From Methylomonas albis (GTDB lineage: Bacteria; Pseudomonadota; Gammaproteobacteria; Methylococcales; Methylomonadaceae): a DNA stretch of 64,000 nt. A model generated the notes under the pieces. It saw only the letters and a program-made list of their open reading frames with translations, made no database searches and was not told where the DNA came from. Shown piece after piece: positions 1-64,000 of the stretch; the stretch's first letter is position 1; every line of letters starts with the position of its first letter. The translations under genes and the position numbers were made by a program. The stretch spans positions 992,001 through 1,056,000 of the forward strand of contig NZ_JACXSS010000001.1 in assembly GCF_014850955.1 (NCBI RefSeq), written 5' to 3'.

Positions 1-2
1 CT

Positions 3-464
3 GCGACGATGATGCTGGATGATTTTATTCAGGACCAAGCGTTTTACTATAAAGAAGGACAAGAGGTGCAGATCATCATTGCCGATGAAACCGATTTGGG
101 CTTTAAAGCGGTGGTGGACAATAAATACTGGGGTGTGTTGTATAAAAACGAGACTTTTCAGCTTTTGCAAAAAGGCCAGGCCTTGACCGCTTACGTCAAA
201 AAAGTGCGTCCGGACAATAAGCTGGATTTGATCTTAAGTCAGGAAAAATATGGTCAGAAAGTTGATGCAACTTCAGAGAAGATTCTGGCCGTACTAGTAA
301 AGCGCGGAGGTTATGTGGCGCTAACCGATAAAAGCGCGCCGGAGATTATTTACGATACCTTTGGCGTTAGTAAAAAAGTCTTCAAGCAAGCGATAGGCGG
401 TTTATACAAACAACGGCGGATTGTGATTGAAGAAGCGGGCATCCGCTTGGTTGAGCAGGCTTAG
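3..464 (+). CDS. S1 RNA-binding domain protein, CvfB/YitL-like (5' end outside the window)
   Basis: The reading frame is open to the left edge, so this is the C-terminal part of a longer protein; the ATG at 9 is probably internal. It shows a phrase typical of the second S1-like domain of the CvfB family (ETDLGFKAVVDNKYWGVLY), followed by a C-terminal winged-helix-like segment with GVSKKVFKQAIGGLYKQ. CvfB proteins are about 280 residues; about 150 are visible. The family is thought to bind RNA and, in firmicutes, affects virulence gene expression; the role here is unknown. A hairpin at 479-501 follows the stop and lies between this gene and the convergent fae-like gene. Confidence 0.8.
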   Translation, partial: ATMMLDDFIQDQAFYYKEGQEVQIIIADETDLGFKAVVDNKYWGVLYKNETFQLLQKGQALTAYVKKVRPDNKLDLILSQEKYGQKVDATSEKILAVLVKRGGYVALTDKSAPEIIYDTFGVSKKVFKQAIGGLYKQRRIVIEEAGIRLVEQA

Positions 465-478
465 TTAAGACAATAGCT

Positions 479-501
479 AGAGACACAACACTTGTGTCTC
501 T
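479..501. terminator. Hairpin between convergent genes, probable bidirectional terminator
   Basis: A perfect 10-bp stem (AGAGACACAA / TTGTGTCTCT) with a CAC loop lies 14 bases after the stop of the cvfB-like gene and 22 bases from the stop of the convergent fae-like gene. There is no long T-run, so its strength is uncertain. Confidence 0.55.
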
Positions 502-523
502 GACTGTCGTGAAACCCAGGCAA

Positions 524-1072
524 TTAAATCTTGCCGTCCAAACCCATCTGGAAATACTTGTGGGTAATTTTATCCTGGTTTTCTAGCAACCAATCGATGT
601 CCGGCGTGTTGGTCATGGCTTTATGAATGGCTTTGGCCATGGCCTCGCGGTGGATGTTGAACAAAATTTGATGATCCAGATTGTCGTCTTTGATAACGCT
701 GGGATTCAGCCACACCGAGCAAATAATCCCCAAATCGTTGGCCTTTTCCTTGGGAATGTCGCCGGCCCGCACCGCATCCAGCACGCCATTGGCAATCGCC
801 GCCTGTACCGTGCCCATCAAGATATTGGTATAGCGGCTGTTTTTGACGGTGACTTTACTCACCATCAAGGTCACCGGCCTTACTTGAATGTCGGTGTTTA
901 AAATCGCAAATACCCGAGTGTGGCCTTGCACCTGATCACCGGTTAAGGTGGCAATCGCGGTGCCAACCGGTCCGTCCAGCTCGCCGATGATGATTTCCGG
1001 TTCCGCTGCCGTGCCGGCCGGGCCGCCCGCTACCAGGGCTTCGCCGGTACGCATAATGATTCTTTCGCTCAT
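524..1072 (-). CDS. Formaldehyde-activating enzyme family protein (Fae paralogue)
   Basis: A 182-residue protein of the Fae family, whose founding member condenses formaldehyde with tetrahydromethanopterin in methylotrophs. The N-terminal GEALV motif (residues 10-14), the IIIG strand and the TLMVSKVT segment match the Fae fold, and the length is close to canonical Fae (about 170). The residue aligning with the catalytic histidine of Methylobacterium Fae (in its AHIDLIIG segment) appears to be Glu24 here, and the region has a two-residue insertion. It therefore resembles the divergent Fae2/Fae3-type paralogues and may not catalyse the same reaction. The gene stands alone, convergent with the cvfB-like gene, with no other C1 genes nearby. 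Confidence 0.85.
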   Translation of the reverse strand: MSERIIMRTGEALVAGGPAGTAAEPEIIIGELDGPVGTAIATLTGDQVQGHTRVFAILNTDIQVRPVTLMVSKVTVKNSRYTNILMGTVQAAIANGVLDAVRAGDIPKEKANDLGIICSVWLNPSVIKDDNLDHQILFNIHREAMAKAIHKAMTNTPDIDWLLENQDKITHKYFQMGLDGKI

Positions 1073-1128
1073 GAGGGTCTCTAAATGTATGTTGAGGTTA
1101 GTAATTTTTCTGGGGGAGGGGGTATGAG

Positions 1129-1785
1129 CTAAGCATCACCGCTCAACACCATCGCCCCGTATTCTTCCGGTGTGATTATGCCGCCCAGACTTTTCGCGAC
1201 GTGACTATCGCAAGCCGGCAACACATCCTGCACCGCATCAATACGCTTCCATTGCGGTAACGGAGTGTCTTGATCGGCTTGCGGCACGCATTTCGAGCTG
1301 GCAACCCGGCTCATCCGGTGGATATAACGCGGACAGTTGATGAATATCTCGCTAATCGCCACCCGCACGATCAGCTCCGCGCCAGGGTAATCCACCAGCA
1401 ACGGATCGTTGGCTTCAATGCGGGCATCGCCATGCACCCGAATCCGGTGCGGCGTTTCGAAGTCGATAAACAACATGCCGATCTTAGAATTGCCGTTGAT
1501 ATTGCCCATCGACAAAAACATGCCGTTGCCGTCGTAACTCGGAAACGCCAGTTCCAGCGGATTAACCACCTTCACCAAGCCGGGATTGCCGCCCTTGTAA
1601 GAGCAAGTCGGGTAACCGCGCTGGTCTATCGTGGTCAGAAAGAAAAAATCCCGGCTCTCGATAAATGGCTGATGCTGCTCGCTTACCTGCTGTTCAACAA
1701 TGATTTGTTCCAATCTGTCAGCTAGATTAAGGGTGTCGTGCTGTTCTTGCAATTGGCGGTGCTGCGGGCTGTAAAAGTCGCTCAT
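1129..1785 (-). CDS. Pyridoxamine 5'-phosphate oxidase (PPOX)-family FMN-binding protein
   Basis: The 218-residue product has the split-barrel flavoprotein pattern: FFFLTTIDQRGYPTCSYKGG, then FPSYDGNGMFLSMGNI and a later SKIGMLFIDF and RIRVHGDARI strand. This matches the general PPOX/MSMEG-type group that binds FMN or F420-like cofactors. Such proteins often reduce or oxidise small substrates, but the substrate cannot be deduced. The true pyridoxine pathway enzyme PdxH is shorter in this region and has different motifs, so no gene symbol is given. The gene reads away from the hairpin-rich spacer at 1.8-2.3 kb. Confidence 0.75.
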   Translation of the reverse strand: MSDFYSPQHRQLQEQHDTLNLADRLEQIIVEQQVSEQHQPFIESRDFFFLTTIDQRGYPTCSYKGGNPGLVKVVNPLELAFPSYDGNGMFLSMGNINGNSKIGMLFIDFETPHRIRVHGDARIEANDPLLVDYPGAELIVRVAISEIFINCPRYIHRMSRVASSKCVPQADQDTPLPQWKRIDAVQDVLPACDSHVAKSLGGIITPEEYGAMVLSGDA

Positions 1786-1887
1786 GGGTGGCGCTCCTGG
1801 TTGGGTGGTGCGGCGATTCTAACAGGAATGGCGAGAAGGCAGATTTACGATTGGATGACGAGGGCGCTGGGCTGCGTTTCCAAAACC

Positions 1888-2226
1888 GCGTGGGCACAAA
1901 AACCGTGCCCACCCTACGTCTGGCGAAGGGTTTGCTCCCGTATGCCGCGCCGAGCACCGCAGCTTTTGAACGGATAAGCCCGTTAGGGGCGATGCAGGGA
2001 TGCATCGCGTTGACGAAGGGGCAGGAAGCCCCTTTCGGCAACCCCGTTCAAAAGCGAGGAGCGCAGGAATCAAGCGGCATCCGGGTCGCCTTTTCTTTGG
2101 ATACTTTCTTTTGGCGACGCAAAAGAAAGTATCTCGGTTGTCGGTCCGAGAACCGACATTTAAAACTCGTCGCGATAGCGACACAAAACCCGAACCCCGC
2201 GTGGGCACAAAAAACCGTGCCCACCC
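1888..2226. repeat. Cluster of hairpin-forming repeats in a long intergenic spacer
   Basis: The spacer between the PPOX gene and the IS110 element contains consecutive inverted repeats and no credible gene. GTGGGCAC/GTGCCCAC hairpins occur twice, at 1890-1912 and 2201-2224, in near-identical surroundings. A perfect 14-bp stem occurs at 2100-2113/2120-2133 with loop GCGACG, a 7-bp stem at 2139-2145/2152-2158, and smaller ones near 2019 and 2169. The overlapping open frames on both strands here are rich in Arg, Pro and Cys and have no recognisable domain. This is typical of REP/MITE-like intergenic repeat DNA. Confidence 0.65.
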
Positions 2227-2280
2227 TTGTATGATGAATTTTAACAACCGATGGCGCAGAAAAACCGATTAAGCTGTCAT

Positions 2281-2470
2281 TGTTCATTGGGAGGCCGTCC
2301 CACCCTGAGGACTGGTAGTTTACCAGAGCCTGTCTAGTAGATTGGCCCCCGCCCTATTCACCCATACCGTGGAGTATCCGAGGCTTAGCGCCTGCATACA
2401 CAAGGATGGTAGGTGCATGTGCAGGGTCGGGAACCGTTGAATAGTGTACTTCCCTTTAACTGTATTCAAA
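2281..2470 (+). ncRNA. Candidate bridge RNA leader of the IS110 element
   Basis: IS110-group elements encode a structured guide (bridge) RNA in the non-coding end upstream of the recombinase. Here about 190 non-coding bases precede the transposase start. They fold locally: CTGGTA/TACCAG at 2312-2317/2321-2326 with a 3-base loop, and CCTGCA/TGCAGG at 2391-2396/2420-2425 enclosing an internal loop. Ends of the RNA, and its donor and target loops, cannot be fixed without comparing copies or the empty site. Confidence 0.45.
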
Positions 2471-2477
2471 AACGATT

Positions 2478-3515
2478 ATGACCAATAGCCCCGTCAACAC
2501 CGCCACTCAATCCACTTCTCGCCTGTTTGCCGGCGTGGATGTGGGGGCCGATGAATTGGTATTGGTGATCCGCAAGAACGGCAAGCCGTTCGATCCGCAA
2601 AAATATGCCAATACCCGTAGCGGCCGTACTCGTCTGGTGAATAAACTGATCAAATTATCCGGCATCAAGGTCTGCCTGGAAGCCACCGGCATTTACCATT
2701 TCGATCTGGCGATTGCGCTGCATGACGCCGGTATTCCGGTGATGGTGGTCAATCCCAAGGCCTCGCATAACTTCGCCAAGGTGTTGATGAAAAACAGTAA
2801 AACCGACGCCGTCGATGCCAACACCCTGGCCGAATACGTCGAGCGTATGGATTTCGTCGCCTGGACTCGTCCTTCGAATCAATCGCTGGCTTTGCGCGGC
2901 TATGCTCGCCGTATCGACGCACTGACCGGTCAGAAAGCCGCCGCGAAAAATCATCTGCATGCGCTGAGTGCGACAGAGGAAACTCCGAAGGCCTTGCTGC
3001 GCGATGCCAAGCTGGCGATCAGTCAATTGGAAAAACGCATCGATACCCTGGCTGCCGAAGCGATGCACTTGATCAACGATCATCAGACGCTCAAACGGGT
3101 TTTTGAATTACTGACCGGCATCAAGGGCATTGCCCAAACCAGCACCATTGCCTTGATGGGCGAGCTGCTGTTATTGCCGCCCAATCTGTCGCATCGCGAA
3201 TGGGTCAAATTTGCCGGACTCGATCCCAAGGCGTTTGAATCCGGCAAAAGCGTACACAAGAAAATGCGGCTATCCAAGGCCGGCAACCGGCATATTCGCT
3301 CCGCGTTGTATATGCCGGCTTTGAGCGCCAAACAGCATGATCCGCATGTGCGGGCGTATTTCCAGCACCTGATCGACAACGGCAAGAAACCTTTGCAAGC
3401 CGTCTGCGCCGTCATGCGTAAATTACTGCATGCGATCCATGGCATGTTGACGCACGATCAACCGTTCGATAACACACGGTTTTATGCCATCCCTGAATCG
3501 ATCATCGCTGAGTAA
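2478..3515 (+). CDS. IS110-family transposase (DEDD recombinase)
   Basis: This 345-residue recombinase is full length for the family. The RuvC-like N-terminal domain shows the four acidic residues in order: Asp21 (FAGVDVG), Glu68 (CLEATG), Asp110 and Asp113 (KTDAVDA). The C-terminal Tnp domain contains the helix-hairpin-helix-like GIKGIAQTSTIALMGEL and the FESGKS segment carrying the presumed catalytic serine. No frameshift or stop is seen, so it may be active. It belongs to the IS110 rather than the IS1111 layout because the long non-coding stretch lies upstream of the gene. Confidence 0.93.
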   Translation: MTNSPVNTATQSTSRLFAGVDVGADELVLVIRKNGKPFDPQKYANTRSGRTRLVNKLIKLSGIKVCLEATGIYHFDLAIALHDAGIPVMVVNPKASHNFAKVLMKNSKTDAVDANTLAEYVERMDFVAWTRPSNQSLALRGYARRIDALTGQKAAAKNHLHALSATEETPKALLRDAKLAISQLEKRIDTLAAEAMHLINDHQTLKRVFELLTGIKGIAQTSTIALMGELLLLPPNLSHREWVKFAGLDPKAFESGKSVHKKMRLSKAGNRHIRSALYMPALSAKQHDPHVRAYFQHLIDNGKKPLQAVCAVMRKLLHAIHGMLTHDQPFDNTRFYAIPESIIAE

Positions 3516-3550
3516 AAGATGATGAAATTTGTTGCTTTTGAACAGAGTAT

Positions 3551-4561
3551 CTACGCAATTGGATTTTTAAGATATTCCGGCGTAATTCTTCTTAAAAAAT
3601 ACTCTCTTAATTGCTCAAGAGACCGGAAGCCTGGCAAGACTGCATCAATCACAATATCAATCGGCAAATAGCGAAATGAACCTGATCGAGAGTGATAAAA
3701 TCCAATTGAATTCATCTCAAAACCATCATTTTTTTCATCGAGAAGCAGCGCATAACTAATCAACTGGTATAAGTGGAGTGTTGTGATTTTTTTTATAGAA
3801 GTTTTAATTTCCGTAAGAACTATATATTCTCCAACTTTAATCACGCAATCGAAGTCGGCGCCGCCAACATAGATAGAATTTTTCAGGGCTTGGTTAAATA
3901 CTATAAACTCAGATTGATACAGGGCACTGTTGCGGTTGTTTTTCTCATCAATGAATATTTGGATTATTTTTGAGAGATCATTTAAATATTGATGACCACC
4001 AAGCTGAGTTACGAATTCACCAATCAAATAGTTTGTTGTTTTCTCCTTAAGGGTTTTACCTTCAGTAGCTCTGATAATTTCTTTTTGTTCTGGCGTGAAA
4101 CCAGGTATCAACTCTGTTTCAAACACTTCTGGTAATCTAAATGCTCTATACGAATGATCTAAAATAGACAATGCGGTCGCTGCATAAATTGCCGTTTGAC
4201 TTGCCCCGTTTCGGCCATCTAATCCTTTTTTACCTATTTTGAATAAATTTTGTGAATGGTAAACATGTGGCTGATTAAGATAACTTTTTGGTTTTAGTTT
4301 ATATCTTTGCACAACTTCTGCGGCAATGGTAGCAGCAATATTTAATTTATTTCCATTAGCAGTATATCGAATTAAATAATCGACAGTCGTACCAATCCAT
4401 GCATAAACAATAGCTGACGAATGAGGAGTTTCCGGGAGTATTAAAGGAGTGTCGCTTTGTAATAATTTAAGACAATCGTGTAATCCACTTTTTAATTCGT
4501 GCTCAGCAAAGAATTTTCTTATCAGACTGTTTTTCTTTGCAAGTTCTCTGGTTAAAGACAT
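3551..4561 (-). CDS. Hypothetical protein with a PD-(D/E)XK nuclease-like signature
   Basis: I do not recognise a named family. The 336-residue product is conspicuously AT-rich compared with its neighbours. Near the C-terminus it shows a plausible PD-(D/E)XK core: GGADFDCVI (Asp236/Asp238), then VLTEIKTS (Glu251, Lys253), then a QLISY helix (Gln266, Tyr270) like motif IV of RecB/Cas4-type nucleases. The N-terminal 220 residues are helical and of unknown function. It lies between an IS110 element and the cysH-gshA pair and looks like horizontally acquired cargo. A defence or DNA-processing role is an inference from the fold signature and context only. Confidence 0.65.
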   Translation of the reverse strand: MSLTRELAKKNSLIRKFFAEHELKSGLHDCLKLLQSDTPLILPETPHSSAIVYAWIGTTVDYLIRYTANGNKLNIAATIAAEVVQRYKLKPKSYLNQPHVYHSQNLFKIGKKGLDGRNGASQTAIYAATALSILDHSYRAFRLPEVFETELIPGFTPEQKEIIRATEGKTLKEKTTNYLIGEFVTQLGGHQYLNDLSKIIQIFIDEKNNRNSALYQSEFIVFNQALKNSIYVGGADFDCVIKVGEYIVLTEIKTSIKKITTLHLYQLISYALLLDEKNDGFEMNSIGFYHSRSGSFRYLPIDIVIDAVLPGFRSLEQLREYFLRRITPEYLKNPIA

Positions 4562-4598
4562 ATAACTCGATTTAAAGTTTAACTTTAGTCAATCTTGT

Positions 4599-5321
4599 CT
4601 ATTTCTTAACATTCCCCCCATGCAACCCACATTCCTTCTTCGCCGCATCCTCCCACCACCAGCGCCCGGCGCGTTCATGCTGATTCGGTAAAACCGGCCG
4701 GGTGCAAGGCTCGCAGCCGATGCTGATGTAGCCGTGCTGGTGTAGTTCGTTAAACGGCACCTGATACGCCTCGATGTAATCCCATACTTGCGCTGATGAC
4801 CAGTTCAGCAGCGGGTTGAATTTGATGAGCTGTTTGCCGGGGCCGGAAAAGCCGGCATCCAATTGTACTTCCGGGATGTCGCCCCGGGTGTCCAGGCTTT
4901 GGTCTTTGCGTTGGCCGGTGATCCAAGCGTCCAGCGTCGCCAGCTTGCGTTTTAAAGGTTCCACTTTACGGATACCGCAGCATTGTTGGTGGCTGTCTTC
5001 GTAGAAGCTAAACAAGCCTTTTTCTTTCACAAAGGCATCAAGCGCTTCGCGATCCGGACTCAATATGTCGATGCTAATGCCGTAATGCTTACGCACTTGT
5101 TCGATAAAGCGGTAGGTTTCCGGATGTAGGCGGCCGGTGTCCAGCGAAAACACTTGAATGTCTTTTCTGATCTGCAAGGCCATGTCGATCAGCACGACGT
5201 CTTCGGCACCGCTGAAGGAGATGGCAATGTTATCGAATTGAGCCAATGCGGCCTTTAAGATGGTGCGCGGATTTTTGCCTTGCAACTCGGTTTGGGCGGT
5301 GCTTAAGTCGAATTCAGTCAT
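4599..5321 (-). CDS. cysH: Adenylyl-sulfate (APS) reductase, [4Fe-4S] type
   Basis: CysH reduces activated sulfate to sulfite in cysteine biosynthesis. The start at 5321 (MTEFDLS) is chosen because the upstream extension lies inside gshA and has no homology-like content. The [10 protein letters not shown] nucleotide-binding loop is at residues 35-44. Cys114-Cys115 and Cys203/Cys206 (GCEPC) form the CC...CxxC signature of APS reductases that hold a [4Fe-4S] cluster, which argues for APS rather than PAPS as substrate. The catalytic ECGLH motif is at 230-234. Length (240 residues) is normal. The start is four bases from the gshA stop, so the two thiol-metabolism genes probably form an operon. 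Confidence 0.93.
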
Positions 5322-5325
5322 GGAT

Positions 5326-6912
5326 TTAGCTCTGGGCAAAGTAGCGGGATAAATACTCGTCAAAGTCCAACTTGTCGTTGGCTTCGATGTCGGCTTGTTT
5401 TTGCAACGATGCGGCAGCCATGTCCTCGAACTGCCGTTGCGTTTCATCGTCCAGTGGTTCGGCGTTGAAATAATGCTTGTGTAAGGCCGAGGTGTTACTG
5501 GCGAAGCAGCCAAACTCCTGGCCGTTTTCGCGCATGCAAGCCAGAATCCGCGCCGATGGCGTCAATGCCGGGTTGTCGACTACCGCCAGTTGCTGTTGCA
5601 AGGCCAATTGATAAGGGCGGTCCAGGCTGCCTCTATCTAGCACCGCGCAAATCGGTTGCATGGCGTACAAAATGCTGTGTGCCCATTGCTGCAGGGTGAC
5701 GGTTTCGCCGTTGCGGTTTAACTGTAAACCAGGTTTGCGGCCTTGATTGGCGACCAGTAATTGGTTGCTGTTGTTTACCTGAAATTCGTCGGGTTCTTGC
5801 AATGGGCTGTCTTGCAACAGGCAATACAACAAAAACGCCTCAACAAAGCGCGCGGTACTTTCGTCAATACCGATAGGATTTAACAGATTCAAATCCAGCG
5901 AGCGCATTTCCACGTACAGCACGCCGCGCCGTTTCAGTGCCGCTGTCGGCTTCTCGCCTGACTTGGCGATCTGCTTGGGGCGCATGGTGCTGTAAAACTC
6001 GTTTTCGATTTGCAGGATGTTGGCATTCAGCTGTTGATACTCGCCGTTCACTTTCACACCAATCGCTTCATAGTCCGGATACGGGGTGTTGATTGCGGCG
6101 CCCAGACTCTCCACGTAACCGTCCAGCGAGTTGTAATCGATCTTCAAGCCCGCTTGATTTTTACTCTTGTAGCCGATGTCGCTCATTCGCAGCGAGGTGG
6201 CGTAGGGGTGGAACAGGGTATGTTCGTCGAACTCCTTGAATTGCTCCATCAATTGCGGGCGGCTTTTGAAAAAGGTTTTGCAAATAGCCGGCGAGGCGCC
6301 GAACAGATACAGAATCAGCCAGCCTTGGCGGTGGAAATTACGGATCAAGCCAAAATAGGCATCCGAGATAAAGCTTTCCAGGCTGGACTCACTGGCCCGT
6401 TGCCGATGCAGCGCAGGCCACAAGTCTTCCGGCACCGAATAATTGAAATGAATACCGGCAATGGCTTGCATGGTGCGGCCGTAACGGTGCCACAAGCCTT
6501 TGCGGTAAACATGTTTCATCTTGCCGATGTTTGAACTGCCATACTCGGCAATGGGAATGCTCAAGTCGCCGTCGATACCGCAGGGCATGCTAGTCGCCAG
6601 CAGCATTTCCTCGCCCAGGTGCGGATAGACGAACTGGTGGAGTTGATGCATGTAGTCCAGGGTTTGTCTGATGTCGGCAAACGGTGGGGTGATAAATTCC
6701 AGCAGCGCTTCTGAGTAGTCGGTAGTGATATAAGGGTGAGTCAACGCCGAGCCGAGGGCTTTGGGATGCGGGGTTTGCGCGATCTCACCGTGCTCGGTGA
6801 TGCGCAGGCTCTCTTTCTCGATGCCTTTTAGACCTTGTTTTAATAAGTATTGTTGATCGTTATCAATCAGGTATTTGAGGCGATCAGGTAGTCGGCAGTA
6901 AGTCATGTTCAT
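5326..6912 (-). CDS. gshA: Glutamate-cysteine ligase (type 1)
   Basis: This enzyme makes gamma-glutamylcysteine, the first step of glutathione synthesis. The [10 protein letters not shown] segment near the N-terminus, the [15 protein letters not shown] stretch and [11 protein letters not shown] are diagnostic of the proteobacterial type 1 enzyme, and the length of about 528 residues matches. ATGs at 6912 and 6906 are both plausible starts, and the frame continues to an ATG at 6954; none has a convincing ribosome-binding site. cysH follows four bases downstream, linking sulfate reduction to glutathione production. Confidence 0.93.
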
Positions 6913-7157
6913 AGAAGATTTGGGTGCCTGCTGCGGCTTGGGTAAGCACGGCATTATATAGGTTCGCTTTTGATTTATTTAAATTGGCGTGCGGTGGAAT
7001 AGACGAGATAGGGGGTGTTCGCTGCTATTTCAAGGTGTTTGGTGGCTAAATGGGTTTTGCGTGGGTAGCTTGAGGTTGTAGCACTGATCTGTGATCTAAT
7101 AGCGGCGTGACTTTTTGCCAGACCGTTTCGAGACATCGATTTAGCACTGAATGATTT

Positions 7158-9290
7158 ATGACCAATAACCCCGCCCTGCAAACCCTGCGTAGCGTGTTCG
7201 GCTACGATAGTTTTCGCGGCCAGCAGAAACAGATTATCGAGCAGTTGATCGGCGGCCAGGATGTGTTGGTGCTAATGCCGACCGGTGGCGGCAAGTCTTT
7301 GTGCTACCAGATTCCTGCCTTGGTGATGGACGGCGTGGGCATCGTGATTTCGCCGCTGATCGCGTTGATGCAGGATCAGGTCAGCGCCTTGCATCAGGTA
7401 GGGGTGAAGGCGGCCTATTTAAATTCCACGCTGGCTTTGGAACAAGTTCGCGAGATCGAGCAGCAACTGCAAAACGGTGAGCTGGACTTGCTCTACATCG
7501 CGCCGGAGCGGCTGTCCAACGCCAGAACCCAGGCTCTGTTTTCCCGCTGTAAGATTGCTTTGTTTGCTATCGACGAAGCGCATTGCGTGTCGCAATGGGG
7601 TCACGATTTTCGTGCCGATTATTTGCTATTGTCGGTGTTGCATGAACAATTCCCCAAAGTACCGCGCATTGCTTTAACTGCCACCGCCGACGAACGCACC
7701 CGCCAGGAAATCATCACGCGCTTGGCGCTGGAGCAAGCGCAGGTGTTTGTTAGCGGCTTTGATCGGCCTAATATTCGCTATCGAATCATTCAGAAAGACA
7801 ATGCCCGCCAGCAACTGCTGACCTTTATCCGCTCCGAACACCCCGGCGATACCGGTATCGTCTATTGCCTATCCCGCAAAAAAGTCGAAGAAACTGCCGA
7901 ATGGTTGAATGGCAAAGGCTTGAAAGCGCTGCCGTATCACGCTGGCATGGATCATCGGGATCGGCAGAAAAATCAGCATCAGTTTTTGATGGAAGACGGC
8001 CTCATCATTGTCGCCACCATTGCCTTTGGCATGGGCATCGACAAACCCAACGTGCGTTTCGTGGCGCATCTGGATTTACCCAAAAGCGTGGAAGCGTATT
8101 ACCAGGAAACCGGCCGCGCCGGCCGCGACGGTCTGCCGGCCAATGCCTGGATGGCTTATGGTTTGCAGGACGTGTTGACCCTGCGACAAATGCTTAGCAC
8201 CTCCAATGCCGACGAGGCGCACAAGCGCATTGAATTGCATAAGCTGGACGCGATGCTGGCTTTGTGCGAAATGGTCAGCTGCCGGCGGCAGGCCTTGTTG
8301 GCTTACTTTGGCGACCTGCTGGAACAGGGCTGCGGCAATTGCGATACCTGTCTGGAACCGGTGGAAACCTGGGATGGCAGCGTTGCTGCCCAGCAGGCTT
8401 TGTCCTGCATTTATCGCACCGGCCAGCGCTTTGGCGTGACCTATTTGATTGATGTGTTGCTGGGCAAGAGTGACGAACGGATGCGCCAATTCGGTCACGA
8501 TAAGCAGTCGACGTTTGGGATTGGTAAAGCGCTGGACGAAAAACAATGGCGCTCGGTATTTCGGCAATTGGTGGCCAAGTCTTTGGTAGAAATTGATTTC
8601 GAAGGCCACGGCAGCCTGAAACTCACCGATGCCTGCCGGCCGGTGTTGCGCGGCGAGCAAACCTTGATGCTGCGGAAAGATGCGCAAATCGCCAAGACCC
8701 GGCGCGAGAAGTCCGAAAAACGCCAGCCCGGCGGGGCAGCGGACAGCGCTTTGTGGAATGCTTTGCGGGCCAAACGTAAAGAATTGGCCGACGAGCAGGA
8801 CGTGCCGCCCTATGTGATTTTTCACGATGCGACGTTGATGGCAATGGTCGATGCTCGGCCGCGCAACCATCAACAGCTGGGCATGCTGTCCGGCATTGGT
8901 CAGCGTAAGCTGGAGTTATATGGCGATGAATTTTTGGCAGTGTTGGCGGAGTTCGACGACGAATCGGCGGTGTCTGCGACCGATACGGTTGCGGAAAGTC
9001 TGGATTTATTTAGATTGGGTTATAGCGTCGAGCAAGTCGCGAAGCAACGCAGTCTGAGCGAAGACACTATTTACAATCACATGGCTAAAAGTCTGGAATT
9101 AGGGTTGGTCGCGCTGGGCGCTGTGTTAAGTTTGTCGCCGGCAGAGGTTAGTGAAATCGAGGCGGTGTTGTTAAGTTTGCCGGAAGAACAACGCAATGCG
9201 TTGAAGCCGGTCTACGAACAGCTCGGCGGCACTTACAGTTATGGGATTTTGCGTTGCGTTAGAGCGGCTTTACAACAGCAGCTTGGCTGA
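7158..9290 (+). CDS. recQ: ATP-dependent DNA helicase RecQ
   Basis: A 710-residue superfamily 2 3'-5' helicase for repair of stalled forks and recombination. It has a Walker A motif (PTGGGKS), DEAHC box, FRPDY-type RecQ motifs (WGHDFRADY), motif VI ([10 protein letters not shown]), the zinc cluster cysteines (CEMVSCRR...CGNCDTC) of the RQC region, and an HRDC domain around [20 protein letters not shown] further helix-turn-helix-like tail ([19 protein letters not shown]) extends the C-terminus, as in a subset of bacterial RecQ proteins. The 3' end overlaps the tail of the convergent DUF1249 gene by 32 bases. Confidence 0.95.
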
Positions 9291-9723
9291 GCTTGCCGTT
9301 GCTGAAGCGGTATTCGGTCTTTAGGCAATGATCCAGCCACTTTTGCAGGAAATAGTTTAAGCGCCATTTGTAATTCCTGATTTCCACCAGGCTGCCGGGA
9401 TTTTGATAAACCTTGTCCACCGTCGGCCGGTCGATGTCGCGCAGCACTTCCGCCAGTTGCGCATCCAGATAAATCCGAATTTTCACCGCCGGCACAATTT
9501 GTGCCGACAGCTGTTGGTCAAAACAATGGCTGAGTTCGATAGTCAAGGTGTAGGGGTTACACTCCAGCACTTCCAGATACAGCGCCGGTTTATTCTGCGT
9601 CAGACCCACGGCGGTTTTATCGAAGGCGCGCAGATTGGGTATCAGCCTGAATAGCTTTTGATAATTGGATTCGCAGATCTTTTCCAGACAAAGTGCGGTG
9701 TTGACCGGTTGCACCAGGCTCAT
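9259..9723 (-). CDS. DUF1249 family protein (YqiB-like)
   Basis: This protein of about 154 residues matches the YqiB/DUF1249 family of gammaproteobacteria, with [11 protein letters not shown], a YTLTIEL strand and the C-terminal [19 protein letters not shown] segment. Its molecular function is unknown. The start at 9723 (MSLVQPV) is preferred over the longer frame, which would run into queD. It lies two bases downstream of the queD stop, so it is probably cotranscribed with it, and its end overlaps the 3' end of recQ on the other strand. Confidence 0.8.
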
Positions 9724-9725
9724 GG

Positions 9726-10130
9726 TCAATCTTCCCGGTAGCAAGCGTTGGCGCTGGCGGTTTCCCACAACACCACTTGATCGACATTAAAGCCTTGTTG
9801 TTTGACGTGTTGATAGATCATCTTGCTCAACACTTCGGCGGTCGGATGTTCGTCGATAGCCAAAAACTGCTCGTTGTTGGCGACCAGGGCCGGGATGATA
9901 GGGTCGTCTTTATGCAGTAAAAAATTGTGATCCAGGATTTTATTGATAAAGCCGTCCACACAGTCTTTTACGTCTGAAAAATCGCAGACCATGCCTTGCT
10001 CGTTGAGGTTGTTTTGTTTGATCGAGATGCTGGCTTTGACGCTGTGACCATGCAAGTTGCGGCACTTGCCCGGATGATTCATTAACCGGTGGCCGTAGCA
10101 AAAATAAACTTCTTTGGTGATGATATACAT
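9726..10130 (-). CDS. queD: 6-carboxy-tetrahydropterin synthase / PTPS-family protein
   Basis: The 134-residue product is a 6-pyruvoyl-tetrahydropterin synthase fold enzyme. Zinc ligands His14, His27 and His29 are present (YGHRL and NLHGHS), the catalytic cysteine Cys23 precedes them in CRNLHGH, and MVCDFSDVK and DHNFLL are the other family motifs. In bacteria such proteins usually serve queuosine biosynthesis as QueD, but a pterin role cannot be excluded because no other que gene is in view. It is followed immediately by the DUF1249 gene. Confidence 0.85.
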   Translation of the reverse strand: MYIITKEVYFCYGHRLMNHPGKCRNLHGHSVKASISIKQNNLNEQGMVCDFSDVKDCVDGFINKILDHNFLLHKDDPIIPALVANNEQFLAIDEHPTAEVLSKMIYQHVKQQGFNVDQVVLWETASANACYRED

Positions 10131-10166
10131 AGAGTGCTACGTCCTTGTGAGGAACGGATGCTGTCC

Positions 10167-10466
10167 TTAGTTGCCTTTGATGCTTTTGATGGAGGCGGCT
10201 ATTTCGTAACTGCCGTCGCCTTGCTTGGCGCTGCGTACCACTTCGATAAATGCCGTCATTGGCGGCGTGATTTGGGTTTTGGGCATAATGCTGACTTCCA
10301 TGGCCAAACCGAGGTCGAACGGCTGATCGGCAATAAACGATACGCCGGCGCCGCTTAGCGTAGTGCATTTGCCGGTTTTGACCTCAGTGGAATCGGCCAG
10401 CTTGTAGGTAATGTCACAGTCTACATCCATGCGGATGTAATCGCGTTTTTCATCATGGTTCAGCAT
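10167..10466 (-). CDS. PilZ domain protein
   Basis: A small (about 99-residue) protein with the two-part PilZ signature in relaxed form: EKRDYIRMDVDCDITY near the N-terminus and TTLSGAGVSFIAD after it. PilZ domains bind cyclic di-GMP to control surface or motility functions. The first motif lacks the full RxxxR consensus (it reads KRxxxR), so ligand binding is plausible but not certain. The start at 10466 is chosen because a GGGGGAA ribosome-binding site lies just upstream; the longer frame to 10517 has none. The gene ends 36 bases before queD on the same strand. Confidence 0.75.
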   Translation of the reverse strand: MLNHDEKRDYIRMDVDCDITYKLADSTEVKTGKCTTLSGAGVSFIADQPFDLGLAMEVSIMPKTQITPPMTAFIEVVRSAKQGDGSYEIAASIKSIKGN

Positions 10467-10715
10467 TGGGTTCCCCCGATTCGGATTGGCAGTGGTTGGG
10501 TAAAAAATCAGTCGCAAGGAGTTTACTATAAAAAACCGTGCCTCTGGTTAGGAAATAGTGGCCTATATCGCGCGAATTAACCGATTTTTTGGGCTGGCTG
10601 TGACGCAGTTGGCATATAGGCAAACGGCTGGTCCGGCGGTTTTATTGCCTGACTATCCCAGGCTATTTGTGTAAAATTCCGCCACTTTTTCATTACAGAC
10701 AGCGCAGGCAGCAGC

Positions 10716-11729
10716 ATGAGTAAATCCATTGTCCTTACCGGTATCACCACCACCGGCACGCCGCATCTCGGCAATTACGCCGGGGCGATTCGGCCGGCGA
10801 TCAATGCCAGCAAAGACGAGCAGGTCAGACCGTTTTATTTTCTGGCCGATTACCATGCGCTGATCAAATGCAACGAACCGGCACGGGTTAAGCAATCCAG
10901 TCTGGAAATTGCCGCGACCTGGCTGGCGCTGGGTTTGGATACCTCCAATGCGGTGTTTTACCGGCAATCCGATGTGCCGGAAATCCTGGAACTGACCTGG
11001 ATGCTGACTTGCGTTACCGCCAAGGGCTTGATGAACCGCGCCCATGCTTATAAAGCAGCCGTGGCCGAAAACGAAGAAACCGAGGGCAACGATCCGGACA
11101 AAGGCATCACGATGGGCTTGTTCAGCTATCCGATCCTGATGGCGGCGGATATTTTGATGTTCAACGCCAACAAAGTGCCGGTGGGCAAAGATCAAATCCA
11201 GCACATCGAAATGGCCCGCGACATCGCCAGCCGCTTTAACCATATCTACGGCGAGCATTTCGTGTTGCCGGAGGCGGTGCTGGACGACAATGCCGCCACC
11301 TTGCTGGGTCTGGATGGTCGCAAGATGAGTAAGAGCTATAACAACACGATTCCGTTGTTCGAGCCGGAAAAGAAACTGCGTAAGTTGATCAACAAAATCA
11401 AAACCAATTCCCTGGAACCCGGCGAACCGAAAGACCCGGAAGGCTGCACCTTGTTTGGCATCTACCAGGCGTTTGCCAACCAGCATGAGCAGGATGCAAT
11501 CCGCCAACGCTACGCCGCAGGCATAGGCTGGGGTGAGATGAAGCAGGTGTTGTTCGAGAAAATCAACGACGAAATCGCCCCGGCCCGCGAGCGTTACGAA
11601 GCCTTAATGGAAGCGCCGGCGCATATCGAACAGCAATTGCAGGAAGGCGCCGAGAAAGCCCGCGCCATTACCCGGCCGTTCATCAATACTTTGCGGGAAG
11701 CGGTGGGTATCTCCAGATTGGCGATATAA
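10716..11729 (+). CDS. trpS: Tryptophan-tRNA ligase
   Basis: This class I aminoacyl-tRNA synthetase charges tRNA-Trp. The [10 protein letters not shown] segment near the N-terminus is the HIGH-like signature, and [14 protein letters not shown] supplies the KMSKS loop. The family phrase [23 protein letters not shown] is present. Length (337 residues) is typical of the compact bacterial enzyme. The gene appears single and is followed by a weak hairpin at 11742-11790. Confidence 0.96.
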
Positions 11730-11741
11730 GGGCACTAAGCC

Positions 11742-11790
11742 TGTAGAGACGCAAAATCCCTTCGACTTCGGTCAGGCTTGCTTCTCTACA
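11742..11790. repeat. Short inverted repeat after trpS
   Basis: TGTAGAGA at 11742-11749 pairs with TCTCTACA at 11783-11790 around a 33-base loop. It may be a degenerate intergenic palindrome or a weak transcript end; there is no T-run. Confidence 0.4.
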
Positions 11791-11850
11791 TCACTCCCTT
11801 TCGCGGGTCTATGGCCGTTGGCTGTATTTGCTCAAGGATGATCGTACCCA

Positions 11851-12609
11851 ATGTCCATCATCGCTATTTACATCATAAAGCTACTGTTGTTGCCGCCAAC
11901 CTCGTTGGCGATGCTGGCGCTGGCCGGCTTGCTTTTGGGCAAGCGTACACGGGGAAAGAACATGGCGATAGTCTGTCTGACACTGTTGTGGTTATTGAGT
12001 TTGCCGATTGTGGTTAAGCACTGGGCCATGCTGTGGGAACGGGTTCCGCCACTGTCTGCAGACGCAGCGCAGCAGTTCAAACCGCAAGCATTGGTGGTGA
12101 TAGGCGGCGGCATTGAATACTCGGCGCTGGAATATCCCGAGCAGGTTACTTTACATGTCAGAACCTTGCTGCGTGTGCGCTATGCCGCCAAACTAGCCTG
12201 GGAATTGGGACTGCCAATTCTGGTTTCAGGAGGCGGTACGCTGGACCCGGAAGATTTTTCCGAAGCGGAACTGATGGCGCAAACCCTGGATAGCGAGTTT
12301 AAAACCCCGGTAGCCTGGCAGGAACGCTATAGCAGCAATACTGCCGAAAACGCCCGCTTTAGCCGCAAGGTATTAAAGGAATTTGGCATCAATAAGATTG
12401 TGCTGGTCACCCAGGCCTACCATATGCCGCGCGCTGCTTTGGAGTTTCGCAAAGCCGGTTTTGAGGTATTGCCCGCGCCGACGGCCTTTATCGGCCACGC
12501 AGGCGAATCCCGCTGGCTGGATTGGTTGCCATCGCCGACCGCTTGGTCTAACAGCTTTTTGCTGGCCCACGAAATGGTCGGCATGTGGTGGTACCGAATT
12601 CGTTACTGA
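11851..12609 (+). CDS. ElyC/SanA/YdcF (DUF218) family membrane protein
   Basis: A 252-residue protein with two N-terminal membrane helices followed by a DUF218 domain. The domain motifs are visible: ALVVIGGGIEY, LGLPILVSGGG, NTAENARFSRKVLKE and the VTQAYHMPRA block. Members such as E. coli ElyC act at the envelope and influence peptidoglycan precursor (undecaprenyl carrier) metabolism, but the reaction is not established. It lies 91 bases before the ABC exporter on the same strand and may share its transcript. Confidence 0.85.
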   Translation: MSIIAIYIIKLLLLPPTSLAMLALAGLLLGKRTRGKNMAIVCLTLLWLLSLPIVVKHWAMLWERVPPLSADAAQQFKPQALVVIGGGIEYSALEYPEQVTLHVRTLLRVRYAAKLAWELGLPILVSGGGTLDPEDFSEAELMAQTLDSEFKTPVAWQERYSSNTAENARFSRKVLKEFGINKIVLVTQAYHMPRAALEFRKAGFEVLPAPTAFIGHAGESRWLDWLPSPTAWSNSFLLAHEMVGMWWYRIRY

Positions 12610-12700
12610 TGTAACTCTGCTCTACCTGGCCCGTTCATCAACGGCTCGGTCACCGGGCAATTGGCTATAATGGCCGGCAGCTTTCTTACTTGACGCCATC

Positions 12701-14518
12701 ATGTCCAAATCGCCCTCCAAGGAAGGTCTCCGCCGCGCCGCGGATGCACCGCCGTTACCTGCCAACCCCTGGCGTTTTATTCTGTTCTGTTTAAAGCCGT
12801 TTCGCTGGCTGTTACTGTTGATGTTGATACTGGAAACCGGCCAGGCTGCCGGCAGCATTCTGGTGCCATATGCGATCAAAGCCTTGATGGACGCGGTTGC
12901 CAACCAGCCCGTGCCAGTGGGCGATTGGCTGGAGACTTTCAAGCAACCCTTGCTGCTGCTCGCCGGCCTGAATCTGGCCGAGATTATTTTCAGCCGCAGC
13001 AGCGGTGCGGTGCTGATTATCATGGGCCCGCGCCTGCGGCAAGGTACAGCGCGGTCTTTGTTTGCTTATCTGCAAAACCACGCGCCGCGCTACTTTGGCA
13101 ACCATTTCGCCGGCGCGCTGGCGCATCGCATCAGCGAAACCGCGATGAGCGTCAATCACACCACCTGGTCCATCATCTGCGATTTTTGGCCGATTGCCGT
13201 CACCTTTACAGTGTCTGTCACGCTATTGCTAGGGGTGCATCAAGGCTTGGGCTTGTTCGTGGCTGGCTGGGTGTTGATGTATGTGCTGATCTCCTACTGG
13301 CTGGCGACTCGCTGTCAGCCTTACGCGCAGGATTTTGCCGCGACCCGCAGCATGGTCAACGGCAAGATCGTTGATGCGGTGACCAATATCCTCAATGCCA
13401 AGTTATTCGCCCGTTTGCAGCACGAACGCGAATATCTGGACGGCTTTTTGGATACCGAATTAAAAAGCGCCCGCCGCACCTTTTGGTATATGGAGCGGGT
13501 ACGCTGGTTTCAATTTACCGCCGCCGCCATTTTAAAAATCGGCACCATCGGCTATGCCTTGCAATTGTGGCAAGCCGGCGAAATCAGCGTCGGCGCGTTT
13601 GCGATGAGTACCGGCTTGGCGATTTTGGTGATCGGCGACGCCCGCAATTTGAGCCGGCGTTTTCTGGAGTTTTTCGAGTACGTCGGCAACGTCGCCAACG
13701 GCGTGGACACCATCATCCAAAGCCACGAAATCATCGACCTGCCGGATGCCAAACCTCTGCATATCAGCCAGGGCCGCATCGAGTTTAAAGATGTTTGCTT
13801 TAGCTACGAGCCGGGCCGGCAGGTGTTCGATGGCTTGAATGTGGTGATCGAGCCGGGGCAGCGGGTGGGCTTGGTCGGCTTCTCCGGCTCCGGTAAATCC
13901 ACTTTTGTGAACTTGATCCTGCGTAATTTCGAGTCGCAAGCCGGGCAAATCCTGGTCGATGGGCAGGATATTTTGTTGGCGACTCAGGATTCCTTGCATG
14001 CGCAAATCAGCCTGATACCGCAAGATCCCAGCCTGTTTCACCGCAGCCTGAAGGAAAATATCGGCTACGGCAAACTGGACGCCGACGACGCGCAAATCAG
14101 TTTCGCCGCCAGACTCGCCCACTCCGAAGAGTTTATCGCGGCGATGCCGGAAGGCTATGAATCCCTGGTCGGCGAGCGCGGCGTCAAACTGTCAGGCGGC
14201 CAACGCCAGCGCATCGCCATCGCCAGGGTGATGCTGAAAGACGCGCCCATTCTGATCCTGGACGAGGCCACCTCCAGCCTGGATTCCGTCACCGAAAAAA
14301 CCATTCAGGAAAACCTGGAGCGGGTCATGGGCCGCAAAACCGTCATCGCCATCGCCCACCGCCTGTCCACCATTGCTCATCTGGACCGGGTGCTGGTCTT
14401 CGATCAAGGCCGTGTCGTAGAGGACGGCAGTCATCAAGAGTTGTTGGACAAGCAGGGCTTTTATTATCGGCTGTGGACCATGCAGGCTGGTGGGTTTTTG
14501 CCGGATGAGGTGGTTTAA
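12701..14518 (+). CDS. ABC transporter, fused transmembrane and ATP-binding domains
   Basis: A 605-residue half-transporter of the MsbA/ATM exporter class. The first about 330 residues form the six-helix membrane domain. The nucleotide-binding domain contains Walker A (GFSGSGKST), the signature LSGGQRQRIAIARV, Walker B ILILDEATSSLD and the H-loop IAHRLST. It would work as a homodimer. The substrate is unknown; the neighbouring ElyC-like gene hints at an envelope role, but lipid, peptide and drug export are all possible. Confidence 0.92.
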   Translation: MSKSPSKEGLRRAADAPPLPANPWRFILFCLKPFRWLLLLMLILETGQAAGSILVPYAIKALMDAVANQPVPVGDWLETFKQPLLLLAGLNLAEIIFSRSSGAVLIIMGPRLRQGTARSLFAYLQNHAPRYFGNHFAGALAHRISETAMSVNHTTWSIICDFWPIAVTFTVSVTLLLGVHQGLGLFVAGWVLMYVLISYWLATRCQPYAQDFAATRSMVNGKIVDAVTNILNAKLFARLQHEREYLDGFLDTELKSARRTFWYMERVRWFQFTAAAILKIGTIGYALQLWQAGEISVGAFAMSTGLAILVIGDARNLSRRFLEFFEYVGNVANGVDTIIQSHEIIDLPDAKPLHISQGRIEFKDVCFSYEPGRQVFDGLNVVIEPGQRVGLVGFSGSGKSTFVNLILRNFESQAGQILVDGQDILLATQDSLHAQISLIPQDPSLFHRSLKENIGYGKLDADDAQISFAARLAHSEEFIAAMPEGYESLVGERGVKLSGGQRQRIAIARVMLKDAPILILDEATSSLDSVTEKTIQENLERVMGRKTVIAIAHRLSTIAHLDRVLVFDQGRVVEDGSHQELLDKQGFYYRLWTMQAGGFLPDEVV

Positions 14519-14544
14519 TTGAGTAAAACCGAGAGTCAAAATAG

Positions 14545-14569
14545 GGTGGGCAGCGATGTTTTGCCCACC
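14545..14569. terminator. GTGGGCA hairpin between convergent genes
   Basis: GGTGGGCA/TGCCCACC (14545-14552/14562-14569) with a 9-base loop lies between the ends of the ABC gene and the convergent PEP-CTERM gene. The stem sequence resembles the GTGGGCAC hairpins at 1890 and 2201, so it may be a repeat family member reused as a terminator. Confidence 0.5.
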
Positions 14570-14575
14570 TAAAGT

Positions 14576-15217
14576 TTATCTTTTAGTTCTTTTCAGTATT
14601 CCAAAAAAACCTAACGCCGAAGCGAATAGCCAAAAAGCTGCCGGGGCTGGCACTACTGTAGCTACGATGCTATAGGTGTAACCACCTCCCCAGTAGTAGG
14701 TAGCATTTGGTTGATAGCCACTTAAGGTTATTTTTCCGTCTTGTATTTGTCCAGATAAGGTTGAGCTTGGTCCATTTTGAAAGCCGCTACAATACGTGTC
14801 AGCTGTTTTAGGACCAGCACAGGGAGTATCACTTCCTGAAAATTGGATTGGGGTTGTAAGCTCGCTATAAAAGCGCGGCAAATTGAACTCCGCAGGAAGA
14901 CCGTTCGCGATGATCACGGCGTTGGATATCTGTGCCCAATCGCTAGGGTTACTCCAAGAAAAATGATTGAAATTTAAAGTGAATGTCCCAGATACATTAT
15001 GCGTGACTGATGGAGAGAATCCACCTGCGCCACTTGAATCGAAACTTAATGTGCCGGGATTGTAAGTAACAGTACTATTTGCTGCATCAATAATATAGTT
15101 TTGGCTGGTCAGATAATCGCCGGCAGTGGCAGTAGATGCCGTGGCATCATGCATGCCTGCAAACAATATACTGACCATAGTAATGTAACGCACAGACATT
15201 ACTGAAATAAATTTCAT
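14576..15217 (-). CDS. PEP-CTERM sorting domain protein
   Basis: A 213-residue secreted protein with an N-terminal signal segment (ITMVSILFAGMHDATAST) and a C-terminal sorting signal: a VPAPAAFWLF motif, a hydrophobic helix and a basic KRTKR tail. In PEP-CTERM systems, exosortase recognises this tail in the inner membrane and the protein is delivered to the surface or extracellular matrix. The middle domain is Ser/Thr/Asn-rich and beta-like, with no further assignment. No exosortase gene is in this window, so it must be elsewhere if the system is functional. Confidence 0.85.
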   Translation of the reverse strand: MKFISVMSVRYITMVSILFAGMHDATASTATAGDYLTSQNYIIDAANSTVTYNPGTLSFDSSGAGGFSPSVTHNVSGTFTLNFNHFSWSNPSDWAQISNAVIIANGLPAEFNLPRFYSELTTPIQFSGSDTPCAGPKTADTYCSGFQNGPSSTLSGQIQDGKITLSGYQPNATYYWGGGYTYSIVATVVPAPAAFWLFASALGFFGILKRTKR

Positions 15218-15548
15218 AAGATTGTCCTAATTGATTATTGGTATAAGAAAAGCGAAAAACACTATTTTTTATAGCGCCCAAAATGGGTGGCTATAGAGTC
15301 GCATTCTAGGTCTTCAAAGTCAATACAATGAATAATTTGACGCTGTATCAATCTAGCGCTTGCTCAATTGAAATTATTATGAATTGTAAAGTAGCTCGTC
15401 GATGCGTTAAATAATTAAACGAATTTCTTTACTCTAAGATCCTTCGCAATCGGTGCGGTTGGTAAACTCATCGCACCCTACGCCGCTAAATCAGATAAAT
15501 CATGTAGGTCGGGTTAGGCCATAACCTTAAACCCGACCTAGTCATCTT
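15218..15548. other. Intergenic stretch with one palindrome
   Basis: This spacer separates two leftward genes. It holds the AT-rich upstream region of the PEP-CTERM gene and, at 15505-15515/15530-15540, a perfect 11-bp stem TAGGTCGGGTT/AACCCGACCTA with a 14-base loop. The stem lies just before the stop of bcp on the lower coordinate side and could end transcripts. No gene was found. Confidence 0.5.
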
Positions 15549-16037
15549 TTATGCCGCAGCCGGCGCGTTCAGTCCTTTGATAATATCCAACACTGCCTGC
15601 GCATGCCCCTCATGGTTGACGCCATACATGGCTTCGATCAGTTTGCCGTCTTTACCGATGATGAAGGTCGAACGGACGATTTTCCATTTTTTCACGCCGT
15701 CTTTTTCCACTTCCTGCCAGACGCCGTAAGCCTCGCAGACATCGCCGGAAGTGTCGGCCAGCAGTTGCACGTTCAGGCCGTATTTGGCGATGAAGTCTTT
15801 ATGGCTTTGGCAATCGTCCTTGCTCACGCCGATGATCACGGTGTCCTGGGCGTCGAATTCGCCGGCCAGCGCGGTAAAGTCATTGGCTTCGATGGTGCAG
15901 CCTGGGGTGTCGTCTTTGGGGTAGAAGTACAACACGACATTTTTCTCGTCTTGGTAATCGGACAGATAGATCAATGTATTGTCTTGATTGGCGGATCTAA
16001 AAAAAGGCGCTTCCTGGTTTTTTTGTAATTGTGACAT
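15549..16037 (-). CDS. bcp: Peroxiredoxin, Bcp/PrxQ type
   Basis: A thiol peroxidase that reduces hydrogen and organic peroxides using thioredoxin. The peroxidatic Cys47 lies in the family motif KDDTPGCTIEA. The residue five positions later, where E. coli Bcp has its second cysteine, is Asn52, so if a resolving cysteine exists it must be Cys76 or the one in GDVCEAYG. The 162-residue length is normal. It is a single gene with no obvious operon partner. Confidence 0.9.
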   Translation of the reverse strand: MSQLQKNQEAPFFRSANQDNTLIYLSDYQDEKNVVLYFYPKDDTPGCTIEANDFTALAGEFDAQDTVIIGVSKDDCQSHKDFIAKYGLNVQLLADTSGDVCEAYGVWQEVEKDGVKKWKIVRSTFIIGKDGKLIEAMYGVNHEGHAQAVLDIIKGLNAPAAA

Positions 16038-16295
16038 GCGATTCTCCTCTTATTTTTGGCCGGATAAGCTCCGGTGCTTGGGCTGTGGCGTTTGGCGGCG
16101 CCGGGAACTGATAAGTCTTCCCCTAAACGCAGCCTGCGGCGATTATGAACCAGGTTTTCGGCAGCATCTACCACAAATCTGGTGGGATTAAGAGCTTGGG
16201 CAAACGGCATCCAACACTTTAAGGTGCTGGTTGGCATTGCCGACCTGCCTAGGCCGGGATTAGCCCTGGCCCTCCGCCTACGCCGCCGTTTGCGC

Positions 16296-17735
16296 TTATG
16301 ACTGCCAGCCGCCGCCCAGCGCTTTGTAGAGTTCCACCATGGCGCTAATTTGCTTTTGCTTGGTTTCGATCAGTTCCTTTTTCGCTTCCAAGGCATCGCG
16401 CTGCGTCAGTAATACCTCCAGATAATCGGCGCGGGCCGAGAGGAACAATTGGTTGGCAACGTCTATGGATTTCACCAACGCCTCCACTTGCTGACGCTTT
16501 AACTGGTAGTTTTTGTCCAGATTGTCGATATTGGCCATTTGATTGGCCACTTCGGCGTAAGCGGTAATGATGCTTTGCTCGTATTCGTAAGCCGCTTGTA
16601 CTTGCTTGGCGTTGGCGTTTTTGTATTCCGCCGTGATCGCGTTTTTGTTGACCAGCGGCGCTACCAGCTCCCCAGCCACCATCGCTGCCAAGGATTCCGG
16701 GGTATTGATCAGGTATTTCATGGCAAAGCCTTCGAAACCGATGCCGGCCTTGATGCCAAACGACGGATAGAAATTGGCTCTGGCCACGTCAATATTCAAG
16801 TCGGCAGCTTTTAATTCCAGCTCGGCTTTGCGGATGTCGGGTCGGTTTTGCAATAACTCGCTAGGAATGCCGACACTTAATGCTTTGGGTTTTATGTCCA
16901 TAAAGCCGTTCGACGTGCGTTCTATGGGCTGCGGCGTTCTACCCAGCAGGGTGTTGATGCGGTTCTCCACCACCGTGATCTGTTGCTCAATATCGTATTG
17001 CCGCGCCTGGTTTTTCGCGACCTCGGCTTCGTAACGCTTGACCGCCAGGGAGTTGGTTCTGGCAAAGGTTTGCAACTGCTTGACCACTAGCAAGCCGTTT
17101 TGCTGGATCGCAATGTTTTGCTGCAAGTTTTCCAGTTGGTTATCCAAGGCGATCAACTCGTAATAGGCATGCGCCACCTCGGCGACCAGGTTGGTTACCA
17201 GGAAATTTCGGCCTTCGCCGGATGCCATGTAGTCGTAGACCGCTACTTGGGTGGCGTTTCGCAGCTTTTTCCAGACGTCGATTTCCCAGGTGGAGAACAA
17301 GCCGAACTGGTAATCGCCGAGGAAGGCCGGGAAAGATTGGCCTTTGCCGATGGTCAGATTGTCCTCGACCGCGCCGTTGCGGGTGTATTGCGCCGTCTTC
17401 TCACCGCCCGCCGAGGCGCCGAATTTCACGAAGGGCATATATTCCCCTTTGCGCGCCTGGATTTCGTTTTGGGCCATGCTGATCCGCTGCAGCATGATGT
17501 TGATTTCCTTGTTATTGGCAACGGCGGTATCGAGCAAACTGCGCAGATGCGGGTCGTCGAAGAAGTCCTGCCATTTCAGTGTCGCGGAACTGGCCGGGTC
17601 GCTTAGGCCGGGTTTGAACTGCTCGGGCAATTGTGTCTCCGCGGTCTTTTTGCTCATGTCCGGAATGCCGCAGGCTTGCAACAGGGTCATTGCCACGGCG
17701 GTTGCTAGCAAAACATTGTTTTTATTCGTCAGCAT
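16296..17735 (-). CDS. Outer membrane efflux lipoprotein (OprM/NodT family)
   Basis: The outer-membrane channel of the RND pump encoded just upstream. The start at 17735 (MLTNKNN) is preferred: it gives a clean lipoprotein signal with lipobox LLQAC, whereas the longer frame starts far inside the RND gene. Two OEP repeats of long coiled-coil helices follow, with GRTPQPIERT and PSELLQNRPDIRKAELEL as typical TolC-family phrases. The gene overlaps the end of the RND gene by 14 bases, supporting translational coupling. It is the third gene of the operon. Confidence 0.92.
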   Translation of the reverse strand: MLTNKNNVLLATAVAMTLLQACGIPDMSKKTAETQLPEQFKPGLSDPASSATLKWQDFFDDPHLRSLLDTAVANNKEINIMLQRISMAQNEIQARKGEYMPFVKFGASAGGEKTAQYTRNGAVEDNLTIGKGQSFPAFLGDYQFGLFSTWEIDVWKKLRNATQVAVYDYMASGEGRNFLVTNLVAEVAHAYYELIALDNQLENLQQNIAIQQNGLLVVKQLQTFARTNSLAVKRYEAEVAKNQARQYDIEQQITVVENRINTLLGRTPQPIERTSNGFMDIKPKALSVGIPSELLQNRPDIRKAELELKAADLNIDVARANFYPSFGIKAGIGFEGFAMKYLINTPESLAAMVAGELVAPLVNKNAITAEYKNANAKQVQAAYEYEQSIITAYAEVANQMANIDNLDKNYQLKRQQVEALVKSIDVANQLFLSARADYLEVLLTQRDALEAKKELIETKQKQISAMVELYKALGGGWQS

Positions 17736-20700
17736 CTTGAGTACCGTAATGATAGGTTTCGGTGAATGGATTGACGTCTTCATGCTTGATCATGCGCTTA
17801 CCTTCGATCAGTTTTGCGAAGATGTAATACAGCCCGGGAATCAACACCACGCCGAACAGGGTGCCAAACAGCATCCCGCCCAAGGCAGAAGTGCCAATGG
17901 TGCGGTTGCCGACCGCGCCAGCACCGGTAGCGAATGCCAGCGGCACCAGACCGGCGATGAAGGCGAACGAGGTCATTAAAATCGGCCGGAACCGGGCTTT
18001 GGCTGCTTCGATGGCGGCTTCACGCACCGACATGCCTTGTTCCTGCTTTTGCACCGCGTATTCGACGATCAATACCGCGTTTTTGCCCAGCAAGCCGACT
18101 AACATCACTAAGCCGACTTGGGAGTACACGTCATTGGCCAAGCCCATGGTTTTTAGTAACAGAAAGGAACCGAAAATCCCGGCCGGTAGCGAACAAATCA
18201 CGACCAAGGGCAGCACGAAGCTCTCGTACTGGGCTGCCAACACCAGGTACACAAACACCAGGACCACAGCGAAGACCACCAGCGCTTCATTACCCCGAGC
18301 CGCCTCATCGAAGGACAAGCCTTCCCAGGCCACATCAAATCCCTGCGGCAAAGTCGCTTTGGCCACTTCCTTGATCGCTTTGATGGCGTCGCCGCTGGTG
18401 TAGCCGGGTGCCGGTTCGGCGCGAATTGCCGCCGAGTTATACAGGTTGTAACGGGTCAACTCGTTTGGGCCTTGTTGCGGCTGAACGGTCATGAAAGCCG
18501 AGTAAGGCACCATTTCGCCGGCATCATTTTTGACGTAGTAATTCAATACGTCGGTCGGGAAGCGGCGGAACTCGGGCAAGGCTTGCACATAGACCTTGAA
18601 GAAGTTGTTGAAGCGAATAAAGCCTTGCTCGTAGGTACTGCCGATCATGATGTCCAGATTCTCCATGGCCTTATCAATATTCACGCCTTTTTGCATCGCC
18701 AATTTGTTGTCGATTTTCAACTCATATTGCGGATAATTGGCAGCGTAAAAGGTGAACAAACCAGTCAATTCCGGGCGTTTACGCAGCGCGGCCATGAACT
18801 CCTGATTGAGTTTGTCGAACTGGAAGTAATCGGTGCCGGTGGTTTTATCCAACAGTCGGAAGGCCAAACCCGATGCGGCGCCGTAGCCGGGTACCGCCGG
18901 CGGTTGGAAGAATTCGATCACCGCGCCGAAATCGTGGGTTTTCTCCTCTAATTGGCGAATCACGTCCTCCACCGAGACCTTGCGCTGGGTCCAATCCTTT
19001 AGATTGATGATACAGGTGCCGGCGTTAGAACCGCGGCCTTCGGTCAATACCTCGTAGCCGGCCAACGACGACACCGATTGCACGCCGTCGATTTTCTCGG
19101 CGACTTCTTCCAGTTGCCGCGCGACTTTATTGGTGACTTCGATAGTCGAGCCGGGCGGGGTTTGAATGATCGCGTAGATCATGCCTTGGTCTTCGCCAGG
19201 GATGAAGCCGGCCGGTAAGGTTTTATCGATGGTGAAGATGCCGAACGAGAAAGCCACCAGCACCAGCACAGTGACGATGCGGCGGGTGACTACCGTCTCC
19301 AATAATTTGACGTAACGTCCGGTGACTTTTTCGAATAGGTAGTTGAATCCCTGGATGAACAAGGCAATGGGGGTTCTACGTTTGGGCTGGCCGTGGGTGT
19401 TTTTCAAAATCATCGCGCACAATACAGGCGCCAACGACAAGGCGACGATGGCGGAAATGATGATGGACGAAGCCATGGCGATTGAGAACTGCCGATAAAA
19501 CACGCCGACCGGGCCGCTCATGAAGGCGATGGGCACGAATACCGAGACCATGACCAAAGTAATCGCCACGATGGCACCGCCGATTTCACCCAACACTACG
19601 CGGGAGGCCGCGAAGGGGGTGAGGTGTTCGGCTTCCATCTTCGCGTGCACCGCTTCGACCACGACGATGGCGTCGTCGACCACCACGCCAATCGCCAATA
19701 CCAGAGCGAACAGCGTAATCAGATTGATGGATAGACCGAAGGCCGACATCACCGCGAACGAACCGATCAACGACACCGGCACCGCCAGAATCGGAATCAA
19801 AGTCGAGCGCCAGTCGCCGAGGAATAAAAATACTACCAGGGTGACCAGCACAAACGCTTCGCCCAAGGTATGCAAGACCTTATGAATCGAGGCTTCGACA
19901 AAACGCGACACGTCGTAGTTGATCTCGTAATCCATGCCTTCCGGGAAGGATTTTTTCAACTCCTCCAATTTGGCCTTAACGTCTTCGATAACCTTGGTGG
20001 CGTTGGTGCCATAGTTTTGTTTCAAGACGATGGATGCGGACGGAAACGAGTCTTTGTCTGAATAGATATTGTAAAACTCGCTGTCCAGATCGACTTTGGC
20101 GATGTCTTTCAGGCGCAGAATTTCGCCTTCGGAGTTGGCGCGGATGATGATGTCGGCGTATTGTTCCGGCGTGTTGTACCAGCCTTGGTAAATCAACACG
20201 TATTCCTTGGATTGCGCCGCCATGCCGGTACTTTGGCCGATCCGGCCAGGGCGGCCGATGATGCTTTGCTTGGAGATGGCATCCATCACTTCTTCGGTGG
20301 AAACGCTATAGGCGCGCATCCGGTCCGGGTTCAGCCAAATCCGCATGGCATATTGGCGGGCGCCCAAAATCTGCGCTTGGGCGATACCGTAGATGCGCTG
20401 AATTTCCGGGATGACGTTGACGTAGGCGTAATTGAATAGGAATTTCTGATCGGCGTTCTTATCCTTGCTGTACAAGTTGACGTACATCAGCATGCTGGGC
20501 TGGACGAAGTTGACCACCACGCCTTCCAAGCGCACCAAATTTGGCAAGCGGCTCATCACCTGATCGACGCGGGTTTTAACGTTGACCATGGCGATATTCG
20601 GATCGACGCCCAGTTCGAACAGCACTTGAATCGTGGCTTCGCCGGCGCTGGTGGCGTCAGAGACGATATATTTCATACCCGGCACGCCGTTGATCGCCCG

Positions 20701-20898
20701 CTCGATGGTAATCAACGACGATTTCACCAGTACGTCGGCGCTGGAGCCGGGGAAGGACAAGGAAATCGTTACGCGCGGCGGTGCAATATCCGGAAACTGA
20801 GAAACGGGCAGGGTGCGGATGGCGAGGAATCCCATGAACAGGAAACTAAGCGATAATACAATCGCCATCACCGGTCTTTTAATAAAGATACTAAACAT
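17722..20898 (-). CDS. RND multidrug efflux permease, HAE1 (AcrB) family
   Basis: The 1058-residue inner-membrane proton-driven pump of a tripartite efflux system. It has the N-terminal MFSIFIKRPVMAIV helix, twelve expected membrane helices with large periplasmic loops after the first and seventh, and the central GVVVDDAIVVVEAVHAK helix with the paired aspartates of the proton relay. The C-terminal GLLGKNAVLIVEYA and FRPILMTSFAFIAGL blocks are intact. It is the second gene of an adaptor-pump-channel operon read leftward. The substrates are unknown; genes of this layout export drugs, solvents or dyes. Confidence 0.95.
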   Translation of the reverse strand: MFSIFIKRPVMAIVLSLSFLFMGFLAIRTLPVSQFPDIAPPRVTISLSFPGSSADVLVKSSLITIERAINGVPGMKYIVSDATSAGEATIQVLFELGVDPNIAMVNVKTRVDQVMSRLPNLVRLEGVVVNFVQPSMLMYVNLYSKDKNADQKFLFNYAYVNVIPEIQRIYGIAQAQILGARQYAMRIWLNPDRMRAYSVSTEEVMDAISKQSIIGRPGRIGQSTGMAAQSKEYVLIYQGWYNTPEQYADIIIRANSEGEILRLKDIAKVDLDSEFYNIYSDKDSFPSASIVLKQNYGTNATKVIEDVKAKLEELKKSFPEGMDYEINYDVSRFVEASIHKVLHTLGEAFVLVTLVVFLFLGDWRSTLIPILAVPVSLIGSFAVMSAFGLSINLITLFALVLAIGVVVDDAIVVVEAVHAKMEAEHLTPFAASRVVLGEIGGAIVAITLVMVSVFVPIAFMSGPVGVFYRQFSIAMASSIIISAIVALSLAPVLCAMILKNTHGQPKRRTPIALFIQGFNYLFEKVTGRYVKLLETVVTRRIVTVLVLVAFSFGIFTIDKTLPAGFIPGEDQGMIYAIIQTPPGSTIEVTNKVARQLEEVAEKIDGVQSVSSLAGYEVLTEGRGSNAGTCIINLKDWTQRKVSVEDVIRQLEEKTHDFGAVIEFFQPPAVPGYGAASGLAFRLLDKTTGTDYFQFDKLNQEFMAALRKRPELTGLFTFYAANYPQYELKIDNKLAMQKGVNIDKAMENLDIMIGSTYEQGFIRFNNFFKVYVQALPEFRRFPTDVLNYYVKNDAGEMVPYSAFMTVQPQQGPNELTRYNLYNSAAIRAEPAPGYTSGDAIKAIKEVAKATLPQGFDVAWEGLSFDEAARGNEALVVFAVVLVFVYLVLAAQYESFVLPLVVICSLPAGIFGSFLLLKTMGLANDVYSQVGLVMLVGLLGKNAVLIVEYAVQKQEQGMSVREAAIEAAKARFRPILMTSFAFIAGLVPLAFATGAGAVGNRTIGTSALGGMLFGTLFGVVLIPGLYYIFAKLIEGKRMIKHEDVNPFTETYHYGTQDADE

Positions 20899-20919
20899 AG
20901 TTAATCTCTGCGCAAAGTA

Positions 20920-22005
20920 TTATTCGGTATAGAGTTTCAATTCAGAGCGGACCTTTTCAGGTGTCAATAAATTGATTTCCACTTCATCGCCGGCATGGAC
21001 TTTTCTTAAGCCTTCCAGCAGGATTTTTTCGCCGTCTTGCAAACCCTCTTTGATGATGAATAAATAGGGCAATTCGGCGGCGATTGTTATGAGGCGCTGT
21101 TCAAGTTTGCCATCTTCCTTAATTACATACACATAGGTTTTATCGAGAATTTCGAAGGTGGCTTTTTGCGGGATCAATAGCGCGTGCTTATAAGGTTTTT
21201 TCATGAGTATGGTGCCGGTTTCGCCGTGGCGGAGTAGCTTATCCGGATTAGCGAAGGTGGCGCGAAATTCGATATTGCCGGCGGTATTATCGAAGTCGGC
21301 TTCGATAGTTTCTATAACACCGTCTTGGTTATAAACTTTGCCGTTAGCCATTCTTAATTTAACTTTGGTTACTGCCGCGTCGGATTTTTGTGTTTTGAAA
21401 TCCAGATACTCGCTTTCCGGCACGTTAAAATAGACCCACAATTTACTAATATCCGATAGCGTAGTTAATAAGGCACCCTCCTCGACCAAGCTGCCGTTTC
21501 TGGCGTTCAAATGGTCCATAATGCCTTCAAATGGCGCATTGATGCTGGTGAAGCCCAAATGCGTTTCCGCGAGTTTGACCTCGGCATTGGCCTTGTCCAG
21601 CTTGGCTTTTGCCAGGGCTAGTTCATTTTCCGACACAATTTTTTGATCGGCTAATCCCTTAGTGTTCAGGTATTCGATATGCATATTATTAGCTTCAGCC
21701 TGAGCCTTTAGTAGTTCGGCTTGATAGATGTTTGGCATAATCTTGAACATAGGCTGGCCTTGGTGAACCAATTGGCCCTCATCGACAAATATATTCTGTA
21801 AATACCCTCTTTCCAGTGCGCGCACTTCAATATGTCTAAATGCGTGTATTTGGCAGACATATTCTTTAGTAACCGAAGTATCTTCACGGAAGGGTGTAGT
21901 AGCCTCCAGCTTTGGTTTTTCTTCGAGATGCTCGGTATCGGATTGATTGCAGCCACTCAGCAGAGTGGCTATTAATATAATAAATAAAGGAGTTTTATAT
22001 TTCAT
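20920..22005 (-). CDS. RND efflux periplasmic adaptor (membrane fusion protein)
   Basis: A 361-residue lipoprotein adaptor (lipobox LLSGC at the end of the signal) that bridges the RND pump and the outer-membrane channel. The split biotinyl-lipoyl halves are visible (GYLQNIFVDEGQLVHQGQPMFKI and FTSINAPFEGIMDHLNARNGSLVEEG), flanking an alpha-hairpin rich in Ala, Glu and Lys. It is the first gene of the operon and lies 21 bases ahead of the pump gene. Several codons are more AT-rich than in the pump gene. No regulator gene is adjacent. Confidence 0.92.
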   Translation of the reverse strand: MKYKTPLFIILIATLLSGCNQSDTEHLEEKPKLEATTPFREDTSVTKEYVCQIHAFRHIEVRALERGYLQNIFVDEGQLVHQGQPMFKIMPNIYQAELLKAQAEANNMHIEYLNTKGLADQKIVSENELALAKAKLDKANAEVKLAETHLGFTSINAPFEGIMDHLNARNGSLVEEGALLTTLSDISKLWVYFNVPESEYLDFKTQKSDAAVTKVKLRMANGKVYNQDGVIETIEADFDNTAGNIEFRATFANPDKLLRHGETGTILMKKPYKHALLIPQKATFEILDKTYVYVIKEDGKLEQRLITIAAELPYLFIIKEGLQDGEKILLEGLRKVHAGDEVEINLLTPEKVRSELKLYTE

Positions 22006-22599
22006 TTTCGTAGTGCCTAATTTGCAATGTTTATAAAATACCCTGAGCAGACATTTAATTTAACAGGGCGTATTTGTCATACGCCAGAAATAGACGGAAT
22101 ATAGAATCGGATATTTGATTTAAGTCGTTTGTATATATGCAGGTTCAATGCCAACATTATTGAGCCAAAATAAATTACGCACAGTTAGAGGTGTGATGGG
22201 GCTTGATCTTAGCGATTTAGCGGACTAGCGATTTAAATACTATTATTGGGGGATTTAAACTGTGGCGCTTAGATTGGCTTTAAGAGGAATTGGCTGGTTC
22301 AAATAAACCATTGGAACGGCGTTGTTGCACAATCGTTTGTGCCCCAATCAACCCGAAGAGTGATCGATCCCATTCCTTGGCCCCATCTGGGCATATAGGA
22401 ACAGTAATTCCAGTTAGATAGATTTTTCCGACAAGTCACAGAGACTTCGGCCGGCAGCGGCGCATGTATGTGCGATAGCAAACCGGCCCCTATTGTTGGG
22501 CTATTGTGGGCTTTATCTAAAGGGCTGAAGCTGCCCAATATCCGGCGTTACCCGTGCATTGGGCGATTTGAGTGGGAATGCGATGCGAGTGTTGGGCAA
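22006..22599. other. Intergenic region upstream of the efflux operon
   Basis: Nearly 600 bases without a credible gene. The first 250 bases are AT-rich and should contain the promoter of the leftward efflux operon. The remainder is more balanced and contains a leftward frame (22299-22538) with no recognisable domain. No clear hairpin, repeat or operator was identified. Confidence 0.35.
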
Positions 22600-23277
22600 T
22601 TACGCCCAATGCTCTTCAACTTGGCCGTCACGTCCGCAAAATACCGCGCGGGTCAGGCCGCAGAAAATCCCGTGTGCCACGACGCCGGGTATGGCGTTCA
22701 GTCGTTCGTTCAGGGTTTTGCCGTCGATGCTGGCTTCGAATACGACGTCCAGCACCAGGCTACCGTGCGACGTGACCGACAGGCCGTCTTGATTCGGCGT
22801 TTGCCTTAACGTGCCGTGGCCGCCGATGGCCGCGACGCTGCGTTGCACCAGTTTCCAGGCGAACGGCGTTACTTCTATGGGGATGGGGAAGTTTTCGCCG
22901 ATGCGTTTGACCTTTTTGCTGGCGTCGATCAGTACAAGAAAAGAATCGGCGGCCTTGGCCAACAGTTTTTCCCGGACCAGATCGTAACCGCGACCTTTTA
23001 GTAAGGTCAGGTCTGGCGCGACTTCATCGGCGCCGTCTACATACAGGTCCAGGCCGTCGATGTGGTTGATTGCCAGCAAGGGCAGTCCGAGTTGTTGGGC
23101 CTTGATGGTACTGACTACCGAGCTGGCGACGGCTTTGAATTTCAAGCCTTCCTGCTGCTGACGTCTGGCCAGTTCTTCGATGAAAAAATTGGCGGTGGAG
23201 CCGGTTCCCAAACCGACGATCATACCGCTTTGTACCTGTTGGACGGCATGCTGGGCAACGAGTTGTTTATCGTTCAT
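22600..23277 (-). CDS. rpiA: Ribose-5-phosphate isomerase A
   Basis: Interconverts ribose 5-phosphate and ribulose 5-phosphate in the pentose phosphate and, in methanotrophs, ribulose monophosphate pathways. Family motifs are intact: GLGTGSTANFFIEEL near the N-terminus, LDLYVDGADEV, LLKGRGYDLVREKLLA and the VEVTPFAW-like IEVTPFAWKLV segment. Length (225 residues) is normal. A hairpin lies between it and lpxD upstream, so it is probably transcribed from its own promoter or by partial read-through. Confidence 0.95.
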   Translation of the reverse strand: MNDKQLVAQHAVQQVQSGMIVGLGTGSTANFFIEELARRQQQEGLKFKAVASSVVSTIKAQQLGLPLLAINHIDGLDLYVDGADEVAPDLTLLKGRGYDLVREKLLAKAADSFLVLIDASKKVKRIGENFPIPIEVTPFAWKLVQRSVAAIGGHGTLRQTPNQDGLSVTSHGSLVLDVVFEASIDGKTLNERLNAIPGVVAHGIFCGLTRAVFCGRDGQVEEHWA

Positions 23278-23314
23278 GATCCGATCCTGCTGAGTGGTAA
23301 AGAAATTAGTTTGT

Positions 23315-23342
23315 TGTAAGGGCGATTTGATTCGCCCTTACA
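23315..23342. terminator. Perfect hairpin between lpxD and rpiA
   Basis: TGTAAGGGCGA/TCGCCCTTACA forms an 11-bp stem with a 6-base loop, ten bases past the lpxD stop and upstream of the rpiA start. It has no strong T-run in the leftward direction, so it may be an attenuator or an intergenic palindrome. Confidence 0.5.
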
Positions 23343-23351
23343 TTTTCGAAT

Positions 23352-24380
23352 CTACTCTTCCAATTTGACAACTCGCGCTTCCAGTGCCTTAAATTTTTGC
23401 AACAGCTCCGGCAATTTGGCCAGCGCCGCCAATTCCTTCCAGGCCACTTTGCGATCCTTGGCCGGGCTGCCGAATACTTGCGCGCCGGGATCGACGTCGC
23501 CGGAAATCCCGCTGCGGGCCATCACCACGGCGCGTGCGCCGATCTTGACATGATCCGCCACGCCGGTGCTGCCGGCCAGGATTGCGCCGTCTTCGATGGT
23601 GCAGGAGCCGGAGATGCCGGACTGGCCGCAAATAATCACATTGCGGCCGACGATATTGTTATGGCCGAGTTGTACCAGATTGTCGATCTTGCTGCCGGCG
23701 CCGATGCGGGTCGGGCCTAACGCGCCGCGGTCAATACAGGTGTTGGCACCAATCTCGACGTTATCGTCGATTTCCACGTGCCCGACATGCGGCACCTTAA
23801 CGTGTTGGTTGTCTCTGAATTTATAGCCAAAGCCGTCTGCTCCGATGACCGCACCGGCGTGGATAATCACATTATTGCCGATGATGCTATGGTCGTAGAT
23901 CACGGCGTTGGGGTGGATATGACAGTGCTTGCCTATCATCACATGATTGCCGATACGCGCGCCGGCCTCGATAGTGCTGCTGTCACCAATACTGCTTTGT
24001 TGACCAACCGTAGCAAATGGGCCGACGTGTACGTCAAAACCCAGCGTGGCGGTATCAGCCAACACCGCGTGCTCGGACACCTGGCGTTTAAATACTGGTT
24101 CTGGATGTAGCAGTTTTACGGCGTTTAAAAAGCTGATTTCCGGGTCTTTGCAGACCAGCAAGGTCAAATTGTCCGGAATCTCGCCGTCTATCAGCTGTTC
24201 GGTGATAAAGCAGGCTGATGCCTTGCTATCTTTCAAATATTTCTTGTATTTACCGTCGCTGAGGACGGTGACTTGGTGAGGATGGGCGGACATGATGTCG
24301 GCCGCGGAATTAATAAAAGTTGTCGAGTCGCCGCCCTGGGCGGTGGCGTCGCAACGCTGGGCAAGATCCGTAATGAGCAT
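23352..24380 (-). CDS. lpxD: UDP-3-O-acylglucosamine N-acyltransferase (LpxD family)
   Basis: The enzyme adds the N-linked acyl chain in lipid A synthesis. After an N-terminal uridine-binding domain, a left-handed beta-helix of hexapeptide repeats fills the centre (IGDSSTIEAGARIGNHVMIGKHCHIH and onward), with the signature IGADGFGYKF and the catalytic-region histidines, and a C-terminal helical tail. The 342 residues fit LpxD. It is away from the usual lpx-fab cluster, so it may be a second copy or a sugar N-acyltransferase of similar fold. It follows the membrane/spermidine synthase gene by eight bases. Confidence 0.85.
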   Translation of the reverse strand: MLITDLAQRCDATAQGGDSTTFINSAADIMSAHPHQVTVLSDGKYKKYLKDSKASACFITEQLIDGEIPDNLTLLVCKDPEISFLNAVKLLHPEPVFKRQVSEHAVLADTATLGFDVHVGPFATVGQQSSIGDSSTIEAGARIGNHVMIGKHCHIHPNAVIYDHSIIGNNVIIHAGAVIGADGFGYKFRDNQHVKVPHVGHVEIDDNVEIGANTCIDRGALGPTRIGAGSKIDNLVQLGHNNIVGRNVIICGQSGISGSCTIEDGAILAGSTGVADHVKIGARAVVMARSGISGDVDPGAQVFGSPAKDRKVAWKELAALAKLPELLQKFKALEARVVKLEE

Positions 24381-24388
24381 GTACTATC

Positions 24389-26617
24389 CTATTTCCAAAT
24401 GCCAATAATATGAGTGAAATCGTCGGTCCAGGGTTGCAGACCAAAGGTCAGCGGCAATTTCTGCCAGTGTCCGAGCCGGCTTTGTTGCAAGCGTTGTAGG
24501 CGCTCGGGCTGTTTCGCAATCACCACCCAGTCGGTGGCAACGACTAGAGGGACATCGGTTTCCGGTTTAAATTCCTGCAGCAAGGCCGCCAAATGCAATT
24601 GGTTGACATGGTCGGCCATGACTTTTTTCAAGGCCAGATGGCGGTTGGTGATATGAAAAGCCAGCAAACCGTTGTCTTTCAGCTTGCTGAAGTATAGCTG
24701 CAAAGCCTCGCGCGTCAGCAGATGCGTGGGCACTGCATCCGAGCTGAAGGCATCCATAATTAATAAATCGAAGCTGCCGTCGGCTTCTTTCAACAGCGAT
24801 TGCCGGGCGTCGCCGACGATCATTTCCGCGTGCTTGTTGCAGCGGCTGAGGTAGGTAAACCAGGCCGGGTTTTGCGCCACTTCCACGACTAGCGGGTCGA
24901 TTTCGTAGAATTTCCACAACTGGCCTTCTTTTGCGTAGCAGGCCAATGCGCCGGCACCCAAGCCTACGGCGCCGATGTGCCAATGCTGATTTTCGCCGTC
25001 AAACTCCGCAAACACTTGGCCGATGGGGCCGGGGCGGCTGTAATAGGTTAAGGGTGTGGTGACGTTGGCGGCGGTCAGGCGCTGGGCACCGTGTTTGGTG
25101 GTGCCGTGGTACAGCTCGCGGACAGTTTCCGGCCGTTGGTTTTCGTCGGGGATGACGGTGTCGCGGACCGACATCACGCCGAAGAAGCTGCGTTTCTGAT
25201 AGATAGTGTTGGAGGCCATGCTGTGCAAACCCAGCGTGAACAACAAAATCACCCCCGTCAACACGCCCAAACCAATGGGACTATGCCGCAGCGAATAACT
25301 GACCCCGGCCAGCAGAATCAGTGCGCCGCCAATCAAGTCCAGATAGTCGAACAATTGTTCGGTAGTGAAATAAATCGTCAGGCCGGTGATTAATACCAAT
25401 ACTGGGAAAATAGGTTGCAAAAACCATTTGCCGTTGAAAAAGCCTGGACGCAGCAGTAAGGCGGAGACGATCATGATCGGATATTCGTACACCGCATTAA
25501 AGATAAACGGCGCGACGAAGGTATTGAACAAACCGCCCAGCATGCCGGCAAACGACATTACCAGATAAAAGCGGGTCAGGTATTGCGGATGCGGCCGGCT
25601 TTTGGCCAATTCGCCGTGGCACACCATTACCGCCAGTAAGAAGGCCAGCAAGTGCAGAATCAAATCCAGCCAATAGGGCAAGGTGGCGGGGTTGATGAAG
25701 GAATAGGCGATAAAGACTGTCAATACTGCCGGCTGCGCGGCCAGCATCCAAGGGCGGATGCGCTCAGCCCAGGTGCTGAACACCAGGATGAAGGTCAGCA
25801 AATACAGGGTTAGCGGCACGATCCACAGCAAGGGTACAGCGGCGATGTCGGTACTGATGAATTGGGTCAAGCCCAGCAACAAGCTGGAGGGTACGAAAGC
25901 CAGCGCCAGCCAGCGCAATTGCTCTAGTGTCGATGGCGGTTCGATGCCGGTATCGCTTAACACTTCGTCGTCTGCGTTGTCGGCCTGGCTGCGCCAGAAA
26001 CTGACCGCGCACACCAAAATCAATGCGCACAAACCAATATAGCCACCGCTCCAAATCAGTCTTTGGTTCGCCAAGCCCAGATTCGGCTCGATCAAAAACG
26101 GATAGCTCAACAAAGCCAGCAAACTGCCGGCGTTGCTGGCGGCATATAAATAGTAAGGATCGTCGCTACTATGATGACCGCTGTGTGAAAACCATTTTTG
26201 CAGCAGCGGCGCGGTGGTGGAGACCACGAAGAACGGCAGGCCGATAGCCAGGAACAAGGTCCAGACCAGCCACAAGGTCGGATCGCCATCGGTCGGTGGT
26301 GCGGCATTTTCAGGCAGGGCCACCGGCAGCGCAATTACACTGAAAATCAGCAGGGCGGTATGAATCTGAATCTGCCGTTGACTGCCCAGCCGCGAACTCA
26401 GCCAATGCGCATACAAATAGCCCAGAAACAGTAGCGTTTGGTAAAACACCATGCAGGTATTCCACACCGCCGGCGTACCGCCCAACAGCGGCAGCAACAG
26501 CTTGCCGAACATAGGCTGCAGCACGAACATCAGCGTGGCGCTGCTAAATAGGGTGGCGGCGAATAAAATAACGGGAGAAATCAAAGATTTGGCGGTGGGT
26601 TGCGGAGTGTTATTCAT
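24389..26617 (-). CDS. Multi-helix membrane protein fused to a spermidine synthase-like domain
   Basis: The N-terminal about 480 residues are a run of hydrophobic helices similar to a transporter-like membrane unit. The C-terminal about 250 residues resemble the Rossmann domain of spermidine synthase (GAVGLGAGALACYAKEGQLWKFYEIDP and LLIMDAFSSDAVPTHLL). Such fused spermidine synthases are common in proteobacteria but their substrate is undetermined; polyamine formation is not proven. The start at 26617 (MNNTPQP) is preferred over an extended frame. lpxD follows eight bases downstream, suggesting an envelope-linked operon. Confidence 0.85.
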   Translation of the reverse strand: MNNTPQPTAKSLISPVILFAATLFSSATLMFVLQPMFGKLLLPLLGGTPAVWNTCMVFYQTLLFLGYLYAHWLSSRLGSQRQIQIHTALLIFSVIALPVALPENAAPPTDGDPTLWLVWTLFLAIGLPFFVVSTTAPLLQKWFSHSGHHSSDDPYYLYAASNAGSLLALLSYPFLIEPNLGLANQRLIWSGGYIGLCALILVCAVSFWRSQADNADDEVLSDTGIEPPSTLEQLRWLALAFVPSSLLLGLTQFISTDIAAVPLLWIVPLTLYLLTFILVFSTWAERIRPWMLAAQPAVLTVFIAYSFINPATLPYWLDLILHLLAFLLAVMVCHGELAKSRPHPQYLTRFYLVMSFAGMLGGLFNTFVAPFIFNAVYEYPIMIVSALLLRPGFFNGKWFLQPIFPVLVLITGLTIYFTTEQLFDYLDLIGGALILLAGVSYSLRHSPIGLGVLTGVILLFTLGLHSMASNTIYQKRSFFGVMSVRDTVIPDENQRPETVRELYHGTTKHGAQRLTAANVTTPLTYYSRPGPIGQVFAEFDGENQHWHIGAVGLGAGALACYAKEGQLWKFYEIDPLVVEVAQNPAWFTYLSRCNKHAEMIVGDARQSLLKEADGSFDLLIMDAFSSDAVPTHLLTREALQLYFSKLKDNGLLAFHITNRHLALKKVMADHVNQLHLAALLQEFKPETDVPLVVATDWVVIAKQPERLQRLQQSRLGHWQKLPLTFGLQPWTDDFTHIIGIWK

Positions 26618-27015
26618 TGTAATTATATGGGGTCCGTACTTTTCCTGGCCCAATGATAAAGCATTTGGCTTTTAAAGTGGTTTTGGATGAGGTTGCGGGG
26701 GTGCGGTATGTGGTATCAGAAGAGCTGGTGTGCCGGAGGAAATATGCCATCTAGCGACGTTTGGTGGCAAATTAGATATGGATGTCTATGTTTTCTATAC
26801 TGTATGGACTCTTTTCTGCAAAATTCTGTAACTAATGTAATGTCTGATTAACTCAGGTAACTGGTTATTGTCAAACGAATCCTCGTTACTAAGATGATGT
26901 ATAAACGGAGGGAATTCTTGTGAATCATGACTTTATTGAGGTGAAAAAGGTTTCGTGGTAGATATGTGTTCAACTATGTAACACCTTGTTGGGCTTCTCT
27001 ATAAACTGGCCGTAT
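26618..27015. other. AT-rich spacer upstream of the HNH gene
   Basis: About 400 bases between divergent genes with lower GC than the housekeeping genes to the left. No gene, tRNA or strong hairpin was recognised. The drop in GC marks the left edge of an apparently acquired segment running to about 28.4 kb. Confidence 0.4.
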
Positions 27016-27861
27016 ATGGAACTGAACAAAACTCAGGATCTCTTTTCTCTTTCAATTGGTGACATTGTTACCAAACGGAATCTGTTCGACCTCGTAAAGT
27101 TCTCGAAAGTCGAGGCATCGCCCTACTGGTCTGGTCCGGAGGGCTTTATTGGTAATACGCCAATGCAAGGAATAAATTGGGTTGGTCAGCTACCTGAAGT
27201 TCAGGCCGTAATAATCAAAACGCGCCCAGGCTCTTACGACGACGATGGTTGGTCTGACGATGGCAAGACTTCATACCACTATTCCTTCAAAGCGAGGAAC
27301 GGTGAAATCTCATATACCGAAAAAGCCAACGAAGTCCTTGTTAAGCAGCCTCAGCATCTCTATCCAATCTTCCTGTTTACCGAACACAATGATGGGTGGT
27401 ACTTCGAAGGGGATTTTTCAGTTTCTGAAATAGAAAACAAATTCGTCGTTCTGCATCGTGGTATGGCTTCTGCTGCTGAAATTTCTGCACCGCAGGATGA
27501 ACTGTTGTTTCAAGAAGGTGAGAGGAAATACGTTGCTCACCTTATGGCTGAAAGATGCAAGGGTGTCGTAAAGGTGTTGAAGAGCGTCGAGTCATGGCTA
27601 TGCGATATATGTGACGAAGATTTTCTCGCCAGGTACGGAGTCAAATATATAGAGGCTCACCACAAGGTCCCAATATCCACCTTCTCCGCGAGCTATGTGG
27701 TCAGTCTGTCAGACTTTGCTCTTCTTTGCCCGAACTGTCACAAGGCGGTTCACATCTATATGAAGAAAAGCGGATATGAGTACGCGAAAATCAAAAGCGT
27801 TTTGGGAGCCAAAGCCCAATCATTCCCCGGACTCTACGCAATAAAGCCGCGCAGTCCGTAG
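27016..27861 (+). CDS. HNH endonuclease with an N-terminal modified-base-reader-like domain
   Basis: A 281-residue protein. The C-terminal third is an HNH nuclease of the McrA-like type: WLCDICDEDF and LLCPNCHKAVH supply four zinc cysteines (about 196, 199, 238, 241), and YIEAHHKVPI holds the catalytic histidine pair (215-216). The N-terminal 150 residues are beta-rich, with IGDIVTKRNLF, VQAVIIKTRPGSYDDDGW and LYPIFLFTEHNDGWYFEG, resembling the SRA/EVE-like readers fused to HNH in type IV restriction enzymes; that part is inferred. The ATG at 27016 is chosen; an in-frame TTG exists at 26986. It stands alone in AT-rich DNA. Confidence 0.75.
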   Translation: MELNKTQDLFSLSIGDIVTKRNLFDLVKFSKVEASPYWSGPEGFIGNTPMQGINWVGQLPEVQAVIIKTRPGSYDDDGWSDDGKTSYHYSFKARNGEISYTEKANEVLVKQPQHLYPIFLFTEHNDGWYFEGDFSVSEIENKFVVLHRGMASAAEISAPQDELLFQEGERKYVAHLMAERCKGVVKVLKSVESWLCDICDEDFLARYGVKYIEAHHKVPISTFSASYVVSLSDFALLCPNCHKAVHIYMKKSGYEYAKIKSVLGAKAQSFPGLYAIKPRSP

Positions 27862-28062
27862 ATTGTCTTTATAAGCTCACCACGGCCTACTTACTGAGAA
27901 GCGGGCTCCTTGCTGATGGTAAGCTTTGAGCTATCCACGCCGTCTGGGTTTCGACATTCCCATAGTGCCCCAGAATGTATGCCGAAATGACGATTTTGAG
28001 GATGAGAGACTGATTCATCTGTAGAAGCTTGCGAATAAGGAATATTTTTAGGACAGAAATAA

Positions 28063-28371
28063 ATGAAACCTCTTGAACCGAAAATTTATATTCTCAAAGT
28101 TTTTTTCAAGCAGTTCGATTGTCTGCAAGTTAACCGTTTTTGCAGAGATCTTGGGATTGTGCCGGAGAATACAAATGAGATTGGTGAGGATGACTGGGGG
28201 CATCGTGGTTATCTTGAGCTGTGGTTTCAAGAGATTACCGGCAAATGCATCACTTTACATATTCAAAAACAGCGGAATAAAACTGCAAAAAAGTACATGG
28301 AAAATCTGCAACAATTTTTTGACGACTTGTATTCTCTGGAATATGTTGAAGATCTAGTTGATCTGGATTAG
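28063..28371 (+). CDS. Hypothetical small protein
   Basis: A 102-residue frame in AT-rich DNA with a plausible Shine-Dalgarno (AGGAC) 10 to 14 bases ahead of the ATG. The product is acidic towards its C-terminus (EYVEDLVDLD), mixed alpha/beta in appearance, with no recognised domain. A second overlapping frame (28073-28357) is less protein-like. It follows the HNH gene by 200 bases; a functional link is not shown. Confidence 0.5.
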   Translation: MKPLEPKIYILKVFFKQFDCLQVNRFCRDLGIVPENTNEIGEDDWGHRGYLELWFQEITGKCITLHIQKQRNKTAKKYMENLQQFFDDLYSLEYVEDLVDLD

Positions 28372-28495
28372 TCGTTAATAAATAGATGCGGTAACCAATA
28401 TCCATTGCATGGTATTTAAAGGCTTGGTTAATAATTCCTACACCATATGAAACCGGTCAATATCAGCAGTTTGAAAAACAATCGGTATAAAAAAC

Positions 28496-29749
28496 ATGAC
28501 TACTAACACAGTCCAAATCATCGCCCAACAAAGCCGCGTCGCATCGCGCCAATTAGCATCTGCATCCGAATCGACGCGCAATTTGGCGCTGGCGAAAATG
28601 GCCGAGGCGCTGGAGTCGGTCAGGCTGCAGGTGTTGGATGTCAACGCCCTGGAAATTGTCAAAGCCCGCGACGAAGGCCAATCGGACGCAATGGTCAAGC
28701 GCCTGACAATAGACGACAAAACCTTTGATTACATGCTGTCGCGACTGCAAAAAGTGGCGCAATTGCCGGACCCGCTGAATCGGATACTGACCGGCCATAC
28801 CAATCCGGCCGGGCTGCGGGTTTACAAAAAATCGGTGCCGTTGGGCGTGATCGGCATTATTTACGAGTCGCGCCCCAACGTCACCACCGATGCAGCCGGG
28901 GTTTGCATCAAAAGCGGCAATGCGGTGATCCTGCGCGGTGGCTCGGAAGCGCTAAAAACCAACGCGATACTCACCGATGCGATGATAACCGGTGCGCTTG
29001 CTGCCGGTCTGCCGGAACATGCGATACAGATCATCAGCACCCCCGGCCATGAAGCGGTCGGCGAGCTGCTGAAAATGGACGAATACATAGACGTGCTGAT
29101 TCCGCGTGGCGGCAAAGGCTTGATCAAGCGCATCGCCGAAGGCACGCGGATTCCAGTCATCAAGCATTACGACGGCATTTGCCACCTGTATCTCGCTGCC
29201 GATGCCGACCCGCTGCAGGCTATTGCCTTGGCGATCAATTCCAAATGCCAAAGCGTGCAGGTTTGTAACGCGCTGGAAACCTTGTTGGTGGATAGCAAAT
29301 GCGCCGCACAACTATTGCCGCTGCTGCAAACGGCATTTGCCGAAAACCGCATCGAACTGCGCGGCTGCGAGCAAACCCAAGAGCTGTTGCCCGCTGTTGT
29401 CCCCGCGACCGAAGAAGACTGGCATAGCGAATATCTGGCGCCCGTTCTGTCGGTGAAGATCGTGGACGGCATTCAACAAGCCATAGACCATATCAACCAC
29501 TACGGTTCCGGCCATACCGACGGCATCGTCACGCAAAGCCTAAGCCTGGCCCGGCAGTTTGAAGAACAAGTGGACTCGGCGTCGGTGATGATTAACGCCT
29601 CGACCAGATTGTCGGGCGGCGGCGATTACGGTTTGGGCTCGGTGGTGGGTATCAGCACCGACAAACTCCATGTGCGCGGCCCGGTCGGGCCGGATGAACT
29701 CACCACCTACAAATGGGTGGCTTATGGGGATGGGCATTTGCGCGGCTAG
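28496..29749 (+). CDS. proA: Gamma-glutamyl phosphate reductase
   Basis: Reduces gamma-glutamyl phosphate to glutamate semialdehyde in proline biosynthesis. The aldehyde-dehydrogenase-like fold is shown by VPLGVIGIIYESRPNVT, KSGNAVILRGGSEA, the catalytic cysteine in NSKCQSVQVCNALE and the HTDGIVT segment. Length (417 residues) is standard. proB is not adjacent. Confidence 0.96.
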   Translation: MTTNTVQIIAQQSRVASRQLASASESTRNLALAKMAEALESVRLQVLDVNALEIVKARDEGQSDAMVKRLTIDDKTFDYMLSRLQKVAQLPDPLNRILTGHTNPAGLRVYKKSVPLGVIGIIYESRPNVTTDAAGVCIKSGNAVILRGGSEALKTNAILTDAMITGALAAGLPEHAIQIISTPGHEAVGELLKMDEYIDVLIPRGGKGLIKRIAEGTRIPVIKHYDGICHLYLAADADPLQAIALAINSKCQSVQVCNALETLLVDSKCAAQLLPLLQTAFAENRIELRGCEQTQELLPAVVPATEEDWHSEYLAPVLSVKIVDGIQQAIDHINHYGSGHTDGIVTQSLSLARQFEEQVDSASVMINASTRLSGGGDYGLGSVVGISTDKLHVRGPVGPDELTTYKWVAYGDGHLRG

Positions 29750-29884
29750 TGCGCACAGCCGGAGCTCCAATAGCGAGCTCAGCACGCCGGGTTTACTGTT
29801 TTCGTAATATTCGTAGTCTGGCAATAAATATCGGTTTTTGGGATAGATATTGCCTATTTCTATCCCTTTTTTATGCCGTGTTTT

Positions 29885-30364
29885 TTAAGGAGTGGCGGGT
29901 TCCGGCGTTGTTAGCCTGTTATCGACTCTACTAATATTATGCTGATGCTCAATAGACTCGGTTAAGTTATAGCCATTGTCGTTAAATAGATCGCCGATAA
30001 AAAACAAGCGCAGATCGATAATCCAGCCTATTTTTCTTTGCTTATTATTTTCGACAATAATAGTCGCCAGTTTTTGGTTGTTATCAATAACCTGGGTCAC
30101 AATCGTCTTTGGATAGTCAGGGTCTTCTTTTAGGGCCCCGGATACTATGCGCTGAGCGGATTCTATGGTTAGTATTTGGGTGGTATTGGGGGTTGCCGTG
30201 TTTTTATTGTTTATTAACGATTGGGCTTTAAAATAACCAATATCGTAAGCCAGTTTAAAAACTAGGCTAATGACAATAGCCACGCCCCACACGGACAGGC
30301 CAATTTTTAATCGTCTTCTAACGCGAGGATGAGATAGTCTTTGCAGAAAAACTCTAAATTTCAT
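29885..30364 (-). CDS. Hypothetical membrane-anchored protein
   Basis: A 159-residue protein with a basic N-terminus (RRRLK), one membrane helix (about 22-42) and a soluble, probably periplasmic, domain rich in Ile, Asn and Thr. The domain contains TPNTTQILTIESAQRIV and a IGWIIDLRLFFIGDLF stretch. No family is recognised. It is convergent with proA and AT-rich compared with it. Confidence 0.55.
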   Translation of the reverse strand: MKFRVFLQRLSHPRVRRRLKIGLSVWGVAIVISLVFKLAYDIGYFKAQSLINNKNTATPNTTQILTIESAQRIVSGALKEDPDYPKTIVTQVIDNNQKLATIIVENNKQRKIGWIIDLRLFFIGDLFNDNGYNLTESIEHQHNISRVDNRLTTPEPATP

Positions 30365-30481
30365 TTTGATGTGATTATCCGGCCTTATCGGCCACTATTG
30401 AATATTAATGGTTGCGTTTTTGCTCAATAACGCTCGAGCAACTGATATATCGAGTGCAAGGCGGGTTATTGGAATCTTGGT

Positions 30482-30907
30482 TTAGTTCGGCAGTTGCACA
30501 AAACCGTGTTGGTCGAGCGGAAAAAAAGGATTGAAACAAACTTCCCAAAGAAAGCCGTCGGGGTCGGAAAAATAGCCCCTGAAGCCGCCCCAAGCCGCTT
30601 TTTCGCCTGGACGAACCAGCTTACCTCCGGCCGAAACCGCTTCAAGCAAGGTCGCGTCGACGTCTTCCGCCGATGCGACGTTGTGGGCCAGCGAAAATCC
30701 GGGAAAACCTGAGCCGTCAGCCGATACCATCGCATCGTCTGCTAATGCTTCGCGGCCAAACAACGCAAATGCCAGGCTCCCCACCTGAAAGAATGCTACT
30801 TCCTGCTGGCTGCCGGACGATTCTTGCCAACCCAGTGCCTTATAAAAACGTCGGCTTCTAGCCAAATCGGCTACACCTAGTGTGACAAAACTAATGGTCT
30901 GTTTCAT
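30482..30907 (-). CDS. VOC (glyoxalase/bleomycin resistance) superfamily protein
   Basis: A 141-residue protein with paired beta-alpha-beta-beta-beta modules: TISFVTLGVADLARSRRFYKALGW at the N-terminus and YFSDPDGFLWEVCFNPFFP at the C-terminus, where the DPDG-x-WE motif carries a usual metal ligand. This superfamily includes glyoxalase I, dioxygenases and resistance proteins, and the exact substrate cannot be deduced. It lies between a terminator-like hairpin of the P450 gene and a gene of unknown function. Confidence 0.85.
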   Translation of the reverse strand: MKQTISFVTLGVADLARSRRFYKALGWQESSGSQQEVAFFQVGSLAFALFGREALADDAMVSADGSGFPGFSLAHNVASAEDVDATLLEAVSAGGKLVRPGEKAAWGGFRGYFSDPDGFLWEVCFNPFFPLDQHGFVQLPN

Positions 30908-30924
30908 GACGCTCCCTGTTACGT

Positions 30925-30962
30925 AAAAAAGCCGTCTAGTCGGCCCGCGCGGCGCCGACTAG
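30925..30962 (-). terminator. Rho-independent terminator after the P450 gene
   Basis: Read leftward, CTAGTCGGC/GCCGACTAG (30936-30944/30954-30962) forms a 9-bp stem with a short GC-rich loop, and the transcript then meets six U residues (the A-run at 30925-30930). It lies 28 bases after the P450 stop. Confidence 0.75.
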
Positions 30963-30989
30963 CTATGACAGTCAGCGCAGACCGTAAGC

Positions 30990-32354
30990 TTAACCAATTG
31001 GTTCCACTCTGCCAACAACCGGACGGTCCGGTTTCAGCGTAACGCTGAAGGCTTCTTTGACGGTAATGTCGGTCTCGAAAGTAAAGGCCTTGAAAAAACT
31101 GACTATGACCAACAGCATTTCCAGCTCGGCAAAATGGCGCCCAATGCAATTATGCAAACCGCCGCCGAACGGGAAAAAGGCGTACTTGTGTCCGCCGGGC
31201 GTCGCGGTTTCCAGAAATCTGTCGGGATTAAACGCGTCCGGGCAGTCCCAAAGCCTGGCGCTATGGTGGGTGGTGTGCATGCTCAATAACACGATGGTGC
31301 CGGCGGGAATCGCGTAATCCCCCAGCTCTATGTCCTGAACGGTTTGCGTGGACAGCGCCGATGTGGGCGGATACAGGCGCAGGGTTTCGTACAATGCCGC
31401 TTTGGTATAACTCAGCTGACCCAAGTGCGCGGAGCTTAAGGTTTCGTTCGGCAAGCTGCGGATTTCGGCGGCGATCTTATCTCGCACCTCCGGGTGCCTG
31501 CCGGTTAAATAAAAAAACCACACCAAGGTATTGATGGTGGTTTCCTGACCGGCGAAGAACAGATTGACGGCTTCGTCTTGCAGCAAATTGTCGGGCATCG
31601 TGTAACCGGTACTCCGGTCACTGGATTGCATTAACTGCGATATCAGACTTTGTCCCGGATTCGTCCGCGTCTGCGCAATTTCCCCACCGATAAAGGTTTG
31701 CAGATAGTTCACGGCGGCGAGATAACGCTTCGATTTTAGCGGGATGAAACGTTTCAAACGGCGGCCAAGCACAATTTCGCTGCCCAACTGTACCGGCAAC
31801 TCCTGACAGATGATTTCTATGACCTTGATCAGCTCCGCGCCGTTGCTCAGCTGATCCACGGATTTGCCCAGCAGGATGCGGATAAAAATTCGCTGAATCA
31901 GCCGCTTTATCTCTGTGCTTAAATCAACTTGGCCAGACGCCGCCATTTTCAACTCGTCCGCCATCGCGACCGCTTCTTCGACCATGATCAACTCATAATT
32001 TTTAACCGCGTCCTTGGTAAACAAAGGTTGCATCAAGCGGCGCTGTTTACTCCAAACCTGGTTTTCGCTATTGACCAAGCCGTTACCGAACAGCGATTTC
32101 TTGGCGTCATACAGAAAATCCCGGTTCAACTGGCCCTTGCCCTCCAGATTGAAAACCTGCTCTATATATTCCGGGTCGCAGACGAACAGAATTTTTCTGC
32201 CCAACAGCCGTCCGAGCACCAGCTCGCCGTATTGCTTATGAATCCGGGCTAAAGTCGCCAGCGGTCGCCAGATCAATTGCATCATCGGTAAAATTACCGA
32301 ATGCTCCGGCAGCGATGGTTTTTTTTGTTGGTTGGTTGATGTCGCGTTTTCCAT
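30990..32354 (-). CDS. Cytochrome P450
   Basis: A 454-residue heme monooxygenase. The I-helix oxygen-activation motif AGQETT is at 268-273, the K-helix ETLR at 323-326, and the heme loop FPFGGGLHNCIG with axial Cys403. It lacks a fused reductase, so it needs external redox partners; none is encoded nearby. The overall pattern resembles the CYP4/CYP102-like group acting on hydrocarbon chains, terpenes or fatty acids, but the substrate is not inferable. It is transcribed leftward and ends at a clear terminator. Confidence 0.93.
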   Translation of the reverse strand: MENATSTNQQKKPSLPEHSVILPMMQLIWRPLATLARIHKQYGELVLGRLLGRKILFVCDPEYIEQVFNLEGKGQLNRDFLYDAKKSLFGNGLVNSENQVWSKQRRLMQPLFTKDAVKNYELIMVEEAVAMADELKMAASGQVDLSTEIKRLIQRIFIRILLGKSVDQLSNGAELIKVIEIICQELPVQLGSEIVLGRRLKRFIPLKSKRYLAAVNYLQTFIGGEIAQTRTNPGQSLISQLMQSSDRSTGYTMPDNLLQDEAVNLFFAGQETTINTLVWFFYLTGRHPEVRDKIAAEIRSLPNETLSSAHLGQLSYTKAALYETLRLYPPTSALSTQTVQDIELGDYAIPAGTIVLLSMHTTHHSARLWDCPDAFNPDRFLETATPGGHKYAFFPFGGGLHNCIGRHFAELEMLLVIVSFFKAFTFETDITVKEAFSVTLKPDRPVVGRVEPIG

Positions 32355-32864
32355 GGCATTGAATCAGTATTGAATGGGGGCCCAAGGAGATGCCTCTAAG
32401 CTATCGATCCGGCTTTGTGAAGTTTTAATATCCGTTCGTCTTGAGCGCAGCCGAAGCGCTCAACACAAACGGTTAAAACAGTTATGGGCCGGTGCAATAA
32501 GACATGATAACGGCAGGATCAGTAAGTATCCAGGTTGTTACACAACAGGGACGTTGAATTTCAAACGCGAAAACCGGCTAAATCGTTACTTTGGTGGTAA
32601 GCCCATGTAACATTTGATGACCCGTAGAGAGGACATACTTAACCAGTCAACCGCTTCTGTCGGCGGCCTGGGTTTTTGATAATCTCGGGTCGATGGAATA
32701 ATTTGCCGGCACGCCGCGAAATCAGCTATCTTCTAACGGCCTGCATAACGAAACCACCTTATCCGATTGCCACGAATGGACTCCGCAAATCAATCGCTCA
32801 TTGCCCAACCGGTTACGAATGCCGGTCGGCGATCATTAATGCTACGAACTGGATCGAGTAAGTC
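32355..32864. other. Spacer between P450 and the restriction island
   Basis: Roughly 500 bases with no credible gene. One palindrome lies at 32432-32472, made of CCGTT/AACGG outside TGAGCGC/GCGCTCA. It resembles a common intergenic hairpin repeat. The right part should contain the promoter for hsdR. Nothing else was identified. Confidence 0.4.
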
Positions 32865-35800
32865 GTGATCACCTCACGGCGATCCAACTTCATTTTTCTT
32901 CAGCAGCATGATTCGCAACTGCTGAACTTGGGCTTGCTGGCGGAGAACTATTTCGCCGACGATCCCAACACCTGCTTGCTGAAACTACGCCAACTATCGG
33001 AGCTGTTGGCGCAACTGTTGGCGGCAAAAACCGGGCAATTTACCTCCCAAGATGAAAAACAATACGATTTACTCCGTCGTCTCCAAGATAGCGGAGTGCT
33101 GCCGAGGGAAGTATTTCAACTATTCGACGAAATCAGACGAGCCGGCAATGCTGCCAATCATGCCTTATCCGGTGATCATCGTTCCGCGCTTAGTACGCTT
33201 AAATTCACTTGGCAATTAGGATTGTGGTTTCATCGAGCCTTCAAGGACTCCAGTTACAAATCCGGCCCATTCCTGCCGCCGCAGCCACCGACCGACGAAA
33301 GCGCCGAACTTCGGGCCGAGCTGGAACGCTTGAACCAAGCCGTGACCGATTTCCAGTCCGCCCACCAGGACGTCGCGCAACAATTGCAGGCTGCCCAATC
33401 GCAGTTGCGGGAGGCCAAAGACGAGCGTTCTTTTTGGGAGCAATTGGCTGCCGAAGCTGAACAAGCTAAAGCTTCTCTGGAACAACGCTTGGCCGATCAA
33501 CAGACCATCGCTGCCGCCCAACCCAAAAGTACTGTCGTCCAATTCATCACCGCCGCCAACGACGCAGCTAAAGCAGTGCAATTGGACGAAGCCGATACCC
33601 GTAAGATCATCGATCAACAATTGCGCCAAGCCGGTTGGGAAGCTGATTCGGAAACCCTCAAATTCAACCAAGGTGCTCGCCCGGAAAAAAACCGCAACCG
33701 CGCGATTGCCGAGTGGCCCACCGAAAGCGGTCCCGCCGACTATGTTTTGTTTATTGGCCTGACGCCGGTGGCCGTGGTCGAAGCTAAACGCAAAAACGTC
33801 GACGTTTCCGGTGCCTTGCAACAAGGCAAACGCTATAGCCGAACCTTCAAACCCAGCGAGGAAACTACCTTGCCGGAACAAAACTGGGGCGATGACAACA
33901 GCTACCGAATTCCGTTCGTCTTTTCCGCTAATGGCCGTCCTTACCTTCGACAGCTGGCGACTAAAAGTGGCGTGTGGTTTTGCGATTTACGTCTGTCCGA
34001 TAATCTCAGCCATGCACTGGATGGTTGGTATACGCCGGACGGTTTGAAAGAACTGATCAAACGCGACGAAGTTAGGGCCCACGAAAAACTGGCCAATACG
34101 CCGTTCAACTACGGTTTTGAATTACGCTACTACCAACAAGAAGCCATTCTCGCGACCGAACAAGCCATTGGCGCCGGTCAACGCGAAATGCTGCTGGCCA
34201 TGGCGACCGGCACGGGCAAGACCAAAACCTGTATCGCCCTGATTTATCGTTTACTCAAGGCACAGCGATTTAAGCGGATTCTGTTTCTGGTGGATCGCTC
34301 GGCATTGGGGGAACAAGCCGCCAACGCTTTCAAAGACACCCGCATGGAAAATCTGCAAACCTTTGCCGATACCTTCGGCATCAATGAATTGGAAGAGCAA
34401 ACCCCGGACAACGATACCGCCGTGCAGATCGCCACGATACAGGGTATGGTGCAACGCTTGTTGTTCGCTGCCGAAAACGTCACACCGCCAGCTGTCGATC
34501 AATACGATTGCATCGTGGTTGATGAATGCCATCGTGGCTATTTGCTGGACCGCGAGCTGTCCGATACCGAAATGACCTTCCGTGGCTATGAAGATTACAT
34601 TTCCAAATATCGCCGAGTGCTGGATTACTTCGATGCCTACAAAATCGGCCTGACCGCCACGCCGGCTTTACACACCTCGCAAATCTTCGGTGCGCCGATT
34701 TACACCTACAGCTATCGGGAAGCCGTGATCGACGGTTATCTGGTGGACTACGAACCCCGATACAAATTCATACCGAGCTCTCCAGCAACGGCATTACCTG
34801 GAAAGTAGGCGAAGAACTCAAAGTCTACGATCCACGCCGCAACCAGATTGAATTATTCAAAGCCCCCGATGAAATCAAAGTCGATGTCGAAGACTTCAAT
34901 CGCAAGGTGATTACCGAATCGTTTAATCGTGTGGTCTGTGAATATCTGGCCAAAGAACTTGACCCTGCCTCACGCCAGAAAACCTTGATCTTCTGCGTCA
35001 ACGATGCCCACGCCGATCTGGTGGTCGATCTATTGAAAAAGGCCTTCGCCGCTGAATACGGTAGTGTCGAGGACGACGCGGTCATCAAAATCACCGGCGC
35101 CGCCGACAGACCTTTGCAACAAATCCGCCGCTATAAAAACGAGCGCCTGCCCAATGTCGCGGTCACCGTGGATTTGCTGACCACCGGCGTCGATGTCCCG
35201 GAAATTTGCAATCTGGTGTTCCTGCGTCGGGTCAACAGCCGTATCTTGTTCGATCAAATGCTCGGACGTGCCACGCGACTTTGCGATGCCATTGGCAAAG
35301 AAGCCTTCCGTGTCTTCGATGCCGTACAAATCTTCGCTGCCATCCAAAACATGACTGCGATGCGGCCGGTGGTAGTCGATCCAAAAATCAGCTTTAGCCA
35401 GTTGGCCGCAGAGTTGGTGTCTGTCAGCGATGATGACGCCCGCAGTTTGGTACGCGACCAGTTCATTGCCAAGCTGCAACGCAAAAAACGCCATTTATCC
35501 GAACAATCGGCACAAGACTTTGAAACCCGCGCCGGCATGAAGCCCGATGCTTTCATCCAAAAACTGCGGGCCATGCCACTCCCCGAAGTCGCCGCCTGGT
35601 TTACCCAAAATCCCGATCTGGGTGAAATTCTCGATCGTAAAAGCACAGGTTCTGCGCCGCCGATTTTCGTATCTGACCATGAAGACCAGCTCAAAAAGGT
35701 CGAACGTGGTTATGGCAACGCCCAAAAACCGGAAGATTATTTAAACGAATTTCGCGCCTTTATCCAAAGCCACAGCAACGACATTCCGGCGTTGACCACG

Positions 35801-36244
35801 GTCTTGACCCGTCCCCGCGAGCTGACCCGTAAGCAACTGCGTGAGCTGTTACTGGAACTGGATAAAGCCGGTTTCAGCGAAACCCATCTGGATACCGCTT
35901 GGCGGGAAATGACCAATCAAGACATTGCCGCGCGTATCGTCGGTTACATTCGCCAAGTCGCCATTGGCGACGCCTTGTTACCGTATAGCGAACGTGTCGA
36001 TCATGCTTTGCAAGCCATCCTGGCACAAAAAACCTGGAGTACTCCGCAGCGCGACTGGTTAAAGCGCATCGCCGCCCAAACCAAAGCCAATCTGCTGGTA
36101 GACCGCGAGGCACTGGACGATCCCGATCTGGTGTTCAAACGCGAAGGCGGCGGTTTCAATCGACTCGATAAACTCTTCAACGGCGAGTTGCAGCACGTTT
36201 TAGACGCGTTCAACGACTCGCTCTGGCAATCGGGCGTCGCTTGA
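32865..36244 (+). pseudogene. hsdR: Type I restriction endonuclease subunit R, frameshifted
   Basis: HsdR provides ATP-driven DNA translocation and cleavage for the type I complex. The first frame (32865-34808, GTG start) holds a DUF4145-like N-terminus, the nuclease core (VAVVEAKRK), Walker A (MATGTGKTKT), DECHRG box and TATP motif. The second frame (from about 34766, with its first ATG at 34907) holds the rest of the helicase, including RRVNSRILFDQMLGRATR, and the C-terminal coupling domain. The break is at 34764-34768: one base appears missing from a short A run, because the other frame continues as IHTELSSNGITW. The two parts together have normal length, about 1126 codons. Either a real inactivating mutation or a homopolymer read error is possible. 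Confidence 0.85.
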
Positions 36245-36302
36245 AAAATTCCAGCTAAAAGCATAAAGTAAGGTTTCCTTACTTTCAGATTCGGTGATTG
36301 CC

Positions 36303-36527
36303 ATGCTTGCCAAAATGACATCGAAAAACCAGCTCACTCTGCCGAAAAGCATTACTGCCGCCGTTGGGGCCGCAGAATACTTTGACGTGGAAACCCGCAA
36401 CGGCCAGATCATCCTTACCCCGGTGCGTATTCAACGTGGCGATGCCGTGCGCGCCAAACTGGCGGAATTGAATCTACAGGAATCCGACATCAATGATGCG
36501 CTGGCTTGGGCGAGACAAACTACTTAA
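36303..36527 (+). CDS. AbrB-family antitoxin-like protein
   Basis: A protein of about 74 residues with the swapped-hairpin AbrB motif: MTSKNQLTLPKSITAAV followed by YFDVETRNGQIILTPV. Such proteins bind DNA and often neutralise a PIN toxin encoded next to them, as here. An in-frame GTG at 36294 would add three residues; the ATG at 36303 is preferred. It is embedded between hsdR and hsdM. Confidence 0.8.
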   Translation: MLAKMTSKNQLTLPKSITAAVGAAEYFDVETRNGQIILTPVRIQRGDAVRAKLAELNLQESDINDALAWARQTT

Positions 36528-36534
36528 AACCATT

Positions 36535-36629
36535 CCCCTCTTTGTAAAAGAGGGGTTAGGTGAGATTATTCAAATGAATCCCCCTCGATCCCCTTTATGC
36601 CCAGTCGGGTGTTTTTTCAAAGGGGGAGG
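36535..36629. repeat. Two GC-rich palindromes between the AbrB and PIN genes
   Basis: CCCCTCTTT/AAAGAGGGG (36535-36543/36547-36555) is a perfect 9-bp hairpin. At 36577-36629 a second copy of the AATCCCCC...TTCAAAGGGGG repeat family is present with a larger central region. Related palindromes occur inside the PIN and DUF559 genes downstream. Confidence 0.6.
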
Positions 36630-36652
36630 AACAACTGACTCATAATCAACGC

Positions 36653-37087
36653 ATGCAGGAACAAAACAACGCACCCCGCGTCGTTATCGACACCAATCTG
36701 GTGCTGTCGGCCCTGGTATTTGCCCAAGGTCGCGTCACGCCATTACGACGGGCCTGGCAAAACCAGCAGATTCAACCTTTGCTCTCCAAAACCACGGCAG
36801 CGGAATTGATTCGGGTATTGCAATATCCCAAATTCAAACTCAGTGCAGACGATCAGCAAGAACTGCTCGCCGATTACTTGCCTTATTGCCAAATTATGAA
36901 TCCCCCCTGGCCCCCCTTTTTCAAAGGGGGGGATTTTGCCGGTATTGCTCAGGTGTACTCGGACTTGGCTACAGCAGGCGAGGCCCAGGCCTTGATTACC
37001 GGCGACCAGGATTTACTCTGCCTGGCAGCCGGCTTTACGTGTCCCATTCTCACCGCAGAACAATTTTTACAAACGCTTAATACATGA
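36653..37087 (+). CDS. PIN-domain toxin-like protein carrying an embedded palindromic repeat
   Basis: The 144-residue product matches the PIN-family toxins (COG1569 type), expected to be an Mg-dependent ribonuclease controlled by the AbrB partner. Asp13 (VVIDTNLV) and Glu51 (TAAELIRVL) are typical active-site acids, and ITGDQDLL (about 115-122) gives the later acid. Residues 83-95 (NPPWPPFFKGGDF) are encoded by a GC-rich palindrome at 36899-36936. This is where relatives have the CRDxxD segment with another catalytic acid, so the enzyme is probably impaired. The stop codon overlaps the hsdM start as ATGA. Confidence 0.75.
   Translation: MQEQNNAPRVVIDTNLVLSALVFAQGRVTPLRRAWQNQQIQPLLSKTTAAELIRVLQYPKFKLSADDQQELLADYLPYCQIMNPPWPPFFKGGDFAGIAQVYSDLATAGEAQALITGDQDLLCLAAGFTCPILTAEQFLQTLNT
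36899..36936. repeat. GC-rich palindrome inside the PIN coding sequence
   Basis: AATCCCCCC at 36899-36907 pairs with GGGGGGATT at 36928-36936, with a second inner C-run/G-run stem. It is read in frame as residues 83-95 of the PIN protein. Confidence 0.75.
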
Positions 37088-38800
37088 CTACCAACGACAT
37101 CGTCGGCAAACTCTGGAACCTGTGCAACATCCTCAAGGATGACGGCGTTACCTATCACCAATACGTCACCGAGCTGACCTATATGCTGTTTTTAAAAATG
37201 GCGATGGAAACCGGCAGCGAAGAGCAATTGCCGGAAGGTTACCGCTGGTCGGACTTGGAAAGCCGCGCCGCGCCAGATAGATTGGAGTTTTACAAACGCT
37301 GAAAATCTTGGAAACGGAGCGCAAGCGAAGTGAAGATTTTTAGTCCCCGATAGCCGTAGCGCCGGGCGGGTTTTCGCAGCGAAGCGGAGAAAACCTGCAA
37401 GGCATCGCGACACGGCGTCAAGTCATGCGAGAGCCGATGTTTCGACCCCCTGTTGGGTCGAAACGAGGTGACGCGGACGAATCGGGGCCGCCGAAGGCAT
37501 AAACTGCCAGCAAATTTTTCGCGCTGAAATCGGATGGGACCCATTTCAGCTTTACCGAAAAATGCTGGCGCTCCTGATCCTGCTAATCCACCTCGGCAGC
37601 CACGGTTCAAACCTGGTTCAAGAGATATTCGCCAACGCCAGCAGCTTTATCAAAAAGCCCGCCACCTTATCCTCGCTGGTCGCGGAAATCGACAAACTGG
37701 ATTGGTACAGTGTGCATCGCGAAGACTTGGGCGACTTGTACGAAGGCTTGCTGGAGAAAAACGCCAACGAGAAAAAGTCCGGTGCCGGCCAATACTTCAC
37801 ACCACGAGCCTTGATCAATAGCATGGTGCGGGTCATGCAACCCACGCTCACCGACACCATTCAAGACCCGGCCGCGGGCACTGGCGGCTTCCTGATTGCC
37901 GCCAACCATTACCTGCGCACCCATAACGACTTCGACGCGCTCACCGACAGCCAGCAACGCAAATATCGCAACAGCACCTTTTACGGCATGGAGCACGTGC
38001 AAGACACCCACCGCTTGGCCTTGATGAATCTGATGTTGCACGGCATCGACGGCGGCATTCGTTACGGCGATACCCTCAGCCTGGAAGGTCAAGCCTTGCC
38101 CAAAGCCTCGTTGATCCTGACCAATCCGCCGTTCGGCACCAAAAAAGGCGGTGGCTTGCCCAGCCGCGACGACTTTACCTATCCCACCAGCAACAAACAG
38201 TTTTGCTTTCTGCAGCATATCTACCGGGGCTTGCAACCGGGCGGCCGGGCGGCGGTGGTTTTACCCGATAACGTGCTGTTCGAATCCAACGTCGGCACCG
38301 AGATTCGCCGCGATCTCTTGGACAAATGCAACCTGCACACCATCCTGCGCCTGCCGACCGGCATCTTTTACGCCCAAGGCGTGAAAACCAACGTGCTGTT
38401 CTTCAGTCGTGGTGACAGCGACAAAGGCAACACCCAGGAAACCTGGATTTACGACCTGAGCGCCAACATGCCGCAATTCGGCAAGCGCACTCAACTCACC
38501 GAGCAACACTTTGAGGAGTTCGAAGCGGCGTTTGGTAACGATCCAACCGGCAGCCCTGCCAGTTTGGCCAAGCGCATCGACCAGGGCGAAACCAGCCGTT
38601 TCCGCCGTTTCAGCCGCGAACAAATTGCCGAACGCGGCGATAGCCTGGACATCAGTTGGCTGAAAGACGACAGCGCCACTGAAGCCCAGGACTTGCCGGA
38701 ACCCGCCGAACTGGCTCAGGAAGCGATGACTGAACTGGATGCGGCGATGGAGGAATTGCGGGGGATTTTGGCGGAGTTGGGCATGGAGGAAGCGCTTTGA
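37084..38800 (+). pseudogene. hsdM: Type I DNA methyltransferase subunit M, interrupted
   Basis: HsdM methylates adenine at the type I site together with HsdS. The N-terminal helical domain begins at 37084 (VGKLWNLCNILKDDG) and stops at a TGA at 37300 after EFYKR. The conserved continuation resumes at 37580 (LLIHLGSHGS), so removing 280 bases restores the frame. The rest is intact: KSGAGQYFTPRALI, the SAM-binding DPAAGTGGF and the catalytic NPPF, then a C-terminal coiled tail. The large open part starting at 37562 lacks the N-terminal domain and is unlikely to work alone. Its end overlaps the DUF559 gene start. Confidence 0.85.
37300..37579. repeat. 280-base multi-hairpin insertion within hsdM
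   Basis: No protein domain is visible, but the DNA is strongly self-complementary: AAAATCTT/AAGATTTT (37302-37309/37333-37340), GGTTTTC/GAAAACC (37369-37375/37389-37395), a perfect 10-bp stem at 37439-37448/37455-37464, GCTGAAAT/ATTTCAGC (37523-37530/37543-37550), enclosed by GCCAGCA/TGCTGGC with TTTTTCG/CGAAAAA (37506-37521/37556-37569). Long-range pairs CCCCGAT/ATCGGGG (37345/37481) and GGAGCGC/GCGCTCC (37316/37568) tie it together. It looks like a compact non-autonomous mobile repeat or structured RNA element. Confidence 0.6.
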
Positions 38801-39414
38801 TCCTGCCGTATGACCAAGGTCTGAAAACCAACGCCCGCAAACTGCGCGGCGATATGACCGATGCCGAACAAAAACTCTGGAACCGTCTGCGCCGCAAGCA
38901 AATCAACGGCTGGCAGTTTTACCGGCAAAAGCCGCTGGGTCCTTACATCGTCGATTTTTATTGTGCGGCGGCCGGCTTGGTGGTTGAGCTGGACGGCAGC
39001 CAGCATTTTGAGGCCGAACACCAAGCCGCTGATCAGCGACGCGATGCGTATTTGCAAAACCTGGGCTTGCGAGTATTGCGCTTCGATAACCGGCAAGTGT
39101 TGTTGGAGCTGGATGCGGTGGTGGAGGTGATTAGTCGAATCCCCCCCGGCCCCCCTTTTTCAAAGGGGGGAGATAACTGCGGCCCTGGCGCCTCTGATTC
39201 TCCCGATGAAAACGATGGAGCTACCCCAGACTCAGCGCTGCCAATACCCACCCTTGGTAAAGATGTAGCCACCCCCGACCAATTCAACTCAATCCTCTCC
39301 TTTGAAAACGGGAGAGATAAGCCAGACCACTCCAACCTAATCCCCCCCTTTGAAAAAGGGGGGCTAGGGGGGATTCATACAAATAATACCGACAACGGCA
39401 AGGAGCCATCATGA
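38797..39414 (+). CDS. DUF559 endonuclease-like protein with a repeat-derived C-terminal tail
   Basis: DUF559 proteins have a very-short-patch-repair/PD-(D/E)XK-like fold. The conserved domain spans about residues 3-115: LPYDQGLKTNARKLRGDMTDAEQKLWNRLR, then YIVDFYCAAAGLVVELDGSQHF with nuclease-like acids, then LRVLRFDNRQVL. The likely start is TTG at 38797, overlapping the hsdM stop as TTGA; an ATG at 38854 would cut the domain. The tail from about residue 115 is made of read-through of two GC-rich palindromes and low-complexity sequence. The stop overlaps hsdS as ATGA, so it was coupled into the hsd operon. Its role there is unknown. Confidence 0.75.
   Translation: MILPYDQGLKTNARKLRGDMTDAEQKLWNRLRRKQINGWQFYRQKPLGPYIVDFYCAAAGLVVELDGSQHFEAEHQAADQRRDAYLQNLGLRVLRFDNRQVLLELDAVVEVISRIPPGPPFSKGGDNCGPGASDSPDENDGATPDSALPIPTLGKDVATPDQFNSILSFENGRDKPDHSNLIPPFEKGGLGGIHTNNTDNGKEPS
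39138..39172. repeat. GC-rich palindrome in the DUF559 gene, copy 1
   Basis: AATCCCCCC, a short spacer, a second C-run, TTTTTCAAA and a G-run form the same palindrome as in the PIN gene. It is translated as IPPGPPFSKGG. Confidence 0.7.
39339..39375. repeat. GC-rich palindrome in the DUF559 gene, copy 2 (inverted)
   Basis: AATCCCCCC followed by TTTGAAAAAGGGGGG and a terminal GGGGGGATT. This is the family member in the opposite orientation, read as IPPFEKGGLGG near the C-terminus of the DUF559 protein. Confidence 0.7.
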
Positions 39415-40772
39415 GCAGGCTGCCTGAGGTGCCTTCGACTTGGACAATAACCAAATTGGGCGAAGTCGTCGATTATGACAAGACCGTAAAAGTCGAGCCA
39501 AACAAAATCGAATCATCGGCTTGGGTGCTGGAATTGGAAGACATTGAAAAACATACGTCCAAACTCTTGGCTAGATGCAAATTTTCCGACCGCGGTTCGA
39601 AAAGTACCAAAAACCACTTCGAAATTGGCGATGTTCTGTACGGAAAGCTGCGGCCCTACCTGAATAAGGTACTGATAGCCGACCAAGCAGGCTACTGTTC
39701 GACAGAAATCATACCGTTGAAAACCAACGACAATTTGGGTGCTCGTTTTCTGTTTTATTGGTTAAAACATCCGGCTTTTCTCGATTATGTAGAAGCCGAA
39801 AGTCACGGGTTAAACATGCCACGGCTGGGTACCGAAACTGGCCGTGCCGCTCCATTCGTATTCGCTCCCCACAACGAACAAAAACGCATCGCCGACAAAC
39901 TCGATGCCGTGCTGGCTCGAGTAGATACCTGCCGCGACCGCCTTGACCGAATTCCAGCCATCATCAAGCGTTTTCGCCAGTCTGTTGTTTCATATGCGAC
40001 TGATGGAGGCTTAACTGAAGATTGGCGAACTCAGAAATATGGGTGTGCTGATAAGCTCATTGCAGAGACTAATCTACAAGATCTGTGTTATCGAGATCGA
40101 GTGATTACTTATGGAGTTATAAAACTGGGGGATGACATTGCCAATGGCGTTCCGTGTCTACGAACTAGCAATGTCCGTTGGTTGAAATTTGAAAATGATG
40201 GAATGAAAAAAATTGCTCAGAGCTTATCAAACGAATATAGCCGCACAATTCTTCAGGGGAACGAAGTTTTAGTAAATGTTCGAGGTACACTAGGCGGTGT
40301 GGCAGTCGCAACTTCAGATATGGCTGGCTGGAATGTTTCCAGGGAGGTCGCAGTCATTCCTGGAAACATTACAACAGTTAACCCTCAATTTTTGGCTTTG
40401 TGGATTGGAGCTGATAGAAGCCAGAGATGGTTGAGCGGTGTTGAAAGAGGGGTTGCATATACGGGTATTAACCTTGAAGATTTGCGAACACTTCCAGTGG
40501 CGATACCTAAACTTGATGAACAAATCGAAATCGTCCGCCGCGTCGAATCCCTATTCGCCTACGCCGACCGCCTGGAAGCCCGCTACCAAGCCGCCCGCAC
40601 CCAAGTCGAAAAACTCACCCCAGCCCTGTTAGCCAAAGCCTTTCGCGGCGAACTGGTCCCGCAAGACCCCAACGACGAACCGGCCAGCGAATTGCTGGCG
40701 CGCATTGCCGCCCGGAAAATCGATGCTCTTGCCAAAAAGCGTGCGGGAAAAATGTCGAAATCCACGGCATAA
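39411..40772 (+). CDS. hsdS: Type I restriction-modification specificity subunit S
   Basis: HsdS recognises the bipartite DNA site for the HsdM/HsdR complex. The 453 residues contain two target-recognition domains (about 1-150 and 215-370), each followed by a conserved helical spacer: PHNEQKRIADKLDAVLARVDTCRDRL and DEQIEIVRRVESLFAYADRLEARY. The second recognition domain is coded by DNA of lower GC than the rest, consistent with domain swapping. The frame is intact, unlike hsdR and hsdM. Its start overlaps the DUF559 stop by ATGA. Confidence 0.9.
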   Translation: MSRLPEVPSTWTITKLGEVVDYDKTVKVEPNKIESSAWVLELEDIEKHTSKLLARCKFSDRGSKSTKNHFEIGDVLYGKLRPYLNKVLIADQAGYCSTEIIPLKTNDNLGARFLFYWLKHPAFLDYVEAESHGLNMPRLGTETGRAAPFVFAPHNEQKRIADKLDAVLARVDTCRDRLDRIPAIIKRFRQSVVSYATDGGLTEDWRTQKYGCADKLIAETNLQDLCYRDRVITYGVIKLGDDIANGVPCLRTSNVRWLKFENDGMKKIAQSLSNEYSRTILQGNEVLVNVRGTLGGVAVATSDMAGWNVSREVAVIPGNITTVNPQFLALWIGADRSQRWLSGVERGVAYTGINLEDLRTLPVAIPKLDEQIEIVRRVESLFAYADRLEARYQAARTQVEKLTPALLAKAFRGELVPQDPNDEPASELLARIAARKIDALAKKRAGKMSKSTA

Positions 40773-40839
40773 CATTGATCGGTGCCTTGACCTAAAGCCG
40801 CGTCGGCGCTGGCCGACAAGGCGTTGCGCCAGCGAGCCC

Positions 40840-41181
40840 TCACCACAAGCCCATCACCGCTCTTAAACTCTTCTCCACCGCCGCCAGTTCCTCGGCGCTG
40901 ACGGTGGCCAGCGGCCCTTCGCCGATGCGGTCTCGGTGCAACGCGCGCGGTTGGTCGGTAATGATTTGGCACGATTTCAGCCGACGCCCGCGCGGCGGCA
41001 AGGTGACGCGCCAGCGTTTAAACAGCGGATAAACTTGCGTGGTCAACGGCAGCACCACAACCATAGGCGTGATGCTTTTGTTCAATTCGTCGGTTTGGAT
41101 AATCAGCACCGGCCGGGCTGTGCCGATTTCCCGCCCGCGCGGCGGGTTGAGGTTACCGACCCAAATTTCACCGCGCTTCAT
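40840..41181 (-). CDS. MazF/PemK-family toxin
   Basis: An endoribonuclease-type toxin of about 113 residues with the family opening KRGEIWVGNLNPPRG, then ARPVLIIQTDELN and a late LKSCQIITDQPRALHRDRIG segment. The start at 41181 (MKRGEIW) is chosen; the long upstream frame is an antisense artefact of the antitoxin. It overlaps the stop of the antitoxin gene, so the pair is translationally coupled. It reads opposite to the hsd operon and ends near hsdS. Confidence 0.88.
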   Translation of the reverse strand: MKRGEIWVGNLNPPRGREIGTARPVLIIQTDELNKSITPMVVVLPLTTQVYPLFKRWRVTLPPRGRRLKSCQIITDQPRALHRDRIGEGPLATVSAEELAAVEKSLRAVMGLW

Positions 41182-41489
41182 CATTCCCACCATTTTTCGT
41201 CGGGGTCGATGCCGGCGGCGCGTTCTTCGGCAATCAAACGCTCCAGGCCCGCGTCGGCCGCATCGAATTCTTCGACAATGGCCAAGGCTTCGCGGCGGAT
41301 TTCCGGATCGGCATAGGCCGTGCGCACTTCCGCCACCATTTTCGCCATAAACCGCTTGCGTTCGCGGCGGGCCAGGTATTCGGTGATGGCCAAACGGGCA
41401 ATTTCGGATTGGCTTTTGCCTTCCAATTGGGCTTCGGCTTTGAGCTTGGCTTCCACATCGTCGGGTAAGCGTAAGCTGATAGCGGGCAT
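41181..41489 (-). CDS. Antitoxin of the MazF-like toxin (ribbon-helix-helix type)
   Basis: A protein of about 102 residues. It opens with ISLRLPDDVEAKLKAEAQLEGKSQSEIARLAI, a ribbon-helix-helix DNA-binding pattern, and ends in an acidic, toxin-binding tail (EERAAGIDPDEKWWE). The start at 41489 (MPAISLR) is preferred over an upstream ATG at 41522. Its stop overlaps the toxin start. The pair probably represses its own promoter just to the right. Confidence 0.82.
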   Translation of the reverse strand: MPAISLRLPDDVEAKLKAEAQLEGKSQSEIARLAITEYLARRERKRFMAKMVAEVRTAYADPEIRREALAIVEEFDAADAGLERLIAEERAAGIDPDEKWWE

Positions 41490-41546
41490 GGCTGGCTCCA
41501 GGTAATGCAAATATGATGACAAAGTGAATTACAAAATGACCGATAA

Positions 41547-41663
41547 CGAGCGCCCCCCATACAACTGGAACTACCACTGCCTTTCCCGGAACTATCCGGC
41601 GACATGCCCTTATTGCCGGCGCGGATGATTAACGAATACCCGTGTTGCCCGCGTCTGGCCTAC
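41547..41663 (+). pseudogene. Remnant of a CRISPR Cas4 (Cas4-Cas1 type) N-terminus
   Basis: The rightward frame opened at 41547 reads ELSGDMPLLPARMINEY and then CCPRLAY, the characteristic Cas4 opening with the first iron-sulfur cysteine in a YxxCPRxxY motif. Homology-like sequence ends abruptly at about 41663, and the remaining frame to 41813 is not Cas4-like. There is no start codon upstream of the motif except the internal ATG at 41604. No cas1, cas2 or repeat array is nearby, so this is a deletion scar. Confidence 0.6.
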
Positions 41664-41989
41664 CCCGGCCCGGATTCAATAAGTACTTTAAAGGCTGCGG
41701 AAACCAGGTTACAGGGCTGTGAAAAGCTTTGTGCCGACAGTGGCGCACGGACTCCGGCAGCCCTCGCTGCAGCGATTGCCACTGCTGTTACATCGCTGGT
41801 CTACGGAATTTAATTGATAGAGTTAAAGTCTTTAATCTTACGCTGTTTTGGCTAGCTGCTATTTTTGCATGTACAGGTTTTTATCGAGAACGCTCTAGCC
41901 GTCTCTTACATCGGGAAGAGGTGGTTTATTGGTGGCATGCGGTTCAGGACGTCGACTTGCCGATTTAACTCTTAACCGACACCGCTGCT
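41664..41989. other. Spacer before the hybrid kinase gene
   Basis: About 330 bases without a supported gene. The first part is the tail of the open frame that follows the Cas4 scrap; the AT-richer second half should carry the kinase promoter. No hairpin or repeat was recognised. Confidence 0.35.
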
Positions 41990-44900
41990 ATGAATGAAAC
42001 TCTCAAATTCTTGACCGACAATAATTTCATGCCGCATGGTTATTGCCTAAGCTGGTCGCCGGGTTTGTTGTGGACGTTCGTGATTAGCGATGGCTTGATA
42101 TTCCTGTGCTACTTTTTGCTGCCGGTTGCCTTGGGTTATTTCGCGCGGCGTCGGCAGGATTTTCCGTACATCCGGGTGCTTTGGCTGTTTGTGGTGTTCA
42201 TTCTGGCCTGCGGCACGACGCATTTGATGGATGTGGTGGTGATCTGGGAGCCGCTTTACAGCCTGGATGCGTTCACCAAAGTGGTGACGGCGATAGTCTC
42301 GGTGGTGACGGTGGCGGTGTTGATTCCGTTGATTCCCAAGGCGCTGCAATTACCCAGCCCCGCGCAATTGCGCGCCGCCAACGAACAGTTGCAACAGCAA
42401 GTAACCGAACGCGCACGGGTCGAGCAGGCTCTGAAAGCGGCGAATGAGTTGCTGGAGCAGGGTTTGGTGGCGGAACGTACTCAGTTGGCGGCACTAGTCA
42501 ATTCTTCCGACGATGCCATTATCGGCAAAAACCTGGATGGGATGGTTACCAGTTGGAATGCCGCGGCCGAACGCATGTTCGGTTATAACGCAGCTGAAAT
42601 TATCGGCCAGCCGATTACGTCGCTGCTTCCATCCGAACTATTTGAAACCGAAGCTAACCTGCTGCAGCGTATTGTCAGTGGCGAGCGGATAAGCAATTAC
42701 GAAACGCAACGGCTGCATAAGGATGGTAGCCGAATCGAGGTTGCCATGACGATTTCGGCGATAAAAGATCGCGACGGCAAGGTCATCGGTGCTTCGAAAA
42801 TAGTACGTGACATTACCGAGCGCAAACGTGTCAAGGCGGCGTTGCGGGAAAGCGAAGCTAATTTCCGCAAGTTGTTCGATGTGGCGCCGGTACCAATGGG
42901 ACTGATCGACGCCGACGGCACCATGCTGGCCTTGAACCAGTCTATTACCCGCACTTTTGGTTATACCTTGTCGGACATCCCGACCGTGGCCGATTGGTGG
43001 CGCAATGCCTATCCCGATCCGGTTTACCGGCAAGCAGTTTTCGAAGTCTGGCAAGGCTTGCAGCGGCGCGCGGCCGAAGAGAATGTCCCTATAGAATCGC
43101 AGGAATATCAGGTGACCTGTAAAAATGGCGAGGTGCGCACCGCTATCATCACCGGTATTACGATGGGCGACAATTTACTGGCATCGCTGATGGACATCAC
43201 TGAGCGTAAGCATGCGGAGGAAGAGCTGCGCAAATTATCGCTGGTGGTCGAGCAAAGCCCTGAGAGCATCGTTATCACCGATCTGGATGCGCGCATCGAG
43301 TACGTCAACGAAGCGGTAATTCAAACTACCGGCTATACGCGCGCCGAGCTATTGGGCCAAAAAGCCAGTCTTTTGAAATCGGGCAAGACCAAGCCTGAGT
43401 ATTTCGTAGCGCTTTGGGATAATTTAACGAGTGGTCGGTCCTGGCAAGGCGAATTTATCAATAAACGCAAGGATGGTCGTGAATTTGTAGAATCGGTTAT
43501 CGTCGTGCCGATGCGTGAGCAAGATGGCCGGATTAGTCATTACATGGCTATCAAGGACGATATTACCGAAAAGAAACAGATGCTCGAAGAGTTGGAAAAC
43601 TATCGCGAACATCTCGAAGAATTGGTGGTTGATCGCACCGAACAGTTGGCTGATGCGATGCAAGCGGCGGAAGTGGCCAATGTGTCTAAAAGTGCATTTC
43701 TGGCAAATATGAGCCACGAAATCCGTACCCCAATGAACGCCATCATCGGTTTGACGCATTTGTTACAAAATACCGCGTTGGATGCTAAACAGCGTGAGCA
43801 GCTGACCAAGATTTCCGCCGCCGCGCAGCATTTGCTGGGCATCATCAACGACATCCTGGACTTTTCCAAAATCGAAGCCGGTAAGTTGATTTTGGACATC
43901 AACGATTTCGATCTTGACCAGGTTTTCAAAACTTTGAATGACCTGATTTGCGACCGAGCCGCTGAAAAGGGCCTGGAAGTGATTAACCGTATCGATCCGG
44001 CTTTGCCCGTGGTGTTACGCGGCGACGCCTTACGCTTGGGGCAGATTCTGATTAATTTTGCCAGCAATGCGGTCAAGTTTACCGATGCTGGGCACATAGT
44101 GTTTCGGGCGCGATTAATAGACAAAAACCCGGAGGGCATTGTCGCTAGATTTGAAATCAGCGACACCGGCATAGGCATGAATGCCGAGCAATGCAGCCGT
44201 TTATTTCAAGCTTTCGAGCAGGCCGATTCTTCGACTTCGCGGCGCTTCGGCGGTACCGGATTGGGATTAGCCATCAGTAAACGCCTTATCGAAATGATGG
44301 GTGGCACAGTGGGCGCGGAAAGTGAACTGGGGCGGGGCAGTACGTTTTGGCTGGAGTTACCGTTCCGCTACGCAGCGGGCTCTCCGCAACCATTGCCTGC
44401 GCCGGAGATACGCAAAGGTTTAAAAGTATTAGTGGTAGATGATGTGAGCGAGGCCCGTGAAGCCATCGCGCACATGCTGACCAGGTTCGAGGCACGGGTT
44501 GGTACTGCCGATTCCGGCGCGGCGGCCTTACAAAGTGTTGCAGATGCCCAGCTGGCCAATGCACCGTTCGACCTGGTGTTGCTGGACTGGATGATGCCGG
44601 GAATGGACGGGATTCAAACCGCGCAGAGGATGAGCAAAATGCTTGGCGAGTCCTTACCAAAAATTGTGCTGGTGACGGCGTATAGTTACGACAACAGCGC
44701 CGAAGAATTACAAAAGGCGGGAGTTGTCGGACATTTAGCTAAACCGGTGACACTATCGACCTTACACGATGTGATCGCTGGCGCGCTCTCGGGGTGGCGG
44801 CAAAAAGCCACTGCGGACTTACAGCATCCGGATCTCTCAGCCCTGAAAGGCCGGCGGGTGTTGTTGGCCGAAGACAATCCGATCAATCAGGAAGTGGCGT

Positions 44901-45883
44901 TGGAGCTGTTGCAGGAGGCGGGTTTATTAGTCGATCTGGCTGAAAATGGCCGGATCGCTTGCGAGATGGCGGCCAAAAATGCTTATGACCTAATCCTGAT
45001 GGATATGCAGATGCCGGATATGGATGGTATCGCCGCAACCCTGGCGATTCGACGTATGCCGGGACGGGAAAAAACCCCGATACTAGCGATGACTGCCAAC
45101 GCATTTGACGAGGATAGGCAAAATTGCCTTAACGCTGGGATGAGCGACCATATCCCCAAACCCGTCAATCCCGAGGTGCTGTACGATGCGATATTACGCT
45201 GGATGCCGCCCCAGGCGGAGGCTGGTGAGCTTGTTAGGGTTGCCAGTCCGTCGGGGCGGGGTGATGGCACAGTTTTGTTACATGAGCGCTTAGCGAGCAT
45301 CCCCGGCCTGGATCTCAAGGCTGGTTTGTACAATGTGCAAAACAAACTGCCGTTTTATCTGCGCCAGCTGCGGCATTTTGCCGAGCGGCATGCCGCCGAG
45401 GCTGACAATATCAGGCAGTTATTGGCGGTTAGCGATTGGGTATCAGCGCAAAGAGCCGCGCATTCCTTAAAAAGTAGTGCGGCGACCTTGGGAATAACCC
45501 ACATCCGGCAGACCGCCGAAGGCATAGAAATGATGCTAAAAACGGGCGCAGCCGATGCGGTTGCTTCATTGGCGCTTCCGCTCACGCAATTGACCGAACA
45601 ACTGGCGTCTTTAATTGCCGAGATCCGCGCCGCGTTGCCGAATGAGCCCGTGCTCAAAGAGAATCCGCAGCCTAAATATTCTGCGGATGTCCTGCACGCA
45701 GTCGTCGAAGGCCTGAGGATATTGCTGGAAGAAGGCAATATTCAGTCCCAAGTCTATTTAGCAAATCACCGTCAGCAATTGCTGCAGGCCTTGGGCTGCG
45801 AAGGCCTGGCATTTTTGACGCGGCATGTCGAAGTGTTTGCTTTTGATAAAGCATTGGAAATTTTGCAGCGTCAACCCGGCTAA
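41990..45883 (+). CDS. Hybrid sensor histidine kinase with ethylene-receptor-like membrane domain
   Basis: A 1297-residue membrane sensor. Residues about 20-120 form three helices resembling the plant ETR1 ethylene-binding domain: [11 protein letters not shown] (Asp34, Tyr41) and [13 protein letters not shown] (Ile71, Cys74, His78). These match the spacing of ETR1 Asp25, Tyr32, Ile62, Cys65 and His69, the last two being copper ligands. Then come a coiled coil, three PAS domains (about 160-560), HisKA ([15 protein letters not shown]), an HATPase domain, two receiver domains ([26 protein letters not shown]) and an HPt domain ([11 protein letters not shown]). The phosphorelay is thus complete within one protein. 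The downstream partner is unknown. Confidence 0.9.
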
Positions 45884-46027
45884 TCTTCATGGCTTCCAGC
45901 GCGCCATTTCGCCAGCGCGGATTTGTTTACCCAATTTTACAATTTGCTAGAGCCGGTTTGGCCGTCTGTCGGCGATAATGGCGATATCGATAACCTGTAT
46001 CCGATCTTTTGCCGGAGTTGCAAAGTC

Positions 46028-47353
46028 ATGCCTCAACGCTATAAATCCTTTAAATCGAGCCGATGGCTATTGTGCTGTTGGCTGCTGTTGTTCGCCGCCT
46101 GTTCGTCAAGACCGCCAATGCCCAGTCAGGAAGATCAGCAGGAAAAATTGACCGAGGCATTGGGCTCTGGTGCCTACAAAACCGCACGGAATTTTGCTAT
46201 CGATGTGAGTCACGATGTCTGGATTTATCAGCAAACGGAACTGGAAGTGGAACTGATCGGGCCGAACACGCCGGGCAGCTACCCCTTGATTATTTATCTG
46301 CCCAGCTTGGGTGAAGACGCCGGAGCCGGGCGTTTGTGGCGGGAAACCTGGGCTAAGGCCGGTTATCTGGTGTTTAGTATGCAGCCGGTGGTGCTTAGTC
46401 GGGCACTGAAAGCGTTGGAGGCGGAACGCCGCTTCGATGACCCGGAGGAGATGCCGGATGACGAGAATGTCGAGCTGGCTGATGAGAATATGGCGCTACG
46501 GCCGGACGAGGCGCGCGGCGGTTGGTTCGGCGACAAGCCGCGTCGGCAATCGCGGAGCGCTCGCGAAAGTGAGTTGCACTATGTTGGTCATCAATATTTT
46601 GCCACCGAAAACTTGAAAATCCGCCTGGAGCAGCTGTTTTGGGCCTATCGGCAAGTGCAAACCCGCGCCGGTTTGCGGCAGCCTTTGTACGGGTCTGCCG
46701 ATTTAAGCAAGGTGATTCTGGCGGGCTACGATTTGGGAGCGCAAACCGTGGCGGCGGCCTTGGGTGAGAGTTTTGGTGTCGGTTTGCCGCATAGCGACGA
46801 GCTCAGGCCGGTCGCGGCGATAGTGTTAAGCCCGTCGGTGGATTTGGCCGAAGGCAATGTTCGCAGTCGGTTTCAGGCCTTGCGCTTGCCGATGCTGACG
46901 ATTACCGGTAGCGAGGACAACGACCCGTATGCGATTAGTTCGGCTGCCGTGCGCACGGCGGTTTGGGAGCAGGCTCCGGCCGGCGGCAAATATTTGTTGC
47001 TACTGCGCGGTGCCGGGCATCGATTGTTGGCGGGCAATGAGTTGGGTGGGCGTTTTGGCTTGAGTGGATCGAGGCGCGGGGAATCGGACATGGGCGGGAT
47101 GGATGCCGGCGGCGGTGCTGGTGGGCATGGTGGTGGACGTCGAGGTATGAGCGGTGGCGGTCCGGGCGGCGGTCTGTTTGGCAAAGCCGAGCGCCGCGAT
47201 CCGAACTTGGGCTACAAACAAGTCGCGGCCATCGCCAGCGTTTCCAGTGCGTTTCTGGATATGCTGATCAAAAAAGACGAGTTTGCTCTGGCCTGGCTGA
47301 ATGAAAAAGCCAGCAAATGGCTGGATCGGGCGGGTTCTTTACAAACCAGGTAG
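46028..47353 (+). CDS. Lipoprotein of the alpha/beta-hydrolase fold with Asp at the nucleophile elbow
   Basis: The 441-residue product starts at 46028 with a signal peptide and lipobox FAAC (Cys25). The hydrolase-like core has YPLIIYLPSLGEDAG, an elbow reading LAGYDLGAQTVAAAL (Asp235 where esterases have Ser), ITGSEDNDPYA with a possible triad acid, and LLRGAGHRLL with His331. This looks like the dienelactone hydrolase/PAF-acetylhydrolase group, but the Asp elbow suggests a different chemistry or loss of esterase activity. A Gly/Arg-rich segment at about 347-385 is unusual. The substrate is unknown. Confidence 0.7.
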   Translation: MPQRYKSFKSSRWLLCCWLLLFAACSSRPPMPSQEDQQEKLTEALGSGAYKTARNFAIDVSHDVWIYQQTELEVELIGPNTPGSYPLIIYLPSLGEDAGAGRLWRETWAKAGYLVFSMQPVVLSRALKALEAERRFDDPEEMPDDENVELADENMALRPDEARGGWFGDKPRRQSRSARESELHYVGHQYFATENLKIRLEQLFWAYRQVQTRAGLRQPLYGSADLSKVILAGYDLGAQTVAAALGESFGVGLPHSDELRPVAAIVLSPSVDLAEGNVRSRFQALRLPMLTITGSEDNDPYAISSAAVRTAVWEQAPAGGKYLLLLRGAGHRLLAGNELGGRFGLSGSRRGESDMGGMDAGGGAGGHGGGRRGMSGGGPGGGLFGKAERRDPNLGYKQVAAIASVSSAFLDMLIKKDEFALAWLNEKASKWLDRAGSLQTR

Positions 47354-47425
47354 AGGGGGTATTCAGTGCTTTGGGGCGGCATCTATCAAGACTGGTTGCC
47401 GCCGGCTCAATCGCTGAAACATTCT

Positions 47426-47462
47426 ATAAACCCCCACCCACGACCGGTTGGGATGGGTTTAT
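47426..47462. terminator. Hairpin between convergent genes
   Basis: ATAAACCC/GGGTTTAT (47426-47433/47455-47462) with an inner ACCCA/TGGG pairing lies between the lipoprotein hydrolase and the convergent nudF and probably ends both transcripts. Confidence 0.5.
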
Positions 47463-47503
47463 TTCCAGAGGCCAACTCTCTTGTCTTCAAACTAGCAGCC
47501 CTA

Positions 47504-48112
47504 TTAAGCCCCAGTCGACCATTGGCTACGCAACTTCTCGCGATGAATATACAGCCATTGAATAGCGAGGATGGGAATGCCGGATTCGATTTTGTCGTCT
47601 TCCAGCATTCGAAATACCTCGTCGAATTTGACGGCTGTGACACGGATGTCTTCATCTTCCTCGGCCAGACCATGAATGCCGCCTACCCGGCTGCTATCTA
47701 CCCGGCCGCAGAACAGGGTAATCCACTCCGACGAGCCGCCGGGGGTGGTGAAGAACTGTTTTATTTCGATGAGTTCTTCAATCTCGCAGCCGGCTTCTTC
47801 GCGGGCTTCGCGATAAGCCACTTCTTCGGCGGTTTCGCCTTCCTCGATGGCGCCGGCGACGATTTCCAGCTGCCAGGCCCGCTCGGGTTGCAAGACCGCG
47901 CCGACGCGGAACTGCTCTATCAACACCACTTCGTCGCGGTCCGGATCATACAGCAGCACGGCCACGCAATTGCCGCGGCGGAACAATTCCCGCTTTAAAG
48001 GGGGGCTCCATCCGCCGTTGAACAGCGTGTGTTTCAGGGTGTATTGCTCCAGCCGGAAAAAGCCTTCATACACAACCTGCGTATCCAGTATTTGAAATTG
48101 TTTGTCGCTCAT
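47504..48112 (-). CDS. nudF: ADP-ribose pyrophosphatase (Nudix hydrolase)
   Basis: A 202-residue Nudix enzyme that hydrolyses ADP-ribose and related nucleotide sugars. The Nudix box GAIEEGETAEEVAYREAREE plus AGCEI is complete, and the N-terminal YEGFFRLEQYTLKHTLFNGG and RGNCVAVLLYDPDRDEVVLIEQFR blocks are typical of the NudF/TrgB group. Its start overlaps the stop of the upstream sugar dehydrogenase gene by four bases (ATGA), so the two are coupled. Confidence 0.92.
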   Translation of the reverse strand: MSDKQFQILDTQVVYEGFFRLEQYTLKHTLFNGGWSPPLKRELFRRGNCVAVLLYDPDRDEVVLIEQFRVGAVLQPERAWQLEIVAGAIEEGETAEEVAYREAREEAGCEIEELIEIKQFFTTPGGSSEWITLFCGRVDSSRVGGIHGLAEEDEDIRVTAVKFDEVFRMLEDDKIESGIPILAIQWLYIHREKLRSQWSTGA

Positions 48113-49218
48113 CGGCCGTAGCTTACCCGGTAGATGACGCCCAAGCTGTCGTCGCTGATCAATAGGTTGCCGTCCGGCATTTGAATAATGTCGTTCGGGC
48201 GTCCCAAGACGGTGCCTTGCGCGGTCAGCCAGCCGCTGATGAAGGGCTGTTCGTTGTAGGCTTGGCCTTCGCGGAATTTGACCACATTAACCTGATAACC
48301 TTGCGGTTGCGTGCGATTCCAGGAGCCGTGTTGGGCCACGAATAATTGGCGGAAATAGACGTCCGGGAATTGGGTGCCGGTGTAGAAACGCATGCCCAGC
48401 GGTGCAATGTGGGCTTTATATTTCCAGGCCGGTGCCTTGAATTTATAGCATTCCTTATTTCCGGGATATTCGGGGTCGGGTATGGTGCCGGCATGGCAGT
48501 AAGGGAAGCCGAAATGCTCGCCTTTTTGGTTCCATTCGTTCAGCTCGTCGGCTGGCGCATCATCGCCTAGATAATCGCGGCCATTGTCGTTGAAAAACAG
48601 ATGGCCGCTACGGGTTTCCCAATCGAAACCCACCGTGTTACGGATGCCGCGCGCCAGGATCTCCATGTCGGTGCCGTCAGGATCCATGCGGATTAGCGAG
48701 CCGTATATCGGTTTCTCCGGGTCGCAGACGTTACAAGGAGCGCCTATTCCGGTATATAACTTGCCGTCCGGGCCAAAACGCAGATACTTCCAGCCATGGT
48801 GCCGGTCGGACGGGAATTGATCAAATACTGTAACCGGCTTGGGTGGGCTGGCCAAGCGTTGGCCGACCTCGTCGAAACGAATGATGCGTTGAATTTCCGC
48901 AACGTAAAGTGTGCCGTCTTTGTAGGCCACGCCATTGGGCAGATTGAGTTGTTGGGCGACCAGATACTTTTGTTCGGCGACGCCGTCGCCATCTTTATCC
49001 TGAACGGCATAGACGCTGCCTTGCCGCGAGCCGACATAGACCACGCCATTGTCGCCCAGCGCCATTTGTCGGGCATTGGGAACATCGTCGGCGAAAATTC
49101 TAATGTTAAAACCTGGTGGCAAGCGCAATTGTTTTAGCACGGCTTCTTGTTCCGGAGTGGCTGCCAGGCATAGCGGTGCGGCGGCAAACAGCATCAATAG
49201 CGACTTTATAATTCTCAT
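48109..49218 (-). CDS. PQQ-dependent soluble aldose sugar dehydrogenase-like protein (GSDH family)
   Basis: A protein of about 369 residues with a signal peptide (IIKSLLMLFAAAPLCLA) and a six-bladed propeller of the glucose/sorbosone dehydrogenase family. Diagnostic parts are LPPGFNIRIFADDVPNARQMALGDNG, DRHHGWKYLRFGPDGKLYTGIG with the catalytic-region histidines, ARGIRNTVGFDWE, and FVAQHGSWNR. The start at 49218 fits the signal peptide. It would act in the periplasm with PQQ, a cofactor methanotrophs make for methanol dehydrogenase. It overlaps nudF by four bases. Confidence 0.85.
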   Translation of the reverse strand: MRIIKSLLMLFAAAPLCLAATPEQEAVLKQLRLPPGFNIRIFADDVPNARQMALGDNGVVYVGSRQGSVYAVQDKDGDGVAEQKYLVAQQLNLPNGVAYKDGTLYVAEIQRIIRFDEVGQRLASPPKPVTVFDQFPSDRHHGWKYLRFGPDGKLYTGIGAPCNVCDPEKPIYGSLIRMDPDGTDMEILARGIRNTVGFDWETRSGHLFFNDNGRDYLGDDAPADELNEWNQKGEHFGFPYCHAGTIPDPEYPGNKECYKFKAPAWKYKAHIAPLGMRFYTGTQFPDVYFRQLFVAQHGSWNRTQPQGYQVNVVKFREGQAYNEQPFISGWLTAQGTVLGRPNDIIQMPDGNLLISDDSLGVIYRVSYGR

Positions 49219-49330
49219 TTTTATGTCCCTCAAGTAAACTTTGGCAGATGTTAACACTCTATAGTCTTGAATTTAATCTTTCGACTCCCCAAATTAAACC
49301 CACTTTATAACAACACAGGAAAGTTACGCC

Positions 49331-50206
49331 ATGATGAGAATATTGCTATTTCTGGCTACCAACGTGGCCATCATGATTGCGATCAGCATCATATTTAATG
49401 TCTTAGGTTTGAAAGGCGCGCTAGATGCTCAAGGCGTTAATTTAAATCTCGAAGGCTTGCTGGCCATGTCTGCGGTAATCGGTATGACCGGTTCGGTGAT
49501 TTCGTTGTTTATGTCGAAATGGTCTGCTAAAAGCGCGATGGGCGTGCACGTTATCGAACAGCCGCAAAATCAAACCGAACAATGGTTGCTTGGCATCGTT
49601 GCCCAACAAGCTAAACAAGCGGGTATCGGCATGCCGGAAGTCGGTATTTTCGATGCGCCGGAAGCCAACGCCTTCGCCACCGGCGCCAGCCGCAACAGCG
49701 CCTTGGTGGCAGTCAGCACCGGTCTGTTGCGCAGCATGAATGCGGATGAAGTGGAAGCCGTGGTCGGCCACGAGATCAGTCACGTCGCCAACGGCGATAT
49801 GATCACCATGGCCTTGATGCAAGGCGTGGTAAACACCTTCGTTTATTTTTTCGCGACGATTATCGGTCACCTGGTGGACCGGTTGGTCTTTAAAACCGAA
49901 CGCGGTTACGGCCCGGCCTATTACGTGACGCAGATGGTCGCGCAAATCGCCTTGTCGATATTGGCTTCGATGCTAGTGATGTGGTTCTCGCGTTACCGCG
50001 AATTCCGCGCCGATGCCGGCGGCGCCAACTTGGCCGGTCGCCAGAAAATGATAGGCGCCTTGCGCGCATTACAGCGTTCGCATGAACCGGCCGAATTGCC
50101 CGGCGAACTGGCGGCATTTGGTATCAACGGCGGCGGCGTACAACGCTTGTTTATGAGTCACCCGCCCTTGGACGAACGCATCGCCGCTTTGCAAAACGCT
50201 CGTTAG
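49331..50206 (+). CDS. htpX: Membrane zinc metalloprotease HtpX
   Basis: An M48 protease of inner-membrane quality control. The zinc motif HEISH sits in VVGHEISHVANGDM, with the third ligand glutamate in REFRADAGGA. Two N-terminal and two central membrane helices are visible. The 291-residue length is normal. A strong terminator begins 11 bases after the stop. Confidence 0.95.
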   Translation: MMRILLFLATNVAIMIAISIIFNVLGLKGALDAQGVNLNLEGLLAMSAVIGMTGSVISLFMSKWSAKSAMGVHVIEQPQNQTEQWLLGIVAQQAKQAGIGMPEVGIFDAPEANAFATGASRNSALVAVSTGLLRSMNADEVEAVVGHEISHVANGDMITMALMQGVVNTFVYFFATIIGHLVDRLVFKTERGYGPAYYVTQMVAQIALSILASMLVMWFSRYREFRADAGGANLAGRQKMIGALRALQRSHEPAELPGELAAFGINGGGVQRLFMSHPPLDERIAALQNAR

Positions 50207-50217
50207 GACGCTCCCTT

Positions 50218-50248
50218 GCCGTGCCGGATCAACCGGCGCGGCTTTTTT
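50218..50248 (+). terminator. Rho-independent terminator of htpX
   Basis: GCCGTGCCGG/CCGGCGCGGC (50218-50227/50233-50242, one G-U pair) with a 5-base loop is followed at once by TTTTTT at 50243-50248. The next base begins the ATG of the DUF2835 gene. Confidence 0.85.
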
Positions 50249-50476
50249 ATGGCTAATCAATTCATCCGCTTCAAACTCAATCTGAGTTACGACCAATATC
50301 TGGCCGTCTATCAAGGCGTCGCCAAAAACGTGGTTACTCTTGCTGACGACGGTCGCCGTCTGGTGTTCCCGGCCGGCAATATTCAACGTTATCTGACCAA
50401 GACCGGCATACAAGGCTATTTTGAAATGGAACTGGGGGCTGGGAATAAGTTTATTGGCATCAAAAAGCTAGTGTGA
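50249..50476 (+). CDS. DUF2835 family protein
   Basis: A 75-residue protein matching the gammaproteobacterial DUF2835 family: FIRFKLNLSYDQYLAVYQG and LVFPAGNIQRYLTKTGIQGYFEMEL. Function unknown. The start at 50249 matches the family N-terminus. There is no Shine-Dalgarno sequence, and the ATG immediately follows the T-run of the htpX terminator, so expression would need read-through or leaderless initiation at the T-run. An alternative TTG at 50216 lies before the hairpin and would translate through it. Confidence 0.8.
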   Translation: MANQFIRFKLNLSYDQYLAVYQGVAKNVVTLADDGRRLVFPAGNIQRYLTKTGIQGYFEMELGAGNKFIGIKKLV

Positions 50477-50504
50477 GCGCTTAAATCTTTCCGGTAACTC
50501 GCCA

Positions 50505-51005
50505 TCAGGTCAAGTTCGCGCCAGCCAGCATTTTTCCGGTTCGGTACAATATGCGTTCGACCTGGCGTTCCGAGATCTGTAATTCAGCGGCAATTTGCTG
50601 ATGGCGCTTGCCGTCTAGCCGACGCAAACACAATATCTGCTGGCTGATTGCCGGCAAATCGTGCAGCCAGCGTTCGACCGCTGACCATTGCTGCTGGCCT
50701 TGCACCAACCGCTCGGGCAGCGGGCAGGGACATTGCAAGTCTTCCTCCACAGTGCCGCCATCGCGCAGTTGCTGCCGGGCTTGGCTGCGCAAATAATCCA
50801 AGGCCAGATTAACGGCCACCCGGTATAAAAACGCCCGGCAGTTGGCAATGGTATCTTGCCCCGGATAGTCGGCGATGTGCAGAAAAGTATCTTGTAGCAA
50901 GTCCGCTGCCGCTTCCCGGCAATGGACTTGGCGCCATAGAAATTGTTGTAGCTCGGTTTGGTGGCGCAAGTACGCGGCGGTTAAGGGCTGGGAATGGTTG
51001 TTCAT
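50505..51005 (-). CDS. ECF RNA polymerase sigma factor, FecI type
   Basis: A 166-residue sigma-70 family factor with region 2 (ELQQFLWRQVHCREAAADLLQDTFLHIA) and region 4 (LDGKRHQQIAAELQISERQVERILYR). FecI-type factors drive TonB receptor genes on a signal passed by a FecR partner. No fecR is directly adjacent; the nearest TonB gene (51293) is upstream on the same strand and truncated. A degenerate copy of this gene is at 57121-57545. Confidence 0.88.
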   Translation of the reverse strand: MNNHSQPLTAAYLRHQTELQQFLWRQVHCREAAADLLQDTFLHIADYPGQDTIANCRAFLYRVAVNLALDYLRSQARQQLRDGGTVEEDLQCPCPLPERLVQGQQQWSAVERWLHDLPAISQQILCLRRLDGKRHQQIAAELQISERQVERILYRTGKMLAGANLT

Positions 51006-51292
51006 CGGCTTGTATCAAAAAATTTGCCGCTTTTAAAGCTGTGCCTCAGCAGTTGTGAACGCGGAACAAACCATTCGGCTGGAGTGCAAGTCATCGGCAA
51101 TGCAGCAATGATTTAAAAATAATCCCTTTTGGACGAACGTAGGTTGGGGTGAGGCACGAACCCCAACACGACAAGCGCCCAGCCACCAACCGACCGTGAA
51201 AGCGAGATATTCGGGTCAATGGTAGTCAGGGGCCAAACCGGTCAAAAATGTTGGGGTTCGTTATCTCACCCCAACGGTCCTTTATTATCAGC
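51006..51292. repeat. Spacer with a MITE-like inverted repeat, copy 1
   Basis: The element spans 51139-51275. Outer arms GTTGGGGTGAG/CTCACCCCAAC (51143-51153/51265-51275) and inner arms CGAACCCCAAC/GTTGGGGTTCG (51157-51167/51250-51260) are perfect 11-bp inverted repeats. A diverged relative lies at 58342-58472, sharing the internal CAACACGACAA and GGCCAAACCG words. No coding potential. Confidence 0.65.
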
Positions 51293-53437
51293 TCAATACT
51301 CGATTCGGACCGATCCTAAAAACGACCGCGGAGCCCCAATTGAAACAGCGTTTCCGGTATTGCTGCCGGCAAAGTAATAGTTGTCTGTCAGGTTATCGAT
51401 ATTCAGTTGCGTGGTTAGTTTAGCCTTGCCCACCTTCATCGAATAACTAGTCATTAGATTGACCAGCACATAACCCGGTATTTGGTAGCCGTTGGCCCAA
51501 TTACCCTGGCGCTCGCTCAAAGCGGTAATGCCGCCGCCGAATTTAAAGCCTTTCAAATCGCCGTCGAGAAACTCGTAAGAACTGAACAAACTGCCCATGT
51601 TGTGCGGCGCGTTGGGCATGCGTTTGCCCTGAAAGCCCGTGCCGCCGTCCCAACCAATGTCGCGCGTGGTATTGGCGAAAAACAAGTGGCTGTAGCCGCC
51701 GATCACCCGCCAACCGGGCAACAATTCGCCGGAAGTATCCAATTCCACGCCGCGGCTTTGCGCTTCGCCTATCGATTGCATCAACAAGGCGTTATTGGGA
51801 TCCGGCGTCGCCATGTTTTGCTTGGTCAAATCAAAATACGCTACCGTGGCGCTAAATTTTCCGTCCAGCAGTTCGGTTTTTGTTCCTAGTTCCCACTGCT
51901 GCGCGGTTTGCGCCGGCAGAATGCCGCCCATGCCGTTAATCCCGTTTTGAGCGCCGAAGTTTTCGGTGTAACTGCCGTAAAACGATAATTCCGGAATCGG
52001 TCGCCAGAGCAGGCCACCGCGCGGACTCACCCGATTTTCGTTGCCGGCTTTGGCATGGGTCAGATGATCGAACTGGTCGGCTTGGTCGTAACGAAACCCG
52101 CCCAAGGCAAACACGTTAAGTGGCAATTCGATTTGGTCCTGAAAATACAAGCCGTGCCAGGATGTGGTGTTATCGACCCCGAAGGTGACCCGATTATTCA
52201 CATCGATACCGTCAAAACCGACCGTGTTATAAGCCGGATTAAATAAGTTAAAGGTGCCCGGAATGAAGCGCACGTCGAAAGGATCCTTGGCGTCAGACCG
52301 GTAATAATCGCCGCCCAGGAGCAGGGTGTTTTTCAAACCCCAAATATCGAACTTACCGCTTAAATTCATTGAGGTAAAGTAGTTGTCGGTCGAGGCCAGC
52401 TGGCGTTCGTAACCGCGCGATACATTGCCGTCGGCATCAGCGAACCCTCTTAACCAAGCGTCACGAACATCGGCGTTAATGCCGGTGTAATAAAAGCGGT
52501 GAGATAGCGTCCAGTTGTCGTTAAAACCGTGCGACCAATTGAATCCAGCCAGAATGCGGTCACCTTTATTCGAATTCCAACCGGGCTCCCTGGCCGTCAA
52601 ATTTCGGGAAAACTTTGGGAGATAAGCGGACGTGCCATTGGAAAGCGCGGTGACGACGGCCCCCGGCGTTTCATCGAAACGTTGGTATTCCATTTCCGCA
52701 GTCAGTTGCGTGCGCGGGCCGATAAGCCATTTTAAGGTGGGCGCGACGAAGAAGCGGTCGCTATCAACAAAATCGGCAAAGGAGCCTGCCCCTTCGTAGG
52801 CGGCGTTCAGGCGATACAACACATCGCCGCCTTTGCTAATAGGGCCTGTGGCGTCGATCGTGGTCCGGTAAAAGTCGAACGAGCCGAATTGTTGCTGCAA
52901 GGAATAATACGGGGTTGCCAAGGGCTGTTTTGTAACCAAATTCACGATGCCGCCCGGTTCGACCCGGCCGAACAACAGCGATCCCGGCCCCTTCAATACT
53001 TCGATTCGTTCCAGATTGGCGGTATCGCGCTTACTGGAAAATGCGTTGCCGCCGTTTTGCGGAACCGGATTGCCGTCGCGGTAAAACAGAATGTCGTTGC
53101 CGGTCGAGAACCCCCGGATATTAAAACTATCGCGTAAACCCGCGCTCGAGGGTTCTTGCACCACTCCAGCGACGTTTTCTAAGGCTTTCTCGATCCTGAC
53201 CACTTGCTGATCTTCCATGACCTGTTTCGGCACCGCCTTGACCGAATACGGCGTTTCCATAATCGGTGTATCGGTTTTGGTGGCCGTGTTAGCGTTGGCT
53301 AGCCGGTAGTCTTCGTTGTAAGGATCGGTGGTGTCGTAGATCGCCTGGCCCAACACCGTAACAGCCGGCAAAGTCGATGCTGCATTGCTTCCTGTTTCCG
53401 CCGCCTTTATCGCCACCGCATCTGTAATGGTCAACAA
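51293..53437 (-). pseudogene. TonB-dependent siderophore receptor, N-terminus removed at an IS3 insertion
   Basis: The plug (ETPYSVKAVPKQVMEDQQ, FNIRGF, LEVLKGPGSLLFG-like IEVLKGPGSLLFGRVEPGGIVN) and the full 22-strand barrel are intact, ending in an aromatic SVRIEY. The signal peptide and the STN signalling domain, expected upstream, are missing: receptor sequence starts at the last strand of STN (TDAVAIKA) exactly at the IS3 left end (53427/53428). The first codon of the open frame is a TTG inside the IS terminal repeat. Without a signal peptide the protein cannot reach the outer membrane. The missing part is not found on the other side of the IS. Confidence 0.85.
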
Positions 53438-53452
53438 AAACCGGACACCTGT

Positions 53453-54280
53453 TTAGGCAGCGTCTCTTGAAAACTTCCGCTCGAATTCGATCGGGGATTG
53501 ATAGCCCAATGTTGAGTGTGATCGACGGCCATTGTAAAAAGCCAAATAATCGATCACGCTCAGTTTCGCCGCCTCTTGGGTTTTGAATTTTTCGTAGTTG
53601 AGCTGTTCATGTTTCAGACTACGAAAAAATCGTTCCGTCGGCGAATTATCCCAACAATTGCCTTTGCGGCTCATGCTCTGCTCCATCTTCATCACCGCCA
53701 GATGTTGCCGATATTCCCGGCTGGCATACTGGCTGCCACGGTCGGAATGATGCAACAGTCCAGGCGGCGGTTTACGACGCCAGAAGGCCATTTGTAATGC
53801 CTGGACACAGAGCGAGGTCCGCATATGGTCATCAATGGCCCAGCCCACTACTTGGCGGGAGAACAGATCGATCACGACCGCAACATACAGCCAGCCCTGT
53901 AACGTCCAGACATAGGTAATATCCGTCGTCCACACCTGGTTCGGCTGAGCGACCTTAAACTGCCGATCTAGCCGATTGGGGGATATGGCCTCACTGTGGT
54001 TGCTGTCCGTGGTCACTTTAAAGCGTTTGGGATAGCGAACCTTTAATTTCAACTCCTGCATGATCCGCCGCGTTTTAAAGCGGCCAACGGCTAAACCTTG
54101 CTTCTGCAATCGATCCGCTAAACGACGCGAACCGAAGCACTGCTTGTTGTCGGTAAAAATCTGCCGCACGCTATCGGCAAGCTGTTGATCTTGATGTTTT
54201 TTATCGTCGTCTGGCGGGCTGTTACACCACGCATAATAAGCACTGGTGCTCACCTGCATCACTCGACACAGCACGGTCAC
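53453..54280 (-). CDS. IS3-family transposase OrfB (DDE integrase domain)
   Basis: The 275-residue open part has the HTH_21 region (YYAWCNSPP, YGSRRLADRL-like FGSRRLADRLQ) and the rve core with the DDE triad: TTDITYVWT, HHSDRGSQYAS and SPTERFFRSLK. In practice it is read as an OrfAB fusion: in the -1 frame the sequence is open from the slippery site at 54352-54358, adding CERNRIKYGFIREQQKTYPV before the ATG-less GTG at 54280. No disruption is seen. Confidence 0.92.
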   Translation of the reverse strand: MTVLCRVMQVSTSAYYAWCNSPPDDDKKHQDQQLADSVRQIFTDNKQCFGSRRLADRLQKQGLAVGRFKTRRIMQELKLKVRYPKRFKVTTDSNHSEAISPNRLDRQFKVAQPNQVWTTDITYVWTLQGWLYVAVVIDLFSRQVVGWAIDDHMRTSLCVQALQMAFWRRKPPPGLLHHSDRGSQYASREYRQHLAVMKMEQSMSRKGNCWDNSPTERFFRSLKHEQLNYEKFKTQEAAKLSVIDYLAFYNGRRSHSTLGYQSPIEFERKFSRDAA

Positions 54281-54318
54281 TGGATAGGTCTTCTGTTGCT
54301 CTCGAATAAACCCGTACT

Positions 54319-54639
54319 TTATTCGGTTTCTTTCGCAAAGAAGACGGCGGCCTTTTTTAAGATTTCGCGCTCCATTCGCAGTTGTTCATTTTCCTTGCGT
54401 AATCGTATCAATTCGTCATGATCCCCCAGATTCAGGCCAGACTTTTTAGTCGACGAGTCGTTGGGCGATGGCTTGCGTTCCGCTCGTGCCCAACGCCCCA
54501 GGGCACTTAACGATATTCCCAAATGATCGGCCGCTTGCTGCTGGCTGTAGCCTTTTTCAAGAACCAATCTAGCGGCATCTTGTTTGAATTCCAGGCTGTA
54601 TTTGGGTCTATTGTGTTTTTTGTCGTTACTCATGGTCAC
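54319..54639 (-). CDS. IS3-family transposase OrfA
   Basis: A 106-residue protein with a helix-turn-helix (YSLEFKQDAARLVLEKGYSQQQAADHLGIS) and a leucine-zipper region (DHDELIRLRKENEQLRMEREILKKA) used for OrfAB dimerisation. At Leu94-Lys95-Lys96 the message reads A AAA AAG in the correct phase for -1 slippage (54358-54352), allowing OrfAB synthesis. Confidence 0.92.
   Translation of the reverse strand: MTMSNDKKHNRPKYSLEFKQDAARLVLEKGYSQQQAADHLGISLSALGRWARAERKPSPNDSSTKKSGLNLGDHDELIRLRKENEQLRMEREILKKAAVFFAKETE
54352..54358 (-). promoter_or_regulatory. Programmed -1 frameshift site (A AAA AAG) between OrfA and OrfB
   Basis: The heptamer A AAA AAG lies in phase with OrfA codons TTA AAA AAG. Slippage by -1 opens directly into the OrfB frame. 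This is the classical arrangement of IS3 elements. Confidence 0.8.
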
Positions 54640-54692
54640 CTCTGATAGCAGTATAAATTCTGCCTTTAGAAGTGTCCGGGATTATTAGACCA

Positions 54693-54776
54693 TTTTACTT
54701 CGCCAATGCGGAACTTAGGCACATTGGTTTTGAAGTCGTTACACCGCAACAGCTATTGAGGTTATTAGAATCATGA
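54693..54776 (+). pseudogene. C-terminal remnant of a PIN-type toxin cut by the IS
   Basis: From the first base after the IS to 54776 one frame reads FYFANAELRHIGFEVVTPQQ and then LLRLLES, which resembles the end of PIN-domain toxins. Its stop overlaps the start of the ribbon-helix-helix gene as ATGA, the hallmark of a coupled toxin-antitoxin pair. The rest of the gene is absent to the left, where the IS lies. The family assignment rests on a short stretch and on context. Confidence 0.5.
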
Positions 54777-54991
54777 CTACCTTATCAATTCGTTTACCTG
54801 AAGACATGGCGGAAAGACTGAAAGATATTGCCAAAGTCAGAGGCATTAGCCTTAACAAATTGATGTTTGAGTTTTCTGCACAAGCACTGGCGGAAGATGA
54901 AGCCAAGCAACGGTTTATGGCTGCACGGGTGCGCGGCAATGCGAAACAGGCTTTGAAAATGCTTGATGAATTGGATGCTATGGGGCTTTAA
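54773..54991 (+). CDS. Ribbon-helix-helix antitoxin-like protein, orphaned
   Basis: The 72-residue product has a typical RHH N-terminus (TLSIRLPEDMAERLKDIAKVRGISLNKLMFEF) and a charged tail. It is translationally coupled to the truncated PIN remnant upstream, so it probably lost its toxin. It is now expressed, if at all, from sequences in or beyond the IS. Confidence 0.78.
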   Translation: MTTLSIRLPEDMAERLKDIAKVRGISLNKLMFEFSAQALAEDEAKQRFMAARVRGNAKQALKMLDELDAMGL

Positions 54992-55036
54992 TCCCGAAAC
55001 GAACCGTTTACTGAGAATTCGACGTCGAGCTATTTG

Positions 55037-56092
55037 CTAGCCTCTGGTAAACGAAACCATAATCTTGCCGTCTTGCAATTGCTGGGTTTTGATCGGCAAT
55101 GCCGCTTGCAAGGTGTTGAGTATTTTGGGCAGGTTGTCGATTTCGAAGCTGGCCGATACGCGAATTTGTTTAATTGCTTCGCCGCTGTATTGGAAGCTTA
55201 TTTTGTGATAACGCTGCACCTGGCTTAAGACGGCTTCCAAAGGCGCCATCTCAAATACCAGCCGGCCACTTCGCCAGGCAATGACGTTGGCGGCATTGGC
55301 AATCGGCGCATTGACTTCGCCTTGGTCGTCGTAGCTAATTTGCTGGCCTACTACCAATGTAGGGCTTTCGTCGTTACTCGGTGTGCTGCTCAGTTGCAGC
55401 CAAAATGCCGATCGGCTGATGACGTGATCCAGCCAGCGCGCTCCGGTTATTTTGCTGTCCGGAATGATCTGTACTTTACCTTCGGCGACAGTTACTTGTG
55501 TTGTGTTGTTGGCCGAATAGACATTAAAGCGGGTACCAATGTCATGTATACGGCCATTGCCGGCTATTACATCGAAGGGCCGGTCCACTTCATGAGCCAC
55601 ACTCACATAAACTTCGCCTTTTGCCAGACTAAGCACCCGATGGTTGTCAGTCATTTTCACGGACAGTTGGGTGTCGGTGTTGAGGATGATTTGCGAGCCA
55701 TCGGCCAAATCAATCGACTTGCGTTCGCCTAGTGCGGTGGCATAGCAATCAGTCATCCGATATTCATTCAAACCAAAAATCGTGGTCAGCACCAGCAAGC
55801 CCATCAACCCGGTGTCTTTAATTTTGCGGACAAGTTGTTTGCGTTGCATGCGCTTTGCCCGAATTTGCTGGGCCGCTTGCCGAGCCGGAAAGGAGGCAGG
55901 CTTTAGTTGATCCAACTGTTGCCAAAGCTTGAGCGCGCGCTCATATTCCAGGCGGTTGCTGTCATGTTGCGCCAGCCAATCCTGTAGCTGCTGTTCGGCA
56001 GCGGTTGTCCACTCGTCCGAATGTTGAGTAAATACCCAGAACCCTGCTTGTTCCTGCGGCGTACCGGTGAGTTTGTAAGATTTGGATTTCAT
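55037..56092 (-). CDS. fecR: FecR family anti-sigma/sigma regulator
   Basis: A 351-residue inner-membrane protein that transmits the signal from a TonB receptor to its FecI partner. An N-terminal cytoplasmic helical domain (AGFWVFTQHSDEWTTAAEQQLQDWL) precedes one membrane helix (GLMGLLVLTTIFGL). The periplasmic FecR domain follows: RKSIDLADGSQIILNTDTQLSV, RPFDVIAGNGRIHDIGTRFNVY, and a STN-like end. The fecI partner lies 48 bases upstream. The receptor they would serve may be the truncated gene at 51293, whose STN domain is gone. Confidence 0.88.
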   Translation of the reverse strand: MKSKSYKLTGTPQEQAGFWVFTQHSDEWTTAAEQQLQDWLAQHDSNRLEYERALKLWQQLDQLKPASFPARQAAQQIRAKRMQRKQLVRKIKDTGLMGLLVLTTIFGLNEYRMTDCYATALGERKSIDLADGSQIILNTDTQLSVKMTDNHRVLSLAKGEVYVSVAHEVDRPFDVIAGNGRIHDIGTRFNVYSANNTTQVTVAEGKVQIIPDSKITGARWLDHVISRSAFWLQLSSTPSNDESPTLVVGQQISYDDQGEVNAPIANAANVIAWRSGRLVFEMAPLEAVLSQVQRYHKISFQYSGEAIKQIRVSASFEIDNLPKILNTLQAALPIKTQQLQDGKIMVSFTRG

Positions 56093-56140
56093 CTGGCGCG
56101 GTTTGTTAGATCTTTACCTAATAAGACAGTTGAGCAGTGC

Positions 56141-56662
56141 TTATCCGGTCAGATTATCACCCAAAAAATCATTCCCTAGATGCTGTATAAGATGTTGCCA
56201 AGCTTTGAACACATAGCGTTGGGCCGATTTGCCGGAAATGCCTAACGCTTCAGCAACTTCCGGGTAACTTAAGCCATCCAGTTTGCTCAAGATAAAAGCA
56301 TGCTGCACGACTTCCGGTAGTTGAGTCAAAACGGCTAGAAAGCACTCAATTTGCTGTTGTGCGGCGATAGCCGATTCCAGCGGGGGTAATGGGCAAATCA
56401 GTTGCTCCAGATCTATTGCTTCGTTTGGCGCGTAACGCGACCTGACCTGTTCATGGTCGTAGGCGTTCTTGCTTAGATTGGCAGCGGTTTTGAATAAATA
56501 GGCGCGGTGGTTTTCGATAGCCGCCAGATTGGGATGTTGCATTAAGCGCAAAAAAGCTTCCTGGGTAATGTCTTCGGCGATATTGACATTGCTTTGGCGT
56601 TCAGCGAATGCCAGAAGCTCCTTTTTATGCCTGCGGAATAGTATGTCCAGTAAGTTATTCAT
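56141..56662 (-). CDS. fecI: ECF sigma factor, FecI type
   Basis: A 173-residue sigma-70 family factor. Region 2 (LLAFAERQSNVNIAEDITQEAFLRLM) and region 4 (LDGLSYPEVAEALGISGKSAQRYVFKA) are intact. It forms a pair with the following fecR. Confidence 0.9.
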   Translation of the reverse strand: MNNLLDILFRRHKKELLAFAERQSNVNIAEDITQEAFLRLMQHPNLAAIENHRAYLFKTAANLSKNAYDHEQVRSRYAPNEAIDLEQLICPLPPLESAIAAQQQIECFLAVLTQLPEVVQHAFILSKLDGLSYPEVAEALGISGKSAQRYVFKAWQHLIQHLGNDFLGDNLTG

Positions 56663-57120
56663 GCGTTTTTGATCGCGGCAGACTTAACGCAGTCAATCGG
56701 GCTATTTTTAGTAGAAAACCTTATCGGCCAGCAAAAAATATTCCATTAAACCGGTTTCGGGTTTGGTCTTAGTATGTGTATTTCATACAAGCCTAATTAA
56801 ATCATGTGCTTGGGATTTAGCTAAAACGCTAGTCAAGCCGATATTTGAACAATGCGGCCAGTGCTGGCAAGCAATGTTTTAACGAAAATCGTGGCATATA
56901 ACTTATTTGCTTAGAAAAGTAAGTGAAAACTCTTAAACGCTCAGCATCAAGTTTAAAGTGCACACAGCAATGTGCAGTGGCTTGGAGCCATACATGACAG
57001 ATCAATGCGTAACGGCATAGGGCTTTTAGTCGCCGCATCAGCTCCAATTAAAACTTTCGTGGCGCTAAAGACCTTTCCACAAGACCATCATTTTGCTTAT
57101 TCTTAGCCCCTTTCGCGGCG
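56663..57120. other. Spacer between fecI and the sigma pseudogene
   Basis: About 460 bases; the half next to fecI is AT-rich and should hold its promoter. A leftward frame at 56829-57047 has no recognisable domain. No strong hairpin was found. Confidence 0.35.
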
Positions 57121-57545
57121 TCAAAAAGTGTCCGGACTGGTCGCGGCCAGCATTTTTCCGGTTCGGTACAATATGTATTCGACCTGGCGTTCCGAGATCT
57201 GTGATTCAGCGGCAATTTGCTGATGGCGCTTGCCGTCAAGCCGACGCAAACACAATATATGCTGGCAGATTGCCGGCAAATCGTGCGGCCAGCGTTCGAC
57301 CGCCAACCATTGCAGCTGGCCTTGCACCAACCGCTCGGGCAGCGGGCAGGGACATTGCCAGTCCTCGCCGCGGCCCACCGTCCCATGCTTGTTGTCGGGC
57401 TTGGCTACGTAAATAATCCGTAGTCAGATTGCCCGCCACCCGGTATAAAAATGCCCGGCAATGGACTTGGCGCCAGAGAAATTGTTGTAGCTCGGTTTGA
57501 TGCCGTAAATACGCGGGCAGTCAAGGGTGGGGGATGGTTGTTCAT
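57121..57545 (-). pseudogene. Degenerate duplicate of the ECF sigma factor at 50505
   Basis: The segment is a broken copy of the sigma gene at 50505-51005. The C-terminal part keeps CPCPLPERLVQGQLQWLAVERW and GKRHQQIAAESQISERQVEYILYR. An internal deletion removed the middle of region 2, frames shift at least once near 57380-57440, and the N-terminus matches MNNH at 57545. The 3' end differs (SPDTF). Not functional. Confidence 0.75.
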
Positions 57546-57649
57546 CTAAAGTAATGTCCTTTTCTACTGAAGTAACTGGCTGACTTAGCCCAAGGGAAAT
57601 CGGGCGGCCATGTCGAAGATATTGCCTCAAGGCTATGGCAAGCTTAAAA

Positions 57650-57665
57650 TACATACATCAATGTA
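57650..57665. promoter_or_regulatory. Palindrome upstream of vapB, possible operator
   Basis: TACAT-N6-ATGTA lies 20 bases before the vapB start in AT-rich DNA. Autoregulatory operators of vapBC loci often sit here; binding is not demonstrated. Confidence 0.4.
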
Positions 57666-57684
57666 CACACATCCGGAGCCGTCG

Positions 57685-57933
57685 ATGACCGCCTTAACCA
57701 CCCGAATTTTTAAAAATGGCAACAGTCAGGCCGTACGCATTCCCCAAGAGTTTCGTTTGGAGGTCAGCGAAGTTCAAATCAGCCGCAATGCCAACGGTGA
57801 CCTGATCATTCATCCGTTGCCGCTTGATCGGGGCGCCGCGTTAATGTCTGCGCTCTCTGCCTTTGATGGCGAATTTGCCGATCAGTTGGAGCGCGACGAG
57901 CAAGCCATGATGCAGGATCGCGAGACCTTATGA
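57685..57933 (+). CDS. vapB: VapB-type antitoxin (AbrB fold)
   Basis: An 82-residue AbrB-like protein with the VapB signature TTRIFKNGNSQAVRIPQEFRL and an acidic C-terminus. The start at 57685 has GGAG upstream; the longer frame to 57610 would include the operator region. Its stop overlaps vapC by ATGA. Confidence 0.88.
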   Translation: MTALTTRIFKNGNSQAVRIPQEFRLEVSEVQISRNANGDLIIHPLPLDRGAALMSALSAFDGEFADQLERDEQAMMQDRETL

Positions 57934-58337
57934 TTTACATGCTGGACACCAATATCCTGATTTATCTGATCAAAAATAAGCCGCCCGGCATTGCAGACCG
58001 TATCAACGCACTGGATAAGCGGGATGAATTGAGTATGTCTTTTTTGACCTATGCCGAACTGCTGAAAGGGGCTGAGCGCAGCACCCGGAAAGAGCAAGTA
58101 TTGGCTCAACTCCGACAATTGATGCGGAGCATACCGGTTAGTTACTCGGTCAACGCAGAGCTATGCCAACATTACGCCACTCAATTCACCTTGCTGAAAA
58201 CCGCCGGGACGCCAATCGGCGCCAATGACCTCTGGAATGCCTGTCATGCTCTGGCCCAAAATGCCACCTTGGTAACCCATAATTTGCGGGAGTTTGAGCG
58301 CATTCAAGGTTTAAGGCTGGAGGATTGGGTGTTGTAA
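57930..58337 (+). CDS. vapC: VapC-type PIN ribonuclease toxin
   Basis: A 135-residue PIN domain toxin, likely a tRNA/rRNA-cleaving ribonuclease blocked by VapB. Active-site acids are visible: Asp6 (MLDTNIL), Glu43 in TYAELLKGAE, the GANDLWNACHALA aspartate, and a HNLREFERI segment. The frame is intact. Confidence 0.9.
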   Translation: MIYMLDTNILIYLIKNKPPGIADRINALDKRDELSMSFLTYAELLKGAERSTRKEQVLAQLRQLMRSIPVSYSVNAELCQHYATQFTLLKTAGTPIGANDLWNACHALAQNATLVTHNLREFERIQGLRLEDWVL

Positions 58338-58341
58338 AAGC

Positions 58342-58472
58342 GTTGAGGTAACGACAGGAACCTCAACACGACAACCGTTGAGCCGCCAGCCAACCTAGAT
58401 CGCGACCAATAAAACCAAGTGCAACCAGCAAAGGCCAAACCGATTGAAAATATTGGGGTTCGTTACCTGACC
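58342..58472. repeat. MITE-like inverted repeat, copy 2
   Basis: A diverged relative of the element at 51139-51275. Terminal parts GTTGAGGTAACG and CGTTACCTGACC remain complementary, and internal words CAACACGACAA, AAAGGCCAAACCG and TTGGGGTTCGTTA are shared in the same order. Its end runs 10 bases into the PepSY gene. Confidence 0.55.
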
Positions 58473-59905
58473 TTCGGTTCTCGGACCTCGCGTGGTGCAA
58501 GTCCCAGCCAGCATCGGACTGCGGGAAGCCGCCGCAGCAGCGTTCTATCGATCGCAAGCATCAACAGCAGCGATAATCCGAACAGCGGAAGCAACAGAGC
58601 AAGGGCAGCGATTGCGACGGCGAAGGGTGTCGAGCGGTGCGGTTGAGCTGCTGGCGGTGGTGCTCCGAGCATATTACCGGGCCTGCGACGCCACCACATC
58701 ACCACAGCGCTGATAGTGACTAGCATCAGACACGCAGCATTAAGCAGCAATATGGCCTGGTTGAGCCGTCCGAATAGCTGCCCTTCGTGCGCTGCGATTA
58801 CGACGTTTACCACCTTGTCGACTATATTCTTAGCAGCAAAGTCATCGGTTCCGGTCACGACACCGCTATCAGGGGCAACGGTGTAGGTCACGCGCAAAGG
58901 CCGATTCTGTATATGTGATGAAATCGTCCAGTCCCGAAGACCCTCAGCGGGCGGTGAGATCCAGATCGGGGGCGGTACGCGCAAGCCTGTGGCGACGGGT
59001 ATTAATTTGTCGAGAGCTTGCAAATCTGCGGCCAGTCGTTCTTCGGGTTGACCTTCGTGCGTGGCGGCGGGCGACATTGCGATCATCTCGTCGGCAGACA
59101 TGCCGGGCATGCTGCTGCTTGGCGCAGCCGATGCCACGATGTCCGGGGTAAGCTGATCTTGCCCGCCAATCGGCCAGTCGGGCGCTCCAGCCGTGACCGC
59201 CCAGTGGTTACGCACCCAAGTGAGATAGTTTCCCCAATTAACCGACCAGGGCATTCCGCTCAACAGCAAAAACAGCGTCACCATCGAGACCCACAGGCCG
59301 GTGACCGCGTGGAGTTCGCGCCAGAAAAGCCGGCCACGCAGCCCGAGCCGCGGATAGAGTAACCCGCCCAGCCCACTGCTTCCGCGCGGCCACCAGAGGT
59401 AGAGGCCGGTTAGAATCATAACCACTCCCCAAGAGCCCGCCAATTCCACGAGCATCGACCCTCCAGTGCCGAGTAGTAGCTGTCCATGCAGGTGAGAGAC
59501 GAGTTCCATGAGGCGATGGTCGTCCTGCTCTACGTTCATCGCTTGTAGAGTGCCTGGGTGAATATAGACCCGGAAAAGTCGCCCATCTCTAGCGACGACG
59601 ACTTGGGCAGCGCCTGTGACTGTTGCCGGTGGCTCGTATCGGCTAAACGTTGAGCCCGGCACGGCGGCAACGGCCGACCGGACCTCGCTAGACGGGGCCG
59701 AGCGCGGCCCATCGATGTGAAGCGCTTCGTAGGGGCTATCGAGCCACGTCTCAATATCGGGTCGGAACAGATAAACGGAACCCGTAATGGCGAGCCAACA
59801 GAAAAATGGCAGACAGAACAGCCCGGCGTAAAAATGCCAGCGCCAGACCGCCGCATAGTCCGGCCAGGATCGGCGGGCATCGCCGGATTGGGACTTTATC
59901 GCCAT
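58463..59905 (-). CDS. PepSY-TM domain membrane protein (iron-regulated type)
   Basis: A 480-residue inner-membrane protein of the PepSY-associated TM family that accompanies TonB siderophore receptors and may reduce or release iron from siderophores. An early helix (WHFYAGLFCLPFFCWLAITGSVYLF) and three further helices flank two periplasmic loops with PepSY-like content. The start at 59905 is chosen because the longer frame would begin inside the receptor gene. It follows the receptor stop by 19 bases, so it belongs to the same leftward operon. Confidence 0.87.
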   Translation of the reverse strand: MAIKSQSGDARRSWPDYAAVWRWHFYAGLFCLPFFCWLAITGSVYLFRPDIETWLDSPYEALHIDGPRSAPSSEVRSAVAAVPGSTFSRYEPPATVTGAAQVVVARDGRLFRVYIHPGTLQAMNVEQDDHRLMELVSHLHGQLLLGTGGSMLVELAGSWGVVMILTGLYLWWPRGSSGLGGLLYPRLGLRGRLFWRELHAVTGLWVSMVTLFLLLSGMPWSVNWGNYLTWVRNHWAVTAGAPDWPIGGQDQLTPDIVASAAPSSSMPGMSADEMIAMSPAATHEGQPEERLAADLQALDKLIPVATGLRVPPPIWISPPAEGLRDWTISSHIQNRPLRVTYTVAPDSGVVTGTDDFAAKNIVDKVVNVVIAAHEGQLFGRLNQAILLLNAACLMLVTISAVVMWWRRRPGNMLGAPPPAAQPHRSTPFAVAIAALALLLPLFGLSLLLMLAIDRTLLRRLPAVRCWLGLAPREVREPKVR

Positions 59906-59924
59906 CTCATTCTTTCCGATCTCA

Positions 59925-62327
59925 TTAGAAGTCCCTACGCAGTGAAAGCCCAAAGCTTCGTGGCTCACCGGGGTATACACCTGCCCACAGGGCCTGGAAG
60001 ATTGGGGACGGAACAGCATAATGCTCGTCAAGGATGTTCTTCACGTTCAACTGAAGGCGCCATGGGCCGTATGTATAGCTGGCGAAGCCGTCGAACACGA
60101 TATAAGATTTAAGGGGGCCTGTAGAGCCGTCGTAGGAGGTCTTGACCGAGCCGACGTAGCGCCCGCCACCGCCAATAGAAATGCCGTTCTCAAAGTCGTA
60201 GCTCGAAAACAGGTTGGCGGTAGTCTGCGGCAACCATGTCCTCGTCTGCCCGACGCTCGATGGATTCGTGGGATCTGACATCATCTTGGGATCGAGCATG
60301 GCGCCCCCCGCCTTGATCTGCCAGTTATCGGTTATACGTCCGGTTGCCTCAACTTCGACGCCGCGGTGACGAACGTTTGCAGCTTTATACAAAGCCTCGC
60401 CGTTTACAAACGAGTCATACACCGCAACATTGCGCTCATCAATTTGGAACAGGGCTGCAGTAAGCAGAAGCTGATCAGTTGGAGAGGCCTTTACTCCGAC
60501 TTCATATTGCTCGCCTTGTATCGGCGCCAGCACGTTCTGATTGACGTCGACCCGCAAGTTCGGTTGATAGGATTGGCTGTAAGAGCCATAAAGGTTTAGC
60601 CCTTTTACCGGCTCGTAGATGAGGGAGCCACGATAATTTACCTGAGTACCCGGATCAAAATTCTTAAAAGGTCCATTGTAGACCTGTAAGTCGATCATGG
60701 GATTGGAAACGGAGATGCCGCCAACAACGGTCAACGGACTCGCCACTTTAATAACAGCCTGGGAGGAAGCGGTTAAATAATCCATCTTCTGATCTTGCTG
60801 GTATGTCCCTGAAGGGCCGGGTATTAATGCGTTGAAAGCGTTGCTGACCGCTCGGTCGCCGTCGAAGATGTTTGCTGTTCCAAAGTTATAATTGCCCTCT
60901 TTAATGGAATAACGATAGTGCTGGTAACGGAGGTTAGCCGATATCGAGCTGTCGGTCAGGCCGAAGTCGTCGAGCTTTCGGGTCGCGGAGCCTGCAAACG
61001 AGTAATCAGCAGTATTCCAGTTGTTGAAAACCTCCCCTCCAATGGGAAAACTTCCATCATTGGCAATAGTGTTGTAAGGGTAGGCATTTCCCCCCGAGTG
61101 AATGGTGTCCTGACCGATGGCTTTCAGGCCGACATTCCATAGGTTATTCACATCCCACGACCATCCTGCATTAAGGCGCATGGCATCGGCGACATTGTCC
61201 AAATTCGAGCCGCCGATAAAAAAAGAACGACTAACCGGTATTTGCACCCCGTTCGAGTAGGTGGGAAGGCCGTTATAAGGCGTATTCTCCGTACGTTGAT
61301 AGCTTGCCCGGAGGTAAGCAGTCATGCCTTTGGCCAGATCGAAATCAAGTCCGCCGTAAACGACTGACTTGTTTTGTTGCACGAAATCTATGAAGCTGCC
61401 GCCATTTTGATAAGCAACGGCACCGATGCCACGAATCGTACCTGCGTCATTGAGGGGTTTGGAGATCTGCCCATCGACCCGGTAGCGGTCCCATGACCCA
61501 TATTGCATGGACATATAGCTGGGCGTGTCGGGGTTCGCCCTTTTTGAAACCAGGTTAACGATACCGCCCGGGCTCTGCGGGCCGTACACAACGGAAGCAG
61601 GTCCCTTCACCATCTCATACCGATCCAGCATCGCGACGTCAGGTTCGGTTATTTGATCGCCGACCGTTACGCCGTCGATGGCATAGTTTGCAGCGAAGCC
61701 GCGCAACCAAATCTGGTTGCCATAACTTGGACTGAAACTGGCCCAGAGCGCCCCTGGCGTGTATTGCGCAATCTCACCCGAGGTCTTTAGGTCCGCCGAC
61801 TTGACGAAATCATTGTTCAATATGCTTATAGACTGCGGTACCTTCTCGACAGGCAGTGGCAGGTTGGTGATGTCTTTCGTTTCCTCATCCAGATAGCGGT
61901 AAGCTTTGACGGTTACTTCCGGTAGCTCCGTTACTTGCTTCGTCGACGTGTCGTTCGGAATCTCTGTCTTGATCGCTACCGCATCATCCGCTGTAAACGT
62001 AAAAGTCAACCCGCTGCCAGCCAGCAATTTTCTAAAACCTTCCTCGACAGTGTACTCGCCGTTCAATCCGCCAGAGGTTTTGCCATCGGTCAACTTGGCT
62101 TCCGCTGAAAATAGTAAGCCGGAGCTAGTTGCAAACTGCCTTAAGGCCTGACTCAACGAGCCGCCCGCAATATGGTAACTGCGCTTGACGCTGGCATGGT
62201 CGTTACCGCTTTCCGCATGGACGGGACCAAACACGGTCAGTGCGGAGGCCAGCAGAATGCCTTGTATGGCTAGGTGCAATCGCGAGGGTGCCAAGCCTGA
62301 ATTGCTGATGCGTAGCGTCGATGACAT
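59925..62327 (-). CDS. TonB-dependent siderophore receptor with STN domain
   Basis: An 800-residue outer-membrane receptor of the FhuA/FpvA type. The start at 62327 is supported by an AAAGGAG site seven bases upstream and gives a signal peptide (ILLASALTVFGPVHA). The STN signalling domain (SYHIAGGSLSQALRQFATSSGL, ending TADDAVAIKT) follows, then the plug (VPQSISILNNDFV, QIWLRGFAANYAIDG, YEMVKGPASVVYGPQSPGGIVN) and the barrel, ending LSLRRDF with the C-terminal Phe. The STN domain indicates signalling to the FecR/FecI pair encoded upstream. The siderophore is unknown. Confidence 0.93.
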   Translation of the reverse strand: MSSTLRISNSGLAPSRLHLAIQGILLASALTVFGPVHAESGNDHASVKRSYHIAGGSLSQALRQFATSSGLLFSAEAKLTDGKTSGGLNGEYTVEEGFRKLLAGSGLTFTFTADDAVAIKTEIPNDTSTKQVTELPEVTVKAYRYLDEETKDITNLPLPVEKVPQSISILNNDFVKSADLKTSGEIAQYTPGALWASFSPSYGNQIWLRGFAANYAIDGVTVGDQITEPDVAMLDRYEMVKGPASVVYGPQSPGGIVNLVSKRANPDTPSYMSMQYGSWDRYRVDGQISKPLNDAGTIRGIGAVAYQNGGSFIDFVQQNKSVVYGGLDFDLAKGMTAYLRASYQRTENTPYNGLPTYSNGVQIPVSRSFFIGGSNLDNVADAMRLNAGWSWDVNNLWNVGLKAIGQDTIHSGGNAYPYNTIANDGSFPIGGEVFNNWNTADYSFAGSATRKLDDFGLTDSSISANLRYQHYRYSIKEGNYNFGTANIFDGDRAVSNAFNALIPGPSGTYQQDQKMDYLTASSQAVIKVASPLTVVGGISVSNPMIDLQVYNGPFKNFDPGTQVNYRGSLIYEPVKGLNLYGSYSQSYQPNLRVDVNQNVLAPIQGEQYEVGVKASPTDQLLLTAALFQIDERNVAVYDSFVNGEALYKAANVRHRGVEVEATGRITDNWQIKAGGAMLDPKMMSDPTNPSSVGQTRTWLPQTTANLFSSYDFENGISIGGGGRYVGSVKTSYDGSTGPLKSYIVFDGFASYTYGPWRLQLNVKNILDEHYAVPSPIFQALWAGVYPGEPRSFGLSLRRDF

Positions 62328-62668
62328 CGGTTTTATCTCCTTTAAAAAATGGCTGTTGTCACTACCTATGTCAATCGAGACTGAAAAAGCGGAACCGGAG
62401 ATTGAAAATTTTTTTAAATAATTTTTATGTGGCAGTTTTGCTAATAACAAAATGGTGTTTTTTTAGCGGCGCATAGTGCGCTTCGAAGATAACGGCATTG
62501 AGATGGTACGCATCATCATCTCAATGCGTTGGCTGAAAGGCCGGACAATGATGACAGTGAAATTCCGCCGCTGGACGATTCCGTCAGGAAAACGCTGTGC
62601 GCAATCCGTTCTACAAGCCATAAACCATCGTCAACTTGCATGGGCAGGATTTAGTGAAAGGGACGAGC
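62328..62668. promoter_or_regulatory. Intergenic region upstream of the receptor, with a hairpin
   Basis: The half next to the receptor gene is AT-rich and should carry its ECF-sigma promoter. A perfect 10-bp hairpin CATTGAGATG/CATCTCAATG (62496-62505/62517-62526) with an 11-base loop lies in the middle and may terminate the fecI-fecR transcript or be a regulatory site. No gene is present. Confidence 0.5.
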
Positions 62669-63634
62669 CTACCGCGGCAACACTTTCACCCAGAAAGGCA
62701 GCGGATAGGAAAGTTTGACCGGCAAGTTGGTAGCCAACGAAGCCAGGATTTTGTCGGTATGCTTGAGCGGGAAAGAGCCGATGATGCGCATGTCGGCAAT
62801 TTCCGGCGCGCAGGTGACGTAACCTTGCCGGTAACGATTCAGTTGCAGCAGAAACTCGCTGAGCGGGATGTCGTCGGCGACGATGACACCCTGGCTCCAG
62901 GCGGGTTTGTCGAGTTTGCTTGGCTTTATGGGTTCGATGCGATCGGCTGCAAACCGGGTATTTTGTCCGGCATGTAGCCGCTGTTTGGCGCTGTTAGGAT
63001 GGGCTGGCTGGATTTCTACGCTGTCGGCAAACACCGTGATCTCGCTGTGGTCGGTTTGTTGGCTGACGCTAAAACGGGTGCCCAGCGCTCGAACCCGGCC
63101 TTCCTGGGTATCGACCACAAAGGGTCGCTGCCAACCCGAATTATCTTTGGCTGTCTCGATATAAATGGTTCCAGACACCAGTTGCAAGCGCCGTAAATCA
63201 GCACTGAATGCTACGTTCAAGGCGCTGCCGCTATCTAGGACGACTGTCGAGCCGTCCACCAAGGTGATTGTTTGGATTTGGCCTTGCGCGACATGGTAAT
63301 CCGCCGTCCAGGCTTGCCAATAGCCGGCACGCGAAAACTGCCAGTTCGCCAAGCCGACGCCACCGAGCAATGCCAAATGTTTAATGGCGCGTCTGCGCTG
63401 CAAATCCGGTGCCGTCAAGGCTGCTAACGCGGCTTTGGGCGGCAGCGATTTGAAGCGATCAATATGAAATTCCACTCTGGCCCAAGCGGCTTGATGGTCG
63501 GGATGCGCGACTAACCAGGCTTGCCATTGTGCGGTTTCATTGGGTTGCACTTGTCCGGAGCGGAATAGCGCAAACCACTCGGCCGCTTGGGCCAGGATGC
63601 GCGGGTCGATTTCCGAGTGGTGTGTGTGCTGCAT
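62669..63634 (-). CDS. fecR: FecR family regulator
   Basis: A 321-residue FecR homologue. The N-terminal DUF4880-like domain (AAEWFALFRSGQVQPNETAQWQAWLVAHPDHQAAWARVE) precedes a weakly hydrophobic anchor (HLALLGGVGLANWQFS). The FecR domain follows with IQTITLVDGSTVVLDSGSALNV and RPFVVDTQEGRVRALGTRFSV, and the C-terminal segment faces the receptor STN domain. It lies six bases after the sigma gene and 340 bases ahead of the receptor gene. Confidence 0.92.
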   Translation of the reverse strand: MQHTHHSEIDPRILAQAAEWFALFRSGQVQPNETAQWQAWLVAHPDHQAAWARVEFHIDRFKSLPPKAALAALTAPDLQRRRAIKHLALLGGVGLANWQFSRAGYWQAWTADYHVAQGQIQTITLVDGSTVVLDSGSALNVAFSADLRRLQLVSGTIYIETAKDNSGWQRPFVVDTQEGRVRALGTRFSVSQQTDHSEITVFADSVEIQPAHPNSAKQRLHAGQNTRFAADRIEPIKPSKLDKPAWSQGVIVADDIPLSEFLLQLNRYRQGYVTCAPEIADMRIIGSFPLKHTDKILASLATNLPVKLSYPLPFWVKVLPR

Positions 63635-63640
63635 CGGCGT

Positions 63641-64000
63641 TTAATAGCCGGCGCTCAGGCACTGAAACATGGCTTGCGCCATGTATTTTCTGACCATCCG
63701 GTCACTAACGCCCAATTGCCGAGCAATTTCGGCATAAGTGAGGTCGTCGAGTTGCGCCAACAAAAAGGCCTTGCGCACTTTTGCCGGTAGTTGATTGAGT
63801 AATTCGTCGATTTCCCGCAAGACTTCGAGAACGATGGCGCTATCCTCCGCCGAAATGACACTCTCCTCGGGATAGGCTGCGAGTCGTGCCAAGTAAGCTT
63901 GTTCGATGCTGTTGCGCCGCCAGTGATTGCTCAGCAGGCGTTTGGCGATGGTGGTCAGGTAAGCGCGGGGTTCGTTCAGGTTTGGCGTTTCCTTAGCCGT
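63641..64000 (-). CDS. fecI: ECF sigma factor, FecI type (5' end outside the window)
   Basis: The leftward frame is open to the right edge and reads NEPRAYLTTIAKRLLSNHWRR, a region 2 signature, before the helix-turn-helix of region 4 (LDDLTYAEIARQLGVSDRMVRKYMAQ). The TTG at 63892 is therefore internal. With the following fecR, receptor and PepSY genes it makes a standard surface-signalling iron uptake cluster. Confidence 0.9.
   Translation of the reverse strand, partial: TAKETPNLNEPRAYLTTIAKRLLSNHWRRNSIEQAYLARLAAYPEESVISAEDSAIVLEVLREIDELLNQLPAKVRKAFLLAQLDDLTYAEIARQLGVSDRMVRKYMAQAMFQCLSAGY

Follow-up and report, generated by a model that had tools for sequence, protein, structure and literature searches.

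A gene-less, structured repeat that interrupts hsdM in Methylomonas albis, its relatives in Methylococcales, and how such elements might move

What is the sequence that splits an hsdM gene of Methylomonas albis, and by what route did it come to be there? The window analyzed here, a stretch of 64,000 nucleotides of contig NZ_JACXSS010000001.1 (positions 992,001 to 1,056,000 of the forward strand; assembly GCF_014850955.1), contains the gene in two pieces identified by Pfam domain matches, with HsdM_N (PF12161) in 37084-37299 and N6_Mtase (PF02384) 3′ of the insert. In a sister species (G008), hsdM is uninterrupted, a case that the original prediction had proposed to look for: it is a 493-aa open frame whose C-terminal part shares 94% amino acid identity with that of the window. 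The DNA of the window aligns with that of G008 through 37296 and again from 37577, with zero bases lost or repeated, and because the G008 DNA is continuous where the window is split (37296|37577), the element is 37297-37576 (CGCTG...CTCCTG), 280 nt. The original prediction had the length right but placed the insert at 37300-37579, three bases to the right of its true position; an argument from the reading frame is blind to a 3-base shift because both removals leave the same frame. That exact removal restores the hsdM frame is borne out by the empty site, but the junction reads FYK-ILLIHLG, not FYKR-LLIHLG as had been claimed.

The damage to the host gene can be read from the frames. The element contributes one further Arg and a stop to the N-terminal part of hsdM, and an ATG at 37562, in the right end of the element, is in frame with the rest of the gene (ORF 37562-38800, 412 aa), so that an N-terminally shortened methylase is possibly made from it. 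Nearby, hsdR is split into two ORFs, 32865-34808 with the HSDR_N/ResIII part and 34907-36244 with the Helicase_C/EcoEI_R_C part, and the restriction subunit thus looks broken too. Given that hsdR is also split, beside the interrupted hsdM, the type I restriction-modification system of this strain is, judging by its genes, probably dead. The locus contains yet another repeat, the short palindrome CCCCCCTTTTTCAAAGGGGGG, at 36898-36935, in frame within a PIN-domain gene (peptide NPPWPPFFKGGD), which recurs at approximately 36560-36630 and 39200-39400 as well as in the G008 locus.

The insert was predicted to lack a coding signal and, indeed, shows no sign of a gene when open frames are compared with shuffled sequences and across copies. 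One antisense frame is stop-free throughout in 19/19 copies of type A (92 codons in the window copy), but a stop-free stretch of 80 codons occurs in only 62 of 107 copies, in differing frames, and is attained by 175 of 500 shuffles. An antisense gene was therefore rejected, the open frame being not common to all copies and frequent in shuffles.

What the element does possess is structure (Table 1). The left end starts with CGCTG and continues as a hairpin that TAGTC closes. The sequence of this hairpin, P1, differs among subfamilies, with the pairing largely kept, and nested within it is a small hairpin whose two-base loop is variable. The loop (GCGNNAGC; element positions 26-27, window 37322-37323) varies among otherwise similar elements. 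The right end is a bulged hairpin, found in several sequences of similar layout across subfamilies, followed by 7 nt, and finishes with C-N-N-N in Methylomonas and in G156, a genome of another genus in the same family; by eye, the right end is without C at -4 in family f4 and in g13, g23, and g29 (some genera of the host's own family). Subterminal hairpins are thus present at both ends, and no inverted repeat was found at the extreme ends of the element.

Table 1. Positions in the window of the element, its parts, and the two pieces of hsdM
Feature	Position	Strand	Basis or detail
hsdM part before the insert	37084..37296	+	71 codons; PF12161 HsdM_N
Target base C at -4 (host ACAAA precedes the element)	37293	+	C at -4 in 113/117 copies, 365/372 in G156
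Whole element, family I, right end type A	37297..37576	+	280 nt; boundaries from G008; 17 further full-length copies, nearly identical, in the genome
Left-end hairpin P1 (GCTGAAAATCTTG / GAAGATTTTTAGT)	37298..37344	+	RNAalifold consensus, pair counts
Multi-branched conserved core (covariance model R1)	37340..37499	+	R1 match 199.5 bits, E 1.6e-46, for a sequence among those used to build R1
Core outer helix CCCCGAT / ATCGGGG	37345-37351 / 37481-37487	+	
Core hairpin P4, paired stem, variable tip	37361..37403	+	core-alignment pairs 27-73 to 36-63
Core hairpin P5 GTTTCGACCC/GGGTCGAAAC	37439..37464	+	stem in window copy; core-alignment pairs
Right-end bulged hairpin, type A	37506..37569	+	fold of window copy, alignment of copies
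Right tail GCTCCTG, 7 nt	37570..37576	+	last four bases start with C, as do the four bases preceding the left end
hsdM part after the insert (N6_Mtase)	37577..38800	+	PF02384

The expectation of more structure than chance would yield holds for the single copy and for the family. The minimum free energy of the window copy folded as RNA is -115.2 kcal/mol, compared to -93.45 (sd 4.99) for shuffled sequences (z -4.36; 0/200 as good), with z -3.90 for the reverse strand, and the fold of the core is backed by covariation. The consensus comprises 86 pairs over the 35 non-redundant elements that were left after redundancy removal, the alignment of copies having included 107 of the 117 extracted elements. 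In the core alignment A1, double changes are seen at 16 of the 45 pairs; in A2, which consists of 39 distinct, more divergent cores, compensatory changes are found at 32/45 pairs, and 97.4% of the cells are paired. The covariation score of A2 reaches 0.504; shuffles give 0.146, and sliding the partners gives 0.092 at most. Fitting A2 to the covariance model biases it in favour of the structure, yet the slid controls score far lower. The fold is real, and covariation is strong. The pairing of the two ends put forward in the original prediction (37316-37322 with 37568-37574) is present in the window copy but, by eye, is missing from the other right-end types aligned. As to the strand, G-U cells outnumber A-C cells 39 to 5 at pairs with a Watson-Crick majority, in an alignment fitted to the model, and 64 to 22 at pairs common to the folds of both strands, where the excess is weak by pair count (22 vs 19); these values favour the + strand as the one that folds.

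Is the element, then, a peculiarity of this locus? The anticipated further copies were found both in the own genome and across Methylococcales. The genome contains 26 matches, on both strands, of which 18 are full length at 97-100% identity. A DNA search yielded matches in 33 of 61 genomes, the own one included (30 of the 51 better ones), and a covariance model of the core, built on A1 and applied to at most 11 scored candidates per genome, matched in 135 of 251 Methylococcales genomes, representing 35 of 48 genera, again with the own one included. Among the named stretches with the core motif, 23/33 are titled Methylomonas, and two bear another or no taxon name (Pyrinomonadaceae and "bacterium"), which may be binning errors. 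Similar DNA is present in 4 plasmid records, from Methylomonas, Methylobacter, and Methyloprofundus, and the phage records searched contain no match to the element. A contig listed as viral, IMGVR_UViG_2781126804_000001 (L395-L397), has five matches to the core motif. Some copies are damaged: one (L024) is interrupted by an IS with a transposase ORF, and of another (L052) only the first ~72 bases remain; a lone right hairpin beside a Y1 pseudogene (L206) was set aside as a remnant. The element would appear to be old in the order Methylococcales and young in several genomes. No Rfam family matches it above chance, and we found no published report of it in the open-licence literature, although one might exist elsewhere.

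The copies share a target rule of unusual economy. C stands four bases upstream of the left end in 113 of 117 copies and five bases upstream in 3/117; these copies, extracted from the DNA matches, represent almost exclusively the own genus, together with G059. G156 provides an independent burst, and here C is at -4 in 365/372 copies and at -5 in 11/372. Positions -3 and -1 of the target disfavour G, the right flank carries no sequence signal, and distant members with the left end placed by eye follow the same C rule (uncounted). Where a fixed tetra- or pentanucleotide might be looked for 5′ of the left end, the copies have in common just the leading C of four bases, preceded by non-C. Insertion is exact as well: among the 324 copies in G156 with both ends, 121 have an uninterrupted counterpart in the DNA compared, mainly for repeated targets, and 117 of these show zero gap, nested copies included. 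There are neither terminal inverted repeats nor target site duplications, which rules out a MITE of the type with terminal inverted repeats. In the own genome, joining the flanks of several copies yields continuous proteins, by eye a short-chain dehydrogenase (L018), an IS transposase (L017), and a TonB-type receptor (L006). Copies sit within genes in either orientation, which excludes splicing as a general route to harmlessness.

G156 shows how far such an element can go and how it is put together. At least 148 core matches are present in this genome, and the 1.19 Mb examined contain 372 left ends, of which 152 are followed by the core of the window's element, 102 have the same left end with a different right part, 80 combine another left end with that other right part, 1 is mixed, and 37 have neither right part recognized within 300 nt. 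Part of these regions was chosen around known copies, and only C2, C7, and C11 were tiled for density; these three contigs, whole or nearly so, contain 174 copies in 608 kb, approximately 1 per 3.5 kb, which, extrapolated from the 608 kb to the genome, may amount to ~1,400 copies in 5.0 Mb, or ~8% of the DNA. The copies form three mosaic families with common left or right modules and nested copies (L345-L364, L398-L437), and because left and right parts occur in different combinations among these families, they are exchangeable modules. At several sites, two elements are joined end to end in composite units, for example, at ~15082-15634 and ~16559-17111 of L345.

The same burst ties the orientation of the copies to replication. 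In the 7 contigs of G156 whose mean GC skew is 0.03 or more in either direction, 265 of 329 copies follow replication polarity; contig C6 (mean skew -0.001, 29+/14-) was left out of this count, and including it by its sign gives 279/372. When the sign is taken from each 20-kb locus, the figure is 238/372 (p 8e-8), and in the 16 loci with skew and gene direction in conflict, the copies follow the skew in 61 of 97 cases (p 0.014). In Methylomonas, where polarity was determined from dnaA and dif, eight of the 14 genomes with a located dif were used; pooled, these eight, the own one included, give 45/81 among the copies listed (p 0.37). The own genome has no bias (15/26), and only one genome of the eight, G017, is biased (10/11); older copies and rearrangements could be blurring the signal. 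For IS608 and ISDra2, according to PMC5371812, excision is more efficient from the lagging-strand template, which insertion also prefers, and orientation mirrors replication.

Taken together, these observations give support at once to both halves of the original prediction, a non-autonomous mobile element or a structured RNA, by way of the copies, the empty hsdM site, and covariation; of the contrary outcomes that it named beforehand, namely, a lack of both copies and covariation or an element native to relatives of hsdM, none appeared. We lean, with moderate confidence, towards a non-autonomous structured element that integrates into single-stranded DNA and is moved in trans, likeliest by a putative HUH (Y1-like) enzyme. 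Insertion is exact, without target duplication or loss, 3′ of 5′-D-C-N-N-N on the structured strand, and this exactness, along with the lack of inverted ends, the end hairpins, the C motifs on the left and right, and the polarity in G156, suggests HUH-type single-strand movement as PMC6006769 describes it. The putative enzyme, supplied in trans, would recognize the folded single strand and would make its cuts after C-N-N-N, one at the target and one where the element ends on the right; the element would then be joined into single-stranded DNA, preferably the lagging-strand template, and the conserved core might be a docking or processing structure. HUH (Y1) transposases such as IS200/IS605 and TnpA-REP work on this principle. 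The exchange of modules between families is what such movement should produce, provided that any left end may team up with a right end lying downstream of it. Against this reading stand the single fixed target base, unlike the motifs of IS200/IS605, the absence of polarity bias in the own genome and in the eight genomes pooled, and the right ends without C at -4 in some other genera. Known members of IS200/IS605 have target motifs with more than one fixed base.

Candidate partners are plentiful, if not distinctive. Of the 37 genomes of the genus, 35 have Y1 genes, and Y1_Tnp occurs in 16/16 tested genomes with several copies, which is compatible with HUH movement and not specific to it. Among 60 Y1 loci, those with the strongest Y1 hits, 3 contain R1 matches (E<=0.01), all in G156 or G176, compared to 1 of 58 controls. 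In G242 (L438) and in the own genome (L440), a truncated IS200-like tnpA that reads towards an element (1862-2142 and 2143-2405, respectively) breaks off exactly at that element's right end, and the far side of the element shows no further piece of the gene; tnpA genes that stop at right ends of elements may reflect chance or be a hint. No gene-bearing copy was found, the 22 left ends of the own genome (at most 3 mismatches) all belonging to elements or remnants. TnpB (PF07282) is found in 3 of 37 genomes of the genus and is absent from the own one; matches to RRXRR (IscB), in 18/37 genomes and none in the own genome, are confined to short ORFs and to the beginning of the model, and IscB was not seen in the 3 RRXRR loci inspected. 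TnpB or IscB as a general partner was accordingly ruled out for want of genes. The RRXRR-like short ORFs (L166-L195) match approximately the first 50 positions only, with a conserved Methylomonas gene neighbourhood in the three loci inspected.

A Y1 enzyme alone leaves the conservation of a 160-nt core unaccounted for, and because the HUH reading does not explain this core, we retain an RNA intermediate as possible, albeit unlikely. In such a scheme, the element would be transcribed into a structured RNA, and a reverse transcriptase provided in trans would bring this RNA into single-stranded DNA at replication forks, by reverse transcription or reverse splicing; the element would then be a SINE-like retroelement of bacteria or a novel ribozyme. 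The complex fold, the strong covariation, and the excess of G-U over A-C on the + strand all speak for it; reverse splicing also fits exact insertion without target site duplication, template switching could produce chimaeric families, and the retrotransposition of group II introns enters the lagging-strand template as well. However, neither group I nor group II intron models, nor any other Rfam family, match the element, the strand test is weak by pair count, and G-T pairs can form in single-stranded DNA too. Nor could such an RNA find its target through a base-pairing guide, because near-identical copies lie at unrelated sites with one base in common. That a gene-less, order-wide structured RNA represents a new class of retroelement or ribozyme, a counterpart of SINEs that inserts exactly at forks with a single C as target, seems to us rather doubtful.

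Other DNA routes, rolling-circle movement of the IS91/Helitron kind or a tyrosine recombinase, are improbable: the lack of terminal inverted repeats and target duplications and a hairpin set back from the right end by a short, constant distance would suit them, but the target sequences of IS91 differ from that of the element, whose fixed base is on the left, not beside the end of the right hairpin, and a tyrosine recombinase would be expected to leave behind a coupling sequence, shared or variable. A scaffold of an RNA-guided nuclease (omega-RNA-like, with TnpB or IscB), in which the flank would serve as guide, C-N-N-N as target-adjacent motif, and the nuclease would help to keep the copies, has a resemblance in layout on its side, given that an omega-RNA is a structured RNA that ends at the border of its element by a variable flank, with the motif on the opposite side; the scarcity of TnpB and IscB genes described above, both missing from the own genome, and the lack of a match to HEARO in Rfam make it very improbable. 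To a self-splicing intron, or an intervening sequence, with hsdM still functional despite it, we give almost no credence: the frame is restored by exact removal, but copies lie in genes in both orientations, which introns do not tolerate, and no intron family matches, the antisense copies refuting an intron as a general property of the element.

The systems closest to the preferred reading, HUH-type movement of single-stranded DNA, are IS200/IS605 and their non-autonomous derivatives, which go by the name PATE-like. The element resembles these in lacking terminal inverted repeats and target duplications, in its end hairpins, in the short motif 5′ of the left end with a similar one at the right end, and in its polarity in G156; it differs in having one fixed motif base, a large conserved core, no polarity in the own genome, and no tnpA or tnpB found with the same ends. 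HEARO and omega-RNA are mobile structured RNAs of a length similar to that of the element, which, unlike them, is without an Rfam match, in a genome without a match to IscB or TnpB. With REP/REPIN sequences and RAYT (TnpA-REP), the element shares the condition of a gene-less, high-copy hairpin repeat in genomes that encode Y1 proteins. In PMC6006769, REP/REPIN are hairpins of 21-65 nt with a GT[AG]G foot near a RAYT gene; measured against that description, the element, at 280 nt, differs in its left end, CGCTG without GTAG/GTGG, and in inserting inside genes. Outside G156 and G176, moreover, it was not found beside the Y1 genes examined, with the exception of the two cases of truncated tnpA. 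The nearest printed description seen, also in PMC6006769, is that of TnpA Y1 class 3 with "CnGA" foot structures, to which the element is likened by description only.

A further parallel comes from another host, the bcr1-type repeats, some of which are structured RNA. In PMC6542083, these repeats of the Bacillus cereus group are 100-400 bp long, dispersed, endowed with mobile features, and confined to one taxon, their mobility being tied to TTTAT repeats. The element is likewise a dispersed, taxon-restricted repeat, but in another host and with another target rule. It is, in short, a gene-less mobile repeat absent from Rfam, and it stands a reasonable chance of being new in kind. Discovery of the enzyme would open up a mobile system with nearly unrestricted targeting and permit a direct test of single-stranded DNA versus RNA as the mobile form. 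Bacterial non-autonomous elements usually retain short ends only; the present one is unusual in its covarying multi-branched core in 35 genera, its one-base target, and the swapping of its ends among families.
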